Shown piece by piece: positions 1 to 64,000 of a stretch of 64,000 nt of DNA. The notes below the pieces were generated by a model, which saw only the letters and a program-made list of their open reading frames with translations, ran no database searches and was not told the origin of the DNA. The translations under genes and the position numbers were made by a program. The stretch is from Actinomyces dentalis DSM 19115 (GTDB lineage Bacteria; Actinomycetota; Actinomycetes; Actinomycetales; Actinomycetaceae), in the NCBI RefSeq assembly GCF_000429225.1, contig NZ_AUBL01000013.1, positions 1 to 64,000 of the forward strand. The letters run 5' to 3'. Within the stretch, counting starts at the first letter, position 1. The number at the start of each line of letters is the position of its first letter.

Positions 1-3000
1 GCCCTTGCCGTGGACGTACAGGGGGTGGGCTGGAGTGGTCTCCAGGTCGCCGTTGCTGGTGCGGATCCGGATGGTGGGCGTGTGCTCGTGGGTGAAGGTC
101 CTGGTGACCGTGGAGGTGGTGGGTTGGCCGGTGTCGGGGTCGGTGCAGGCGACGTGGTCGCCGACGGCCACGTCCTCGATGGGCCTGGTGGTGCCGTCGG
201 CCATGAGGACGGGTGTGCCGGCGGGGAAGCACGCGTCACGGCCCACTGAGGAGACGGCTCCGACGCCGGCTCCCATGGTCCCGCCCATGGCGGCTCCCCG
301 GCCGGTGGCGCCCAGGAGGCCGCCGACGGTGTGGGGGCCTGGTCCCAGCATGTAGCCGGCGCCGCCATCGAAGGCCCCGCCAGCCGCCCCGGAGGCCCCG
401 CCGATGAGGGTGTTGCGGCCCATGGCACCCATGGCGGCCAGGCGGCTGCCGATGGCGCCGGTGCCGCTGGCGGCGGCCCCCAGCAGTCCTTGAGCGACCC
501 CGCCCCCGATGGCGCCTGCGGCGGCTCCCACCAGCCCGGCTCCCAGGACCTGCCAGGGGTTGACGCCCTGGCCGGAGGCGGCCTGCTGGTCGTAGTTCTG
601 CCAGGCGCCGATGACGGCTCCGGTGATGGCCCCGCCCGCGACCGGTCCCAGGAACGCAGTCGCCAGGCCCCCGATGACGATGCCGGCGGCGACATACTTC
701 CAGTTATTGGCCAGCCAGCTGCCGGCTGCGGCCAGGCCGGTGGTGTGCGCCTCGTTCCACGCCTGCAGGTCCGCGTCGCTCAGCGGCCTCAGGCCGGTGG
801 GGTCGGACAGGTTGACCGGGTCGTTGCCGGCGTAGGAGTACGGGTTGCCCGCCCAGCCGGCTCCCAGGACCGGCTCGAGCGGGTCGGGTGAGAGCAGGGA
901 GTGTGTGGACGGGTCGTAGACGCGTGCGCCCAGCCACGACAGGCCGGCCCCGCCACCGGGCCGGCCGCCGCCAGCTCCGCCGGGGCCCGGCTCCCCGGGC
1001 AGGGTCAGGGTCCCGGTGCTGGTGACCCCCAGGCCGCCCAGGCTGGGGCCCGGCGCACCGGTGCCCCACGGGGAGGCGGCGGCGTCGTGACCGGCGCGCT
1101 CGGGCAGCAGCCACCCGCCGCCGGGCCCACCGGTGCCGGTGCCGACCCCGGCGACGGCGGTGACGGGCACGTGCCCGACCTGCGCCAACTCACCCCAGGC
1201 GGTGTCCCACATGACGCCCTGCCCATCGACGCCAGCCAGCTCACCCAGGGTGTCGACGTCCAGGGTGTGGGTCGACCCGGGCGCCCCGCCGCCGTCGGTC
1301 GTATCGGTGTAGGCGGCCAGGAACCCGCGCGGGTCCCAGGTGAACTCTCGCCTGCTGGTCCCGTCGTCCTGGCTGACCCGCCGCCCCGCAGCGTCGTAGG
1401 TCAGGACCTGTCGACGCGCCCCACCACCGTCGGCGCCCGCGCCAGCGCGACCGGTGGCGCCGGCATTATGCGCCGGGTCGTTCCCAGCGTCGGTGATGGG
1501 GTTCTTGGTGTCGGTGGTCGTGGTGGTCAGCAACTGACCGGCCGCGTCATAGGTGTAGGTGGTGACGATCCCGTCGCTGTCGCCGGCCTCCAGGCGGCCC
1601 AGGGCGTCCCAGGTGTAGGTGGTGGTGATGCCCTCGTCGGTGACGGCACGGGTCAGCTGGCCGGCCGCGTCGTAGGCGAAGGCGGTGCGGATCCCGTCCA
1701 CGCTCTGGGCGGTCACGCGCCCCTGCTCGTCGTACTCCAGGGCGGTGGTGCGCACGAACCCGTCCCGCACCACCTTGTGAGCGACCACGCCGTGGGGCCC
1801 CAGGTCCAGGTGGCCTCCACCCCGGGCGCGACCGCCCGCGTCACACGCCCCAGCCAGTCCCGCTGAAGGTCCAGGCGCCCCAGGGCCGGGTGCTCGACCG
1901 CCGCCAGCATCTCGTCGGCGTCGTAGACGTAGCGGGTCACGGACCCGTCCGGGTGGGTCATGGATGTGCGCAGCCCGTCCGCGTCATAGGTCCACCTGAT
2001 GGTCTGGTCCCCGCGGCTGCGGGAGACCAGGTGTCCCATGGCGTCCCAGGTCAGGGTGTCCGTGCGGCCGCCGGGGCCCGTGGCGCTCCAGGTCCGCCCG
2101 GCTATGTCCCGCACGATGCTGGCGATGGTCTCCGCCCCGGCGTCCTGCCCGACGGCGTCGCCTCCCTGGTCCTCCAGCCCGCCGGCTGGTCTGCTGATGA
2201 CTCGTTCCAGGCGCCCGGCGCTCCCGTAGGCCCAGTCCAGGATCCCGGTGGCGTCCGCGCGGCTGGTCACGCGTCCGGCCGCGTCGTACGTGTAGCGGGT
2301 GGTGCGCCCCACCTGGTCCGTCATCGCCCTCACACGGCCCATGGAGTCATAGGTGCAGGTGCGCCTGCCCCCGGCCGCGTCGACCATCGCCACCCGGTGG
2401 CCCATCCGGTCGTACTCGAAGCGCGTGACCGCCCCCAGGGCGTTGGTCACCGACACGAGCTGTCCGGCGTCGTCGTAGGTGAACCTGCGCAGCCCGTACC
2501 AGGCGTCGCGCACCGAGGAGATGCGCCCGCACTTGTCGTAGGTGAACCAGGTGGTGCCCCGGCCCGGTTCCACCCTGCGGGTGATCCGCCCGCACACGTC
2601 GAAGGTTGTGGACACCTCCTGCCCATCGGGCCAGGTCTCACCCACCAGGCGGGAGTCGGAGTCGTAACGCATCTCGTAGCGGCGCCCACCCGTGGAGATC
2701 GTCGCCACCCACCGGCCCAGGTGGTCGTACTCGTAGGAGAACGACGCCCCCGACGGCTGGGTCACGCGCACCACGCGACCCGCGGCGTCGCGCTCCAGGC
2801 GCGTGCACCCGCCGTGCTCATCGACGCGCTCGACCACACGACCGCACGCGTCACGCACCAGCGTCGAGGTGGTGCCGTCCGCGTTGACCGCCCCCACCAT
2901 GCGACCCAGGGCGTCCCAGGTGGCACCGACCTGCGAGTCGGCGTCGCGCGCCAGCGTGGGCAGGCCCAACGGCCCGGACTCGAAGTCCTGGACCACACCC

Positions 3001-5606
3001 GTGGGGTCCACCGTCCGGGCCAGGTCCCCATTGGCCGTGTACTCCAGGACCGCCCGCGCTCCTGTCGGGTCCGTCACGGAACGCAACCGCGACAGCGCGT
3101 CCCACCCGAACTGCCAGGACGACCCGTCCGGCAGTGTCGCACCGGCCTTGAGCCCCAGGTCGTCATAGACCGTTGAGATCACCCGGCCCACCGCGTCAGT
3201 CGTGGACTCCTCAGCCCCGTGGTCTCCATAGGCGACCTCGGTACGGCCCCCGGCCGGGTCCACCAGCGTGCACAGGCGCCCACCGGGCGTGTACTCCCAC
3301 CGCCACAGGGCGCCGTCGGGGTCGCGGCGGTGGGTGAGGTTGCCCGCCTGGTCGTAGCGGTACTGCGTGCGGTGGCCCAGGGGGGTGGTGGCGGCGGTGA
3401 TCTGTCCCCGGGCGTCGCGTTCCAGGCGCGCGGTAGCCCCGTCGGCGTTGGTGGTGGCGATCAGGTCGCCGCGGTGGTCGTAGGTCAGGTCCAGGCTCAC
3501 GCCCACCGGGTCGACGACCCGCACCAGCAGCCCGTGGTCCCATTCCAGGTGGGTCAGGCCGCCGCACGGGTCCGTGATGGTTGTGGGGTTGCGGTCAGCC
3601 CCCTGGTAGGCGAATGTCGTGACGCTGGGGGCGGCGTCCGGCTCGGGGGCGACAGTCACTCGCACGACCCTGTCGGCCTGGTCGTAGTCATAGGTGGTCC
3701 GAGCCCCGGTGGGCTCGACCCGCATGGTCAGGCGGGACCGCTGGTCGTACTGGTTGATGGTGCGCTGCTTGTCGCGGGCGGTGACCATGACCTTGTTGCC
3801 CCACCGGTCCCAGATGACCGACTGGCGTGCCCCGTCGGCGTCGACCATGCCGACCAGACGGCCCCACCGGTCGTAGATCCACGTGTTGGCCCGGCCCCCG
3901 TCCTCATCGGCGACCTGCGTGACCCCACCGGGCAGGTAGGTGTAGTGGCTGACCCGCCCGAAGGGGGAGCGCTGTGTGAGGACCTGGCCGGCCTGGTTGT
4001 AGGTGTTATCCACCTCCACCACGCCGTCGGCGTCCACCACCCGGCGCACCCGCCCGCCCTCGTCCCACTCATAGCTGCGGCGCCCGCCCTCGCGCTCCAC
4101 ACCCACCAGCCGCCCCGAGGCGTCATAACGGTACGACACCTGCCGCCCGTCGGAGGCCTCCAGGCCCGCGATCCGGTCGGCCTCCTGGTCCCACACCACG
4201 GTGACGCGCCCGCCGCGCTCATGGGCCAGGCCCACCAGCCGCCCCGCCTGCCAGACGTAGTCCACCCGGCTCCCGGCCCCCGTGCACGTCCATGCCAGGC
4301 GCCCCGAGGCGTCGAACACCCACCGGCCGCCGGCGTTGTCCGACACCACCAGCCACTCGTCGCCGGCCGGCCCAGCGGCGTCGCCTGGCCCGCCGTCGTC
4401 ACCGCCGGCACCGGCAGCGTCGCCGGTGCCGGCGCGACCGGCGTCGCTGGTGCCGTCGTCGGCCGGCTTCAGGTGCTCGAGCCACAGGGCGTCACCCGTG
4501 GCCCGCTCCCAGCCTGTTCCCAGGCGGGGGAAGACCACGTGCCGCCCTGAGGGGCGCACCCACCTCGCCCCCTCCTCGTCCAGGACCAGGCGCTCGTCAG
4601 CGCACGAGGCCCACCCCGGCCCCAGGGCCCCCACACCGTCCAGCACCGAGTTGTAGGTGCGCGCAAACCCCAGCGAGGCCAGGCCGCCGGTGAAGCCCAG
4701 GTCCACCTCACGCTCCACGAAGTTGCCCGTCGTGGTGTTCACCGGGTCATCGGCGTACCCCGAGGTCTGCGGGTCCCCCGCGATCCGCGGGGACGCCACA
4801 TCCAGCGGCCTGCGACCACCCACGACCCCCTGGGCCGTCAGGGAGGCCTCCATCGCGGCGTCCGACACGCTCACGATCCCATCGCCACCAGCGGCCTCGA
4901 AGGCGGAGGCGACCGCCCCCACCCACGTCACCTCACCAGAGTTGTTCGAGATGAATGACGCCAGGGCGCTGGTGATCCCCGAGGCGTCCACGGAGCACCA
5001 CGAGCACAACGACGCGAACGAGTCCAGCGCCGACTCCAGCCTCCCCTTGCCCGTGGACACGTTCTCGCTGGCCCCCGATAGGTTCGAGGCGTACGTGCGC
5101 AGGTCCGACGGCCTGGCCGACGACACCGCACCAGCCGCCCCCGGCGCCGGCTCCGCCCACGTCGAGACCACCGGCTCATGAGGCTCGGGCAACGGTACCG
5201 GAGCCGGGCCGGCAGGCGGCTTGTCCCCGTCGGTCAACCAGTCCCACCCCTGCTTGAACAGGTTCTCCTCGTCCTGACGGTCCGCCCACTCCTTGGCCAC
5301 CGCCCGACGCCTCCGCTCAGTCGCGGCCGCACTCTTCAGCGCCCGCACCTCACTGACCAGGTCATCCAGAGCGGCCGAGATATTCGTACAGTCCTCCTGG
5401 CCCGCCTTGGCGCCAGAGTCGAACACGTCCCCGTAATGACCCTCAAAATCAGCCGACGCCGTCGACGCCCACACTCCCACATCCGACCCCATCGTCGAGA
5501 TCGTCGACGACAAGCCCGACGCCGCCGTAACCAGAGCATCCGCCGTCGCGTCGTCAAACACCACCGGCTCGTTATACGCCCCCAGATCATCCTTGCACGA
5601 ACCCAC
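1..5606 (-). CDS. RHS/YD-repeat polymorphic toxin with PT-Hint domain, partial, frameshifted
   Basis: Runs off the left edge, about 1868 codons visible. I chose the GTG at 5606: it is preceded by CCTGGGGG and followed by a plausible N-terminus (GSCKDDLGAYNEP). Residues 1-130 are a helical WXG/LXG-like region, suggesting type VII-style export (inference). A DUF6531-type segment (DPVNTTTGNFVEREVDLGF) starts near residue 285, then dozens of YD repeats (RYDASGRL, TYDQAG), then an RHS core motif (NPYSYAGNDPVNLSDPTGL) near plus position 800-850. A Gly/Ala-rich stretch follows, then a Hint domain (CFPAGTPVLMADGT; TPAHPLYVHGKG) at about 1-240. Hint domains usually autoprocess and release the C-terminal toxin, which lies beyond position 1. 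The reading frame changes at 1794-1801. Upstream of it codons read EATWTWG; downstream GPHGVVAHKVVRDG continues in another frame that is open to the edge. Either a true indel or a sequencing error. Confidence 0.85.
1794..1801 (-). other. Frameshift point in the RHS gene at a G4C4 tract
   Basis: The RHS frame upstream stops at 1713 after a nonsense tail, while a second frame from here to position 1 has no stop and encodes the rest of the RHS core and Hint domain. Adding one base in the GGGGCCCC tract would give TWTWGPHGVV, a normal RHS sequence. This fits slippage, phase variation or a read error. Confidence 0.7.
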
Positions 5607-5679
5607 AACAACCCCCAGGGACCAGACCAGGACAGGACGAGAGCCACCCGCACCACAGCGGGATGACCTGCCACACTCT

Positions 5680-6125
5680 ACGCCCACAATGGCTCTGCCG
5701 CCAGCATGAGCACGAGACGACGCCACCCCGGGTAGGCCGGCAGCGGGTGGGCGCGCAGCGCCCCGCGGTCGGCCGGCTCGCTCTCGTGCTCGGCGCACCT
5801 GGCCACCAGCCGCGGGTGCGCCAGCAGCGCCACCGGGTGGTTGACCCCGGCCGGGGAGTCCCGGACCAGGCGCAGGCGGTCGACGTCGTCGGTGTTCTCC
5901 GCCCGGTGGATCATGGCCGGCGAGTAGGAGCCCGCTTCCAGGCCCAGCCCGGCGGCCACCTGCGCAGGGGCGAGCATGGGCGGTGAGCTCGAGGGGCCGG
6001 TGCTGCCCGGCGGCCACCTGCGCGGGGGCGAGCAGCAGGTTGGCGGCGTGGTCGGTCGGGACCCGGTTGATCTCCTCGGGCATCTGCCGGCTGAAGGAGT
6101 GCGGCCCCGCCTCACCCCGGCCCGC
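5680..6125 (-). pseudogene. Remnant of UDP-N-acetylglucosamine 2-epimerase (WecB type)
   Basis: Two pieces of a WecB-like protein survive in different minus frames. The upstream piece (about 6029-6125) reads SFSRQMPEEINRVPTDHAAN, matching the conserved segment (R..MPEE.NR...D) of these epimerases. The downstream piece reads LGLEAGSYSPAMIHRAENTD and continues to a LAHPRLVARC segment like the family's HPR region. Start, N-terminal third and C-terminus are missing. A 30-bp duplication (5947-5976 and 6005-6034) lies at the frame change. In the family the enzyme interconverts UDP-GlcNAc and UDP-ManNAc for surface polysaccharide. This copy is clearly non-functional. Confidence 0.7.
5947..6034. repeat. 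30-bp direct repeat, offset 58 bp, inside the epimerase remnant
   Basis: The sequence GCCCGGCGGCCACCTGCGC followed by GGGGCGAGCA occurs at 5947-5976 and again at 6005-6034 with one mismatch. It duplicates the APAQVAAG codons and accompanies the frame break, so it is probably one of the lesions that destroyed the gene. Confidence 0.75.
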
Positions 6126-6489
6126 AAGCCATCGGACCCTGCTCTCATACGGCCTGGACTGATCTCGGCGAAGGGGAGGAACTGACCGACCTCGTCGACG
6201 GTCTCGACTGAATCGTGAACGTACCTTTCCCGCTTCAACGAACCTCCGTTGACGTTGCCGACTGCCGTCAACCCATGTTGACGGCTGGGGTGCGGCCCGC
6301 GCCTCCCGCCGGTACCAGTCCGGAACCAACCGTCCGGCCCATGCCGTTCCGCCGGCGTCGGCCCCGGGACGGAAGACCGCTCCCCGGTCCGCCCGGCGGC
6401 CCCGTAAACAGCCGCCGTTCTCCGCACCTGTGAGTGATGCGCGCCATAAGATGGGGGCGGCGTCGCACGTGACGCCAGAAGGAGGAACC
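6126..6489. other. Non-coding gap upstream of the ABM gene
   Basis: No convincing gene. It has locally lower GC around 6205-6290, a small inverted repeat CCGTCAAC-ccat-GTTGACGG at 6265-6284, and probably the promoter region of the gene at 6490. No identifiable operator. Confidence 0.4.
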
Positions 6490-6780
6490 ATGAAGATCCT
6501 GCACTCGCAGTTCACCGCCAAGCCCGGCTTCGAGGACGAGGTCGCCAAGATGATCTGCGGCTTCGCCGACAAGGTCCGCAGCGAGCCCGGCAACCGCGTC
6601 TTCGACGTCTACCGTCACAGCGACGACCCCGCGAAGTTCTTCGTCATGGAGGCCTACGTCGACGAGGACGCCTTCCAGACCCACCTGGGCATGCCCTACG
6701 GCGGGCCCTTCAACGCCCGTCTGGAGGAGATTATCGAGGAGCCCCACTCCATCCTCACCTTCCTCGACAAGATCGCCTGA
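6490..6780 (+). CDS. Antibiotic biosynthesis monooxygenase (ABM) family protein
   Basis: A 96-residue single-domain protein of the ABM/YgiN ferredoxin-like fold family (MKILHSQFTAKPGFEDEVAK; later FFVMEAYVDEDAFQTHLGMP). The ending with the conserved Asp/Glu-Ala-F-x-x-H pattern is typical. Members are small dimeric cytosolic quinol or heme-type monooxygenases, but the substrate cannot be told from sequence. The ATG at 6490 has a strong AGAAGGAGGA ribosome binding site 4 bases upstream. It stands alone, and a strong hairpin (6834-6874) follows. Full family length, no oddity. Confidence 0.8.
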   Translation: MKILHSQFTAKPGFEDEVAKMICGFADKVRSEPGNRVFDVYRHSDDPAKFFVMEAYVDEDAFQTHLGMPYGGPFNARLEEIIEEPHSILTFLDKIA

Positions 6781-6833
6781 CGGAGTCCGCCGCGGCGCGC
6801 GTTCTCAAGGACGGGGTCCTCAGGGAGCGCGCG

Positions 6834-6874
6834 CCCCGGACCCGGGACGAGGGCCGGGCGTCCCGGGTCCGGGG
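6834..6874. terminator. Bidirectional hairpin terminator
   Basis: A perfect 16-bp stem (6834-6849 with 6859-6874) and a 9-base loop lie between the convergent ABM gene and the solute-binding-protein gene. No T tract, as is common in high-GC actinobacteria. Confidence 0.65.
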
Positions 6875-6975
6875 ATGATGACCAAGACCAAGACCAAGGC
6901 CACGGGCGGCGGCCCCCGCCCGTTCCCGTCCGCACCGTTCCGGCGCGGGCGCCGTCGGGCGGGTGGACGGCTCGA

Positions 6976-8448
6976 TCAGTGGTTGGGGCCGCCCGCGCCC
7001 TCGTTGAGGCGCTCGGTGAGGATGCGGTTGAAGGACGCGGCGTCGCGGGTGGAGATGTAGTCCTTCACGGCCTGGAAGAAGCCGTCCTGCATCGCCGGGG
7101 AGATCACCTCTCCGTAGGAGATCGAGTTGAGGACCGTCTGGCTCCGCAGAGCGTCGGCCGTCTGCTGCTGGTAGGGCGTGAGGGAGGAGACGTCGGCGTC
7201 GTTGCGCACCGGGACGCATCCCTTGACCTTGCAGAAGTCGGTCTCGACCTGGGGGTCCAGGGCGGTGGTGAGGAAGGCGTTCGCGCTGTCGCGGTTGTCC
7301 GTCGAGGAGGAGGCGACGAACGAGTCGACGACCATGAGGAACATCCCCTCGGTCCCCGGGAAGACGGTCGCGGCCACCGGCGAGGCGCCGGTGCTCGGGG
7401 CGTCGGCGCTCGCGCTGGCGCTGGGGGCGGCGCTGCTCGGAGTGTCGACGTTCGTGCCGGCGCTGGGGGCGGCGCTGCTCGGAGTGTCGACGTTCGTGCC
7501 GGCGCTGGGGGCGGCGCTGCTCGGAGTGTCGGTGTCCGTGCCGGCGCTGGGGGCGGCGCCGGCGGTGGCCCCTGAGTCGTCGTTGAGGGCGGTGGACTCG
7601 GCGAAGGCGCTGTCGTTCATCTGGTAGAAGCCGCACTCGCCCGCCGCCAGACGGCCGGAGGCCTCGGACCACGTGTTGTTCTTGCCGGTCGCGTCCGTGT
7701 AGTCAATGAGGCGTCCGAAGGTGTTGAGGGCGGTCTGCACCTCCTGACCGCTCCAGTCGAAGCGGTCGGCCTCGATCCTCTCCCAGCCCTCCTTGCCGAC
7801 GGTGGCCAGCAGGACCGCCTCGAAGAGCCCCGCGGTGCTGATGGAATCGGCCCCGCCGATGCACAGCGGCGTCGTCCCCTTCGCCTTCAGGGCGTCGAGG
7901 TCGGCGAGGAACTGGTCGAGGGTGTAGCCCTCGCCCGGCTCGGCGATCCCGGCGCCCTTGAGGACGTCGCGGTTGTACATCAGGACGTTCGCGCGGTGCG
8001 CGGACAGTGGGGCCGCGTACTGCTTGCCGTCGACCGAGACCGAGGACAGGACGTTCTCGGGCAGCTGCGCCTTGACCTCGTCGGTGAAGAGCGAGGAGAC
8101 GTCGCCGACGGCGCCGGCGTTGTGCCAGGCGGTGATGTTCCCGCCGACGAGGCTCTGCCAGACGTCGGGCGGGTCCCCGTGCGCAATGCGCGTGGCCAGG
8201 ACGACGTGGGCCTGGGAGCCCCCGCCGCCGACGACGGCGGTCTCGTCGACGGAGGTGCCGGGGTTCTGCTTCTCGTAGCGGTCGACGAGGACGTTGAGGG
8301 CGGAGGACTCGGAGGTGGACGTCCACCATGAGAGGACGTCGATGGAGCCGTTCGCGGTGGGGGTCGATCCACCCGAGCAGGCGGTGATGGCGAGGGCGGT
8401 CGTCGCGGCGGTGAGAAGGGCGACGACGCGTTGTCTCAGGGTGGTCAT
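6976..8448 (-). CDS. ABC-type extracellular solute-binding lipoprotein (family 1) with internal repeats
   Basis: A 490-residue sugar-type binding protein. The N-terminus (MTTLRQRVVALL..) is a lipoprotein signal with lipobox ITAC at about residue 24. The mature part starts with IDVLSWWTSTSE and includes typical family 1 features (VLMYNRDVLKGAGI, TPLCIGGADSISTAGLFEA). The ATG at 8448 overlaps the stop of the permease gene upstream (TAATG), so the two are translationally coupled. Around residues 294-345 there is a Ser/Ala/Pro/Thr/Asp-rich insertion of 14-residue tandem repeats (SSAAPSAGTNVDTP), which is not part of the family fold. No ABC permease or ATPase is nearby, so the binding protein may work with a distant transporter or have another role next to the MFS permease (inference). 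Confidence 0.8.
   Translation of the reverse strand: MTTLRQRVVALLTAATTALAITACSGGSTPTANGSIDVLSWWTSTSESSALNVLVDRYEKQNPGTSVDETAVVGGGGSQAHVVLATRIAHGDPPDVWQSLVGGNITAWHNAGAVGDVSSLFTDEVKAQLPENVLSSVSVDGKQYAAPLSAHRANVLMYNRDVLKGAGIAEPGEGYTLDQFLADLDALKAKGTTPLCIGGADSISTAGLFEAVLLATVGKEGWERIEADRFDWSGQEVQTALNTFGRLIDYTDATGKNNTWSEASGRLAAGECGFYQMNDSAFAESTALNDDSGATAGAAPSAGTDTDTPSSAAPSAGTNVDTPSSAAPSAGTNVDTPSSAAPSASASADAPSTGASPVAATVFPGTEGMFLMVVDSFVASSSTDNRDSANAFLTTALDPQVETDFCKVKGCVPVRNDADVSSLTPYQQQTADALRSQTVLNSISYGEVISPAMQDGFFQAVKDYISTRDAASFNRILTERLNEGAGGPNH
7418..7567. repeat. 42-bp in-frame tandem repeat, about 3.5 copies
   Basis: GCGCTGGGGGCGGCG begins at 7418, 7460, 7502 and 7544, an exact 42-bp period. The two central units are nearly identical and the outer ones diverge. 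On the minus strand each unit encodes 14 residues (SSAAPSAGTNVDTP), so copy-number change keeps the frame. Confidence 0.9.
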
Positions 8449-9794
8449 TACTGGGCCTTCCTCTTGTCTGAGGTCGTAGCGATTACTCGCGGAGTGGGTG
8501 TGCGCAGGTCGTAGATCGCGTAGAGCGTGACCATGGCGAAGCAGAACGCCGGGACGACGAAGGAGGTCGCCGCGCTCGTCATGTCCATGACCCGGCCCTG
8601 GACCATCGGCATGATCGCCCCGCCGACGATCGCCATGACCAGGCCCGCGGCGCCGAACTTCGTCGCCTCGCCGAGCCCGGCGAGGGCGACGCCGTAGATC
8701 GTGGGGAACATGAGGGACAGGCACAGGGAGATGGAGATGACGGCGATCACCCCGGTCATGTCCGGGCGGAGCACGGCGTAGAGGCACAGGCACACGGCGA
8801 GGGTGCCCAGGAGCGCCATGACCTTGGTCGCCCGGATGCGCGCGATGACGGCGGTCATGACGAAGCGGGCGATGAGGAAGACGACGAGGCTGATCTGCAG
8901 CATCTGCGAGCCCAGCTGGAGGGAGCCGTCGATCGCCTGCTGCGTGTACTGGATGATGTACGTCCAGCAGCACACCTGGGCGGCCACGTTGAAGAACTGG
9001 GCCAGGACGCCGTATCGGTATCTCTTCGAGCGCCACAGGACGGCCGCCGGGTTGGCGGGCCCGGCCGTGGACTCCTCGTCCGGGGCGGCCGAGGGCGGCG
9101 CCTTCTGGACGAAGATGATGACCAGGATGACGGCCAGCAGGATCCCGAGCCCGATGTAGGGGCCGGTGACGGCGCGCAGCTGCTCGGCGCGGATCGCGCG
9201 CTCCGTCTCGGCGCTGACGTCGGCGAGGTTCACCGGGGTGTCGAGCTTGGGCAGGATGAGGGTCGAGGCGATGAGGACGCCGATGTTGGTTCCCAGCGGG
9301 TTGAACGCCTGGGCGAGGTTGAGGCGCCGCGTGGCCGTCTTCTCCGGCCCCAGGGAGATGACGTAGGGGCTGGCGGAGGTCTCCAGGAGGGAGCATCCGG
9401 CGGCGATGGCGAACAGGGCGGCGAGGAAGGCCCCGTAGGTCATCACCCGGGAGGCCGGCCAGAATCCGAAGGCGCCCAGCGAGGCGAGGGCGAGGCCGGA
9501 GACCATCCCCGCCTTGTAGCCCCACCTGGAGTTGATGAAGGCGGCGGGGATGGCCAGGAGGAAGTAGGCGCCGTAGTACGCCATCTGGACCAGGGAGGCC
9601 TGGACCGAGGACATGTGGAAGATGCGTTTGAAGCCCGAGACCATGGGGGTCGTCAGGTCCGCGGCGATGCCCCAGGCGGTGAAGCACCCGATGACCGCGA
9701 TGAGGAGCATGACGGTTCCCGGGAAGAGGATCCTGGTCTCGGACTCGGAGGGCGGGGCGGTGGGTTCTTTGTCTGTGGTGGCTGGGGCCGTCAT
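8448..9794 (-). CDS. FucP-type sugar:proton symporter (MFS)
   Basis: A 448-residue membrane protein with about 12 hydrophobic segments, of the fucose permease (FHS) branch of the major facilitator superfamily. Typical sequence: FAIAAGCSLLETSASPYV and LNLAQAFNPLGTNIGVLI, with QMAYYGAYFLLAIPAA near residue 80. Members import L-fucose, glucose/galactose or related sugars with protons; the substrate here is unknown. I chose the ATG at 9794 because GGAGAA sits just upstream; an earlier in-frame ATG at 9863 lacks one and adds a low-complexity tail. Its stop overlaps the start of the solute-binding protein, an unusual pairing of an MFS permease with an ABC binding protein. Confidence 0.82.
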   Translation of the reverse strand: MTAPATTDKEPTAPPSESETRILFPGTVMLLIAVIGCFTAWGIAADLTTPMVSGFKRIFHMSSVQASLVQMAYYGAYFLLAIPAAFINSRWGYKAGMVSGLALASLGAFGFWPASRVMTYGAFLAALFAIAAGCSLLETSASPYVISLGPEKTATRRLNLAQAFNPLGTNIGVLIASTLILPKLDTPVNLADVSAETERAIRAEQLRAVTGPYIGLGILLAVILVIIFVQKAPPSAAPDEESTAGPANPAAVLWRSKRYRYGVLAQFFNVAAQVCCWTYIIQYTQQAIDGSLQLGSQMLQISLVVFLIARFVMTAVIARIRATKVMALLGTLAVCLCLYAVLRPDMTGVIAVISISLCLSLMFPTIYGVALAGLGEATKFGAAGLVMAIVGGAIMPMVQGRVMDMTSAATSFVVPAFCFAMVTLYAIYDLRTPTPRVIATTSDKRKAQ

Positions 9795-9965
9795 GGGTTC
9801 TCCGTGGATCTGGTCCGGCGGCGCGGAAGCGGGTCCCGCGCCGGAGTGTGTGCAGCGCGTCACTGCGATGGTACCCGGACTGCGGCGCGCCGTCCGGCTT
9901 TACGCGAAAGACTGTGAACGAAGGGCGTCCCGAGAGGGGCGCTCCGCCGTCGGAGGGCCCCGCCC

Positions 9966-11369
9966 TCACCGCCCTGCGCGCCGGGCGCGGCGCCGTCTGC
10001 GGCGCTCCTGGCACCACTGCGCGACGGCGAGGCTGCTCAGGCCGTAGATGCCCAGCACGTACATCGACGTCGTCGCCAGCTCAGGCAGGGACAGGCTGCC
10101 CGCAGGCAGGGCGGCCCACTGCCACAGCTGCCCCGTCAGCTGGAGGCACAGCAGCCCGAGCAGGGCGAAGCGGGCCCGGTCGTGACCGCGGAAGGTGAGT
10201 GCGATGAGGGCCCCCAGACCCAGGTAGATCACCGCCAGCGAGCCCCAGACGACCGCGTCGAACCGCCCGGCGGGGAGCGGATGGCCCAGTTCCGCGACCA
10301 TCAGGTCGACGAGCTGGGAGACGTGCGGCAGGTAGGACAGCGCGTCCAGGACGGTGCCGCACACGATGGCCAGCATCGCGCACACCAGCGCCGTGGGGCG
10401 GGAGGCCGCCCGTCGCGCCGCCTTCGACGTCGCCGTCACGATGTCGTCGCCGGGGGCCGGCGCCCCGGCGTCGCCGTCGGGCAGGACCGGGGCGGGCGCG
10501 GCGCTCAGATCGGCGCCGTCGAGCTCGAGGATCGGCAGGTTCCCGTCGGTTCTCACCGCGTCCCCGCCGCCGTTGCGCGAGTGGTACCCGGTGGAGAAGC
10601 GCTCCAGCACCGTTGCGCCGACCGCGGGGACCGCGTCGCGGACCGTCGCCAGGACGTGATCGCGCTCGGCGTCGGTGTCGGCGTCGATCTTGTGGGTGAC
10701 CTGTCCGGTGAACAGCGACAGGCCGACGGCGCGGTCGTAGGTGCCGGCCGCGAGCCAGTCGACGCGCGCGCCGCCGGGCAGCAGCCAGCCCCCGGGGGTC
10801 GGCCAGAACCGGATGTGGTGGCGCCGGGAGGGGCTCCCCGCGACCTCCTGCTCGTAGGCGAAGGCCTGGGGGCGGCCGAAGAGCATGAGGGTGCTCACCG
10901 GCGCGGCCCGGTAGGAGCGCCTGGTCAGCGCCGCGCCCACGATGCGCATCGAGCTGCCCAGGCTCAGGGGGTCGGCGAGCGTCCAGCCCGCCGCCTGCAT
11001 GACCCGGTGCAGGTCCTCTCCGGTTCCGCGCACGGCCAGGTTGATCGGGTCCCCGAGCATGCCGTTGGTGGTGCGGGCGCGCCCGATGAAGTAGTCGGGC
11101 ACGTAGATCGCCGTGAGGATGCGGTGCACCCGGGGCAGGGCCAGGTAGGACGTCAGCAGCCAGAACCCCAGGAGGTAGGCCAGCTGCGGGGCCGGCCGCC
11201 AGCCCTGGCGGGCCAGCGCGAGCGCGAGCAGGGTCACGTACACCAGCGCGATGCCGAAGAAGACCAGGTCCAGACTGTGCCAGCTCAGCAGGCGCCGCCG
11301 CACGGGGCGCGGGGCCGCGTCCGGGTCCGCGCGCCCCCGCGCGTCGTCGGACGGGCCGCCGGTGGTCAC
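9966..11369 (-). CDS. LssY C-terminal domain membrane protein
   Basis: About 467 residues. Two N-terminal hydrophobic segments (VFFGIALVYVTLLALAL; LAYLLGFWLLTSYLAL), a soluble LssY_C-type domain (IYVPDYFIGRARTTNGMLGD; DPINLAVRG; MQAAGWTLADPLS), then four more membrane segments in the last 120 residues. The domain is found in membrane proteins of unknown function, sometimes near PAP2 phosphatases. I preferred the GTG at 11369; an in-frame ATG at 11525 would add a 52-residue Arg/Pro/Gly-rich tail and nearly abut the divergent tig promoter. Monocistronic. Start uncertain. Confidence 0.7.
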   Translation of the reverse strand: MTTGGPSDDARGRADPDAAPRPVRRRLLSWHSLDLVFFGIALVYVTLLALALARQGWRPAPQLAYLLGFWLLTSYLALPRVHRILTAIYVPDYFIGRARTTNGMLGDPINLAVRGTGEDLHRVMQAAGWTLADPLSLGSSMRIVGAALTRRSYRAAPVSTLMLFGRPQAFAYEQEVAGSPSRRHHIRFWPTPGGWLLPGGARVDWLAAGTYDRAVGLSLFTGQVTHKIDADTDAERDHVLATVRDAVPAVGATVLERFSTGYHSRNGGGDAVRTDGNLPILELDGADLSAAPAPVLPDGDAGAPAPGDDIVTATSKAARRAASRPTALVCAMLAIVCGTVLDALSYLPHVSQLVDLMVAELGHPLPAGRFDAVVWGSLAVIYLGLGALIALTFRGHDRARFALLGLLCLQLTGQLWQWAALPAGSLSLPELATTSMYVLGIYGLSSLAVAQWCQERRRRRRARRAGR

Positions 11370-11634
11370 GCCCCGCACCCTACGCGTCCGCCGGCGGGAC
11401 GGCCCGCCGCCGGGGCGGGGCGTTTCCGCGCGGCCGCTGCCCGAGCGCGGTCCGGTCCGCGGTCCGGCCCGGGCCCCGGCGCGACCGGGGGACTCGCCTG
11501 TGCCGAGCCTCATTTTCCGAGTCAAAGGGGCCGTGCCCTAGGATGGCACGGATCGACGCCACCGATCGGCGTCCGTCGGGGCGCCGTCGCGCCCCGTGCG
11601 CCTCACCAGCATCCATGCATCGGAGTAGACCCCC

Positions 11635-13221
11635 GTGAAGAGCACTGTCGAGAACCTTGACCCCGCGCGCATCAAGCTGACCGTCGAGGTCCCCTACGAG
11701 GAGCTCAAGCCCAGCCTGGACGCCGCCTACAAGGAGATCGGCTCCCAGATCCAGGTCCCCGGCTTCCGCCGCGGGCACGTCCCCGACCAGATCATCGACC
11801 GGCGCGTGGGCCGCGCCACCGTCATCCAGGAGGCCGTCAACAAGAAGCTCGCCGACCTCTACCGCGAGGCCATCGAGGAGTCCGGGCGCGCGCCGATGAT
11901 CCAGCCCGAGGTGGAGATCACCGAGCTGCCCAACGTCACCGGCGCCCAGGGCGGGCGGCTCGTCTTCACCGCCGAGGTCACGGTCCGCCCCGAGATCGAC
12001 CTGCCCGATCTGTCCGGCGCCGAGATCGCCATCGACGCCGTCGAGGTCTCCGACGAGGACGTCGACGCCGAGCTGCAGAACCTGCGCGCCCGCTTCGGCT
12101 CGCTCAAGTCCGTCGACCGCGAGGCCCGCACCGGCGACTTCGTCACCATCGGCCTCAAGGCCGTCATCGACGGCGAGGAGGTGGACAGCGCCTCCGGCGT
12201 CTCCTACGAGATCGGCAAGGGCAATATGCTCCAGGGGCTGGATGCCGCCCTGGAGGGGCTCAGGGCCGGGGAGTCCGCCGTGTTCACCACCACCCTGGCG
12301 GGCGGCGAGCACGAGGGCGAGGAGGCCGCGGTCACCGTCGACGTCGAGGCCGTCAAGCAGCGCGAGCTGCCCGAGGTCGACGACGACTTCGCCTCGATCG
12401 CCTCCGAGTTCGACACGGTGGAGGGGATGCTCGAGGACCTGCGCCAGCAGGTGGTCGAGCGCAGGACCGAGGACCAGGCCGTCACCGCCCGCGACGCCCT
12501 GCTGGAGCACCTGCGGGCCGAGATCTCCTTCGACGTGCCCGCCGACGTGGTGGACAACGAGATCAAGCAGCACCTGGAGGCCGAGGGCAAGGCCGACGAC
12601 GCCGCCCACGCCGATGAGATCCGCGAGGACATCACCAACGGCGTGCGCGACCAGATCATTCTCGACACCCTGGCCGAGGCCCTCGAGGTGAGCGTGGAGC
12701 AGGAGGAGCTGTTCGACTTCCTCTTCCACACGGCGCAGCAGTACGGCATGGAGCCCGCCCAGTTCATGCAGGGCGCCCAGCGCGCCGGCCAGATCCCGGC
12801 CTTCGTCTCCGAGATCGCCCGCAACAAGTCCCTCGCCCTGGCCCTGCGCCAGGTGACGGTCAAGGACTTCAACGGCGAGGTCGTGGACCTGACGAAGTTC
12901 ATCGGCTCCGACGAGCTCGACGCCGAGGCCCTGGTCTCCGAGGTCGAGGAGGCCGCTGCCGACGACGGCGGTGACGACGGCGCGCCCGCCTCCGGGGACG
13001 ACGCGACCGGCGCCGGCGATGACGCCGCGCCCGCCGGCGGCGCCGATGACGGGCCCGCGGACGACGTCGCCTTCGTCGCCTCGGCCTTCTCCCTGGCCGA
13101 CCCGACGTCCTCCCCGGACTCCGCCGACTCCCCGGCCTCTCCGGCCTCCGCGGGTTCCGCCGGCAGCGCGGCCTCCGCCGGCAGTGCGGACTCCCCGGCC
13201 TCCGCCGGCAGCGCCGAGTGA
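11635..13221 (+). CDS. tig: Trigger factor with long acidic, Ala/Ser-rich C-terminal tail
   Basis: Ribosome-associated chaperone and prolyl isomerase. Residues 1-150 form the ribosome-binding domain with the signature region FRRGHVPDQII; the FKBP-type PPIase domain follows (GDFVTIGLKAVIDGEEVD ... GLRAGE), then the helical C-terminal domain to about residue 425. GTG start at 11635 with no close in-frame alternative. At 528 residues it is about 60-90 longer than usual. The surplus is a low-complexity tail, first Asp/Gly/Ala-rich (DDGGDDGAPASGDD) then Ser/Ala/Pro repeats (SPASAGSAE). A strong terminator follows at 13296-13336. In many actinobacteria tig is followed directly by clpP1P2-clpX; here about 8 kb of accessory genes intervenes. 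Confidence 0.95.
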   Translation: MKSTVENLDPARIKLTVEVPYEELKPSLDAAYKEIGSQIQVPGFRRGHVPDQIIDRRVGRATVIQEAVNKKLADLYREAIEESGRAPMIQPEVEITELPNVTGAQGGRLVFTAEVTVRPEIDLPDLSGAEIAIDAVEVSDEDVDAELQNLRARFGSLKSVDREARTGDFVTIGLKAVIDGEEVDSASGVSYEIGKGNMLQGLDAALEGLRAGESAVFTTTLAGGEHEGEEAAVTVDVEAVKQRELPEVDDDFASIASEFDTVEGMLEDLRQQVVERRTEDQAVTARDALLEHLRAEISFDVPADVVDNEIKQHLEAEGKADDAAHADEIREDITNGVRDQIILDTLAEALEVSVEQEELFDFLFHTAQQYGMEPAQFMQGAQRAGQIPAFVSEIARNKSLALALRQVTVKDFNGEVVDLTKFIGSDELDAEALVSEVEEAAADDGGDDGAPASGDDATGAGDDAAPAGGADDGPADDVAFVASAFSLADPTSSPDSADSPASPASAGSAGSAASAGSADSPASAGSAE

Positions 13222-13295
13222 GAACGAGCGGGCCGGTCGGCCGGTAGCCCGTGCGCCGGGCCAGCCGCGACGTCGTCCGAGGCTCAGTCGCTTGT

Positions 13296-13336
13296 GCGAG
13301 CGGGCCGCCGCCCTTCGGGGCAGGCGGCCCGCTCGC
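13296..13336 (+). terminator. Strong hairpin terminator after tig
   Basis: A 14-bp perfect stem (13296-13309 with 13323-13336) whose loop contains a further GCCC-TTCG-GGGC stem. It separates tig from the TetR operon. Confidence 0.8.
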
Positions 13337-13379
13337 GCGTTGGATGATCGTTGACGCCGGACGCGCGGACGCCTACCCT

Positions 13380-13411
13380 ATGACTGATCAGTCATATGAC
13401 TGATCAGTCAT
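13380..13411. promoter_or_regulatory. Duplicated TetR-type operator
   Basis: The perfect 16-bp palindrome ATGACTGATCAGTCAT occurs twice head to tail (13380-13395 and 13396-13411), ending next to the AGGAGG ribosome binding site at 13412-13417. The position argues for autorepression of the TetR gene and its operon. Confidence 0.85.
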
Positions 13412-13422
13412 AGGAGGTCGTC

Positions 13423-14190
13423 GTGCCCCGCCCCACCTTCTTCAACCTCCCCGAGGACAAGCGCGCCCGCGTCGTCGAGGCCCTCAAGGCCGAGTTCGCC
13501 GCCCGCCCCTACGCCCGGGCCTCGGTCGACCGCGTCATCGCCGCCGCCGGCGTGTCCAAGGGCAGCTTCTACCAGTACTTCGAGAACAAGGACGACGCCT
13601 ACGCCCACCTGGTGCGCGAGCTCATGAGCGCGCGCGTCGGCCTGATGGGGGCGCCCGCGCCCGATGCCCCCTTCGAGGAGGTGCTCGCCGCCATCGTGCG
13701 GGGGAGCCATGACTTCCATCTGCGCGACCCGCTGGGCTGGGCGGTGCTCGCGCGCGCCCTGGCCGACGACGCCCCGCCGGTGCTCGGCTCCGACCAGTCG
13801 GTCTCCGGCGGCGTGCACCGGTGGGCGGTCGCCGCCATCGTCGCGGGGCAGGCGTCCGGCGAGCTGCGCGGGGACGTCGACGCCGAGACCGCCGCCTGGA
13901 TGATCGAGCGCGTGCTGCTGGGAACGCCCCACTACGTCATGACCCGTTTCAACGTGGACCCCGAGCGCGCCGCCGTCGACGGCAGCGCCTTCGACCGGCC
14001 CGAGATCGCCCGGGTGGCCGACGTCGTCGTCGCCCTGCTGGCGGCCGCCCTCAGGGCGCCGCGCGCGGACGGTGACGGGGACGGTGACGGGGGCCGGGAC
14101 CGCGCCCGCGGGAGCCGGGGCGCGCGTGCGGTGCGGGGCGCGGGGCAGGGCCGTCGGGACCGCATTCGTGGGGGCGGGGACCGTGCCTGA
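13423..14190 (+). CDS. TetR/AcrR family transcriptional regulator
   Basis: GTG start 5 bases after AGGAGG and directly behind a duplicated palindromic operator. The N-terminal helix-turn-helix is clear (RVVEALKAEFAARPYARAS, then AAAGVSKGSFYQYFENKDD, residues about 15-60). The rest is the ligand-binding helical domain. The last 50 residues are Gly/Arg-rich low complexity (GDGDGDGGRDRARGSRG) that overlaps the start of the following ATPase gene, so the C-terminal end is probably not structured. It likely represses itself and the ABC exporter behind it until a ligand binds. Ligand unknown. Confidence 0.88.
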   Translation: MPRPTFFNLPEDKRARVVEALKAEFAARPYARASVDRVIAAAGVSKGSFYQYFENKDDAYAHLVRELMSARVGLMGAPAPDAPFEEVLAAIVRGSHDFHLRDPLGWAVLARALADDAPPVLGSDQSVSGGVHRWAVAAIVAGQASGELRGDVDAETAAWMIERVLLGTPHYVMTRFNVDPERAAVDGSAFDRPEIARVADVVVALLAAALRAPRADGDGDGDGGRDRARGSRGARAVRGAGQGRRDRIRGGGDRA

Positions 14191-15034
14191 GGCGATCGCG
14201 GCCCGCGGGCTCTCCTTCACCTACCGGGGCTCGGCCCGCCCCGCCCTGGACGACGTCGAACTGAGCGTCGCCGCCGGCGAGATCATCGGCCTGCTGGGGC
14301 CCAGCGGCGCGGGCAAGTCCACCCTCCAGCGGGTCCTGACCGGCCTGCTCACCGGGTACCGGGGCTCGGCGCGCGTGCTCGGCCGCGAGATCGCCGACTG
14401 GGGGCGCGAGGTCTACGAGCGCATCGGGGTCGCCTTCGAGACGCCCGTCTCCTTCGGGCGCCTCACCCTGCGCGAGAACCTCGTCTACACCGCCCGCCTG
14501 TACCGCGGCCCCGTCCGGGACCCGGAGGGGCTGCTGGCCGCCGTCGACCTCGCCGACGACGCGGATCTGCGCGCCGCGCGCATGAGCAAGGGCATGGGGG
14601 TGCGCTTCAATGTGGCCCGTGCCCTCCTGCACGGACCCGAGCTGGTCTTCCTCGACGAGCCCACCTCCGGCCTCGACCCGGTGAGGGCGCGGAGGATGGA
14701 GGACCTCATCGCCGCCGAGCGCGCCCGGGGGTGCACCGTCGTCGTCACCACCCACGACATGACCCTCGCCCATCGCGCCTGCGACCGGGTCGGCTTCATC
14801 ATCGACGGGCGCCTGGTCGAGCTCGGCGCGCCGGGCGAGCTGTGCCGGCGGTACGGCAGGCGGGAGGTCCGCGTCACCTGGGACGGGGGCGGCGGTGTTT
14901 ACCCGCTGGACGGTCTCGCCGACGACGCCTCCTTCCACGAGGCGCTGCGCACCCGGCGCGTGCGCGCGCTCCACTCGCGCGAGGCCGACCTGGCCGAGGT
15001 CTTCGCCTCCGTCACCGGTCGGGAGCTGTCATGA
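14183..15034 (+). CDS. ABC transporter ATP-binding protein (exporter type)
   Basis: About 283 residues. Walker A GPSGAGKST, Q-loop region GVAFETPVSF, signature degenerate (ARMSKGMGVRFNVARALL instead of LSGGQ), Walker B LVFLDEPTSGLDP, and H-loop VVTTHDMTLAHR. Similar to multidrug or bacteriocin-type export ATPases (CcmA-like). I chose the GTG at 14183, overlapping the TetR stop, because the family fold starts right after it (AARGLSFTYRG); an upstream ATG at 14072 would add a low-complexity leader. Its stop overlaps the first permease (ATGA at 15031). Confidence 0.85.
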   Translation: MPEAIAARGLSFTYRGSARPALDDVELSVAAGEIIGLLGPSGAGKSTLQRVLTGLLTGYRGSARVLGREIADWGREVYERIGVAFETPVSFGRLTLRENLVYTARLYRGPVRDPEGLLAAVDLADDADLRAARMSKGMGVRFNVARALLHGPELVFLDEPTSGLDPVRARRMEDLIAAERARGCTVVVTTHDMTLAHRACDRVGFIIDGRLVELGAPGELCRRYGRREVRVTWDGGGGVYPLDGLADDASFHEALRTRRVRALHSREADLAEVFASVTGRELS

Positions 15035-15840
15035 CCGGGGCCGGGGCGGGGCGCGCCGCCGCCTGCAGCCGCGCCGCCGTGAGGCGCGCCGCCGCCACCC
15101 TCGTGCTCGACCTGCGGCGCCAGGCAGCGGAGGGGTACTGGTTCGCGGCCCTGCTCGCGGGCCTGATGGTCGGCGCCGTCCTCCTCGCGATCGCCGGGGA
15201 TCCGCGCCGCTGGTGGCCGGTCGTCGTCCTGGCCGAGCTGTCCATCACCTCCTTCTACTTCGCCGCCGTGCAGGTCCTGCGCGAGCGAGGCGAGGGCACC
15301 CTCGCCGCCCGGGCCCTCACCCCGCTGGGGCCGGGGGAGTACCTGGCCGCGCTCGCCGCCTCCCTGTGCCCGCTCGCCCTCGCCGAGGTCGGCGCGCTGG
15401 TCCTCGCGGCCCACGGCGCGGCGGTGCTCTGGCCGGTCCTGGCCCTCGGCGCGGCCCTCGTCTCCTGCCTCTACGTCCTCTACGGCGTCATCGCCGTCGC
15501 CGGCTACGAGACCATCGGGGCCTTCCTGCTGCCCTCGGGGCTGTGGACGATCGTCCTGGGCGTCCCCATCCTGCCCCTCCTCGGGGTCCCGGGCGGGTGG
15601 TGGTTGTGGTGCCACCCGCTCCAGCCCGCCGTCGTCCTCATCGAGGCCGCGTTCGGGGCCCGGCCGGTCGGGGCCGTCGCGCCCTGCGCGCTGCTCGGGG
15701 CCGCCTGGTGCGCGCTCCTGGCCCTCGTCGCCCGGGCGAGGCTGGTGCGCGCCGTCACCGCGAAGGGGGCGATGAACTCCAGCACTACCTGGAAAGAACT
15801 GGCAAGTGCGCGCCGTCACCGCGAGGGGGCGGTCTCATGA
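15031..15840 (+). CDS. ABC exporter permease, first subunit (fluoroquinolone-export-like)
   Basis: About 269 residues, six hydrophobic segments (LLAGLMVGAVLLAIAG; SITSFYFAAVQVL; LYVLYGVIAVAGYETI; GLWTIVLGVPILPLLGVPG and others), resembling the ABC-2 type permeases that pair with the preceding ATPase. The phrase VLRERGEGTLAARALTPL is typical of this exporter group. Starts at the ATGA overlap with the ATPase and ends in an ATGA overlap with the second permease. The last 20 or so codons are odd: a segment repeats in a different frame (see the duplication at 15748-15835), so the natural C-terminus has been replaced. Confidence 0.8.
   Translation: MTGAGAGRAAACSRAAVRRAAATLVLDLRRQAAEGYWFAALLAGLMVGAVLLAIAGDPRRWWPVVVLAELSITSFYFAAVQVLRERGEGTLAARALTPLGPGEYLAALAASLCPLALAEVGALVLAAHGAAVLWPVLALGAALVSCLYVLYGVIAVAGYETIGAFLLPSGLWTIVLGVPILPLLGVPGGWWLWCHPLQPAVVLIEAAFGARPVGAVAPCALLGAAWCALLALVARARLVRAVTAKGAMNSSTTWKELASARRHREGAVS
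15748..15835 (+). repeat. Short direct repeat bracketing a lower-GC insert in the permease tail
   Basis: GTGCGCGCCGTCACCGCG occurs at 15748-15765 and again from about 15807, separated by a stretch of lower GC (AACTCCAGCACTACCTGGAA). The second copy is read in another frame yet still ends in the ATGA overlap. It looks like a duplication or small insertion scar. Confidence 0.6.
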
Positions 15841-16559
15841 GGCCCCGCGCAATGCTGGGACTGCTGCCCGCGGACCTGCGCCGCCTGGCCCGCGACGAGC
15901 TGCTGGTGTGGATGCCGGCCGTGCCCCTGGCCATGGCCCTGGCCGCGCGGCTCGGCGTGCCGGCGCTCCTGCGGGCCGTCGGTCCGGGCGGGGCGGGGGC
16001 CCGGGAATGGGCCGCCCGCATCGACATGGCCGCCTTCGCCATTGTCGTGCCGGTGCTGGTCGGCACGGTCGTGGGCTTCATGCTGCTGGGGGAGAAGGAG
16101 GACGGGGTCTGGTCGGTCCTCGCCGTCACGCCGACGTCCCTGCGCGGCTACCTGATCTGGAGGGCCACCGGCGCGGTGATCGTCGCGGCCGCCGCCGGCG
16201 GGGTGTGCACGCGGCTCGCCGGCCTGGACGACCTGGGGGCGGCGCGCACCGCCGTTCTCGCCGCGGCCGGCGCGCCCCTGGCCGGCGCCGCCGCCCTGAG
16301 TCTGGCGGCCTGGGCGGCGAACACGGTCCAGGGATTCGCCGCCGTCAAGCTGTCCCTGATCGTCCTCGTCCTGCCCGCCGTCGCGCCCCGCGACGCCGGG
16401 GCGTGGCGCTGGCCGCTCGCCGCGATCCCGAGCTGGTGGCCGGTGCGCGCCTACTGGGACCTGACCGGCCCGGGATCCTGGTGGCCCGCCTGGCTGCTGG
16501 GGTCCGTGGCGGTCGGTCTGGCGATCATGGCGGCCGGGCTGCGCCGGGCCGCGCCCTGA
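15837..16559 (+). CDS. ABC exporter permease, second subunit
   Basis: 240 residues with about six membrane segments (AFAIVVPVLVGTVVGFML; WRATGAVIVAAAAGGV; AAALSLAAWAANTVQGFAAV; WWPAWLLGSVAVGLAIMAAG). It contains GEKEDGVWSVLAVTPTSLRGYL, a pattern seen in fluoroquinolone-type export permeases. The ATG overlaps the stop of the first permease, completing a regulator-ATPase-permease-permease operon under the TetR operator. Probable role: export of a toxic or signalling molecule sensed by the TetR protein. Confidence 0.8.
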   Translation: MRPRAMLGLLPADLRRLARDELLVWMPAVPLAMALAARLGVPALLRAVGPGGAGAREWAARIDMAAFAIVVPVLVGTVVGFMLLGEKEDGVWSVLAVTPTSLRGYLIWRATGAVIVAAAAGGVCTRLAGLDDLGAARTAVLAAAGAPLAGAAALSLAAWAANTVQGFAAVKLSLIVLVLPAVAPRDAGAWRWPLAAIPSWWPVRAYWDLTGPGSWWPAWLLGSVAVGLAIMAAGLRRAAP

Positions 16560-16630
16560 GCGGCGACGGCATGACGAGGCGAGGCTGGTGGGACTCATGA
16601 GGCACTTGGGGTCGGCTCGAGTGCGAGACG

Positions 16631-16750
16631 TGTCCGAATCTGTTGCAAAGGCGCTCCGGACCAGGATTGGCCGCGAGAAGAAGCGCGGAATATCAACGAT
16701 TCTCCTCGCGCGTTCCGGCGCGATCGGGGCCTTTGCAACAGATTCGGACA
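16631..16750. repeat. 120-bp palindromic element, family 1, copy A
   Basis: Perfect 22-bp terminal inverted repeats (TGTCCGAATCTGTTGCAAAG.. at 16631-16652 and its complement at 16729-16750). The interior conserves GAGAAGAAGCGCGGAATAT and TCAACG with the second copy at 53769-53888, which is also exactly 120 bp. Non-coding and able to fold along its whole length. Could be a MITE or a regulatory RNA hairpin. No target duplication seen. Confidence 0.85.
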
Positions 16751-16752
16751 CC

Positions 16753-17370
16753 GGGATTATTCCGGGTGCGTCTGAGCGCGTCTCCCGATGTGATGCAAGG
16801 GGTTGTTGAGGGCGGTGGGGCGTGGGGGTCGGTCGTGATGGTCCGTCCGAGTCGCCCCCGGGTGCGCTGCTCGTGCAGCTCGACGGCCGCGTCGTTGTAG
16901 ATGGCCGCCCCTGGGTGCGCTGGGGGCGCTGGTCGCGGCGGAATCGGCCGGGGTGATCGTCGGGGGCGGTCCGGGCGGCGTCGGGGGCGGTTCGGACGGC
17001 ATCGGGGGCGGTTCCGGCGCCCCGCCCCGCCGGTTGTCCCGCATGGTGGGACAGCGTCTCGCATGTCGTGACGACGCCGGTTCGCGAGCACGTCACTTAA
17101 CCCGCGAGATCGTCACTTAACCCGCGAGCACGTCACTCTGGCAGACGTGCTCGCGGGTTAAGTGACGATCTCGGCGGTTACCCGACGATCTCGCGGACCG
17201 CGGCGGGGTGCGTCTGGGTGCGTCTCTTAGTGTGGTGGCAATTCCCGCGGGGCCCTCGGCGTCGAGGGGGGTCCGTCGGCCCGTGAGGGCGGCGGGCATC
17301 GTGGGAGCCCTGTTCCTCAGCCAGATTCACAAGGAGAGCACCGCCATGAGCCCGCCGGATGATAGCCTTC
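16753..17370. mobile_element. Mosaic repeat element with GATTATTC/GATAGCCTTC ends (third, most decayed copy)
   Basis: The left end (GGGATTATTC then GGGTGCGTCTGAG) matches, in reverse, the right end of the element at 53641-54398. The right end (AAGGAGAGCACCGCCATGAG ... GATAGCCTTC) matches the right end of the element at 39629-40102. Inside it carries a GC-rich degenerate stretch (16800-17040), the conserved CCCGCATGGTGGGAC block and the 20-bp-unit palindrome at 17085-17193. No transposase. Boundaries are inferred from the comparison and are the least certain of the three copies. Confidence 0.5.
17085..17193. repeat. Palindromic array of 20-bp units, core CGTCACTTAACCCG, copy 1
   Basis: Units CGAGCACGTCACTTAACCCG (17085-17104), then CGAGAT.. 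(17105-17124) and a partial third. After the 9-base loop ACTCTGGCA (17135-17143) the same units run inverted (17144-17193). The central inverted repeat is 30 bp and perfect. Each unit is CGAG, two variable bases, then a fixed 14-base core. A second copy is at 39814-39922. Confidence 0.85.
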
Positions 17371-17575
17371 CGGCGGCCGGATGGCTGGCAGGTTCGCCCG
17401 TCATGACGCGTGTTGAGGGAGGTGGGCCGTGGTCCGGGTCGAGGGTCGTGACCGGGCGGCTGCGGGCGGTGCCGGCGGCGGCGCGGGCAGTGCGGGCAGT
17501 GCCGGCGGCGGCGCGGGAGACAGCGGCGGCGCTGACGATAGCGGCGGCACCGGCGTCGCGGGCGGGGAGGCGGGC

Positions 17576-18085
17576 ATGCCCGCCGAGGAGGTCCTCGCCG
17601 TCGTCGACTGGTTGGAGGCGCGCGGGGCCGTCCACGTCATCACCGGAGGGTGGGCCGTCGACGCGCTCGTCGGGCGCGCCACCCGCCCCCACCGGGACCT
17701 CGATGTCATCGTCGAGGCGGGGGCGTGCGACGGCCTGGCCCGGTGGCTGTGCGGGCGGGGCTACGAGGTGGTCGTGGACTGGCTGCCGATCCGCGTCGAA
17801 CTCAGGCGGGGGCGGTGCGGCGTCGATCTGCACCCCATGGAGGTCGACGGGCGCGGCGACGGCGTGCAGGCGGGCTTCGGCACCCAGGTCTTCGAGCACC
17901 GCGCCGCCGACCGCACGCGGGGCCGCATCGGCGGTCGCCGGGTCGTGGTCGCCACCGCGGCCCGCCTCATGGAGCTCCACCGGGGCTACGAGCCGCGCCC
18001 CGAGGACCTCCACGACATCGCTCTGCTGCGCCGCCTCCTCCAGTCGGACGAGCCGGCCGGGGGAGGCGGCGAGCCGGCGGGATGA
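17576..18085 (+). CDS. Aminoglycoside/lincosamide nucleotidyltransferase-like protein
   Basis: 169 residues. The nucleotidyltransferase motif is GGWAVDALVG...HRDLDVIVEA (Gly-Gly-Trp, then Asp-x-Asp metal ligands, residues about 24-45), as in ANT(2'')/Lnu-like and related proteins. A later conserved Asp region (GVDLHPMEV) and the ending PRPEDLHDIALL also fit. I chose the ATG at 17576 with GGGGAGG upstream; a GTG at 17429 would add a 49-residue Gly/Ala-rich leader made of a short tandem repeat. Such proteins transfer AMP to antibiotics, but many are of unknown substrate; resistance cannot be claimed. It sits alone in a repeat-rich gap, consistent with acquisition. Confidence 0.75.
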   Translation: MPAEEVLAVVDWLEARGAVHVITGGWAVDALVGRATRPHRDLDVIVEAGACDGLARWLCGRGYEVVVDWLPIRVELRRGRCGVDLHPMEVDGRGDGVQAGFGTQVFEHRAADRTRGRIGGRRVVVATAARLMELHRGYEPRPEDLHDIALLRRLLQSDEPAGGGGEPAG

Positions 18086-18092
18086 GCGGGGC

Positions 18093-18437
18093 TCAGCCCT
18101 TCGCGTCGACGTCCACCATGACCAGCTGCATGCGGCAGGGGGTCACCGCGGTCAGGGCGTGGCGGTCGCCCGGGGCCAGGTAGATGACGTCGCCGGCCTT
18201 CATGCGCTCGGTGCGCTCGCCGATGGAGAAGTCCATCTCTCCCTCCAGGAGGGTGACGACGACGGCCTTGGTGGAGGCGTGCTCGGTGAGCATCTGCCCG
18301 GCGTCGAAGGTGAAGACGACGGTGCGCAGCACATCGTTGTTGACCACGACGCGGGAGGTGGTGGCCTCCTCGCTGATGGGCAGGGACTCGTTGAGGCCGA
18401 GGCGGAAGAGGGACTCGGTCACGGGGGTGGTGGACAT
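18093..18437 (-). CDS. Small cupin-domain protein
   Basis: 114 residues, one cupin barrel. Metal-ligand pattern: EHASTKAVVVTLLEGEMDF (first motif, one His visible) and GDVIYLAPGDRHAL (second motif with His). The ATG at 18437 has AAGAAAGGAAT upstream. It is the last gene of the ABC importer group (ATPase, binding protein, permease, cupin), 70 bp behind the permease. Function unknown; the context suggests handling or sensing of the imported ligand (inference). Confidence 0.75.
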   Translation of the reverse strand: MSTTPVTESLFRLGLNESLPISEEATTSRVVVNNDVLRTVVFTFDAGQMLTEHASTKAVVVTLLEGEMDFSIGERTERMKAGDVIYLAPGDRHALTAVTPCRMQLVMVDVDAKG

Positions 18438-18507
18438 ATCGGATTCCTTTCTTGCGGGGATGGTTGAAATTCGGTTGCCGGGCCGCGGTGCGGGGCGCCG
18501 GGCGGCG

Positions 18508-19278
18508 TCAGGTCGAGGGCCGGGCCAGCCTGCGGCGCAGCGGCCCCAGGACGCACAGCTCGAGGGCGAGCGTGAGTCCCGCCATGACGACGGACAGGGC
18601 GAAGACGTCGGCCGTCTCCAGGTTGGTGCGCGCCTGCTGGACCTGCGCGCCCAGCCCCGTGGTCGTGCTGAGCAGCTCGGACATGACGGTGACCCGCACC
18701 GACTGCCCCACGGCCACGGTCAGCGCCGACAGTACCGGAGGGGCCACCGCGGGCAGAATGATCCGGCGCACGGTCCACGCCCGGCTCCGGGCGAAGACCC
18801 TGGCCATGTCCAGCAGGTCGGCATCGACGCCCGCCACGGCGTCGCGCACGGCGGTGGTCAGCAGGGGCAGTGTCACCAGGGCGACCACGAGGACGACGAC
18901 CCCGGCGGTGGGCCCCAGCCAGATCATGCCCACCACGACGATGACGATCGGCGGCACGGACATGAGCACCTGCACCCACGAGTCCAGCAGCTCGCGCAGC
19001 CACGGCCACGTCCCCATCGCCCAGCCCAGCGGCAGCCCGATCAGGCAGGAGATGCCGAGCCCGACGGCGCCGCGCTCGACGGTGAGCAGGAGCGCGGCGC
19101 CGAGCTCCTCGTCGCGGATGAGCCCGAGCAGCGCCGTCCAGGTGGTCCGCGGGCCCGGCAGCACGTACTCGGGCTGAGTGCGGGCCGCCGCGTGCCAGAT
19201 GAGCACCGCCAGCGCGATGCCCGTCCACCACAGCAGGGCGGAGCGCAGCCGCTCGGCCCCGGATCGCCGCCGAGGCAT
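18508..19278 (-). CDS. ABC importer permease (SsuC/TauC type)
   Basis: 256 residues, six membrane segments, binding-protein-dependent permease family (LLLTVERGAVGLGISCLIGL; SVPPIVIVVVGMIWLG; the EAA-type loop around ARVFARSRAWTVRRIILPAV). The ATG at 19278 overlaps the stop of the binding-protein gene (ATGA). Members import sulfonates, nitrate, thiamine precursors or similar small ligands; the ligand here is not clear. Part of a minus-strand operon from 21146 down to 18093. Confidence 0.82.
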   Translation of the reverse strand: MPRRRSGAERLRSALLWWTGIALAVLIWHAAARTQPEYVLPGPRTTWTALLGLIRDEELGAALLLTVERGAVGLGISCLIGLPLGWAMGTWPWLRELLDSWVQVLMSVPPIVIVVVGMIWLGPTAGVVVLVVALVTLPLLTTAVRDAVAGVDADLLDMARVFARSRAWTVRRIILPAVAPPVLSALTVAVGQSVRVTVMSELLSTTTGLGAQVQQARTNLETADVFALSVVMAGLTLALELCVLGPLRRRLARPST

Positions 19279-20324
19279 CAGCGCGGGTCGGCGACGTAGA
19301 AGTCCGCGGCCGGCAGGGACCCGCCGATGATGTCGGGGTTGAGCGTGGACAGCCTTGTGTAGAAGTCCTCCAGTTCGCTCTTGGCGTCGGCGGCGGCGAC
19401 GATCTTGAGCTGCAGGCGCGGGATGACCTCCTTGACGACCGGGGCGGGCACGTCGTTGGCGCTCGAGATCGCCGCCACCGTCTCCTCCGACATGGCGTTG
19501 ACGTCCTCGACGGCCGCCTCGAGCTCGCTCAGGACGGCGCCGACGAGGGCGGAGTTCTCGGTGAGCGCGCTGGGCATGACCAGGCCGGCCATGGGGAAGC
19601 GGGCCTCGCCGCCGGTGACCTCGGCCCACAGCGCCTGGAGGTCGACCGTGCGCTCCAGGCTCTTGCCCTGCTGCTGGGCCTTGGCGAGGCTGACGCTGGC
19701 CGGGTGCTCGGGCAGGACGGCGTACTCGACCTCCCCGGTCAGCAGCGCGTTCAGCGCCCCCTGACCGTCGGGGTAGGGCGTGATGGTCAGGTCGGAGTCG
19801 GCGCTCCACCCCTTCTGCCCGAGCAGGTAGCGGAAGACGAGGTCGGGCATATTGCCCGGCATGGGCACGCCCACCTGCTTGCCGCGCAGCGCCTCCAGGC
19901 CCTGGGCGGCCGAGCCCGAGGGGCCGATGACGTAGAGCATGCCCCACACCTGCATGGCGACCAGGCGCACCGGCACGCCCTTGTTGAACAGGTTCGCGGC
20001 GGCGTAGGAGGGGGTCGCCGCCAGGTCCGTCTCCCCGTTGACGAGCAGCGACTTGAGCACGTCGACGCTGGCCCAGTTGTCCTTCTTGACCTCCCCGACG
20101 ACGCCGTCGAGGTGGCCGTAGGTGCCGAAGGAGGTCATGGGGGCGGCGTAGGCGAGGGTGGTGGGGGTGTGGACGCGCAGGACGTCGAGGGGCCCGGCCC
20201 CGGTTCCCGAGGGGCCGGCGGATCCGGCGGCCGCCGGGGCGCCCTTGGAGGAGCAGGCGGTCAGGACCGCGGGGGTCAGCAGGCCGATGCCGGCCAGGGA
20301 GAGGAGGGAGCGGCGCTTGATCAT
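19278..20324 (-). CDS. ABC importer solute-binding lipoprotein (NMT1/THI5-like)
   Basis: 348 residues. Lipoprotein signal MIKRRSLLSLAGIGLLTPAV with lipobox LTAC near residue 24. The mature protein has the NMT1/SsuA-like fold features: GVVGEVKKDNWASVDVL, LVNGETDLAATPSYAAANLF, KGVPVRLVAMQVWGMLYVI and GKQVGVPMPGNMPDLVFRYL. AACGAAAGGAACCCCGC precedes the ATG at 20324. It gives the operon its specificity, but the ligand is unassigned. A DtxR-like box before the operon points to iron-related regulation (inference). Confidence 0.83.
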   Translation of the reverse strand: MIKRRSLLSLAGIGLLTPAVLTACSSKGAPAAAGSAGPSGTGAGPLDVLRVHTPTTLAYAAPMTSFGTYGHLDGVVGEVKKDNWASVDVLKSLLVNGETDLAATPSYAAANLFNKGVPVRLVAMQVWGMLYVIGPSGSAAQGLEALRGKQVGVPMPGNMPDLVFRYLLGQKGWSADSDLTITPYPDGQGALNALLTGEVEYAVLPEHPASVSLAKAQQQGKSLERTVDLQALWAEVTGGEARFPMAGLVMPSALTENSALVGAVLSELEAAVEDVNAMSEETVAAISSANDVPAPVVKEVIPRLQLKIVAAADAKSELEDFYTRLSTLNPDIIGGSLPAADFYVADPR

Positions 20325-20450
20325 GCGGGGTTCCTTTCGTTGAGCGGAGTGGTCGGCGGACGTGCGGTCGGGGATCCCGATCGGTTCGTGACGGGGCTGT
20401 TGGCGGCGGGTCGGACGGTGACGGGGCCGGGGGCGACGGCGCCCGGTCGC

Positions 20451-21146
20451 TCAGGCGGTCAGGCGCCAGGTGCCGGGCGGGCCGTCCAGGTGCAGGTGGA
20501 GGTGGGAGACCTCCTCGGCCTCCTCGGGGTCGTGGGTCACCCAGACGGTCACCACGCTCTGGTCGGCGAGGAGCTCGATGAGGTCGGTCCGCAGGGCGGC
20601 CGCCAGCGGGCGGTCCAGGGCCGAGAAGGGCTCGTCGACGAGCAGGAGGGCCGGCGAGGCGGCCAGCGCCCGGGCGATGGCCACGCGCTGGCGCATGCCG
20701 CCCGACAGCCGCGCCGGGGGCAGGTGGCCCGCGCCGGCCAGCCCCACGCGCTCGAGCCACTGCACCGCCGTCAGGTCCGGCGCGGGGCCGTCCACAATGA
20801 GCGAGATATTGCGGTGCGCGGAGTACCAGGGCAGGAGGCGCGGCTCCTGGAACACCTGGGACAGGCGGCCGGCGGGGCGCGCGACGGCGCCGCCGTCGGT
20901 GGGGGACAGGCCGGAGACGGCCCGCAGGAGCGTCGTCTTGCCCGCGCCCGAGGGGCCGGTGACGGCCAGGGTCTGTCCGGGGCGGACCGTGAGCGACAGG
21001 TCGTCCACGAGGGTGAGGCCGCGGCGCACCATGGTCACGTGCTCCAGGACCAGGTCGGCGCCCGTGGCGCCGGAGCCCGCGCCGGCGCCCGCCGCGGGGC
21101 CGGTGCGGGCGCCGCGGGCGCGCGGGGCGGCGTCGACGGTCGGCAT
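20451..21146 (-). CDS. ABC importer ATP-binding protein
   Basis: 231 residues. Walker A GPSGAGKTT, Q-loop SQVFQEPRLLPW, signature LSGGMRQRVAIARAL, Walker B LLLVDEPFSALDR, H-loop VWVTHDPEEA, the set typical of SsuB/TauB/NitD-type ATPases. The first 28 residues are Gly/Ala-rich, so a shorter start is possible. ATG at 21146 preceded by CAAGGAGGG. First gene of the operon; a 126-bp gap separates it from the binding protein. A TTAGGCTTCCC-containing dyad lies 25 bp upstream. Confidence 0.83.
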   Translation of the reverse strand: MPTVDAAPRARGARTGPAAGAGAGSGATGADLVLEHVTMVRRGLTLVDDLSLTVRPGQTLAVTGPSGAGKTTLLRAVSGLSPTDGGAVARPAGRLSQVFQEPRLLPWYSAHRNISLIVDGPAPDLTAVQWLERVGLAGAGHLPPARLSGGMRQRVAIARALAASPALLLVDEPFSALDRPLAAALRTDLIELLADQSVVTVWVTHDPEEAEEVSHLHLHLDGPPGTWRLTA

Positions 21147-21170
21147 TTTCCCTCCTTGAGCCGTTATAAA

Positions 21171-21189
21171 TAGGCTGAGGGAAGCCTAA
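21171..21189 (-). promoter_or_regulatory. Putative DtxR/IdeR-type box before the ABC importer
   Basis: Read on the minus strand the site is TTAGGCTTCCCTCAGCCTA, a 19-bp imperfect dyad, about 25 bp before the ATPase start and next to an AT-rich TTATAA-like stretch. The 12-mer GTTAGGCTTCCC is shared exactly with the box before the IrtAB-like genes (32488-32506). Regulator assignment is inferred. Confidence 0.5.
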
Positions 21190-21338
21190 CCCACCGACTC
21201 CCCCTCCGGCGGGTGCGCTCCCTCACGGCGCGATCGGGGCGGGCGGACCCTGTGCCGTGAGCGAAAGCGTCCGATCGCGGGCATGGGGCCCGCGCCCGCG
21301 GCGTTAGCGTTGGCGGGACTGAACATGAGAGGACTGAC

Positions 21339-21956
21339 GTGAGCGAGCACATCACGCCCAGGAGCGCCGAGCCCACCGGCGCCGGACTCGGCCTGACCGA
21401 CTCCATCTACAACCGCCTCCTCAAGGAGCGCATCATCTGGCTCGGCTCCGAGGTGCGCGACGACAACGCCAACGCCATCTGCGCCCAGATGCTGCTGCTC
21501 GACGCGGAGGACCCGGACAGGGACATCTACCTCTACATCAACAGCCCCGGCGGGTCCGTGACGGCCGGCATGGCCATCTACGACACCATGCAGTACGTCA
21601 AGCCCGACGTCGTCACCGTCGCCACGGGCCTGGCCGCCTCCATGGGGCAGTTCCTCCTGAGCGCCGGCGCCAAGGGCAAGCGCTACATCACCCCCCACGC
21701 TCGCGTGCTCATGCATCAGCCCTCCGGCGGGGCCGGCGGCTCGGCCACCGACATCCGCATCAACGCCGACCTCATCATCGCCATGAAGCACGAGCTCGCC
21801 GAGATCACCGCCGCCCACACGGGCCACAGCATCGAGCAGATCCTCGCCGACTCCGACCGCGACCACTGGTTCAGCGCCGCGGAGGCCCTCGACTACGGCT
21901 TCGTGGACCACATCGTGTCCTCGTCGCGCGAGATCCAGCAGAACGGAGAGAACTGA
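21339..21956 (+). CDS. clpP1: ATP-dependent Clp protease proteolytic subunit 1
   Basis: 205 residues. Catalytic Ser101 in [11 protein letters not shown], His in [11 protein letters not shown], with the downstream Asp region, all as in ClpP. GTG start at 21339, GAGAGGA upstream. It forms a mixed barrel with ClpP2 in actinobacteria, fed by ClpX or ClpC. The stop is 1 base before the clpP2 start, so the two are co-transcribed. Confidence 0.95.
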
Positions 21957-21957
21957 G

Positions 21958-22647
21958 ATGACGTCCCGCCCCTACTTCGAGGCCCTGGCCCGCCAGGTCG
22001 AGGCCGGCGGCCCGGCCCTGGCCCCGCCCGTGGCGCGCTACGTCATGCCGCAGTTCGAGGAGCGCACCGCCTACGGCTTCAAGCGCCAGGACGCCTACTC
22101 CAAGCTCTTCGAGGACCGCATCGTCTTCCTGGGCGTCCAGGTCGACGACGCCTCCGCCGACGACGTCATGGCCCAGCTCCTCGTCCTGGAGTCCCAGGAC
22201 CCCGACGGCCTGATCACCATGTACATCAACAGCCCCGGCGGCTCCTTCACGGCCCTGACGGCCATCTACGACACCATGCAGTTCATCAGGCCGCAGGTGC
22301 AGACGGTGTGCCTGGGGCAGGCCGCCTCCGCCGCGGCCGTGCTGCTGGCCGCCGGCAGCGAGGGCAAGCGCCTGGCCCTGCCCAACGCCCGCATCCTCAT
22401 CCACCAGCCCGCCATGGAGGGCATGCACGGCCAGGCCTCCGACATCGAGATCGTCGCCAACGAGATCGACCGCATGCGCGCCTGGCTGGAGGACACCCTG
22501 GCCACCCATACGGGCCAGCCCCGCGAGAAGGTCCACGCCGACCTGGAGCGCGACACGATCCTGACCGCGCAGGCCGCCAAGGACTACGGACTGGTGGACC
22601 AGGTCCTCGCCTCCCGCAAGGCCCCCCGCTCACCGCACTCCGCCTGA
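21958..22647 (+). CDS. clpP2: ATP-dependent Clp protease proteolytic subunit 2
   Basis: 229 residues. Catalytic Ser in [13 protein letters not shown] and His in [29 protein letters not shown] is the conserved core. N-terminus longer than ClpP1 by about 25 residues, with a propeptide-like stretch ([18 protein letters not shown]) expected to be processed in the barrel. Starts 1 base after clpP1. A strong hairpin (22684-22722) ends the pair before clpX. Confidence 0.95.
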
Positions 22648-22683
22648 GCGGCGGGCGAGAACGGCACCGGCATGAACGCCCTC

Positions 22684-22722
22684 CGAGCCCGACGGCGCAG
22701 CTCGCCTGCGCCGTCGGGCTCG
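22684..22722 (+). terminator. Hairpin terminator after clpP2
   Basis: Perfect 17-bp stem (22684-22700 with 22706-22722), 5-base loop CTCGC, followed by AACGGTTT. It suggests clpX has its own promoter in 22723-22888. Confidence 0.8.
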
Positions 22723-22888
22723 AACGGTTTGCGGAAGTCGACAAAGATGCGGCGAGTGAGCAGTTGCCGGGCGGTTCTCGGCGCGCCCCGCCGTCTCGGG
22801 GTGCCGAACACCCTAGGCTTACAGCATCTAAGGGAGGATCCCTCATCCCCACATCCCCCATCCCGCTCAATCAAACGGAGGAATTCTG

Positions 22889-24181
22889 GTGGCACGCAGC
22901 GCTGAGAGTGTCGACCTGCTCAAGTGCTCCTTCTGCGGCAAGAGTCAGAAGCAGGTCAAGAAGCTCATTGCCGGTCCCGGTGTCTACATCTGCGACGAGT
23001 GCATAGAGCTGTGCAACGAGATCGTGGACGAGGAGCTCGGGGAGTCCGCCGCCGGCGTGCCCCTCGAGCTGCCCAAGCCGCAGGAGATCTTCGACTTCCT
23101 CAATCAGTACGTCATCGGCCAGGAGAGCGCCAAGCGCGCCATGAGCGTGGCCGTCTACAACCATTACAAGCGCGTCCAGGTGCGCGAGCGCTCCGTGGCC
23201 GAGGGCGACGGCCTGGAGCTGGGCAAGTCCAACATCCTCCTGCTCGGGCCCACGGGCACGGGCAAGACCCACCTGGCCCGCACGCTCGCCCGCCTGCTCG
23301 ACGTGCCCTTCGCCATCGTCGACGCCACCGCCCTGACCGAGGCCGGCTACGTGGGCGAGGACGTGGAGAACATCCTCCTCAAGCTCATCCAGGCGGCCGA
23401 CGGCGACGTCAAGCGGGCGGAGAAGGGCATCATCTACATCGACGAGATCGACAAGATCGGCCGGAAGGCGGAGAACCCGTCGATCACCCGCGACGTATCC
23501 GGCGAGGGCGTGCAGCAGGCCCTGCTCAAGATCATCGAGGGCACCACGGCCTCCGTGCCGCCCGGCGGCGGGCGCAAGCACCCCCACCAGGAGTTCCTGG
23601 AGATCGACACCACCAACATCCTGTTCATCGCCGCCGGCGCCTTCGCCGGCATCGAGGACATCGTCCGCCAGCGCGAGCGCAAGGAGTCAGGGGCGCAGAC
23701 GCTCGGCTTCGGCGGGATCCTGGCCGGGGAGAAGAAGGACGTCTTCGCCTCCCAGGTCCGCCCCGAGGACCTGCACAAGTTCGGCCTCATCCCCGAGTTC
23801 ATCGGCCGCCTGCCCGTCATCGCCACCGTCCAGGACCTGGGGGTGGCCGAGCTCATGCGGGTGATGACCGAGCCGAAGAACGCCCTGGTCTCGCAGTACC
23901 AGTACCTCTTCAGCCTCGACGGCGTGGAGCTGGAGCTGACCAACGACGCCATCGAGGCCGTGGCCGAGCTCGCCCTGACGCGCAAGACCGGTGCGCGCGG
24001 CCTGACCTCCATCGTCGAGGAGGTGCTGGGCGACGCCATGTTCGAAGTCCCCTCCCTGCCCGAGGTCGGGCGCGTCGTCGTCGACGGCGACACCGTGCGC
24101 GGGCGGTGCAGGCCCCGCTACGAGGCGGGCTCGGGGACCCTGGCGGCGACCATGAAGAGCGGCCGGAGCCGAACCGCATGA
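22889..24181 (+). CDS. clpX: ATP-dependent Clp protease ATP-binding subunit ClpX
   Basis: 430 residues, AAA+ unfoldase. N-terminal zinc-binding domain with C-x2-C...C-x2-C (CSFCGKSQ...CDECIELC), Walker A GPTGTGKT, Walker [12 protein letters not shown], the substrate-translocation loop motif GYVGEDVE and sensor/arginine regions ([12 protein letters not shown]). GTG start at 22889, CGGAGGAATTC upstream. Feeds substrates to the ClpP1P2 barrel encoded just upstream. The stop overlaps the chorismate mutase start (ATGA), coupling two functionally unrelated genes. Confidence 0.96.
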
Positions 24182-24528
24182 GCGCGGCGCCGCCCGGCCC
24201 GCCCGATCGGCGGGCCGAGGGGGATGCGGGCGCCGTGCCGCCCCGGCTCGCCGCCTACCGCGCCACCATCGACAATCTCGACGCCGCCCTGGTGCACCTG
24301 CTCGCCGAGCGCTTCCGGTGCACCCAGCAGGTGGGGGTGCTCAAGGCCGAGCTCGACCTGCCGCCGTCGGACCCGGCCCGCGAGGAGCGGCAGGTGGCGC
24401 GGCTGCGCGAGCTCGCCGCGCAGTCGGGCCTCGACCCGGTCTTCGCCGAGAAATTCTTCGCCTTCGTCGTGGCCGAGGTCATCCGCCACCACGAGGCCAT
24501 CCGTCAGGACGCGGTCCGACGGCGCTGA
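24178..24528 (+). CDS. Chorismate mutase (AroQ class)
   Basis: 116 residues. All-helical chorismate mutase domain from about residue 26 ([20 protein letters not shown], then [37 protein letters not shown]). It converts chorismate to prephenate at the start of Phe/Tyr synthesis. The first 25 residues are a Pro/Gly-rich tail. ATG overlaps the clpX stop. No other aromatic-pathway gene nearby. Confidence 0.85.
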
Positions 24529-24632
24529 GCGGCGCCCCGCCCGGGCCGGGGTGCATGCGGCGGGGAGCCAGGACGTGACCGCCGCAGGGCCCCGCCCGGA
24601 GGGCCGGGGGTTCGCCGCGCCACGCCGGCGCC

Positions 24633-26537
24633 CTACTCCTGGGGGCCCTTCTTCTTGGAGGCGTAGATGTCGGCGATGGTGTCGGCGTGCACCTTCATGA
24701 CCTTCCCGCGCTTGACCTTCAGGGAGGGGGTCAGCAGGCCGTTGGCCTCGGTGAAGTCGGTGGTCAGCACCCGGAAGGAGCGGATGGACTCGGCGCGCGA
24801 GACCGCCCGGTTCGTGCGCGCCACCGCGCGGTCCAGGGCCGCCAGGACCCGCGGGTCGGTCGAGGCCTCGACGACGTCCATCTCCGGCAGGCCGTGGTTG
24901 CGCAGCCAGCCGGGCAGCATCTCGCGGTCCAGGGTGATGAGCGCGGAGATGAAGGGCTCGCCGTCGCCGATGACGACCACCTGGGAGACGAGCGGGTGCC
25001 CGCGCAGCCGGTCCTCCAGGATGGCGGGCGCGACGTTCTTGCCGCCCGCGGTGACGATGATCTCCTTCTTGCGGCCGGTGATCCTGATCCAGCCCTCGGA
25101 GTCGATCGCGCCGATGTCGCCGGTGCGGAACCAGCCGTCGGGCGTGAAGGACTGCGCGTCCGCGTCGGGGTTGTTGTGGTAGTGGCTGAAGATGCTCATG
25201 CCGCTGACCTCGATCTCGCCGTCGTCGCCCACCCGGGCCCGGGCGCCGCACACGGGCGGGCCCACGGTGCCGATCTTGTTGCACCAGGTGAGGTTGACGC
25301 TCACGGGCCCGAGGGTCTCGGTCAGGCCGTAGCCCTCGAGGATGATCAGGCCCAGGCCGCGGTAGAAGTGGCCCAGGCGCTCGCCCAGCGGCCCGCCGCC
25401 GGAGATCGCGTAGCGGGCGTTGGGGCCCAGCAGGTCGCGGATGCTGCGGTAGACGAGCCGGTCCGCCAGGGCGTGGGCGGCCCTGAGCTGGAGGGAGGGA
25501 CCGGCCTCGGCGTCCAGGGCGCGGGAGTACTCGATGGCGACCTTGGCGGCCCAGCGGAAGGTCCTGAGCTTGAGGCCGCCCCCGGCCTTGGCGTCCGCGG
25601 CGTTGTAGATCTTCTCCATGACGCGGGGCACCGCCAGCACGTAGGAGGGGCCGAAGCCCTTGAGGTCGGGCAGCAGGGTGGCCACGTCGGGGGTGTGGCC
25701 GAGCACGCCCTTGCCGGCGATGGCCAGCAGCTCCAGGCACCGGGCGTAGGAGTGCGCCAGCGGCAGGAACAGCAGCAGGCGCGTGTCCTCGGTGAAGAGC
25801 AGGTCGGGGATCCAGCGCACGCCGTTCCAGGCCAGGCCGGCCGCCATGAGGTGGGTGATCTCCACGCCCTTGGGCCTGCCGGTGGTGCCGGAGGTGTAGA
25901 TGATGGAGAAGACGTCGTCGCCGCTCACGGCCTGTGAGCGCGCGTCCAGGTCCTGGCGGCCCACCTCGCGGCCCGCCTCGGAGATGGTGGTCAGGGCGTC
26001 GCGGTCCAGGGACAGGACCCGCACCTCCTGCCCCTGGGGGTGGGCGGCGCGGAAGGCGTCGGCGGCCTGGCGGACGACGTGGGCCAGGGCGACCGACTCG
26101 GTGACGACCAGGCGGACCTGCGCGTCGGCGAGGATCCACTCGATCTGCTCGGCCGAGTCGGTCTCGTAGATGGGCACCGAGACCAGGCCCGCGCGGGCGA
26201 TGGCCATGTCCAGCAGGGTCCACTCGTAGGAGGTGTGCGCCATGATGCTCACGGCCTGGCCCTGCTCCAGGCCCAGGCCCATGAGCCCGGAGGCGATGCG
26301 GGCGACGTCCTCGCCGAAGCTGCGGGCCGAGACGGCGACCCAGGAGTTGCCCAGCGGGGACTTGCGCTCGATGATCGTGGACTGCGGGTCGCGGTCGATG
26401 CGGTCGGCGAGCAGCCACGGGACCGTCCAGGAGGAATCCGGCTCGGTGATGAGGTTGCTGGTCGCGGCGCCGTCGAGCATGAAGGGCCTGCCGGCGGCGG
26501 ACACGAGGGGCTGGCCTGAGGAGGATCGTGGACTCAC
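24633..26537 (-). CDS. Long-chain fatty-acid-CoA ligase (AMP-binding), copy 1
   Basis: 634 residues, adenylate-forming family, FadD15-like. P-loop YTSGTTGRPKGVEITH, A5 region YGLTETLGPVSVN, A7 DGWFRTGDIGAID, A8 ITGRKKEIIVTAGGKNVAP, and a C-terminal Lys (TPSLKVKRGKVMKVH). It activates long-chain fatty acids to acyl-CoA through an acyl-AMP, at the membrane. GTG start at 26537. The paralog upstream in the same direction (26672-28558) has nearly the same length and shares blocks such as LLTPSLKVKRG, so the pair is a tandem duplication that has since diverged. Confidence 0.9.
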   Translation of the reverse strand: MSPRSSSGQPLVSAAGRPFMLDGAATSNLITEPDSSWTVPWLLADRIDRDPQSTIIERKSPLGNSWVAVSARSFGEDVARIASGLMGLGLEQGQAVSIMAHTSYEWTLLDMAIARAGLVSVPIYETDSAEQIEWILADAQVRLVVTESVALAHVVRQAADAFRAAHPQGQEVRVLSLDRDALTTISEAGREVGRQDLDARSQAVSGDDVFSIIYTSGTTGRPKGVEITHLMAAGLAWNGVRWIPDLLFTEDTRLLLFLPLAHSYARCLELLAIAGKGVLGHTPDVATLLPDLKGFGPSYVLAVPRVMEKIYNAADAKAGGGLKLRTFRWAAKVAIEYSRALDAEAGPSLQLRAAHALADRLVYRSIRDLLGPNARYAISGGGPLGERLGHFYRGLGLIILEGYGLTETLGPVSVNLTWCNKIGTVGPPVCGARARVGDDGEIEVSGMSIFSHYHNNPDADAQSFTPDGWFRTGDIGAIDSEGWIRITGRKKEIIVTAGGKNVAPAILEDRLRGHPLVSQVVVIGDGEPFISALITLDREMLPGWLRNHGLPEMDVVEASTDPRVLAALDRAVARTNRAVSRAESIRSFRVLTTDFTEANGLLTPSLKVKRGKVMKVHADTIADIYASKKKGPQE

Positions 26538-26671
26538 CGGGACATTGTGTCAGGTCGGCCGGGGCGGGCAGGCCGCACCGACCGACAGATCCGACACTCA
26601 GTCTTGGGGGAATCCACGAATGACGTCCCCGTCGATCGTGGCCTCCCACAGGGCGGGGCCCGCCGCGGGGC

Positions 26672-28558
26672 TCACTCGCCCGCCGGGCCGCCGTCGCGCA
26701 CCGGGCCGCCGTAGATCTCGTCGATCCGGTCGGCGAAGCGCTCGATGGCCACGTCGCGCTTGACCTTCAGGGAGGGCGTGAGCAGGCCGTTGGCCTCGGT
26801 GAAGTCCCCGCTGAGAACCGCGATCTTGCGGATCGACTCCGCCCGCGAGACGTGCCGGTTGGCCCGCTCCACCGCTCGGTCGAGGGCGGCCAGGACGTGC
26901 GGGTCGCTGGCGGCCTCGGCGACCGTCATCGGGGGCAGGCCGTGGTTGCGCAGCCAGCCGGGCAGCATCTCGGCGTCGAGGGTGATGAGCGCGGCCACGA
27001 AGGGCCGCTTCTCGCCGACGACGACCACCTGGCTGATGAGCGGGTGCCCGCGCAGGGGATCCTCCAGGGCGGCCGGGGCGACGTTCTTGCCGCCCGCCGT
27101 CACGATGATCTCCTTGGCCCGCCCCGTGATGCTCACATAGCCGTCGCGGTCGAGGGAGCCCAGGTCGCCGGTGCGGAACCAGCCGTCGGGCGTGAAGGCC
27201 GCCGCCGTCGCCCCGGGGTCGTTGTGGTAGCCCTGGAACACCGAGGGGCCCTTGACGAGGATCTCGCCGTCCTCGGACACGCGCACGGCCATGGGGGGCA
27301 GGGGCGGGCCCACGGTGCCGATCTTGCTCAGCCGGGGCGTGTTGACCGAGATCGGGCCCACGGTCTCGGTCAGGCCGTAGCCCTCCAGGACGGGGATGCC
27401 CAGCCCCCGGTAGAAGTGGGCCAGGCGCTGGGACAGCGGCGCCCCGCCGGAGATGATCCAGTCGGCGTTGCCGCCCACGAGGGTGCGGATGCGGCGGAAG
27501 ACGAGGCGGTCGGCCATGGCCCGCTGGGCCCGCAGCGAGCGGGACGGCCCCTCCGGGGTGTCCAGGGCCCGGGAGTAGTCGACGGCGGTCTTGGCCGCCC
27601 AGCGGAACACCCTCCGGGCGCCGCCCGACCCGGCCCTGGCGTCGGCGGAGTTGTAGATCTTCTCCAGGACCCGCGGCACCACCAGCAGGTAGGAGGGGCG
27701 GAAGGAGGCCAGGTCGGACAGGAGGTTCTTCGTGTCGGGGGTGTGGCCGATGACGCCCGCCCCGGTGATCTGGAAGACCTCCAGGAAGCGCGCGAAGACG
27801 TGGGCCAGCGGCAGGAAGAGCAGGAGCCGCGAGTCGGTCCCCATGGCGATCTCCGGCATCCACCGGTGCGAGTTGACGCACAGCTCGGTGAAATTGCCGT
27901 GGGACAGGACGGTGCCCTTGGGGGCGCCGGTGGTCCCCGAGGTGTAGACGATCGTCGCGAGCGAGGAGGCCGTCAGGGCCCCGGTGCGCTCGGCCAGGGC
28001 CTCGGCCGGCACGGAGGCGCCGGCCTCGGTGATGGTGCGGATGGCCTCGGTGTCCAGGGACAGCACCGCGGTGCCCTCCCTGCCCGCGGCGGCGGCGGCC
28101 GCGCGGGCGAGCTCGGCCATGGTGATCGTCTCGGCGACGACGAGGCTCACGTCGGCGTCGGTCAGCACGTGGGCGATCTGCTCCGACGAGCTCGTCTCGT
28201 AGATGGGCACCGGGACCAGGGCGGCGGTCCAGCAGGCGAAGTCCAGCAGCGTCCACTCGTAGCGGGTGCGCGACATGATGGCGACGCGCGCGCCGGCCTC
28301 CAGCCCCAGGCCGATGAGCCCGGAGGCGACGGCGTCGACCTCCTCGGAGAACTCGCGGGCGGTGATCGTGCGCCACACCTCGCCCATCTCCTGCTTGCGG
28401 GCGATGAGCGGGCGGTTCGCCGAGCGGGAGACCCGCTCGCGCAGCAGGGCGGGCACGGTGGTCCTCTCGTCGATGCGCACGAGGGTGGGGGCGTGCCACT
28501 CCAGGGCGCCGCCTCCGGCGGGGGCGACGGGGGAGGGGGAGTCGGGGGGATTCGTCAT
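26672..28558 (-). CDS. Long-chain fatty-acid-CoA ligase (AMP-binding), copy 2
   Basis: About 628 residues with the same motif set as its neighbour: YTSGTTGAPKGTVLSH, YGLTETVGPISVN, DGWFRTGDLGSLD, ITGRAKEIIVTAGGKNVAP, SLKVKRDVAIERF. ATG at 28558 chosen; another in-frame ATG at 28594 is possible, neither has a strong ribosome binding site. Tandem paralog of the gene at 24633. The pair sits between clpX and valS. Confidence 0.9.
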   Translation of the reverse strand: MTNPPDSPSPVAPAGGGALEWHAPTLVRIDERTTVPALLRERVSRSANRPLIARKQEMGEVWRTITAREFSEEVDAVASGLIGLGLEAGARVAIMSRTRYEWTLLDFACWTAALVPVPIYETSSSEQIAHVLTDADVSLVVAETITMAELARAAAAAAGREGTAVLSLDTEAIRTITEAGASVPAEALAERTGALTASSLATIVYTSGTTGAPKGTVLSHGNFTELCVNSHRWMPEIAMGTDSRLLLFLPLAHVFARFLEVFQITGAGVIGHTPDTKNLLSDLASFRPSYLLVVPRVLEKIYNSADARAGSGGARRVFRWAAKTAVDYSRALDTPEGPSRSLRAQRAMADRLVFRRIRTLVGGNADWIISGGAPLSQRLAHFYRGLGIPVLEGYGLTETVGPISVNTPRLSKIGTVGPPLPPMAVRVSEDGEILVKGPSVFQGYHNDPGATAAAFTPDGWFRTGDLGSLDRDGYVSITGRAKEIIVTAGGKNVAPAALEDPLRGHPLISQVVVVGEKRPFVAALITLDAEMLPGWLRNHGLPPMTVAEAASDPHVLAALDRAVERANRHVSRAESIRKIAVLSGDFTEANGLLTPSLKVKRDVAIERFADRIDEIYGGPVRDGGPAGE

Positions 28559-28670
28559 GGCGGCATTGTGCCCGGACGGCGCCGACGCCGTCACGTCCGG
28601 CCCCCGCCCCCGGCCGGTCCCGCTCCGGCGGGCCCGGCCCCGGGGGCCCGCGCGCCCCTCGCCCCGGGCC

Positions 28671-31460
28671 TCACCCGCGGGGGGTCCTGGCCGGGGCCCG
28701 GCCCAGCTCGACGGCGGTGACGGACACGGGCCCGGCGTCCTCGGGGGCCGGCGAGACCTCGAAGGCCCCGGTCACCTTGGCCGCTTCGATCAGGTCCGCG
28801 CGCACGGCCTCGACGGCGGGCGCGATCCGGGCGGACACGGCCAGCGAGACCGCCAGGATCGGCGTCTTCTGGCTGGTCCTGGCCTCGGACTTGACCTTGC
28901 GCAGGGCCGCCAGGACCAGTCCGGCGCGCTCGACCAGGTCGGCGTCGGCGCCCGCGGCGGCCCCGCGCAGCCCCTCGGCCCGCGGCCAGGGGGAGCGGTG
29001 GACGCTGCCGGTGCGGTACCAGCTCCACACCTCCTCGGTGACGAAGGGCAGGAAGGGGGCGAACAGGCGCACGAGGGTGTCCACCGCGATCGCCAGGGCC
29101 GCCCGCGCGGAGCGGACCGCCGCGGCGTCGTGGGAGCCGTCGAAGTCGTTGGCCCGGTCCTTGACCAGCTCGATGTAGTCGTCGCAGAAGGTCCAGAAGA
29201 AGGACTCGGCGGCCTCCAGCGCGCGGGCGTGCTCGAAGCCCTCGAAGGCGGCGGTGGCCGTGTCGACGACGTCGGCCAGGGCGGCCAGGACCGCCCGGTC
29301 GATCGGCTCGACCACCGCCGTGGCGTCCAGGCAGGGGGCGGGCGCGGCGGCCCGGGCGGCCTCGTCGGCGTCCCAGGGGATCCCCATGGACAGGGCGAAC
29401 TTCGAGGCGTTGAGGATCTTGATGGCCAGGCGGCGGCCGACCTTGATCTGGGCCTCCTCGAAGGCGGCGTCCAGGCCCAGGCGGGCCGAGGCCGCCCAGT
29501 AGCGCACGGCGTCGGAGCCGTACTTCTCCAGCAGGCCCATGGGCGTGACCACATTGCCCTTGGACTTGCTCATCTTCTTGTGGTCGGAGTCGAGGATCCA
29601 CCCCGACAGGCCCGCGTGCCTCCAGGGCAGGGCCCCGAACTCCAGGTCCGCGCGCACCACCGAGGAGAACAGCCAGGTGCGGATGATGTCCTGGCCCTGG
29701 GGGCGCAGGTCCATGGGGTAGACGCGCTCGAACAGGTCCTCGTCGTCGAGCCAGCCGCAGACGAGCTGGGGGGTCAGGGAGGAGGTCGCCCAGGTGTCCA
29801 TGATGTCGGGCTCGCCGACGAAGCCGCCGGGCTCGCCGCGCTGGTCCTCGGTGAAGCCGGCCGGGACGTCGGAGGAGGGGTCCACCGGCAGGGCCGACTC
29901 GTCGGGGGTCAGGATCGCGTCGTAGTCGACCTCGCCGTCGGCGCCCACGCGGTACCACAGCGGGAAGGGCACGCCGAAGAAGCGCTGGCGCGAGACCAGC
30001 CAGTCGCCCTTGAGGCCCCGCACCCAGTTCTCGTAGCGCACGCGCATGAAGTCGGGGTGGAAGTCCAGCTCGCGCCCGCGCTCGAGCAGCTCGGCGTTCA
30101 GATCGGCGCCGGAGGCCGGGTTGACCCACGGCCCGCCGCCGTTGCGGATGTACCACTGGCGCGAGGTGACGATCTCCAGGGGCTTGTCGCCGCGCTCGTA
30201 GAAATTCGTCTGGCGGACGGTCGCCACCGGCTCCCCGCGCATCTCGCCACTGGCGGCGAGGGCCTTCACGAGGACCGCCCGGGCGGTGAAGGCGGTCCTG
30301 CCGGCCATCTCGCCGTAGACGCGGCGCCCCTCCCGGTCCGTGATCCACTCGGGGGCCTCGGCCTGCAGGCGCCCGTCCCGGCGCAGCACCGCGCGCAGCG
30401 GCAGCCCCAGGTCGCGCCACCAGTCGATGTCGGTGGTGTCGCCGAAGGTGCAGCACATGGCGATGCCGGCGCCCTTGTCCCTCTCGGCGGCGGGGTGGGC
30501 CAGCACCGGCACCTCCACGCCGAAGACGGGGGAGGTCACCGTGGTGCCGAACAGGGGCTTGAAGCGCTCGTCGTCGGGGTGGGCCACCAGGGCCACGCAG
30601 GCCGGCAGCAGCTCGGGGCGGGTGGTCTCCACGCAGATGTCGGCGGTGCCGCCGGGCCCCTCCTCGACGGGGGCGCCGGCCGCCCGCGCCGCGGCGGCGG
30701 CGTCGGCGTCGACCAGGTGGAAGGCGATGCGGTGGTAGAAGCCGGGGTACTCGCGCGACTGGAGCTCGGCCTGGGCCACCGCCGTGCCGAAGGTGACGTC
30801 CCACAGTCCGGGGGCGGCCGCCTGGTAGGCCTCCCCGCGCGCGAGGTTGCGCAGGAAGGCGGCCTGGGCGACCCTGCGGGCGCGCTCGCCGATGGTCTGG
30901 TAGGTCTGGGACCAGTCCACGCTCAGGCCCAGGCGGCGCCACAGCTCCTCGAACAGGGCCTCGTCGGAGAGCGTGAGGCGCTCGCACAGCTCGACGAAAT
31001 TGCGCCGCGAGACCGGCACCTGGTCGCGGGCCCTGATCGACTTGCCCTCGCCGCCGGCGTGCGGGGGCTCGAAGTCCGGGTCGTAGGGCAGGGACGGGTC
31101 GCAGCGCACCCCGAAGTAGTTCTGCACGCGCCGCTCGGTGGGCAGGCCGTTGTCGTCCCAGCCCATGGGGTAGAAGACGGCCTTGCCGCGCATGCGCTGG
31201 AAGCGGGCGACGGCGTCGGTGTGCGTGTAGGAGAAGACGTGGCCCACGTGCAGGGACCCGGAGACCGTGGGCGGCGGGGTGTCGATGGAGAAGACCTCGT
31301 GGCGCTGCGCGGTGCGGTCGAAGGCGTAGGTGCCCGCGGACTCCCAGCGCTCGCCCCATGCGGTCTCCAGGCCGTCGGTGCTCACCCTGGCGGGCACGCG
31401 GGGGCTGTGGAGCTCGGAGGGCAGGAGGCGGGGGGAGCGCTCGGCGGGGGATCCAGACAT
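28671..31460 (-). CDS. valS: Valyl-tRNA synthetase
   Basis: 929 residues, class I synthetase. HIGH signature [13 protein letters not shown] near residue 70, KMSKSKGN near residue 625 ([16 protein letters not shown]), and the family-typical editing domain ([20 protein letters not shown]). It charges tRNA-Val. The ending lacks a long C-terminal coiled coil, resembling the shorter ValS type found in some bacteria and archaea. Start ATG at 31460. Followed on the minus strand by the fatty-acid ligases, upstream by proC in the same direction. Confidence 0.95.
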
Positions 31461-31596
31461 GGGCCCGATTCTGTCACGGGCCGACGGCGCGGCCGGCAGG
31501 GGCCGCCGGGGCCGGCTGTGAGGTGGGCTACGGGCGGGGCGGCCCGGCCGCGGGGGCCGCCGGCCGGATCGGGCTCGCGGGGGCGGGGCCGCGGGC

Positions 31597-32424
31597 TCAG
31601 CCGGCCAGCTCGCGGTCCGCCGCGACGACGGCGCGCACGGCCTCGATGACCGCGCTGGAGAAGCCCGCCCGCTCCATGGCCACCAGTCCGGCCACCGTCG
31701 TCCCGCCGGGGGAGCACACGGCGTCGACGAGGTCGGCGGGGGTGCGCCCGGCGCCGCCGTCGGCCCTCGCGGCGGCCTCGACCTGCACGGCGCGGGCCGA
31801 TCCGAGGACGGTCTGGGCGACGATCTCGACGGCCCGCGCCTTGGGGATCCCGCCGAGCACGCCGGCGCGGGCCAGGGCGTCGATGAAGGTGAAGACGAAG
31901 GCGGGGGCCGAGCCCGCCAGGCCGACGAAGACCGGGAAGTCCTCCTCCGCGATGAGGACGGTGCGCCCGACCGAGTCCATGAGGGCGCGCGCGGTCGCCA
32001 GGTCGGACTCGTCGGCCGCCGCGCCCGCCGCCAGGGCGGTCATGGACTGGCCGACCCCGGCCGCCATGTTCGGCATGGCGCGCACGACGCGCGCGCCCTC
32101 GGGCAGGAGCGACTCCAGGCGGGCCAGGCCGATCCCGGCGGCGATGGACACGACCAGGGGGCGGGAGGCGGCGAGGGCGTCGGAGATCCGGACTGTGACC
32201 GCGGGCACGACGCGGGGCTTGACCGCCAGGACGACGACGTCGGCCGCGGCCGCGAGCGCCCCGGCGTCGGGCTCGTGACGGGCGCCCGTCTGCGCGGCGA
32301 GGCGGGCGGCGGAGTCGTGGGCGCTGGTGAGGAGGAGGGAGGCGGGGTCGGTGCCGGCCGCGATCGCCCCGCGCACGATCGCGCCGGCCATATTGCCCGC
32401 GCCGATGAAGCCGTAGGTCGTCAC
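31597..32424 (-). CDS. proC: Pyrroline-5-carboxylate reductase
   Basis: 275 residues. N-terminal Rossmann motif [16 protein letters not shown], cofactor pocket VVLAVKP, and the C-terminal dimerisation signature ([20 protein letters not shown]). Last step of proline synthesis, NAD(P)H-dependent reduction of pyrroline-5-carboxylate. GTG start at 32424. Divergent from the iron-type ABC pair; the 140-bp gap holds the DtxR-like box. Confidence 0.93.
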
Positions 32425-32487
32425 GGGCCCAGGTTAGCGGCCTTCCGGCCCGCCCTGTGAGGAACATCCCTGTGAAAACTGTTCTCA

Positions 32488-32506
32488 TTAGGTTAGGCTT
32501 CCCAAC
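32488..32506 (+). promoter_or_regulatory. DtxR/IdeR-like iron box before the IrtAB-like genes
   Basis: TTAGGTTAGGCTTCCCAAC closely matches the consensus TTAGGTTAG-S-CTAACCTAA in its left half and less in its right half. It lies 58 bp before the ATG of the first ABC gene, in the expected promoter zone (TGTGAAAACTGTTCTCAT just upstream). Shares GTTAGGCTTCCC with 21171-21189. Confidence 0.7.
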
Positions 32507-32563
32507 CATTGCGGGGATCCCGCCGGCGGCCCCGCCTGGCCCAGTCATGTCAAGGAGGTAGGG

Positions 32564-34432
32564 ATGAAGGTCACCGTCACCACTCTCATAGCCCCCGCGC
32601 GCCGGGCGATGATCGCCTCCGGCGCGCTCACCGCCGCCGGGGCCGTCCTGTCCGTCGGGCCCTACGTGGCGCTGCGCAATATGGCGGCCATCTGGCTGGG
32701 GGAGTCCGACCGCTCCGGGTGGGCGGGCAGCCCGTGGGCCTGGGCGGGGCTCGCCGTCGGCTCGCTCCTGGCGGCCCAGCTGCTCTACCTGTGGGGCCTG
32801 GCCATCACCCACCTGGCCGAGGCGAGGCTGCGCCACCACCTGCGCGCGCGACTCGTCGACGCCATCGGCCGCCTGCCCCTGGGGCGGGTCGCCCAGATCC
32901 CCCACGGGGCCATCCGCAAGATGGTGTGCGACGACACCTCCTCCATTCACACGCTGGTCGCCCACGTGCCCGGGGACGTCACCAACGCCCTCGTCGGGGC
33001 CGCGGCCGGGGCGGTCTACCTGGCGTGGACCGACTGGCGGCTGGCCCTGACGCTGGTGGGCGCGTGGTGCCTGGTCCTGGGCGCCGTCGCCGCCACCGCC
33101 ATGCGCGGCCTGGGGGACATCACCGACCGCTTCGCCGTGGCGCAGACCGGCCTGGCCGCCGCCACCGTCGAGATGCTCGAGGGGATCAAGGAGATCAAGA
33201 GCTTCCAGGCCACCGACATCACCCGCACCCGCTTCGACGCCGCCCGCAGGCGCTTCTCCGACCTGTCCTACGAGTGGGTGCTCGCCTCCGGGAGGATGAT
33301 CAGCCTCATGGGGGCGCTCCTGCGCCCGGCCGTCGTCTTCGCCACGGTCGCGCCCCTGGCCGCCCTGTTCGTGGCCCGGGGCTGGAGCGAGCCGTCCGCG
33401 ACCCTGGTCTTCTTCCTCCTCGCCCCGGGGCTGCCCGAGGGGCTGCTCACGGTCGTGTCCATGATGCAGCAGATCTACGAGTCGCGCATGGCGGCCCGCG
33501 CCACCGCCGACCTGCTGTCCCAGGAGCCCATGCCCGAGGGGTCCTTCGACGACGGCGACGGCCCCGCCCCCGGCCGCGTCGAGGTCGACGACGTCACCTT
33601 CTCCTACGAGCCGGGCGCGCCGGTCCTCAAGGGCGTGTCCTTCACCGCCGAGCCCGGGGCCGTCACCGCCCTGGTGGGGCCCTCGGGCGGCGGCAAGTCG
33701 ACGCTGGCGCGCCTGATCGCCCGCTTCTACGACGTCGAGGGCGGGGCGGTGCGCGTCAGCGGCGTCGACGTGCGCGAGGCGACCTTCCGCTGGCTGGGCT
33801 CGCGGGTGGCGATCGTGCTGCAGGACGTGGCCCTGTCGCACGGCTCCGTCCACGACAACATCGCCCTGGGGCGCCCGGGGGCCGCGCGCGAGCAGGTGGA
33901 GGCCGCGGCGCGGGCCGCCTGCATCCACGAGCGGATCATGCGCCTGCCCCGCGGCTACGACACCGTCCTGGGGGAGGAGGGCGGGTTCCTCTCCGGCGGG
34001 GAGCGCCAGCGCGTCACCCTGGCGCGCGCCTACCTCCAGGACGCCCCGGTCCTGGTCCTGGACGAGGCCACCGCCCAGGCCGACCCGGCCTCCGAGCGCG
34101 ACATCCACGCCGCCCTGTCCCGCCTGGCGGCCGGGCGCACCGTCATCGTCATCGCCCACCGCCTGTCCACCGTGCGCGACGCCGACCAGATCCTCGTCGT
34201 CGACGACGGCGCCGTCGTCGAGCGCGGCCGCCACGAGGACCTTCTGGTGGCCGGCGGCCGCTACGCCGCCATGTGGCGCAGCCAGGACCTGGCCCCCGAC
34301 GGCGGGGGCGGGGACGATAGCGGCGGGGACGCCGCCGGCCGCGCCGGGGACGCCGGCCCCGTTCGCGGCGCCGAGCGCGCCGGGGCCGTGCCGACCGCCG
34401 CCCCCGCCGCCGGGGCCGGGGAGGGGGAGTGA
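32564..34432 (+). CDS. ABC transporter, permease-ATPase fusion, IrtA/YbtP-like half
   Basis: 622 codons. Six membrane helices in residues 1-320, then an ATPase domain: Walker A GPSGGGKST, signature LSGGERQRVTLARAY, Walker B VLVLDEATAQADP, H-loop VIVIAHRLSTVRD. The last 50 residues are a low-complexity Asp/Gly/Ala tail. ATG at 32564 with CAAGGAGGTAGGG upstream. With its partner at 34436 it resembles heterodimeric exporter-fold importers for ferric siderophores (IrtAB, YbtPQ); the DtxR-like box supports this. No siderophore-interacting FAD domain is fused, unlike mycobacterial IrtA. Confidence 0.8.
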   Translation: MKVTVTTLIAPARRAMIASGALTAAGAVLSVGPYVALRNMAAIWLGESDRSGWAGSPWAWAGLAVGSLLAAQLLYLWGLAITHLAEARLRHHLRARLVDAIGRLPLGRVAQIPHGAIRKMVCDDTSSIHTLVAHVPGDVTNALVGAAAGAVYLAWTDWRLALTLVGAWCLVLGAVAATAMRGLGDITDRFAVAQTGLAAATVEMLEGIKEIKSFQATDITRTRFDAARRRFSDLSYEWVLASGRMISLMGALLRPAVVFATVAPLAALFVARGWSEPSATLVFFLLAPGLPEGLLTVVSMMQQIYESRMAARATADLLSQEPMPEGSFDDGDGPAPGRVEVDDVTFSYEPGAPVLKGVSFTAEPGAVTALVGPSGGGKSTLARLIARFYDVEGGAVRVSGVDVREATFRWLGSRVAIVLQDVALSHGSVHDNIALGRPGAAREQVEAAARAACIHERIMRLPRGYDTVLGEEGGFLSGGERQRVTLARAYLQDAPVLVLDEATAQADPASERDIHAALSRLAAGRTVIVIAHRLSTVRDADQILVVDDGAVVERGRHEDLLVAGGRYAAMWRSQDLAPDGGGGDDSGGDAAGRAGDAGPVRGAERAGAVPTAAPAAGAGEGE

Positions 34433-34435
34433 ACC

Positions 34436-36175
34436 ATGTGGAAGATGCTGCTGCGCCTGGTCAACGCCGCCGAGATGCGCAGGATCCTGGGCTGGTTCGT
34501 CGCCTCCGCCGTCCTGCAGGGCGCGACCCTGGCCCTCATGGTCCCCTTCCTGCGCGCCTTCTACGCCCGCTCGGCCGACCTGGGCGCGTGGCTGGCGGCC
34601 GTCGTCGTGCTCGGGGTCCTCACCGTCGTCGTCGACACCGTCGCCATGCTCCGCTCCTACCGGGTCAGCGTCTTCGAGGTCTGCGACGCCATGATCGACC
34701 GCGTCGCCGAGCACGTGCTCGCCCTGCCCCTGGGGTGGTTCAACGCCCAGCGGGAGGCCGCCGTCGTCAATGCGACATCCAAGGAGGTCAACACCCTGTC
34801 GCACCTGACCTCCATGGTCATCCCCGGCCTGTGCAACGCCTTCATCGTGCCCCTGGTCATGATCGCGGCCACCGCCGTCGTCGAGTGGCCCCTGGCGCTC
34901 ATCATGGCCGTCACGGCGGTGGTCCTCTACCTCGTGTGGCGGCGCATGTCCGCGGCGACCGCCCGCGCCAACGAGCTGGAGGACGGCGCCTCGGCCCTGG
35001 CCGCCGGGCGCCTGGTCGAGTTCGCCCGCCTGCAGCCGGTCCTGCGCGCCACGGGCGCGACCCGGACCGGCTGGGAGCCCGCGCGCGTCGCCCTGGAGGC
35101 CGAATCCGAGGCCACCCTGGCCGGACTGCGCATCAAGGGCCGCCCCGGCCAGGCCTTCAACATCATCGCCAACTCCGCCTTCGCCGCGGTCATGGCCGCG
35201 GGCCTGTCATTCGTGGGCGGACACCGCCTCGACGTCGTCGGGTACCTGGCGGTCATGGTCGTGGCCTCCCGGATGCTCATGCCGCTGACCAAGGCCGCCA
35301 TGATGTCCAGCGAGGCCGACAACGCGCGGGTCGCCCTGACCGCCATGAACGCCATCCTCGACGCCGAGCCCCTGCCCGAGCCCGCCCCCGGCGAGCGGGC
35401 GCGGGCCGAGGGGACCGCGATCGCCCTGGACGGCGTCTCCTTCTCCTACGAGCGGGGCCGCCCCGTCCTGGACCGGGTGTCGCTGAGCGCGCCGCAGGGG
35501 CGGGTCACCGCCCTGGTGGGGCCCTCGGGGGCCGGCAAGTCCACCATCCTGCGCCTGGCCGCCCGGTTCTGGGACGCGGGCGATGGGACCGTGACCATCG
35601 GCGGCGCCGACGTGCGCGCCCTGCCCGCCGCCCAGATCATGGCCATGACCTCCATGGTCTTCCAGGACGTCTACCTGTTCGACACCACCATCCGGGAGAA
35701 CCTGCGCATCGCCCGGCCCGGGGCCACCGACGCCGAGCTGGAGACCGCGGCGCGCCGCGCCCGCCTGGACCGCGTCATCGAGGCGCTGCCGCACGGGTGG
35801 GACACGCGGGTCGGCCCGGGCGGGCTGAGCCTGTCCGGCGGGGAGCGCCAGCGCGTGTCCATCGCCCGCGCCTTCGTCAAGGACGCCCCCATCCTCCTGC
35901 TCGACGAGATCACCTCGGCCCTGGACGGGGAGAACGAGTCGGCCATCACCGAGGTGGTGCGCGAACTGTCGGCGGGCCGCACCGTCATGGTCGTGGCCCA
36001 CCGCCTGTCCACGATCCGCCGGGCCGACGAGGTCGTCTTCCTCGCCCCCGCCGAGCGGGGCGCGCGCGTGGCCCAGCGGGGCGCCCCCGCCGAGCTGGCG
36101 GCCGAGCCCGGGCCCTTCCGGGACTTCCTGGAGGCGTCCACGACCGCCTCCAGGTGGCGCATCCTCCGGGACTGA
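34436..36175 (+). CDS. ABC transporter, permease-ATPase fusion, IrtB/YbtQ-like half
   Basis: 579 residues, same architecture as the gene 3 bp upstream: membrane domain to about residue 300, Walker A GPSGAGKST, Q-loop SMVFQDVYLFD, signature LSGGERQRVSIARAF, Walker B ILLLDEITSALDGE, H-loop VMVVAHRLSTIRR. Both partners keep the catalytic Glu, so both ATP sites may be active. Operon of two, ended by an imperfect hairpin at 36186-36232. Confidence 0.8.
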   Translation: MWKMLLRLVNAAEMRRILGWFVASAVLQGATLALMVPFLRAFYARSADLGAWLAAVVVLGVLTVVVDTVAMLRSYRVSVFEVCDAMIDRVAEHVLALPLGWFNAQREAAVVNATSKEVNTLSHLTSMVIPGLCNAFIVPLVMIAATAVVEWPLALIMAVTAVVLYLVWRRMSAATARANELEDGASALAAGRLVEFARLQPVLRATGATRTGWEPARVALEAESEATLAGLRIKGRPGQAFNIIANSAFAAVMAAGLSFVGGHRLDVVGYLAVMVVASRMLMPLTKAAMMSSEADNARVALTAMNAILDAEPLPEPAPGERARAEGTAIALDGVSFSYERGRPVLDRVSLSAPQGRVTALVGPSGAGKSTILRLAARFWDAGDGTVTIGGADVRALPAAQIMAMTSMVFQDVYLFDTTIRENLRIARPGATDAELETAARRARLDRVIEALPHGWDTRVGPGGLSLSGGERQRVSIARAFVKDAPILLLDEITSALDGENESAITEVVRELSAGRTVMVVAHRLSTIRRADEVVFLAPAERGARVAQRGAPAELAAEPGPFRDFLEASTTASRWRILRD

Positions 36176-36185
36176 AGCGCGGGGT

Positions 36186-36232
36186 CCGGCGTCGGACCGG
36201 GCGCGCCCGAGTCGCATCCGGCCCGACGCCGG
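36186..36232 (+). terminator. Hairpin after the ABC pair
   Basis: Imperfect 15-base arms (36186-36200 with 36218-36232; CCGGCGTCGG pairs with CCGACGCCGG) and a 17-base loop. Confidence 0.6.
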
Positions 36233-36262
36233 CGTGCACGCGATCATGCGGGAAATCGGGGG

Positions 36263-36297
36263 GCTATTCCAGGTTGAGTGCACTAACCTGGAATAGC
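36263..36297. promoter_or_regulatory. Inverted-repeat operator before the Fic gene
   Basis: GCTATTCCAGGTT and its exact complement AACCTGGAATAGC flank a 9-base centre (GAGTGCACT) that itself contains the palindrome AGTGCACT. Low GC for this genome and 55 bp before the Fic start. Probably overlaps the promoter and binds the Fic protein's own helix-turn-helix domain or another regulator (inference). Confidence 0.7.
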
Positions 36298-36351
36298 GGC
36301 CCCGCTGTTCCGCCTTGGCAGGGCCTGGCGCGCGGAGAGAGGAGGACGGCG

Positions 36352-37533
36352 GTGACCTGGCCGATGTGGACGACCCGCACCCTGCCCTGGGTGCCGCGCA
36401 GCCGGGGACCGCGCGCCGATCGCACCCTGACGAGTTACCGAGCCGCCGTCGCCCCGCGCATCGCCCATTGCACGCCGGCGCCGGGGGAGCCCGTCCAGCG
36501 GGCCGTCGAGGAGGCCTCGCTCGCGCTCGCCCGGTTCGAAGGCGCTTCGACGCGCGGCGGCACCGTCCTGGCGCCGATCGCGGACCTCCTCATGCGGGGC
36601 GAGATGGTCGCCTCCTCCAGGATCGAGTCCGTCAACGCCCCCCTCGACATGGTTGCGGCCGCCTCGCTCGGCGTCCGGGTTCATGTCAACGCCCGCCTCG
36701 TCGCCGCCGCGGGGGACGCGACCCGCGCACTCAGCGACGTCGCGGACCGGCGCCACCTCGAAGCGGATGATCTTCTCTCGGCCCACAGAACCCTCCTGGC
36801 GCCGCTCGCGGCCGACGTCGAAGAACAGGTCGGTCGTCTGCGCAGCGTCCAGAACTGGATCGGCGGCTCCGACTACTCGCCCCGCGGCGCCCTCCACGTC
36901 CCTCCTCCCGCCGATGAGATCGCCGCCGACGTCGACGACCTCATCGTCTTCCTCCGGCGACAGGACCTTCCCGCCCTGGCGCAGGCCGCCATCGCCCACG
37001 CCCAATTCGAGGGCATCCACCCCTTCGTCGATGGGAACGGGAGGGTGGGGCGCGCGCTCATCCACGCCGTTGTGCGCAGGCGCGGCCTCACCCGGCAGGT
37101 GACGGTCCCCGTCGCCGCCGCGATGATGGCCCAGGGGGAGCGGTACACGCGCGCACTCGATCTGTACCGCGCGGGCGACCCCGACCCCATTATCGAACTC
37201 GTGGCCCGGGCGGTCGGCCGCGCCACCGCGGCCGCGCAGGAGTCCAGCGCCCGGATTCTGGCACTGCCCGAGGCGTGGCGCGCCCAGACGGACGTACGAC
37301 GGGGATCCGCCCAGGAGCGGCTGCTCGACTCTCTCCTGGAGCATCCGGTCCTGGACGCCGAGGATGCGCAGGCGCTCACGGGTGCGTCGTCGTCGGCCAC
37401 TTACGGCGCTCTCGACCGCCTGGTGGCCGACGGCGTCCTGCGCATCGCCGTGGCGCGCAAACGGGACCGGGTCTGGGTGGCGGCGGCGGTGATCGACGAG
37501 GTCGAAATCCTCCTCGACGCCCTGGCCGAGTAG
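36352..37533 (+). CDS. Fic family protein with C-terminal winged-helix domain
   Basis: 393 residues. Order: an N-terminal Fic_N-like region with a possible inhibitory motif (SSRIESVN, residues about 87-94), the Fic core with HPFVDGNGRVGR (His near residue 223), and a C-terminal winged-helix segment (LDAEDAQALTGASSSATYGA). Fic proteins transfer AMP or related groups to protein hydroxyls. The intact motif suggests an active enzyme, kept in check by its own inhibitory helix. GTG start at 36352 with GAGAGGAGG 8 bases upstream. The operator-like repeat before it and the DNA-binding tail suggest autoregulation. No separate antitoxin gene. Confidence 0.85.
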   Translation: MTWPMWTTRTLPWVPRSRGPRADRTLTSYRAAVAPRIAHCTPAPGEPVQRAVEEASLALARFEGASTRGGTVLAPIADLLMRGEMVASSRIESVNAPLDMVAAASLGVRVHVNARLVAAAGDATRALSDVADRRHLEADDLLSAHRTLLAPLAADVEEQVGRLRSVQNWIGGSDYSPRGALHVPPPADEIAADVDDLIVFLRRQDLPALAQAAIAHAQFEGIHPFVDGNGRVGRALIHAVVRRRGLTRQVTVPVAAAMMAQGERYTRALDLYRAGDPDPIIELVARAVGRATAAAQESSARILALPEAWRAQTDVRRGSAQERLLDSLLEHPVLDAEDAQALTGASSSATYGALDRLVADGVLRIAVARKRDRVWVAAAVIDEVEILLDALAE

Positions 37534-37570
37534 GGCCGCCGCGTCCCGGCGCCGGCGCGCGCCGCCGGGC

Positions 37571-37645
37571 CCGCGAACGCGCAGGTTTCCAGTCGAACGC
37601 GCGGGCGGGAGGAGCGCGTTCGACTGGAAACCTGCGCGTTCGCGG
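37571..37645. repeat. 32-bp perfect inverted repeat of 20-bp units between convergent genes
   Basis: Arms 37571-37602 and 37614-37645, 11-base loop. Read as units: CGAACGCGCAGGTTTCCAGT (37574-37593), a partial second unit, then both inverted (37623-37642). It may act as the shared terminator of the Fic and DUF885 genes, but the 20-bp unit design matches the arrays at 17085, 39814 and 53973. Confidence 0.75.
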
Positions 37646-37677
37646 AAGCGGAGGACGACGGGGCCGGGGCCCGCCCC

Positions 37678-39393
37678 TCAGGCCAGCGCCCGGCGCAGGA
37701 CGTCCAGGCCCACGCTGCCCAGGCGCAGCGCCCGGGTGTGGAAGTCCTTCAGGCCCGTCCCGTCCGCCAGCGCGCGATCGCGCGCCTCCTCCCACAGCCG
37801 CTGGCCCACCGCGTAGGACGGCGCCTGCCCCGGCAGCCCCAGGTAGCGGTCCAGCTCGAAGCGCAGGAACGACTCCTCCATGGCCACGTTGTGGCGCAGG
37901 AAGGCCCAGGCGCTGCCCGCGTCCCAGGCGCCCTCGCCCACCCCGGGCAGGCCCGCCAGCTCGGGCGGGCGCTCCTTGCCCAGGTGCACCCCGATGTCGA
38001 GCACCACCCGCGCGGCGCGCAGCCGCTGGGAGTCGAGCATGCCGAAGCGGTCGCCCGGGTCGTCCTGGAAGCCCAGGTCGGCCATGAGCCTCTCGGCGTA
38101 CAGCGCCCAGCCCTCGCCGTGCCCGCTCACCCAGCAGGCCAGGCGCCGCCAGGAGTTGAGCTCGCCGCGCAGGTGGGTCTGCATGCCGACCTGCAGGTGG
38201 TGGCCGGGCACGCCCTCGTGGAACACGGTGGTGCGCTCCTGCCAGGTGGCGAAGTCCTCGGTGCCCGCCGGCACCGACCACCACATGCGGCCCGGCCGGG
38301 AGAAGTCGTCGCTCGGCCCGGTGTAGTAGATGCCGCCGGTGGCCGACGGGGCGATGCGGCACTCCAGGACGCGCAGCGGGGCGGGGATGTCGAAGTGGAC
38401 GCCGTCGAGCGCCGCCATGGCCCGATCCGAGGTCTGCTGCATCCAGTCCCGCAGCGCCGCCGTGCCGTGGACGGTGCGCGCGGGGTCGGCGTTCAGCCGG
38501 TCCATGGCCTCGCGCACGCCCGTCCCGGGCCCGTAGAGCCGCTCGGCGATGGCCCGCTGCTCGGCGTCGATGGCGGCCAGGCGCTCCCGGCCCCATTCGT
38601 AGGTCTCGTCCAGGTCGACGACGGCGCCCAGGAACTCCCGGCTGAATCGCTCGTAGCGCTCGCGCCCGACGGCGTCGGCCCGGCCCGCTCCCGGCAGGAT
38701 CTCCTCGGCGAGGAAGTCGGCGAGGCGGGCGTAGCCCCGCCGGGCGACGGCGGCGGCCTCGCGCAGCTCGGCGGCCAGGGCGGGCGGGAGGGGCGCGCCG
38801 TCGGCGGTGGCGGCGCCGTCGATGAGCGCCGTGTAGGAGCTCGTGGCCTCGCCGGCCTGGTCGAGGGCCTGGGAGATCGCCGCCCCGACCTGGCGGCGGG
38901 CGGCGACGTCGCCGCGCGAGCGCGCCAGGCGCAGGCTCCGGGCGTACTGGTCCAGCGCCCGGGGGACGGCGCGCAGGGCGGAGGCGAAGTCGGCCCAGTC
39001 CTCCCCGGTGGCGGTGGGCAGGTTGTCGAAGCCGTCGCGCAGGGTCTGGACGGGGCTGTCGATGTTGTTGAGGCTGCGCAGGTCCTCGCCAGCGTCGGCG
39101 AGGTCCAGGCCCACCCCCAGGCGCTCGCGCATGGCGGCGACGGTGACGCGGTCGACGTCGTCGGCCGCCTCGACGCCGTCCAGCTCGCGCAGGGTGGAGC
39201 GGTCCAGGTCGCTCAAGGCGGCCAGGCCCTCCGGCGAGTAGTCGTCGAGCTCGCCGCGCCGGCCGGGCAGGCCGTTGTAGACGGCGAACTCCGGGGAGAG
39301 CCCGGCCAGGCGGGTCACGTAGCGCTCGGCGATCGCGTCGACGGCGGTGGCGGGGCGGGCGGCGCCGGGGGCTTGGTCAGAGGAGTGGGGCAT
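37678..39393 (-). CDS. DUF885 family putative zinc carboxypeptidase
   Basis: 571 residues. Zinc site HEGVPGHHLQVGMQ (HExxxHH type) near residue 390, followed by a conserved Glu/Trp region (YAERLMADLGF). N-terminal part helical; no signal peptide, so probably cytosolic. The family is annotated as uncharacterised metallopeptidases, some acting on short peptides. ATG at 39393. Convergent with the Fic gene; downstream hairpin shared. Confidence 0.85.
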   Translation of the reverse strand: MPHSSDQAPGAARPATAVDAIAERYVTRLAGLSPEFAVYNGLPGRRGELDDYSPEGLAALSDLDRSTLRELDGVEAADDVDRVTVAAMRERLGVGLDLADAGEDLRSLNNIDSPVQTLRDGFDNLPTATGEDWADFASALRAVPRALDQYARSLRLARSRGDVAARRQVGAAISQALDQAGEATSSYTALIDGAATADGAPLPPALAAELREAAAVARRGYARLADFLAEEILPGAGRADAVGRERYERFSREFLGAVVDLDETYEWGRERLAAIDAEQRAIAERLYGPGTGVREAMDRLNADPARTVHGTAALRDWMQQTSDRAMAALDGVHFDIPAPLRVLECRIAPSATGGIYYTGPSDDFSRPGRMWWSVPAGTEDFATWQERTTVFHEGVPGHHLQVGMQTHLRGELNSWRRLACWVSGHGEGWALYAERLMADLGFQDDPGDRFGMLDSQRLRAARVVLDIGVHLGKERPPELAGLPGVGEGAWDAGSAWAFLRHNVAMEESFLRFELDRYLGLPGQAPSYAVGQRLWEEARDRALADGTGLKDFHTRALRLGSVGLDVLRRALA

Positions 39394-39628
39394 GGGCCGA
39401 GCCTAGCGGAGCGCCGGCGCGCGCCCTCCCGGCCCCGGTCCGCCCCGGGCGACCCGCGCCCGCCACGGCCCCGCGTGTATCCGCGTCCGGTGCCCGCCGT
39501 GCCCCAACGCACCCCCGCGACTCCCGCGAACAGTCCCACGCGAGGCGCCGGGCCTTCTTCGCGTGCATCCCCGATGAGTCCCGTCGGGCTCTTGGCCCAA
39601 CTGGTTTTGCCGCGCATTCTCGTACGAG
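39394..39628. other. Non-coding spacer left of the repeat element
   Basis: No gene supported. Contains the promoter side of the DUF885 gene. Ends at GAAGGTTATTC (39629), the left terminus of the mosaic repeat element. Confidence 0.5.
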
Positions 39629-39813
39629 GAAGGTTATTCGGGGGTGGTTTTGAAGACGTGGAGCGTGAAGGTCGTGGTGGCGGTCTGCTCGGGCGGGTCC
39701 TCCTCGTCCGGAGGGTTGTTGCGGAGGCGTCCGAGTACGTCTCCCCGCTTCGCCTCGACGGCGCATCCCGCATGGTGGGACGGCGTCTCGCATGTTGTGA
39801 CGCGGCCGGCTCG

Positions 39814-39922
39814 CGAGCACGTCACTTAACCCGCGAGATCGTCACTTAACCCGCGAGCACGTCACTCTGGCAGACGTGCTCGCGGGTTGAGTGACGTGCT
39901 CGGCGGTCACCCGACGATCTCG
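39814..39922. repeat. Palindromic array of 20-bp units, core CGTCACTTAACCCG, copy 2
   Basis: Units at 39814-39833, 39834-39853 and a partial third, loop (CTCTGGCA region), then inverted units 39873-39922. Same layout and same length as 17085-17193, with substitutions including a changed variable dinucleotide (inverted CGAGCA here, CGAGAT there). Confidence 0.85.
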
Positions 39923-40000
39923 CGGACCGCGGCGCCCGACGCCGCTGCGCCCCGGGTGCGTCTCTTAGTGTGGCGGCAATTACCGCGGGGTCCTCGGCGT

Positions 40001-40026
40001 CGAGATGTGTACTTCGCCCTCGAGAA
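40001..40026. repeat. Decayed 20-bp unit of the second array type
   Basis: CGAGATGTGTACTTCGCCCT (40001-40020) followed by CGAGAA matches the units at 53973-54081 in spacing and most bases. Confidence 0.55.
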
Positions 40027-40102
40027 CGACGGTCGGACGGTGGTCAAACGGAATTCAAGTGGTCCAAGGAGAACGCCGCCATGAACCCGCTGAATAACCT
40101 TC

Positions 40103-40264
40103 ATGAGCGCGCTGACGCTCCCCGAGGCCATCAACGTCATCCCCCACGCATGCACCGGAATCACCTTCGGCGCCCTGTACGTCGCGAGCGGCCGCAACCT
40201 CTGCTACTCGTCGACCATCCACGTCTTCAACAATCTCACCGGGCTGCTCGCCCCGGTCCTCTGA
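40103..40264 (+). pseudogene. C-terminal remnant of a CPBP-family intramembrane metalloprotease
   Basis: A 53-codon frame from ATG 40103 reads HACTGITFGALYVASGRNL, then SSTIHVFNNLTGLL, the last two conserved motifs of CPBP (Abi/CAAX) proteases, with the His-x3-Asn motif (HVFNN). The N-terminal motifs (EExxxR) are absent; the repeat element at 39629-40102 sits exactly where the rest should be. Such proteases often act in bacteriocin immunity or processing. Not functional. Confidence 0.75.
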
Positions 40265-40404
40265 GCCGAGGGCCGGGCCCGCCCCGGCCCCTCCGCGGGG
40301 CCCCGTCCGGCGAGTTGCGAGACGAAAGCGGTGAGGACCTCCGTCTGACGGGCTGCGGGACGAAAGTGAAGGGCATCGGCGGGCCGTGGGATGAGAATGG
40401 GGGC

Positions 40405-41211
40405 ATGAGCCAGATCCCGGAGCCCGCATCCACCGCTTCCGCCTCCGTCCCCGCACCCGGCCCCGAGTCGCCCGCGCGCCGCGCCCTCGTCACCGGCGCC
40501 TCCACCGGCATCGGCGCGGCCGCCGTCCGCCTCCTGCGCTCCCACGGGTGGGACGTGGTCGCCACCGCCCGCTGCGTCGAGCGCCTGGAGGCCCTGGCCG
40601 CCGAGACCGGCTGCACCTGGGTCGCCGCCGACCTCCAAAGGCCGCAGGACGTCGAGCGCCTGGCCGCCGAGGTCCTCGCCGACGGCCCCGTCGACGCGGT
40701 CGTCAACAACGCCGGCGGGGCGCTGGGCCTGGACCCCGTGGCCGACGCCGACCCGGCCGAGTGGCTGACCATGTACGAGCGCAACGCGCTCGCGGCCCTG
40801 CGCGTCACCCGGGCCTTCCTACCGGGACTGCGCGAGCGCGGGGGCGACGTCGTCTTCCTCACCTCGACCGCCGCCCACGGCACCTACCCGGGCGGCGCCG
40901 GCTACGTCGCCGCCAAGCACGCCGAGCGCGTCATCGCCAACACCCTGCGCCTGGAGCTGGTCGGCGAGCCGGTGCGGATCATCGAGATCGCGCCGGGCAT
41001 GGTGGCCACCGAGGAGTTCTCCCTCAACCGCTTCCACGGGGACCGGGCCGCCGCCGACGCCGTCTACGCGGGCGTCGAGGCCCCGTTGACCGCCTCGGAC
41101 GTGGCCGAGTGCATCGTGTGGACCCTGGAGCGCCCGGCCCATGTCAATATCGACTCCCTCACCGTGCGCCCGCGCGCCCAGGCCTCCAACACGGTGGTCG
41201 CGCGCCGCTGA
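40405..41211 (+). CDS. Short-chain dehydrogenase/reductase
   Basis: 268 residues. Rossmann motif RRALVTGASTGIGAAAV, NNAG motif (VVNNAGGALGL), catalytic Ser then Tyr-x3-Lys (LTSTAAHGTYPGGAGYVAAKH). Similar to YdfG-type NADP-dependent serine or 3-hydroxy acid dehydrogenases (CTWVAADLQRPQDVERLA; LRLELVGEPVRIIEIAPGMV). The ATG at 40405 follows GAATGGGGGC; about 35 low-complexity residues precede the fold. The gene at 41230 follows after 18 bp with its own ribosome binding site. Confidence 0.9.
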   Translation: MSQIPEPASTASASVPAPGPESPARRALVTGASTGIGAAAVRLLRSHGWDVVATARCVERLEALAAETGCTWVAADLQRPQDVERLAAEVLADGPVDAVVNNAGGALGLDPVADADPAEWLTMYERNALAALRVTRAFLPGLRERGGDVVFLTSTAAHGTYPGGAGYVAAKHAERVIANTLRLELVGEPVRIIEIAPGMVATEEFSLNRFHGDRAAADAVYAGVEAPLTASDVAECIVWTLERPAHVNIDSLTVRPRAQASNTVVARR

Positions 41212-41229
41212 GCCCTGAAAGGACCACTC

Positions 41230-42159
41230 ATGAACGAGCCCGCCCCGCCCCCGCACGGCCCGCGCGGCCGGCGGCCCGACGACTGGTCGTCCGCCGATTG
41301 GCCGCCCGACGCCGCCGACGTCTCCGACACCTCGGTGCTTCCCGGACCCGCCTCCACCGCAGTCTTCCCGCCCGACGCAGGCGACGCCGCCTCGGCCAGG
41401 ACCGCCGAGTTCGCGGCCGACGAGGCGACCCGGGCCCTCCCCCCGGCCGTTCCCCGGGTCCCCGCCGCGCCGTCGTCCGGTCCCGGGCCGGCGGGAGCGC
41501 CGAGCGCCACGACGCCCCTGATGCCGCCGGAACCCGCGAGCCCCGCACTTCCGCTCGGTGTCGCGCCCTCCGCGAGCGCCGCACCCCCTGTGGGCGCCGC
41601 GCCCCCGCCCGGCGCCGCGTCTCCCGTGGGCTCCATGCCCCTGCCCGGCGCCCCGGCCGCTCCGGGCGCCGGGACCGGACGGCGAGCCGGGGCTCCGGGC
41701 GGCAGGCGGCGCACCGCCGCGATGGTCGCGGGGGCCGTCGTTCTGGTCGTCGCGGCCTTCGGCGCGGGCGCGCTCACCGGGTGGTTCGGCCGGGATTCCG
41801 ATGGCGCCGGCACGGTCGTGCCGCCGGCATCGGTGCAGCCGACGCCGGCGCCGGGGGACTCTGCCGCGGACTCGGACTCCGACGTTCCGCTGGCGCCCGC
41901 CCAACAGGCGACCGGGGACTCGGATGACGGCTCCGATGACGACTCCGCCGACCGCGCGCCTTCGACCGATGACTCTTCGCGGCAGGGGGACGGGCGGCAC
42001 GACGATCGCCCCGGCGCGCAGACCGGCGACTCCGACCCGCGGCGGGACGCCACCCGGCCGGCCGCCCCCGACCCGCGGGGCGGCGCTGGCGGCGACCACG
42101 GCTCCGGCCGCTCCCCGAACGACGGGGGCGATGACGACGATGACGACGACGGGGACTGA
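41230..42159 (+). CDS. Pro/Ala-rich single-pass membrane protein, unknown function
   Basis: 309 residues. Residues 1-155 are Pro/Ala/Gly/Ser-rich and unstructured, with one membrane segment at about 160-185 (AAMVAGAVVLVVAAFGAGAL), then an Asp/Ser-rich acidic outer region ending in a run of Asp (DDDDDDDGD). ATG at 41230 with GAAAGGACC upstream, 18 bp after the SDR. No recognisable domain. The layout (disordered cytosolic part, one helix, acidic exterior) is common in actinobacterial envelope proteins. Confidence 0.7.
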   Translation: MNEPAPPPHGPRGRRPDDWSSADWPPDAADVSDTSVLPGPASTAVFPPDAGDAASARTAEFAADEATRALPPAVPRVPAAPSSGPGPAGAPSATTPLMPPEPASPALPLGVAPSASAAPPVGAAPPPGAASPVGSMPLPGAPAAPGAGTGRRAGAPGGRRRTAAMVAGAVVLVVAAFGAGALTGWFGRDSDGAGTVVPPASVQPTPAPGDSAADSDSDVPLAPAQQATGDSDDGSDDDSADRAPSTDDSSRQGDGRHDDRPGAQTGDSDPRRDATRPAAPDPRGGAGGDHGSGRSPNDGGDDDDDDDGD

Positions 42160-42470
42160 ACCGAGCGGTTTCGAGGCCGGCGGAAACGTCCCGTGAAGTC
42201 CGGGGATGCGGGCGCGCTTCTTCCGGGGTCCTCCGGATGCCGGCGGCCGCTCTCGAGGGCCCGGCCCCGGCCGGGCGGCGCGCGCCGGCGGCGACGCCCG
42301 CGAAGATGGCGCCCTGGGAGGATCGTTCCGTCCCGCTCCCGATGACCGCGTCGCACGAACCGCGGAATCATGCGGAAACCTCCGGACGCCTCCGGCGTGC
42401 CGGTGCGAACGATCCTCCCAGGGCGCCAGAATTCGGCCTCGCGCCGGAATGGCGGGGCGCAGTGGACGTG
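42160..42470. other. Gap holding the 122-bp palindromic element
   Basis: No gene seen. 42307-42428 is the family 2 palindrome; the flanks are unremarkable GC-rich sequence. Confidence 0.5.
42307..42428. repeat. 122-bp palindromic element, family 2, copy A
   Basis: 22-bp perfect terminal inverted repeats (TGGCGCCCTGGGAGGATCGT.. at 42307-42328 and its complement at 42407-42428). The interior conserves CCGCGGAATCATGCGGAA. The second copy is at 60809-60930 and is also exactly 122 bp. Confidence 0.85.
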
Positions 42471-43219
42471 TCAACGTCGTCCGCGCCCCAGCGCCTCGGC
42501 CATGAAGCCCAGCAGGCGCGTCTGCGCGTCGGCGGTGCCGGTGCTCTTGCCGCGCACCGGGTCGTGGAGCTGGATGAGCGCGCCCGTCGGGGTGCTCCGG
42601 CTCTTCGCCGTCCCGGCCAGTGCGGCGCCGACGCCCTCCCCCCGCGCGTCCTCCAGCCGGGAGGACACCCACCACAGACCGGGGGCGTTCGGCGGGGGCG
42701 CCGCGAACTCGCCCGGCAGCGGCAGGATCATCTCAATGCCGGCTCCCGCGTAGAGCGCGCCCGCGCCCTGCGCGAGGGCGCGCAGCAGTCTGACGGCGAG
42801 GCTCCAGCGGTTGCGGGCGTACGAGCGCTCGCGGCCCGAGCGGGCCCCGGGCTCCAGTCCCAGCGTCCCGGCGGCCATGACGAGGTCGACGAGCAGCAAC
42901 TCGGGCTCCGGGGGGCGGCAGATGCTCAGGGCCATCGGTCCGCCGCCGCGGCGGCTCCACCCCGTGCGCACCACGTGGCGCCCCGTTCCGCCACTTGCGC
43001 CGCCGCCCGCTCCGGCGCGCCGTGCACGAGCTCCTCCTCGAGGTCCGGGGCCCGCCCCCACCGGTCCGGGTCCTCCCCGCGCGGCGCGGAGACGATCTGC
43101 CCGGTGAAGGCGCAGCCGGCCGCCGTCATGGCCTTCGCGGCGCGGCCCATGAGCTCGTCCGGCCCGACGCCCGCGACCGCGGCGGCCACGGTCAGTACCT
43201 CGCCCACGGGCAGTCTCAT
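42471..43219 (-). pseudogene. Unknown protein gene broken by a frameshift near 42970
   Basis: Two minus-strand frames look coding and adjoin. The first starts at ATG 43219 (AAGGACGG upstream) and reads RLPVGEVLTVAAAVAGVGPD through PDLEEELVHGAPERAAAQVA. The second continues VVRTGWSRRGGGPMALSI, LLLVDLVMAAGTLGLEP, to LLGFMAEALGRGRR at 42471. The total length of 749 bases is not a multiple of three, as expected for one indel; a GGCGCCCCG tract sits near the switch. I do not recognise the family. Alternatives are a sequencing error or two overlapping genes. Confidence 0.5.
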
Positions 43220-43369
43220 GCCGGTTCACCGTCCTTCGCCCTTCGAAGAGCGCGCCCGACGGCGGGAGCCGGCGCGCTTCTCCGTTCTTAGCCGCGCCCC
43301 CCAACCGTATAGCGGCGGGGGAGCCCGGCGGGGGCTGCGGGCTTGCCCGCGGGGCGCCCGCCGTGATCT

Positions 43370-43385
43370 ACTTGTGTACACAAGT
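43370..43385. promoter_or_regulatory. Probable TreR operator
   Basis: Perfect 16-bp palindrome ACTTGTGTACACAAGT, 50 bp before treC. GntR-family repressors bind such sites, and one (treR) is encoded at the end of the locus. Confidence 0.75.
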
Positions 43386-43435
43386 CGCCGGGCACTGGGG
43401 CTGGCGACGGAGGCACAACCCCGGGAGCAGACCGC

Positions 43436-45172
43436 ATGTCCTTCCACGACGCCGTCGTCTACCAGATCTATCCCAAGTCCTTCCGAGACTCCGACGGCGA
43501 CGGCGTGGGGGATCTGCGCGGCATTATCGACAAGGTCCCCTACATCGCCTCCCTCGGCGTGGACTACGTCTGGTTCAACCCCTTCTACCCCTCGCCCGGG
43601 CACGACAACGGCTACGATATCTCCGACTACTGCGCCGTCGACCCCGCCATGGGCACCATGGAGGACTTCGACGAGCTCGCCGCGGCCCTGGGGGCCCACG
43701 GCATCAGCCCCATGCTCGACATGGTCCTCAACCACGTCTCCACCGAGCACGAGTGGTTCCGCCGCGCCCTGGCCGGCGAGCAGCGCTACCGCGACTACTT
43801 CTACATCCGCCCCGCCCGCGCCGACGGGACGGCGCCCACGCACCTGCCCACCAACTGGGTGAGCAAGTTCGGCGGGCCCGCCTGGGCTCCCTTCGGCCCC
43901 GTCGACGCGGGCGGACGGCCGCTGTCCGGCGAGTACTACCTGCACCTGTACGACCCCACCCAGGCCGATCTCGACTGGCACAACCCCGAGGTGCGCGCCC
44001 GGGCCGCCGAGGTCGTCAACTTCTGGCGCGCCCACGGTGTGAGGGCCTTCCGCTTCGACGTCATCAACGTCATCGGCAAGACCGAGCCCCTCGCCGACGC
44101 CCCGGACGGCACCGACGACCGGCGCGTCTACACCGACGGGCCGCTCGTCCACGACTACATCCACGAGCTCAACCGCGCCAGCTTCGGACGGGACCCGGAC
44201 TCGGTGACCGTGGGGGAGATGTCCTCGACCTCCATCGAGGCCTGCGTGGGCTACTCCAGCCCCGAGCGCCAGGAGCTGTCGATGGTCTTCAACTTCCACC
44301 ACCTCAAGGTCGACTACGAGGGCGGGCGCAAGTGGACCCTCGCGGACCCCGACATCCCCGAGCTCAAGCGGCTGCTCAACGAGTGGACGCTGGGCCTGCA
44401 GGCCGGCGGCGGGTGGAACGCCCTGTTCTGGAACAACCACGACCAGCCGCGCGCCCTCAACCGCTTCGGGGACCCCGGGCGCCGCCGCTACGAGTCCGCC
44501 ACCATGCTGGCCACCGCCATCCACCTGCTGCGGGGCACCCCCTACATCTACATGGGGGAGGAGATCGGCATGACCGACCCCCTGTACACCCGCATCGAGG
44601 ACTACGTCGACGTCGAGGCGCGCAACGCCTTCCGCGCGCTCGTCGACGCCGGCCGCCCGCCCGAGGAGGCCTTCGCGATCGTCCACTCCAAGGCCCGGGA
44701 CAACGCCCGCACCCCCATGCAGTGGGACGACGGCGAGCACGCCGGCTTCTCCGACGTCGAGCCCTGGCTGCGGCCCACCAACCAGGCGGAGATCAACGTG
44801 GCCGCCGAGGAGGCCGGCGGGCGCATCCTGCCCTACTACAAGCGCCTCATCGCGCTGCGCAAGGAGCTGCCCGTCATCTCCGAGGGCCTCTACGAGCCCT
44901 GGGAGCTGGACGACCCCGACGTGCTGGGCTACATCCGCGAGCACGCCCCCGAAGGCGGGCGGCCGGGCGCGCGCCTGCTCGTCCTGTGCTCCTTCCGCGA
45001 CCACGACACCGAGGTCCGCGTCCCGGCGGACCTGGCCGTCGGGCGCGTCCTCATCACGAACTACCCGGACCGCCACCCCGACTCCTACGCCGAGCGCCCG
45101 CTCGGCCCCACCGTGCGGCTGGCGCCCTACGAGGCGCTCGCCCTCATCGTCACCTCCCCCGACACGCTCTGA
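43436..45172 (+). CDS. treC: Trehalose-6-phosphate hydrolase (alpha,alpha-phosphotrehalase)
   Basis: 578 residues, GH13 family. Conserved regions: DMVLNHVSTEH (region I), RAFRFDVINVI (region II, nucleophile Asp near residue 206), TVGEMSS (acid/base Glu), WNNHDQPR (region IV). VWFNPFYPSPGHDNGYDISD and the YQIYPKSF start are typical of TreC and oligo-1,6-glucosidases. The adjacent PTS gene favours trehalose-6-phosphate as substrate, giving glucose and glucose-6-phosphate. ATG at 43436 after CGGGAGCAG. Confidence 0.88.
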   Translation: MSFHDAVVYQIYPKSFRDSDGDGVGDLRGIIDKVPYIASLGVDYVWFNPFYPSPGHDNGYDISDYCAVDPAMGTMEDFDELAAALGAHGISPMLDMVLNHVSTEHEWFRRALAGEQRYRDYFYIRPARADGTAPTHLPTNWVSKFGGPAWAPFGPVDAGGRPLSGEYYLHLYDPTQADLDWHNPEVRARAAEVVNFWRAHGVRAFRFDVINVIGKTEPLADAPDGTDDRRVYTDGPLVHDYIHELNRASFGRDPDSVTVGEMSSTSIEACVGYSSPERQELSMVFNFHHLKVDYEGGRKWTLADPDIPELKRLLNEWTLGLQAGGGWNALFWNNHDQPRALNRFGDPGRRRYESATMLATAIHLLRGTPYIYMGEEIGMTDPLYTRIEDYVDVEARNAFRALVDAGRPPEEAFAIVHSKARDNARTPMQWDDGEHAGFSDVEPWLRPTNQAEINVAAEEAGGRILPYYKRLIALRKELPVISEGLYEPWELDDPDVLGYIREHAPEGGRPGARLLVLCSFRDHDTEVRVPADLAVGRVLITNYPDRHPDSYAERPLGPTVRLAPYEALALIVTSPDTL

Positions 45173-45187
45173 GAGGAGCACTCCTTC

Positions 45188-47242
45188 ATGTCATCCACCC
45201 AGACACTGGTCGCCCCGACCGCGGGCGAGGCCGTCCCCCTCGCCTCCGTCCCCGATCCGGTCTTCTCCACCGGCGCCCTCGGAGAGGGCTTCGGCGTGCG
45301 CCCCGGCTCCGGCGACGTCGTCGCCCCCGTCGGCGGGGCAGTCACCATGGTCGCCGGCACCGGTCACGCCGTGGGCATCACGACCGACGACGGCCTGGAG
45401 GTCCTCCTCCACCTGGGCGTCGACACCGTCGAGCTCGAGGGCCGCCCCTTCGCGCTGACCGTCGCCGCCGGACAGCGCGTGCGCGCCGGCGAGGCGCTCG
45501 GGACGATGGACCTGGAACAGATCCGCGAGGCGGGCAAGGACACGACGGCGATCGTGGCCGTCACCAACTCCGCGGCCAAGGGCGTCGCCCTGGAGCTGAC
45601 CGCGGGGCCGGTCGCGGCCGGCGACCGCGTGGCCGCCCTCACCGCGGCCGAGCCCGCCGCGGCGTCCGCTCCCGCCCGCCCCGCCCCGGCGAGCGCGGAC
45701 GACGGCCTGACCGGCTTCGACGCCACCGCCCGCGACATCATCGCCGGCATCGGCGGGGCCGACAACGTCAAGAGCGTCATCCACTGCATCACCCGGGTGC
45801 GCTTCTACCTCAAGGACGAGTCCCTGGCCGACGACGACGCCGTGTCCGGCACCGACGGCGTCATCGACGTCGCCAAGGCGGGCGGCCAGTACCAGGTCGT
45901 CATCGGCGCCGAGGTGGGGGACGTCTACGACGCCATCGTCGCCCAGCTGCCCGGCCTGGGCGGCGGGGAGGTCGACTCCGAGGCGGAGGCGGCGCCCAGG
46001 CCCACCACCGCCGTCGGCTGGATCAAGTTCGGCTTCTCCTCCCTCATCGGCGTCATCACCGGCTCCATGATCCCGGTCATCGGGGTCCTGGCGGCCTCCG
46101 GCATCCTCAAGGGCATCCTGGCCCTGCTCGTCCAGTTCAAGGTCGTGGCGGACTCCAGCGACACCTACCAGATCATCTCGGCCATGGCCGACTCGATGTT
46201 CTACTTCCTGCCGATCATCATCGGCTTCACCGCCGCGCGCCGCCTGGGCTCGGACCCCATTGTCGTGGCCATTATCGGCGGCGTGCTCGCCTACCCCTCG
46301 CTCGCCCACATGGCGAACCCCGACTACATCGTCAAGGCCGACAACCCCGCGGGGTACGAGTCCCCGTACCACGTCGTCGCGCAGCTCGGGAACACGATCT
46401 TCAACACCGACTTCTTCGGCATCCCGGTCTCCCTGCCGCAGACCAACGCCTACGCGTACTCGATCTTCCCGATCATCGTGGCCGCCTGGCTGGCCGCCAG
46501 GATCGAGCCGTACCTCAAGAAGTGGATCCCCGCCGTCGTGCGCTCCATCTTCGCGCCCCTGCTGGAGATCTTCATCGTCTCCACCCTGGTCCTGGTCGTC
46601 TTCGGCCCCATCGTCATGTTCATCTCCGGGGCCATCGCCTCGGGCGTCAACGCGATCCTGGGATTCAACCACGCGCTCGCGGGCCTGATCATCGGCGGCT
46701 TCTACCAGTGCCTGGTCATCTTCGGCCTGCACTGGGCGGTCATCCCGATCATCTCCCAGCAGATCGCCGGCCCCGACGCATCCTCCCCGCTCAACGCGAT
46801 CGTCTCGGCCACCATGATCGCCCAGGGCGGCGGCGCCCTGGCCATCTGGCTCAAGGTCAGGAACGCCAAGATCAAGCGGATGGCCGGCCCGGCCACGATC
46901 TCCGCCTTCTGCGGGGTCACCGAGCCCGCCATGTACGGCCTCAACCTCAAGTACGGGCGCGTGTTCATCACCGCCTCCATCGGCGGGGCCGTCGGCGGCC
47001 TGCTCACGGGGCTGCTCAAGGTCAACATGTGGGGCTTCACCGGCGCCTTCGTCGGCTTCCCCTCCTTCGTCAACCCCAAGGGGATCGACGGCTCCTTCAC
47101 CGGGTTCTGGATCGCCTCGCTGGCGGCCCTGGCCGTCTCCTTCGCCTGCACCTACTTCTTCGGATTCAAGGAGTCCGACTTCGAGACCGGGCGCACGGTC
47201 GAGAAGGTGCGCCTGGGCAACCGCGAGCCCGTCGCCAAGTAA
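45188..47242 (+). CDS. treP: PTS trehalose-type permease, EIIA-EIIB-EIIC fusion
   Basis: 684 residues. EIIA (Crr-like) first, with HLGVDTVEL carrying the phospho-His near residue 77; EIIB next with the phospho-Cys in IHCITRVRFYL near residue 200; EIIC follows with ten or so membrane segments (IKFGFSSLIGVITGSMIPVI; GGFYQCLVIFGLHWAVIPII). Imports and phosphorylates the sugar using HPr~P. The EIIA part stands at the N-terminus, an order different from the B-C-A fusion known from other sucrose-family PTS proteins. ATG at 45188, 15 bp after treC. Confidence 0.9.
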   Translation: MSSTQTLVAPTAGEAVPLASVPDPVFSTGALGEGFGVRPGSGDVVAPVGGAVTMVAGTGHAVGITTDDGLEVLLHLGVDTVELEGRPFALTVAAGQRVRAGEALGTMDLEQIREAGKDTTAIVAVTNSAAKGVALELTAGPVAAGDRVAALTAAEPAAASAPARPAPASADDGLTGFDATARDIIAGIGGADNVKSVIHCITRVRFYLKDESLADDDAVSGTDGVIDVAKAGGQYQVVIGAEVGDVYDAIVAQLPGLGGGEVDSEAEAAPRPTTAVGWIKFGFSSLIGVITGSMIPVIGVLAASGILKGILALLVQFKVVADSSDTYQIISAMADSMFYFLPIIIGFTAARRLGSDPIVVAIIGGVLAYPSLAHMANPDYIVKADNPAGYESPYHVVAQLGNTIFNTDFFGIPVSLPQTNAYAYSIFPIIVAAWLAARIEPYLKKWIPAVVRSIFAPLLEIFIVSTLVLVVFGPIVMFISGAIASGVNAILGFNHALAGLIIGGFYQCLVIFGLHWAVIPIISQQIAGPDASSPLNAIVSATMIAQGGGALAIWLKVRNAKIKRMAGPATISAFCGVTEPAMYGLNLKYGRVFITASIGGAVGGLLTGLLKVNMWGFTGAFVGFPSFVNPKGIDGSFTGFWIASLAALAVSFACTYFFGFKESDFETGRTVEKVRLGNREPVAK

Positions 47243-47317
47243 CGGGCAGTAACGGGTCAAGGCGGCCGCGTCCGCACCCGCCCGCCCGGCGCCATCCCGG
47301 CGCCGCCTCCGCCCGAC

Positions 47318-47353
47318 GCCGCCCCGCAGTCGAAATGCCGGCTGCGGGGCGGC
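47318..47353. terminator. Hairpin between convergent treP and treR
   Basis: 12-bp perfect arms (47318-47329 with 47342-47353), 12-base loop; probably ends both transcripts. Confidence 0.6.
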
Positions 47354-47443
47354 GGCGTCGGCCCCGTCGGGCGGGCGGCGTCCGGCCGGCCCGGGCGGCG
47401 GGTCCGATGACGCCGCCGTCGGGCGGAGCTCGCCCCGGGCCCT

Positions 47444-48175
47444 TCAGGTGCGCAGCGGGAAGCGCTGGGCGACGGACACGAAGCCGAAGGTCTGCGGCAC
47501 GTGGTGGGACAGGGTGTACTCGAAGGGCGTGCCGCTCGCGTCGAAGCCGAGGGCCTCGACCACGCCCACGCACTCCAGGCCGCGCAGGTCCAGGTGCCGT
47601 CGGTCCAGCTCGTCGGCCGCCTCGATGGTCACGATGCGGCAGGAGGAGTGGGTGCGCACCCCCAGCTCGTTCTCCAGGTAGTCGTAGATGGAGGACACGG
47701 CGGCCTCGTCCGGGATGGAGGGCACGACGTCGGTGAGGAACCAGGAGCGGTCGACGATGACCGGGCGCCCGTCGAGCAGCCGCAGCCGCTGGATCGACAG
47801 CGCCCCGGCGCCCGCGGGCAGGCCCGAGACGGATGCCAGCGCGTCGTCCACGACCGTGCGCCGCGAGGACAGCAGGACGGTGCGCGGCGTCATACCCATG
47901 CGCTCGCTGGCCTCCGCGAAGGACTCGATATTGGACAGGAAGATGCGTGGGGAGGTGCGGGGCCGGTAGATCACCTGGACGCCGCGCCCCTGCATGGACT
48001 GCACATAGCCCTGGCTGGACAGGTGCCGCAGGGCCTTGCGCAGCGTGTTGCGCGTCACCCCGAACTCCGCGGTCAGCGCCTTCTCGGAGGGGAGGAACTG
48101 CCGGAAGGCGTACCGGCCGCCCTCGATGCGCGCGCGCAGGGCGATGTAGATCTCCGTGTACTTGGCCGCGGCCAC
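47444..48175 (-). CDS. treR: GntR-family (HutC/UTRA) regulator, probable trehalose repressor
   Basis: 243 residues. Winged-helix N-terminus (FRQFLPSEKALTAEFGVTRN, TLRKALRHLSSQGYV) and a UTRA ligand-binding domain (PRTVLLSSRRTVVDDALASV; VIVDRSWFLTDVVPSI). ATG at 48175. Encoded convergently to treC-treP, whose promoter carries a GntR-type palindrome. In relatives trehalose-6-phosphate releases the repressor. Confidence 0.85.
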   Translation of the reverse strand: MAAAKYTEIYIALRARIEGGRYAFRQFLPSEKALTAEFGVTRNTLRKALRHLSSQGYVQSMQGRGVQVIYRPRTSPRIFLSNIESFAEASERMGMTPRTVLLSSRRTVVDDALASVSGLPAGAGALSIQRLRLLDGRPVIVDRSWFLTDVVPSIPDEAAVSSIYDYLENELGVRTHSSCRIVTIEAADELDRRHLDLRGLECVGVVEALGFDASGTPFEYTLSHHVPQTFGFVSVAQRFPLRT

Positions 48176-48354
48176 GGCGCGTCACCTCCGGTCCGGGCGG
48201 TTTCGGGGCGCGCCGGCGGGGCGCAGGTGCAACCCTAGTCGGTGCCGTCGGCGGGCGTCGGGGGAGGGGGCCGTCGCGCGGGCGCGCCGGTGTGTCGAGG
48301 ACGACGCCGCCCGCCGGGCCCCGGGCTGGCCCGGCGTCGTCGCGCCCGGCTAGA

Positions 48355-48680
48355 ATCCGCAGCACCAGGCACTGACCCGGCCGGCGCCGCTGGACGCGGC
48401 ACCGGGCATCACCGGCGAGCCTCTCGGAAGAACAGGCGCGCCGCGGGCCCGGCCCGCGGCGCCGCCCCACTAGACCCGGGCGGGAGGGGCCCGCACAGCC
48501 CCGCACGAGCGGTCGCGCACCGCCCGTCGCCGCGGTCCGCCGCGACGACGGCGCGCGGAGGCCCCTGCGGGTCTTCGCGGCGAGGCGCGGCAAGCGAGGT
48601 GGTACCGCGGTGCCGCCCGCCGCCGACCGGCGCGACCGGACGGGGGAGGGACCGGCGTCGTCCTCGTGGCAGGAAGACGT
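48355..48680 (+). promoter_or_regulatory. ileS T-box riboswitch (translational, actinobacterial type)
   Basis: The leader has the features of ileS T-boxes: a short stem I with the specifier ATC (isoleucine) at 48408-48410 in the context GGCATCACCGGCGAGC and TCGGAAGAACAGG just behind it. Further on is the T-box sequence AGGTGGTACCGCGG at 48597-48610. It pairs with uncharged tRNA-Ile and changes access to the start of ileS. No T-tract terminator follows, which favours translational control. The exact 5' end is not defined. Confidence 0.85.
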
Positions 48681-48709
48681 TTACGAGCAGCACGCGAGGC
48701 ACCCCACCC

Positions 48710-52060
<3,351 letters not shown>

Positions 52061-52091
52061 GCGCGGCGGGCGCTGGGGCGGACCTTCATAT

Positions 52092-52337
52092 TCACGCCGC
52101 GAACTGCGCCAGCGCCCGTCGGATCACCTCCGAGCGCGTCACCCGCTCACGGGCGACGACGGCGTCGAGCGCTGCGATCTCGTCGGCGCTCAAACGCACC
52201 GCGACCACCTGCATGGGCTGCGCGCCGCGCCCCGGGCGCCCCCGGCCGCGACGCTTGAGGGCCTCGACGTCGTACCCGGCCTCCGCCTCGTCGGCCCACG
52301 CCCGGATCTGGGCCTCGCTGATCTCGTCCTCACGCAC
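52092..52337 (-). CDS. Ribbon-helix-helix (CopG-type) antitoxin-like protein, no toxin partner
   Basis: 81 residues from GTG 52337. Begins REDEISEAQIRAWADEAEAG, then LKRRGRGRPGRGAQPMQVVA and the RHH fold VVAVRLSADEIAALDAVVAR ending RSEVIRRALAQFAA. Members are antitoxins or small regulators. No toxin gene is adjacent. Convergent with ileS. Confidence 0.75.
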   Translation of the reverse strand: MREDEISEAQIRAWADEAEAGYDVEALKRRGRGRPGRGAQPMQVVAVRLSADEIAALDAVVARERVTRSEVIRRALAQFAA

Positions 52338-52422
52338 GAGAATATCGTAAACGAAAACAGGGCGGTTCGGGGGGATGCAGTTGAGGATGCAGTGCGGAGG
52401 ACGAGGCGCTTCTCCTGGCGTC

Positions 52423-52549
52423 AGGTGGGGTACTCCAGCGCGATGAGGATCATGGTGTTGGAGTCGGCGCAGATGACGGCCTCCCTGAGGTGGGGTACTC
52501 CAGCGCAATGAGGATCATGAGGCTGGAGTCGGCGCAGACGACGACCTCC
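52423..52549. repeat. About 62-bp direct duplication at the lipoprotein tail
   Basis: AGGTGGGGTACTCCAGCGC begins at 52423 and again at 52488 (offset 65), each running through GAGTCGGCGCAGA. On the minus strand each copy encodes VCADS..MILIALEYPT. The copy nearer ileS ends in a proper stop (EYPT then TGA); the other reads on in a different frame. Confidence 0.85.
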
Positions 52550-53073
52550 TTGACCTCGAAGTAGTGGCGCTGGGCGTTCGGGTCGTCTTGAATCATGTGC
52601 TCGACGTCGAGGATCTCCTTGGCCCTCTCCTTCGGGACGGCGGTGAAGACGTCGGCCTGGGGGACGTACTGGCGCAGGTCGGGGTGGATCCCCGGCAGCG
52701 GATCGGCCGCGCCGGTCGAGGCCTCGGCGAGGGCCCGGGCGCCGTCGGGCTCGAGCGTCGCGACCACGTGGGTCCAGATGGGGCGGTCCGGCGCGGGCAG
52801 GAGCTCGCGCTCCCGCTGCTGGTACTGCGCGACCCAGTGGGCGCTCGAGAAGCGGATTCCGGGCATCCGCCTCTCGAGCGGCTCCAGATCGGTTCTGATC
52901 TCCAGTTCCTTGGGAACGTACTCGGTGAATTCGGCGAAGCGCCTGTCCTGCTCCCGGGTCCGAGTCGACTCCCGCCGCCCGAGCCCCGGGAGCGGGGCGC
53001 AGCCGCCCAGCGCCAGGGCGGCGCCGGCGAGGACGCCCAGGCCGACGACGGCGCGCCGTCCGTATCCAGTCAT
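52450..53073 (-). CDS. Putative lipoprotein of unknown function with altered C-terminus
   Basis: 207 residues from ATG 53073 (GGAGTCGAG upstream). Signal with lipobox LGGC (GLGVLAGAALALGGCAPLPG). The mature region (EYVPKELEIRTDLEPLERRM; IWTHVVATLEPDGARALAEA; GIHPDLRQYVPQADVF) is not recognised. The natural C-terminus ...MILIALEYPT has been duplicated; this copy continues for 12 extra residues in the wrong frame (SGRPSSAPTPTP), while the original ending stands 65 bp further on. A longer in-frame fusion with TfoX (start 53301) is possible, but the signal peptide argues for the ATG at 53073. Confidence 0.6.
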   Translation of the reverse strand: MTGYGRRAVVGLGVLAGAALALGGCAPLPGLGRRESTRTREQDRRFAEFTEYVPKELEIRTDLEPLERRMPGIRFSSAHWVAQYQQRERELLPAPDRPIWTHVVATLEPDGARALAEASTGAADPLPGIHPDLRQYVPQADVFTAVPKERAKEILDVEHMIQDDPNAQRHYFEVKEVVVCADSSLMILIALEYPTSGRPSSAPTPTP

Positions 53074-53079
53074 GTTCAC

Positions 53080-53301
53080 TCGACTCCTGGAGGATTGTTC
53101 GAAGGGCGGTGCGGATCCGCCGGGCTCCGGCGCCGCCTCGCGCACCGCGGCCACGTCCTTGAGGAGGAGCCGCTCGTCGTAGAGGCCGCCGACGACGCGG
53201 TCGCGCCAGTACAGGACGTACTCGCCCATCATGGGGCGCGTACGCGCGCCCGGGCCCAGGAGGCGGGCGAGGCGCTCCGCGGTCCGCGCAGTGGTGGCCA
53301 T
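53080..53301 (-). pseudogene. N-terminal remnant of a TfoX-like protein
   Basis: ATG 53301 starts ARTAERLARLLGPGARTRPM, then MMGEYVLYWRDRVVGGLYDE and RLLLKDVAAVREAAPEPG, the TfoX N-terminal domain as in small competence-type proteins. The usual ending is missing; the frame runs straight into the lipoprotein gene. Truncated. Confidence 0.65.
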
Positions 53302-53361
53302 GCGGCGAGTCTATCCTGCCGCACGGCCGCGCCCGCCGTCCGCAGACGATGCGCCGGGCGC

Positions 53362-53604
53362 TCACCAGTCGAGTTCTTCGCGGGCGCCGTCGAGGCCGTC
53401 CGCGCGCGCCTCGCGGATGGAGCGGGTCAAGCCCGGGATAGAGGCGAGGCGGAGCGTCTCCTGGATGGCGCGCCAGTCGTCCTCGCCGACGAGGACGGCG
53501 TTGCCGCGCCGCCCGGTGATGGTCAACGGCTCGGACTCGTCGTTGACCTGATCGATGATGCGGTGGAGATGGGCGCGGGCGGCGGCTGCAGATATAGCGG
53601 ACAC
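53362..53604 (-). CDS. Phd/YefM-type antitoxin, orphan
   Basis: 80 residues from GTG 53604 (an upstream in-frame ATG at 53640 is less likely). Typical start SAISAAAARAHLHRIIDQVN, then SEPLTITGRRGNAVLVGEDD and WRAIQETLRLASIPG. The toxin (YoeB/RelE) that normally follows on the same strand is absent; a truncated TfoX stands there instead. The palindrome AACGTACGTT (53623-53632) just upstream may be its own operator. Confidence 0.8.
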   Translation of the reverse strand: MSAISAAAARAHLHRIIDQVNDESEPLTITGRRGNAVLVGEDDWRAIQETLRLASIPGLTRSIREARADGLDGAREELDW

Positions 53605-53622
53605 AGCAAGAGCGTGCGTTAA

Positions 53623-53632
53623 AACGTACGTT
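53623..53632. promoter_or_regulatory. Palindrome AACGTACGTT upstream of the orphan antitoxin
   Basis: 10-bp perfect palindrome in an AT-rich stretch, 19 bp before the GTG start. Position suits autoregulation by the antitoxin. It lies next to the left end of the repeat element at 53641. Confidence 0.45.
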
Positions 53633-53768
53633 ATCGTCAAGGAAGATTATTCGGTGGGCCCTCTTCACCAGGAAGATCCCCGGATCGGCCGGGATCGGCG
53701 CGGTGACGGGGCCGGGCGGGCGTGGGGTGGTGCTGGTGGGGCTCCTGGGACTATCCGGGGCGGGGGCG

Positions 53769-53888
53769 TGTCCGAATCTGTTGCAAAGGCGCCCCGCGGC
53801 GGGATCGGCGGCGAGAAGAAGCGCGGAATATCAACGTTTCTCTTCCGGCGTTTCGGCCCGATCCGGGCCTTTGCAACAGATTTGGACA
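53769..53888. repeat. 120-bp palindromic element, family 1, copy B
   Basis: Terminal inverted repeats TGTCCGAATCTGTTGCAAAG.. at 53769 and the complement ending 53888 (one mismatch, TTTGG for TTCGG). Interior GAGAAGAAGCGCGGAATATC and TCAACG identical to copy A at 16631-16750. Same length, so the whole element is conserved. Confidence 0.85.
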
Positions 53889-53972
53889 AACGGCGCCGTC
53901 GCGGGCCCCTGCGCGGACGGCGGTCCCGGCGATCACCCCGGCGCTCGGGCCAGCCCGGCCCCGACTGGGTGC

Positions 53973-54081
53973 CGAGACGTGCACTTTGCACTCGAGCGAT
54001 GCATTTTGCCCTCGAGAGGTGCGGTTAGAAGTGCCCGCTCGAGTGCAAAATGCACGTCTCGAGAGCAGAATGCACATCTCG
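53973..54081. repeat. Palindromic array of 20-bp units, core of the GTGCATTTTGC type
   Basis: Units CGAGACGTGCACTTTGCACT (53973-53992), CGAGCGATGCATTTTGCCCT (53993-54012), a partial third, a short loop, then inverted units 54042-54061 and 54062-54081. Same layout as the CGTCACTTAACCCG arrays: CGAG, variable bases, 14-base core. Confidence 0.8.
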
Positions 54082-54469
54082 ACAAGCACAGGGCCGACCC
54101 GCCCCCACCGCCCCGGGCGGATCCCGCCCGCGTCGCCCGCGTCGCCCGGGTCGCCCGGGTCGCCCCGGGATGACCGACCCGTCGATCCCATCGCGTCTGA
54201 CGCCCTTCAGCACACCCGAAGGCGGCTCGAGCGGGTCATCGCGGTCGATCTTCCGCACCCTGCGCCCCCACCGTCACCCGGGCGCCCCGCCCGCGGGGCG
54301 TGAGGCACAGGCTCCGCACCCCGCGCCCCCCACCGTCACCCGACAACCCTCTGCATCACACCCGGCAAACGCACTCAGACGCCCGCTGAATAACCTTCAA
54401 GGGGCGGGACCGCCGAACGGGGATCCACCCGGGGTCTGCGCCTGCTCGCCGCCGGGGGACACTGGCCCT

Positions 54470-55678
54470 GTGAGAAGAGATCTGCTGCCCATCCCGATCC
54501 GGGTGCCGCGGGCGCGCCGCTCGCGGACACGACGACCATGGGCGCGCCGGTCGTGGATGGCGGCCGCGTACCTCGTCGCAGAGACGACGGCCGGCTGGCT
54601 CACCTGGCTGTTCGCGGGCACCGTCGTGCTGCTGCCGACGTGGGCGACCGCGTGGGCGAGCATCGAGCGCCGGCTGGTGGTGCTGGCGGGCCTTCCGCCG
54701 ATCGCACCGCGAGCGGCAGGCCGGGCCGGTCGGCTGCGCGAGGTGGCCTTCGCCCTGGTCCTCGCGGTGGTGGCGATCCTGGGAACGGTTGCGGGGACGA
54801 TTCTGCTCACCGCGGGGGAGGTGATGCTCATCGACCCGTTCAGGGCCCGGACCTCCGCGCCCGGCGGCCCGCCGGTCTCACCGCCGGGACGCGCCCTGAC
54901 CCTCCTTATCGGCCTGATCGGCGCGTGCCTGGTCCCGCGGCTCGTCACCGGGGCGGCCTCGGGCCTGGCACGCCTGTCCACGGCGCTGCTCTCCCCGCGG
55001 CCGGAGCAGCTGAGCAGGCAGGTGGACGCCCTCGTCGACGGGGCCGTGGCGGCCGAGGACCGCCTCGTCCTGGAGCGCAGGCTCATGGAGCAGCGTCTGC
55101 ACGACGGCGCCCAGTTGCACCTGAGTGCGGCCGGGTTTCGCCTCGGGCTCCTCGAGCTCCAACTCGCCGATGTCCAGGGGGCCGCCGGTGCGGCGGCGCG
55201 CCGGGCCCTCGGCGAGTTGCGCGAGCAGATCGACGCCGCCGCCGACGCGGTGCGGGAGGTCGCCCATGGTCTGTCCCCGAGGATTCTGAGCGAGCAGGGG
55301 CTGGGCCCCGCCCTGGAGGAGCTCACCGCGGGCCTGCCGGTCGAGACGGACGTGAGCTGGGAGGGCCGAACGGGCTCGGGAGCGCCGTCGCCCTCCGATG
55401 AGGCGTCCGAGGATCTGTACCTCATCGCCTCGGAGGCGATCACCAACGCCATGAAGCACTCCGGGTGCAGCCGTATCGAGGTGGACGTGGCCCGGCAGGA
55501 CGACGTCGTGCAGCTGACGGTGCGCGATGACGGCGCGGGCGGGGCGGCCCCCACGGGACGGGGCATCTTGTCCATGGCGGCCCGCGCCCGCCGCCTGGGC
55601 GGTACCTTCGAGCTCGTCAGCCCCGACGGCGGGCCGACCACCGTCATGGTGCGCATCCCCTCAGGAGGACCGCGATGA
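54470..55678 (+). CDS. Sensor histidine kinase (NarL/DesK-type)
   Basis: 402 residues. Three or so membrane segments ([54 protein letters not shown]), then a HisKA_3 dimerisation region with phospho-acceptor in [17 protein letters not shown], and HATPase ([36 protein letters not shown]). GTG at 54470; upstream the frame is open but holds repeats. The stop overlaps the regulator gene (ATGA). Signal unknown. Confidence 0.85.
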
Positions 55679-56340
55679 GAATAGTCCTGGCCGAGGACGA
55701 GGCGCTTCTGCGCGAGGGCCTGGGCCTGTTGCTCGAGCGCGCCGGGCACGACGTCGTCGCCTGCGTCGCGACCGCCACCGAGCTGCTCGACGCGGTGAGA
55801 CGCAGCGATCCGATGGACCCGCTCGACATTGTCATCACCGATGTGCGCATGCCCCCGGGCAGGACCGACGACGGGCTGCGCGCCGCCATCGAGCTGCGCC
55901 GCGACCGCCCGGGCCTGCCGATCCTGCTGCTGTCCCAGTACCTGGGCAACGAATATCTGCAGCGGCTCCTGGACTCCGCCGAGGACGACCCCCGCTCCGG
56001 CGGCGTCGGGTACCTGCTCAAGGACCGGGTGGCCCATGTGCACGAGTTCATTCGGGCGCTGGAGACCGTGGTCGGCGGCGGGGTGGTCGTCGACCGCAAG
56101 GTCATCACCGCGCTCATGCGCAGGCGCGAGGACCGCCTGGAGCGCCTGACGCCGCGGGAGCGGGAGGTGCTGCGCCACGTCTCGGCGGGGGAGACGAACC
56201 GCGCGATCGCGCAGGAGCTGCACCTGTCCGAGGGCGCGGTGGTCAAGCACGTCGGCGCCATCTTCGACAAGCTGGGCCTTTCGCAGCGCGAGGGCAACCG
56301 CCGGGTCCTCGCCGTGCTCGCCTTCCTCGACCGGCGCTGA
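55675..56340 (+). CDS. Response regulator, NarL/LuxR type
   Basis: 221 residues. Receiver domain with phospho-acceptor Asp56 ([11 protein letters not shown]), acidic pair EDE at the start, Lys in LLKD. LuxR-type helix-turn-helix [20 protein letters not shown] near residues 157-200. Partner of the kinase upstream; likely controls the ABC exporter genes behind it (inference). Confidence 0.9.
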
Positions 56341-56554
56341 GAGCATGCGCACGCCCGCGGCGCGCCTGGGAGGCGCCCGGTGGAGGAGGCGGGGCCCATG
56401 GGCGGGGACGCTCAGGCGGAGGCGCTCGGCGCGCTCCGCCCCGGGGCTCCGGGCGGCAGGGCCGGGAGCCGGGGCCGGAGGTGGGGATTCCCCCACCATG
56501 AGCGGGCCGGAAGACTCACTGCGCCCGCGGGGCCGGCGGACCGACACTGCGGCC

Positions 56555-57292
56555 ATGACACCCATTGCGGCCGTCGAGGCCTATGCGCTGCGCAAATCCT
56601 TCCCGACGCCCGGCGGAGAGCCGATCGAGATCCTGCACGGCGTCTCCTGCGCGATCGGGGCCGGCGAGATGACGGCCCTGGTCGGGCCCAGCGGGTCGGG
56701 CAAGTCGACCACGCTGCTGTGCCTGGCGGGGCTGGAGCCCGCGACCTCGGGGCGGGTGGCCCTCATGGGGCGCGACCTGGCGGCGCTGTCCCCGGCGCGC
56801 GCGGCGGAGCTGTACCGCGATCGGGTCGGCTTCGTCTTCCAGGCCTACAACCTCGTGCCGTACCTGAGCGTGCGGGAGAACATCGCCGTCTCCGACGTCC
56901 TGGCGGGCAGGCGCCCCGACCGGGCGCGCGTGCGGGAGATCCTCGCCTCCCTGGGCCTGGGCGCCCGCGCGAACGCGGTGACGGCCACGCTCTCCGGCGG
57001 GGAGCAGCAGCGGGCGGCCCTGGGCCGGGTGCTCTATCGGCGCCCCCCGGTCGTGTTCGCCGACGAGCCGACGGGGGCGCTGGACACGCGGTCGGCGGCC
57101 TTCGTCCTGGCCGAGTTGCGGCGCCTGGCCGACGAGGGGGCCGCCGTCGTGCTCGTCACGCACGATCCGGGCGCCGCGGCGCTGGCGGACTCGGTGCTCG
57201 TCATGCGCGACGGGGCGATCATCGACCGGCGTCGCGGCGCCGCGCCCGATGAGCTGCTGGCCGCCATGAACCGGATGGGGGAGGCGGCATGA
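56555..57292 (+). CDS. ABC exporter ATP-binding protein (MacB/LolD-like)
   Basis: 245 residues. Walker A GPSGSGKST, Q-loop GFVFQAYNLVPYLS, signature LSGGEQQRAALGRVL, Walker B VVFADEPTGALDT, H-loop VVLVTHDPGAAALAD. ATG at 56555 chosen; the upstream extension to 56345 is low complexity. Stop overlaps the FtsX-like permease (ATGA). Confidence 0.87.
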   Translation: MTPIAAVEAYALRKSFPTPGGEPIEILHGVSCAIGAGEMTALVGPSGSGKSTTLLCLAGLEPATSGRVALMGRDLAALSPARAAELYRDRVGFVFQAYNLVPYLSVRENIAVSDVLAGRRPDRARVREILASLGLGARANAVTATLSGGEQQRAALGRVLYRRPPVVFADEPTGALDTRSAAFVLAELRRLADEGAAVVLVTHDPGAAALADSVLVMRDGAIIDRRRGAAPDELLAAMNRMGEAA

Positions 57293-58692
57293 CGCGCTAT
57301 ACGCTGCGCGCCCTCGCCGCCCAGTGGCGGATCTGGTCGGCAACGGTGGCGGTACTGGCCCTGGCGGCCGTGCTGGTCGATGTCTGCCTGACGCACCGGT
57401 TCGCCGTCACCCGACCCGAGGTCGTGGCCGCGGCGCGGGCCGTGGGCGTCGGACCGGCGGAGCTGGAGGCGAGCGGAACCTCGATCTACGTCTACTCGGC
57501 GTTCACGGCGATCCCGGTGGTGGCGATCGTCGGACGCTCCTGCGTCCAGGCCCTGCGCACGAACTGGGCCGGGTGGCGACTGGCGGGAGCCTCGCCCCGA
57601 CAGGTGCTCGTCGGCGTCGTCACGACCGTCGCCGTGCTGGGGCTGGTGGCCTGCGCACCCGGGGTCCTGGTCGCTTCGGCGGTGGACCAGCCCTTCTCCT
57701 CGGTGCTCACCCGCATGGCGTCGGCGCGCATGGGGCGCATCGAGGTGGCCGCCACGCCGGCGGCCATCGCGCTCACCGTCGGCTCCGTCGTCGGCATTGC
57801 CGTGCTGGGGGCGATCGGGCCGGCGCTCGACGCCGTGCGCACCCCGGCGGTCGAGGCGGTCCGCGGCGCCCCGGCGCCCGCCCCCCGGCCCGGGCGGCGC
57901 ATGGGCGCGGTCCGCTGGACCCTGACCGGGCTGTGGGCGCTCATCTGCGTCGGCCAGCTGCTGGTGGCCCTCCTGATCGAGCCCGGGGCGGGGGACGCCG
58001 GCGGACTGCCCGCCGGCGGCGGCCAGGCGATGATGGCCGCGCTGCTGCTCGCGGTCCTGGCCGTGCTGCTGGCGCCGGTGCTCGTCCCCGGGCTGCTGCG
58101 CGCCTGGTCGGCGCCCCTGGCCGCGCTGGGAGGGCCGTGGCTGCTCGCACGCCGCTCCGCGCTGTGGCGCTCCGCCCTGGCGGCCGGCGCCGTGGGGCTG
58201 CTGGCCCTGTCATTCTCCTTCACCGCGGCCCTCATGACGGTCCTCGGCACGGGGCGGGCGGTCATCGCCGCAGCGCACCTGCGCATCGATCTCAACCAGG
58301 TCGACACCCTGGTCATGGCGGCGATCCTCGGCGCGATGGCACTGCTGGGATCCGTCGCCGTCGTCGCCATGACCTCCCGCTCCAGGGAGCAGGAGGTGGC
58401 CGTCCTGCGCTGCGCCGGGACCACCATCGGCCGCCTCCGCGGCCAGGTCGTCATCGAGGCGGGCCTGTACGTCGGCACGGCCCTGATCATCTCCCTGGTC
58501 CCGCTCGTCGTGGTGACGATCGGCGAGGCGCTCTTCTACTCCAGGGCGGGCCTGCCGTTCCTGCCCAGCCCCGCCCTCGGGCCGCTCGGGCTCGTCGCCC
58601 TGGTCTCCTTCGCCGCTTTGGCCGTGGTGCTCTCCGCTCCCGTGCGCCGCGCCCGCCGGGCGCCGATCGGACCCGCGCTGGCCGCGCAGTGA
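57289..58692 (+). CDS. FtsX-like ABC permease
   Basis: 467 residues, about ten membrane segments in two halves, each with an FtsX-type domain (VVAIVGRSCVQALRTNWAGW...ASPRQVLVGVV; SVAVVAMTSRSREQEVAVLR then CAGTTIGRLRGQVVIEAG). Partner of the ATPase upstream. Such pairs export peptides or act as antibiotic-sensing units with their two-component system. Confidence 0.87.
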   Translation: MTRYTLRALAAQWRIWSATVAVLALAAVLVDVCLTHRFAVTRPEVVAAARAVGVGPAELEASGTSIYVYSAFTAIPVVAIVGRSCVQALRTNWAGWRLAGASPRQVLVGVVTTVAVLGLVACAPGVLVASAVDQPFSSVLTRMASARMGRIEVAATPAAIALTVGSVVGIAVLGAIGPALDAVRTPAVEAVRGAPAPAPRPGRRMGAVRWTLTGLWALICVGQLLVALLIEPGAGDAGGLPAGGGQAMMAALLLAVLAVLLAPVLVPGLLRAWSAPLAALGGPWLLARRSALWRSALAAGAVGLLALSFSFTAALMTVLGTGRAVIAAAHLRIDLNQVDTLVMAAILGAMALLGSVAVVAMTSRSREQEVAVLRCAGTTIGRLRGQVVIEAGLYVGTALIISLVPLVVVTIGEALFYSRAGLPFLPSPALGPLGLVALVSFAALAVVLSAPVRRARRAPIGPALAAQ

Positions 58693-58730
58693 GGGCGGAA
58701 GGCCGGTCGTGGCAGCCGCGGGCCCGATGC

Positions 58731-59543
58731 TCAGCGCTGGGCCTCCACCAGCTCGATGAGCTCCCCGACCCCCTCGTGGATGCCGAAGGGGCGGAAGGGG
58801 AAGGTCTCGACCTCCTCCAGGGTCGTCGACCCGGACAGGACGAGGTGGGTGCGCAGCCCGGCCTCGACGCCCGCCTGGATATCGGTGTCCATGCGGTCGC
58901 CGACCATGGCGGCGGCCTCGGAGTGGGCCCCGATCCTGTTCAGCCCCGCCCGGATCATGACGGGGTTGGGCTTGCCGACGAAGTAGGGGGTGCGGCCGGT
59001 CGCGGCCCGGATCATGGCGGCGACCGAGCCGGTGGCGGGCAGGGTGCCCTCGTCGGAGGGGCCGGTGACGTCCGGGTTGGTGGCGATGAATTTGGCCCCC
59101 GCCTCGATGAGGCGGATCGCCCTGGTCAGGGTGTTGAAGTCGTAGGTGCGCGTCTCGCCCAGGACGACGTACTCGGGGTCCTGATCGGTCATGACGTAGC
59201 CGGCCCCGTGGAGGGCGGTGGTCAGGCCGGCCTCCCCGATGACGTAGGCCGTGGAGGCGGGCGACTGCTGGCTCAGGAACGCGGCGGTGGCGTTCGCGGA
59301 GGTCCAGATGCGCTCCTCGGGGACGCTCAGCCCCGAGCGCCTCAGCCGCGCCGACAGGTCGCGGTTGGTGAAGATCGAGTTGTTCGTCAGGACGAGGAAG
59401 GGCATCTCCTTCCGCTTGAGGGCGTCGAGGAACTGCTGCGCCCCCGGCAGGGCGCGGTTCTCCTTGACCAGGACGCCGTCCATATCGGACAGCCACGCGG
59501 TGACCGGGGGCATCTCGTCGAGAGGCGTGTGGGCGTCGTCCAT
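58731..59543 (-). CDS. HAD-IIA family phosphatase (NagD-like)
   Basis: 270 residues. Motif I SDMDGVLVKEN with the nucleophile Asp, motif II VLTNNS, motif III/IV GKPNPVMIR and MVGDRMDTDIQAG. Cytosolic hydrolase of nucleotide or sugar phosphates. ATG at 59543 with GGAGGAGAA upstream. Convergent with the permease gene. Confidence 0.88.
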   Translation of the reverse strand: MDDAHTPLDEMPPVTAWLSDMDGVLVKENRALPGAQQFLDALKRKEMPFLVLTNNSIFTNRDLSARLRRSGLSVPEERIWTSANATAAFLSQQSPASTAYVIGEAGLTTALHGAGYVMTDQDPEYVVLGETRTYDFNTLTRAIRLIEAGAKFIATNPDVTGPSDEGTLPATGSVAAMIRAATGRTPYFVGKPNPVMIRAGLNRIGAHSEAAAMVGDRMDTDIQAGVEAGLRTHLVLSGSTTLEEVETFPFRPFGIHEGVGELIELVEAQR

Positions 59544-59726
59544 GGGGTTCTCCTCCGGGTGGCGGGTGAGCGGGGGCGCCGGGGCGCTCCCGCGGACCCA
59601 TGGTGCCACCTCCGGGCGGGGGCCGCGCCTGCTCGCGGCCGGTCCGCATGCGCGCAGCGCCGTTGCACCCGGCCCCGGCTACGCTGGGGGCGTTCACCAC
59701 GGTATGGCGAGCCACCTGGAGGCGCA

Positions 59727-60689
59727 GTGTTCGGACGACGCAAGCAACGACCCTCGTCATCCGACGCCGGGCGGGGCCGGGCGCCCGCTGCGCCCTCGCC
59801 TCGGGCGAGGGCGGACGCGATCGTCGCCATGGCGGCCGCCCGCCTCGAGGCCCGCGGCATTCCCACCGTCTGCGGCAGCGGCCAGTACGGCCCCGAGCTC
59901 CGGGGCGAGCTGGAGGGCGGGCCCTTCACCTACTACCTCGGCAACACCATTGATGAGCTGCTCGGCGTGGACGAGTCGCAGTGGGACGGCCTCCTGGATC
60001 GGCGCATAGCCGGGGTCCTGGCCACGGCGGCCCGTTCGCCCGACGTCTCCGCCGAGGAGTGGCGGGCCGCCCTCCGCACCCGGATCATCAACGCGAATTC
60101 GATCCCCGAGGAATTCGACACGGTGACGCGCCCCTTCTGCGGACCGCTGGTTCTGGCCCTGTACCTGCGGACGTCGGGCGGGGTCCGCCTCGTCGGCCGC
60201 GACGAGGACGCGCCGCTGGGCGTCGAGGAGATGTTCGAGATCGGCCAGGCGAACTCCGAGGCCGAGCCCTATGACGAGTTCGTGCAGATCGACGCCGAGG
60301 CGTGGGCCATTGCCTCCGGGAGCGTGTTCGCCGCGTCCCGGGCCGCGAATCTGGGCGGCCTCATCGGCCGCGAGGTGAAGGCGGCCCCCCGCGGCATGGT
60401 CTTCTCGATCCCGGGCGGCCGGCTCCTCGGATTCGCGCCCGTGGCCGACGACGATCCCCTGCGCGCCGTCAGGGCGATCGCCCAATTCCACGCGAACCAG
60501 ACCGGCGGGGACGCCGAGGAGGTCCTCACCCGGGCCATCCATTACTGGGCGCCCGATGGGACGATCGAGGAGCTCGCGACCGCGACCGGGGACGGCGGGG
60601 CGGTGTCCGTGCGCTTCGCCCCGGGTGAGAGGTTCTCCGCGCTCCTTCCGCCGGAGACGCGAGAGCAGCTGCGGCGTCGGCCCCGATAA
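59727..60689 (+). CDS. Conserved hypothetical protein, unknown fold
   Basis: 320 residues from GTG 59727 (CTGGAGGCGCA upstream). After a basic Ser/Arg-rich start (FGRRKQRPSSSDAGRGR) the rest is a soluble alpha/beta protein: PTVCGSGQYGPELRGELEGG, PFTYYLGNTIDELLGVDESQ, INANSIPEEFDTVTRPFCGP, LYLRTSGGVRLVGRDEDAPL. No signal or membrane segment. I do not recognise the family. Confidence 0.65.
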   Translation: MFGRRKQRPSSSDAGRGRAPAAPSPRARADAIVAMAAARLEARGIPTVCGSGQYGPELRGELEGGPFTYYLGNTIDELLGVDESQWDGLLDRRIAGVLATAARSPDVSAEEWRAALRTRIINANSIPEEFDTVTRPFCGPLVLALYLRTSGGVRLVGRDEDAPLGVEEMFEIGQANSEAEPYDEFVQIDAEAWAIASGSVFAASRAANLGGLIGREVKAAPRGMVFSIPGGRLLGFAPVADDDPLRAVRAIAQFHANQTGGDAEEVLTRAIHYWAPDGTIEELATATGDGGAVSVRFAPGERFSALLPPETREQLRRRPR

Positions 60690-61148
60690 GCCGGGGAGGG
60701 CGCGAAGAACGGATTCGGGTGCCTCTCATTCGAGCCGATCACAGGCGTCACATACGTCTCGTCAGACCCGTGTTTCACTCGCCGGAGAAGGGTGCCGCGA
60801 GAAATGGTGTTTTGGGCGGATCGTTCCGCCCCCGCACCCGGTAACGGTTCCGTAAAACCGCGGAATCATGCGGAAGTCTCCGCGCGTATCCGGCGGGCCG
60901 ACGCGAACGATCCTCCCGGGGCGCCAAAACCGGGCCCCACGGGGACACGCCGATCGGCGGAGCCCCGCCCCGCGGGTCGGACGGGAACCCCACCGGCCCA
61001 TTCGCGCCGCAACGGACGCCCCATTAACCGCAATATTGAGAATCAGATCCCGGCTCGCCCGGGAGGGTCGCAGAAGATCGGGTGAATGCGGCATACGCTG
61101 GGCCGCCAGATGCCAGATGCCAGATGCGTCCACCCTGAGGAGATCACC
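60690..61148. other. Gap with the second 122-bp palindromic element
   Basis: 60809-60930 is the family 2 element. The rest (60931-61148) leads to the MBL-fold gene and has no other supported feature. Confidence 0.5.
60809..60930. repeat. 122-bp palindromic element, family 2, copy B
   Basis: Imperfect terminal inverted repeats (GTTTTGGGCGGATCGTTC against GAACGATCCTCCCGGGGCGC.. with an 8-base gap in the left arm). Interior CCGCGGAATCATGCGGAA identical to copy A at 42307-42428. Confidence 0.8.
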
Positions 61149-61988
61149 GTGACCACTCTGCCGCGCCAGCACGAAGGCTTCCTCGCCGTCGGAGGATCCA
61201 CCGTCGTGATCGACGTCGGCGGTCTCCGCTTCGTCAGCGACCCCACCTTCGACAACCCGACCGACTACGGCGGGCTGCGCAGGACCCGGGGCCCGGCCAT
61301 CGCGGCCGCCGACGTGGCGGATGCGGACGTGGTGCTCGTCAGCCACGCCGACCACATCGACAACCTGGACGCGTCGGGGCGGGCCTTCGCCCTGCGCGCG
61401 CCCCGCCTGCTGACCAACCCCGGCTCGGCCCGCCTCCTCGACCACGGGGCGGTGGGCCTCGCCCCGTGGAGCACGATCCACGTCGCCGAGGATGTGACCG
61501 TCACGGCCGTGCCCGCGGTGCACGGGCCCGTCGACGGCGAGCCCGACGAGCACGGCTTCGTCAACTGCGAGGTGACCGGCTTCGTCATCCAGGCCCCGGA
61601 CAGCACGATCTACCTCAGCGGGGACAACACCTGCCTGGCCGCGGTGGCCCGGGTCGCCAAGCGGTTCGGCCACCCCGACCACGCCGTGCTCCACGCCGGC
61701 CGGGCCACGGTCCCGGGCAGGTTCGACGGGCGCCCCCTCACCCTCTCGGCGGAGCGGGCCTCGGCGGCGGCCGGCATCCTGGGCTCGCCGCACGTCCTCG
61801 TCGTCCACCAGACCTGCTGGGACCACTTCCTCGACGGCCCCGAGGAGACCCTCACCGCATTCGCGGACGCGGGGCTCTCCTCCTGCCTGGACATGACCCC
61901 GCCCGGGGAGTGGAGCATAGCGGAGTCGTGGGCGAGGGACGAGGAGGATGCCTCGTCGCTCCTGTCGGACTGGTCCTGCTCGGCCTGA
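61149..61988 (+). CDS. Metallo-beta-lactamase-fold hydrolase (UlaG-like)
   Basis: 279 residues from GTG 61149 (TGAGGAG upstream). TVVIDVGGLRFVSDPTFDNP, then the altered metal motif SHADHIDNLD (H-x-x-D-H type), YLSGDNTCLAAVARVAKRFG and a His near VLVVHQTCWDHF. Members hydrolyse small metabolites, substrate unknown. Monocistronic. Confidence 0.82.
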   Translation: MTTLPRQHEGFLAVGGSTVVIDVGGLRFVSDPTFDNPTDYGGLRRTRGPAIAAADVADADVVLVSHADHIDNLDASGRAFALRAPRLLTNPGSARLLDHGAVGLAPWSTIHVAEDVTVTAVPAVHGPVDGEPDEHGFVNCEVTGFVIQAPDSTIYLSGDNTCLAAVARVAKRFGHPDHAVLHAGRATVPGRFDGRPLTLSAERASAAAGILGSPHVLVVHQTCWDHFLDGPEETLTAFADAGLSSCLDMTPPGEWSIAESWARDEEDASSLLSDWSCSA

Positions 61989-62039
61989 CGGGTTCGAGCC
62001 GGCGCCATTCCCGCTCGATCCCCTGGGAGCCGATCGCCG

Positions 62040-62504
62040 TCACGGCGTCTCCAGCCTCCAGGACGCCGCGGACCAGGACGTGAAGAGCTCGATGCGGCCG
62101 CCGTCGTCGAGGCGCAGGTCGAGGTCGGCCACCTGCCCGACGGGGCTGACCACCGCCCGCACCGCGCGCCGCCCCACCAGGGGGGCGAGGTCCTCGTCGC
62201 CGCGGCACTCGAAGCCCGACGTCATCATGCGTCCGGCCCCGTCGACGACGCGCCACGCGCACAGCGCCCTCAGCGCCCAGCCCGGGCCGGCGACTTCCAG
62301 GTGAGTCCAGTTCGTCTCGATGTCCTCGGCCCACGGCGCGAGGCGGGCGGGCAGGCGGCCGCCGAAGCAGTCGGCGGCGCCGGGGCGCACCCGGGCCGAG
62401 GCGATCGGCAGCGACAGGGGCAGGTCGGCGGGGACGGGGCGCTCGCCGCTCAGGACCGCGCCGTGGGGCCCGGGTCCGGCATCGCCGTCGGTGCGCGGGC
62501 TCAC
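62040..62504 (-). CDS. Immunity-type protein A (paralog of the next two)
   Basis: 154 residues from GTG 62504, which overlaps the stop of gene B (GTGA). Sequence: IETNWTHLEVAGPGWALRAL, LVGRRAVRAVVSPVGQVADL, DLDLRLDDGGRIELFTSWSA ending SWRLETP. The ending DLRLDDGG...W.L is shared with B and, more weakly, C. This pattern resembles DUF6188-like immunity proteins (tentative). Confidence 0.6.
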   Translation of the reverse strand: MSPRTDGDAGPGPHGAVLSGERPVPADLPLSLPIASARVRPGAADCFGGRLPARLAPWAEDIETNWTHLEVAGPGWALRALCAWRVVDGAGRMMTSGFECRGDEDLAPLVGRRAVRAVVSPVGQVADLDLRLDDGGRIELFTSWSAASWRLETP

Positions 62505-62881
62505 CAGATCGCCCCGTCCATGGTCAGCGTCCACGGCTCGTAGGACGCGCAGTCCGAGAAGCACTGCACGCGGCCGCCGTCGTCGAGGCGCAGGTCGAGG
62601 TCGGCGATATCGGCGCGGAACCTCGGCACGATCCCCACCACGCTCCGGCCGACCAGCGGTCTGAGTAGGTCCGTCGCCGCATCGGACCCGATCAGGGCGG
62701 CGCGGACGTCGGAGAACCAGACGGTCCCGTCCGGGGCGAGTGCGCGAACGGGGCACAGGGTTGCGAACCCCCAGTCCCCGCCGGCCAGGATCAGCTGGAG
62801 GCTCACGTTGTAGAGCGCCTCCTCGATGCGGTGCGGCCCGACGCCGGCCGCCCACCGCTCGAACGCGTCCATCCACTCCAT
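62501..62881 (-). CDS. Immunity-type protein B
   Basis: 126 residues from ATG 62881 (GGATGAGGAGG upstream). NVSLQLILAGGDWGFATLCP, LVGRSVVGIVPRFRADIADL, DLDLRLDDGGRVQCFSDCAS, ending EPWTLTMDGAIW. Clear paralog of A. Its stop overlaps A's start. Confidence 0.6.
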   Translation of the reverse strand: MEWMDAFERWAAGVGPHRIEEALYNVSLQLILAGGDWGFATLCPVRALAPDGTVWFSDVRAALIGSDAATDLLRPLVGRSVVGIVPRFRADIADLDLRLDDGGRVQCFSDCASYEPWTLTMDGAIW

Positions 62882-62951
62882 GGGGCCTCCTCATCCCGGG
62901 GCCGACGGCGGATCATCAGGGTAGTCGACGGCCTGCTCGGCGGAACCCCGG

Positions 62952-63383
62952 TCAGGGCTCGTCGGCGAGGTTGCCGGCGAGCCAGGCATTGTGGTCGCCG
63001 GGCCCGGGCCCCTCCAGGTCGAGGACGCCGTCCACACTCAGATGCCAGGGGTCGCCGTCGTAATCAGCCCCGATGGACAGGAGGCGGCCGTCGTCGAGGG
63101 TGAAGACGGGGTTGTAGGCGTCCTCGGGGCACTCGACCCCGGCCAGGGCTCTGCCCGCCAGGCGGGCGAGGACGGCGCGGACCGCCTCGTCGGGGTCCTG
63201 GTCGCGGGCCAGGACGACGCCCGCAGGGTCGGCCAGGGTCCAGTCGCACAGCAGGTCGAGCCTCCAGCCGGCGCCGCAGACGAAGGTGCGCCCGTAGGGG
63301 TCCCGGCCGGCCCTGGTGATGGTCAGGGGCAGGACGGCGCGCAGGGCGGTGCCGTCGTGGATGCTCCAGTCGTTGGTGGTCAT
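62952..63383 (-). CDS. Immunity-type protein C
   Basis: 143 residues from ATG 63383, overlapping the stop of the gene at the right edge (ATGA). TFVCGAGWRLDLLCDWTLAD, LDDGRLLSIGADYDGDPWHL SVDG at the end; same overall plan as A and B but more diverged. Coupling to the upstream gene fits an immunity gene for the toxin domain there. Confidence 0.6.
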   Translation of the reverse strand: MTTNDWSIHDGTALRAVLPLTITRAGRDPYGRTFVCGAGWRLDLLCDWTLADPAGVVLARDQDPDEAVRAVLARLAGRALAGVECPEDAYNPVFTLDDGRLLSIGADYDGDPWHLSVDGVLDLEGPGPGDHNAWLAGNLADEP

Positions 63384-64000
63384 GGGTTGCGTCCGAGGGT
63401 TTTCCAGGCGGCGGGGCCCCAGCCGCGTTCGGCCTGGGCCCGGGCGTAGGTCCAGGTGCGCGCCCGGGAGCTGTTCTTCCAGCGCCAGTGGACGAGGTAG
63501 GAGGGGCCGGTGTAGAAGTCGTCGTTGAAGGCGTCCACGCCCAGGGCGGCGCAGTAGTCGGCGAGCATGCGGGGCGTGAGCCGGTCGGTCAGGCGCCGGG
63601 CGGTGTAGGCGGTGGTGTCCTCGAAGGGCAGGGGGTCGCCGTACTGGTTGAAGGACCAGCGGCGCCCGGAATCGCGCTGGAGCTCTATACTCCGATATCC
63701 GCGACCGAATTGGGCGGTGGGGTCGGGCCATTCGATGACGAAGTGGCGGGCTCCCAGTCGTTCCAGGTTCGGGGCGTCCCGGGGCGGGTAGACGTTGGGT
63801 TCGGCGACGATGTAGAAGCCGCGGACGCCCAGCAGGTCGACCATCCGGGAGACCACGCCCGAGGGGTCGGGCACAATGTCATTGTCCATGACGGCGCTCC
63901 AGGGGGAGGCGGTGCCCACCACCAGGACCTTCGTACGGCCGCTCACCAGTGCCCCCATGCGGGTCAGGCCCGCCTCCAGGCCGCCCGGGATCTCGTCGAC
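63380..64000 (-). CDS. Unrecognised C-terminal domain of a partial gene; possible polymorphic toxin
   Basis: Open to the right edge, so this is only the C-terminal part (about 206 codons). Sequence: KVLVVGTASPWSAVMDNDIV, LLGVRGFYIVAEPNVYPPRD, GRGYRSIELQRDSGRRWSFN, ADYCAALGVDAFNDDFYTGP. I do not recognise the domain. Three immunity-like genes lie directly downstream in the same direction, the first overlapping, which is the usual layout of a toxin-immunity locus. Confidence 0.45.
   Translation of the reverse strand, partial: VDEIPGGLEAGLTRMGALVSGRTKVLVVGTASPWSAVMDNDIVPDPSGVVSRMVDLLGVRGFYIVAEPNVYPPRDAPNLERLGARHFVIEWPDPTAQFGRGYRSIELQRDSGRRWSFNQYGDPLPFEDTTAYTARRLTDRLTPRMLADYCAALGVDAFNDDFYTGPSYLVHWRWKNSSRARTWTYARAQAERGWGPAAWKTLGRNP

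Follow-up and report, generated by a model that had tools for sequence, protein, structure and literature searches.

The window analyzed here, a 64,000-nucleotide stretch of the Actinomyces dentalis DSM 19115 genome, carries four palindromic arrays of 20-bp units with three types of core (families A, B, and C), together with one isolated unit:

17085..17193, no strand assigned: family A array of 109 bp, with CGAG-NN-CGTCACTTAACCCG units starting at 17085 and 17105, a centre at 17125-17153, an inverted unit at 17154-17173, and a degenerate inverted unit at 17174-17193
37574..37642, no strand assigned: family C array of 69 bp, with one unit, a 29-bp centre holding an 11-bp loop, and one inverted unit
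39814..39922, no strand assigned: family A array of 109 bp, with units at 39814 and 39834, a centre at 39854-39882, and inverted units at 39883 and 39903, the last of them degenerate
40001..40024, plus strand: single degenerate family B unit with 2 mismatches, near the second A array
53973..54081, no strand assigned: family B array of 109 bp, with units at 53973 and 53993, a centre at 54013-54041, and inverted units at 54042 and 54062

The original prediction had named these four arrays, and all are present in the window sequence at the positions it gave. The layout that it ascribed to all of them, about two direct units followed by inverted ones, describes the A and B arrays, in which two 20-bp units, a 29-bp centre, and two inverted 20-bp units succeed each other with some outer units degenerate, but not the C array, which has one unit per side; the latter lies in the place indicated (37571-37645), with limits that we find to be 37574-37642. 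A feature absent from that prediction is the constancy of the centre, which measures 29 bp from the inner CGAR to the inner YTCG in families A, B, and C alike. A search for family A units that imposed no spacing gave distances of 49 bp, or of 49 bp increased by a multiple of 20, between the starts of the innermost units of opposite orientation; family A arms carried up to four units. By composition-based gene calling, the array at 17085..17193 is intergenic and the C array is flanked by convergent called gene ends at 37533 and 37678. Another inverted-repeat family, with GTGTCCGAATCTGTTGC arms about 90 bp apart, was also seen in the window at 16627-16745 and 53766-53883, in both cases within about 500 bp of an array; part of this family is present in a close relative (G015) too.

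We searched for the strict form of the array grammar (CGAR-N16-CGAR-N21-YTCG-N16-YTCG), with the reversed pattern as a control, and recovered 127 places in the 3.53-Mb genome to which the window belongs (G000) against 0 for the control. Half-site matches in the same genome numbered 116+98 for family A (up to 2 mismatches), 46+52 for family B, and 35+34 for family C (up to 3 mismatches each), again with reversed-pattern controls of 0, which rules out chance as the source of the window arrays and their genomic copies. Across 99 genomes the grammar is present in 20, the window's own included, from 5 of 41 genera, every reversed control being 0; copy number is 127 in G000, 138 in G015, and 1-9 in each of the remaining 18. 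The matches in two loci outside the genus (L097 and L098) have arms that do not match each other and look like chance. The proposal that further arrays would be found genome-wide with the 20-bp spacing kept, and that their cores would cluster, is thus borne out: the cores form families, and those of most grammar-positive genomes are unlike A, B, and C, the lone match in G027 being of the B type.

Comparison of G000 with G015 revealed arrays that are present in one close relative and absent from the other. Along a 77-kb colinear stretch with five G000 arrays, G015 shares one interval and is without three; near the fifth it has an A array at a contig end, where only one side could be aligned. 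In the interval of the window array at 17085..17193, G015 also has an A array, amid different surrounding sequence. The C array is absent from G015 with about 115-125 bp missing there, the B array is absent together with approximately 750 bp around it, and the position of 39814..39922 holds no strict-grammar array. Target-site duplications were sought in two aligned indels, both larger than the array itself, and none was clear. More generally, the sequence outside the arrays is mostly unrelated between copies, and some A copies have a longer stretch of surrounding sequence in common that includes a B array behind them. A single intergenic interval appears to be occupied by an A array in G000 (contig 2, L003) and by a C array in G015 (L161), as if some gaps were reused. 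Separately, comparison of L061 with L168 showed that the central loop of an A array shared by the two genomes is inverted in one relative to the other.

A candidate partner for these palindromes is a gene encoding an AbiEi-like protein of about 340 aa with a Vsr/homing-endonuclease-like nuclease domain. The window's own genome has two strong homologues and four weak ones. One of the strong homologues (341 aa) is encoded on contig 16, with a C array on either side:

2460-3485 of locus L196: C-flanked nuclease gene, with the preceding array ending at 2393 and the following array starting at 3587

At this locus the two arrays leave no space for any further gene. The other strong homologue (contig 10) is flanked by two palindromes that belong to a fourth family and are identical to each other. 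Similarly, the G015 homologue (1977-3026 of locus L230) lies between two A arrays, a 355-aa reading frame in G008 is enclosed by two arrays, and the G030 homologue, which an insertion sequence interrupts, stops some 30 nt short of an array. From reading the neighboring frames, the gene seems to adjoin dnaE in both G000 (L196) and G030 (L197). A profile of three sequences recovered homologues in 91 of the 99 genomes. Four of the proteins were matched by PADLOC AbiEi models (best E-values 2.8e-9, 1.7e-7, 8e-6, and 0.0042), and Pfam AbiEi_1 matched only 2 of 28 at E <= 0.1. The partner protein shows the Vsr-type PD-(D/E)XK fold with its acidic active-site residues, which are invariant, and keeps the active-site lysine in 21 of 30 sequences. 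No relative was found in viral contigs with alignment A3 as query, and one protein searched against PLSDB plasmids at E 1e-5 gave no match. Plain DUF559 (PF04480), tried as another partner, was rejected, since its single match in the own genome was weak and lay away from any array.

The gene itself varies in its occupancy of sites. The G000 site corresponding to that of the A-flanked nuclease of G015 (contig 6, L012) holds an A array and another gene, a small frame which we take to be VOC/glyoxalase-like, and no significant trace of the nuclease gene is left there, making it a gene-less allele. In some subclades the same gene site is recognizable on both sides (L270/L271/L272/L282; L268/L269; L283, L285, L286), and in other locus comparisons one or both flanks do not match. 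One of the weak homologues (G000 contig 28, L257) lies near one B and one A array with a different palindrome on its other side; in G000 and G015 (L258) alike, it is seen beside a further palindrome family (GCTGCGTTTGCTACA...). Direct and inverted repeats, noted by eye and with no control of their own, also lie alongside distant homologues in Occultella and Nocardioides (L287, L291-L294, L296), and the flanks of Marmoricola homologues likewise show repeats.

Palindromes lie beside 36 of the 49 homologue loci that we looked at, including loci in genomes without the CGAR grammar. We quantified this by the best alignment of the left against the right 500-bp flank, at a score of 25, with other genes of 250 aa or more as controls; two loci with short flanks and one duplicate were omitted, and 3 of the 47 loci retained are rows of the search profile. 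A matching flank pair was found at 32 of 47 homologue loci versus 0 of 151 control genes (control maximum score 16), the locus counts not being independent since the loci are related by descent. When left and right flanks were drawn from different loci, 12 of 600 draws reached the same score. The choice of threshold matters little: with cutoffs of 20, 25, and 30, inspected after the fact, 35, 32, and 28 loci were positive with 0 of 151 controls each time, and the cross-locus draws gave 16, 12, and 12 of 600, matches that we take to come from orthologous loci.

The feature held constant in these flanking palindromes is the 20-bp spacing and not CGAR, because the anchors differ between families: CGAR is not universal, and units arranged head to tail at 20-bp intervals are also present in families whose anchors are different. 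Of 34 non-redundant flanking palindromes (families A and C and a small number of simple hairpins among them), 17 contain a direct repeat at offset 20, where arms with shuffled letters would give 0.42, and no other offset from 8 to 31 exceeds 3; the remaining half show no 20-bp repeat at the stringency chosen. Palindrome similarity also tracks protein similarity over 36 loci (Spearman 0.25; Mantel 0 of 2000), with palindrome scores of at least 30 in 12 of the 18 pairs whose protein similarity exceeds 0.8 versus 1 of the 612 pairs below that value, a signal of co-divergence that shared descent by itself might produce.

We then compared the flanks of 25 gene loci with the scattered CGAR arrays of each genome (e.g., 54 distinct arrays from G000 and 31 from G015), setting aside close kin that share a family (G000/G015; G008/G043/G019). 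At 8 of the 25 loci, that is, at a third of those tested, the flanks match the scattered arrays of their own genome best (G000, G015, G008, G030, G024, G004, G020, and G019). The flanks of the C gene, for instance, score 67/65 in their own genome versus at most 21 elsewhere; G024 stands out least (51/49 versus 35/39), and G030 matches on one side only. The absence of a best match to the own scattered CGAR arrays at the other 17 loci, among them L208 of G024, which matches the G021 arrays better than those of its own genome, is expected if these belong to other families, as their palindromes suggest. One such family, CACGAGTTTTRGAGGTNTGC, was chosen from gene flanks and tested: it is scattered in 5 of 49 genomes (29, 26, 35, 15, and 4 half-site matches; controls 0) and absent from 44, and it encloses a homologue in four of the 5, as the choice ensured.

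Several other explanations for the arrays were weighed. They could be operators at which the AbiEi-like regulator controls its own and other genes, with copies spread by unrelated transposases or recombination and persisting as regulatory sites; the AbiEi profile matches and half-sites spaced at 20 bp, which suit a multimeric DNA-binding protein, speak for this, as does the finding that none of 71 arrays lies inside a gene called with our own caller, which is based on codon-position GC (one array is at a stretch edge). Palindromes nonetheless occur on both sides of the gene, after its stop codon and ahead of its start, the acidic residues of the nuclease are invariant, and arrays of low-copy genomes favor convergent gaps (17 of 39 arrays, versus 59 of the 352 gaps that are at least 69 bp long), where promoters are unexpected; we hence regard regulation of this kind as unlikely. 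The same convergent and 3'-end placement would suit palindromes that end or stabilize transcripts as terminators or RNA hairpins and were multiplied for that use, and the C arrays, which are almost invariant across 69 bp in G000 and G015, indeed have complementary arms with outer anchors symmetric on both arms in 33 of 35 (16.2 expected). Against this, a T-run falls within 12 nt of either end in 0 of 156 arrays (background 10 of 780), the placement is less biased in G000 and G015 stretches (7 of 32 arrays in convergent gaps), and the nuclease gene between palindromes is left unexplained. Moreover, the family A variable pair, which is almost exclusively CA or AT (71 CA, 51 AT, and 1 AA in 123 full units found at up to 3 mismatches across 41 sources, the window and L039-L078), is unpaired across arms as often as it is paired: the first-unit pairs of 50 A arrays in G000 were AT/CA in 13, AT/AT in 13, CA/CA in 13, and CA/AT in 11. 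A hairpin as the sole function was rejected on the unpaired variable pair and the lack of T-runs, and a role in transcript ends or stability is in our judgment improbable.

Just to the right of both A arrays of the window, at approximately 17208 and 39954, lies an element end which we presume to be IS256-like, and in L100 the same end stands ahead of a transposase-like frame, so that the arrays might be miniature derivatives of an ordinary insertion sequence. However, the exact end, searched in one orientation within about 220 bp, adjoins only 2 of 50 A arrays (the opposite orientation was seen by eye beside at least one more), and array flanks are otherwise mostly unrelated; we rejected such an element as the general carrier and give this origin very little credence. 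Among dispersed palindromes of bacteria that have an enzyme of their own, the RAYT-REP system is the best known. There a Y1 (HUH) tyrosine transposase, the RAYT, moves REP/REPIN elements, which present the same outline (PMC2817692 and PMC3116915): hairpin-capable inverted doublets with many copies dispersed in extragenic space, a gene enclosed by an inverted pair of palindromes from one family, and repeat and protein diverging together. The arrays described here share the inverted doublet, the many intergenic copies, and the gene between two palindromes; yet PF01797 matches at E <= 0.001 were obtained in 0 of 49 genus genomes (the own genome included) and 3 of 99 overall, with 5 of 14 control genomes positive, on which ground a Y1/HUH transposase was rejected as the partner and membership of this family appears highly improbable. 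Further differences from the RAYT-REP systems of those papers are the enzyme, here AbiEi-like with a Vsr-type PD-(D/E)XK domain, the missing GT(A/G)G head (GTAG/GTGG), in place of which stand CGAR ends in families A, B, and C and others in other families, and arms that often carry head-to-tail half-sites 20 bp apart. By analogy, the palindromes may work like REPINs although the enzyme of that family was not found and its tag is absent.

Other known systems offer partial parallels. The CGTC-tagged REPs, as described in PMC3733652, are likewise dispersed intergenic palindromes without a RAYT beside them, and according to the authors apparently have no dedicated enzyme, unlike the arrays described here, for which a candidate is present; their stems of 8-9 bp and loops of 4-5 bp also differ from our arms of about 29 bp or more and loops of 9-11 bp. 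Unlike the Vsr-like homing endonuclease I-Bth0305I (PDB 3r3p), the present nuclease was seen with no intron or intein, its gene lying between palindromes that also exist solo; and unlike AbiEi antitoxins of type IV toxin-antitoxin systems, the protein has a nuclease fused to it.

Taking together the array architecture, the scatter of the copies and their presence or absence between close relatives, the pairing of gene and palindrome, the match of scattered copies to gene flanks at a third of the loci compared, and the kept acidic residues, we conclude that the arrays are probably satellite palindromes of the AbiEi-like/Vsr-type nuclease gene family, in a RAYT-REP-like pairing with an unrelated enzyme that would bind, cut, and move them. 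Typically, the gene would be boxed by two palindromes of one family with solo copies scattered through intergenic DNA. The protein may bind as a multimer to the head-to-tail half-sites, about two helical turns apart in each arm; the predicted nuclease might then nick or cut at or beside the palindrome, and repair or copying of the cut palindrome could spread solo arrays, as proposed for RAYT and REPINs, with the gene presumably remaining mostly in place and being inherited vertically. Certain observations count against this reading: the variable pair of family A is independent between arms, the lysine is incompletely kept, 15 of the 47 loci have no matching flank pair at score 25, 17 of 25 have no best match to their own scattered CGAR arrays, and the C-array indel exceeds the 69-bp array without a clear target duplication. 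Furthermore, the G000 assembly is missing a family A gene although A is its commonest family, and no family B partner was found in G000 or G015; such arrays may persist after the loss of their partner, its gene may be absent only from the draft assembly, or the arrays may have another use.

The idea that one grammar with different cores reflects a shared replication, recombination, or protein-binding mechanism is supported by the many cores in the genus and by a nuclease family flanked by such palindromes, which offers a concrete candidate for that mechanism, the specific process being one that we infer. With rather less assurance than for the satellite relationship itself, we favor the view that this is a second, independently evolved bacterial enzyme-palindrome partnership, in which AbiEi-like/Vsr nucleases recognize half-sites 20 bp apart and maintain or spread their own palindromes, co-diverging with them across Actinomyces and possibly other actinobacteria. 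Among the titles and abstract openings listed, mostly from outside subscription journals, we found no earlier description of such a nuclease paired with a repeat family. If true, the pairing of palindromes with a nuclease whose fold is unrelated to that of the RAYT would suggest that such a lifestyle arose more than once. A group of AbiEi-like/DUF559-like genes, present in 91 of the 99 genomes surveyed, could then be assigned a role, and changes in DNA specificity could be followed in many natural pairs of a nuclease and its long, divergent site.
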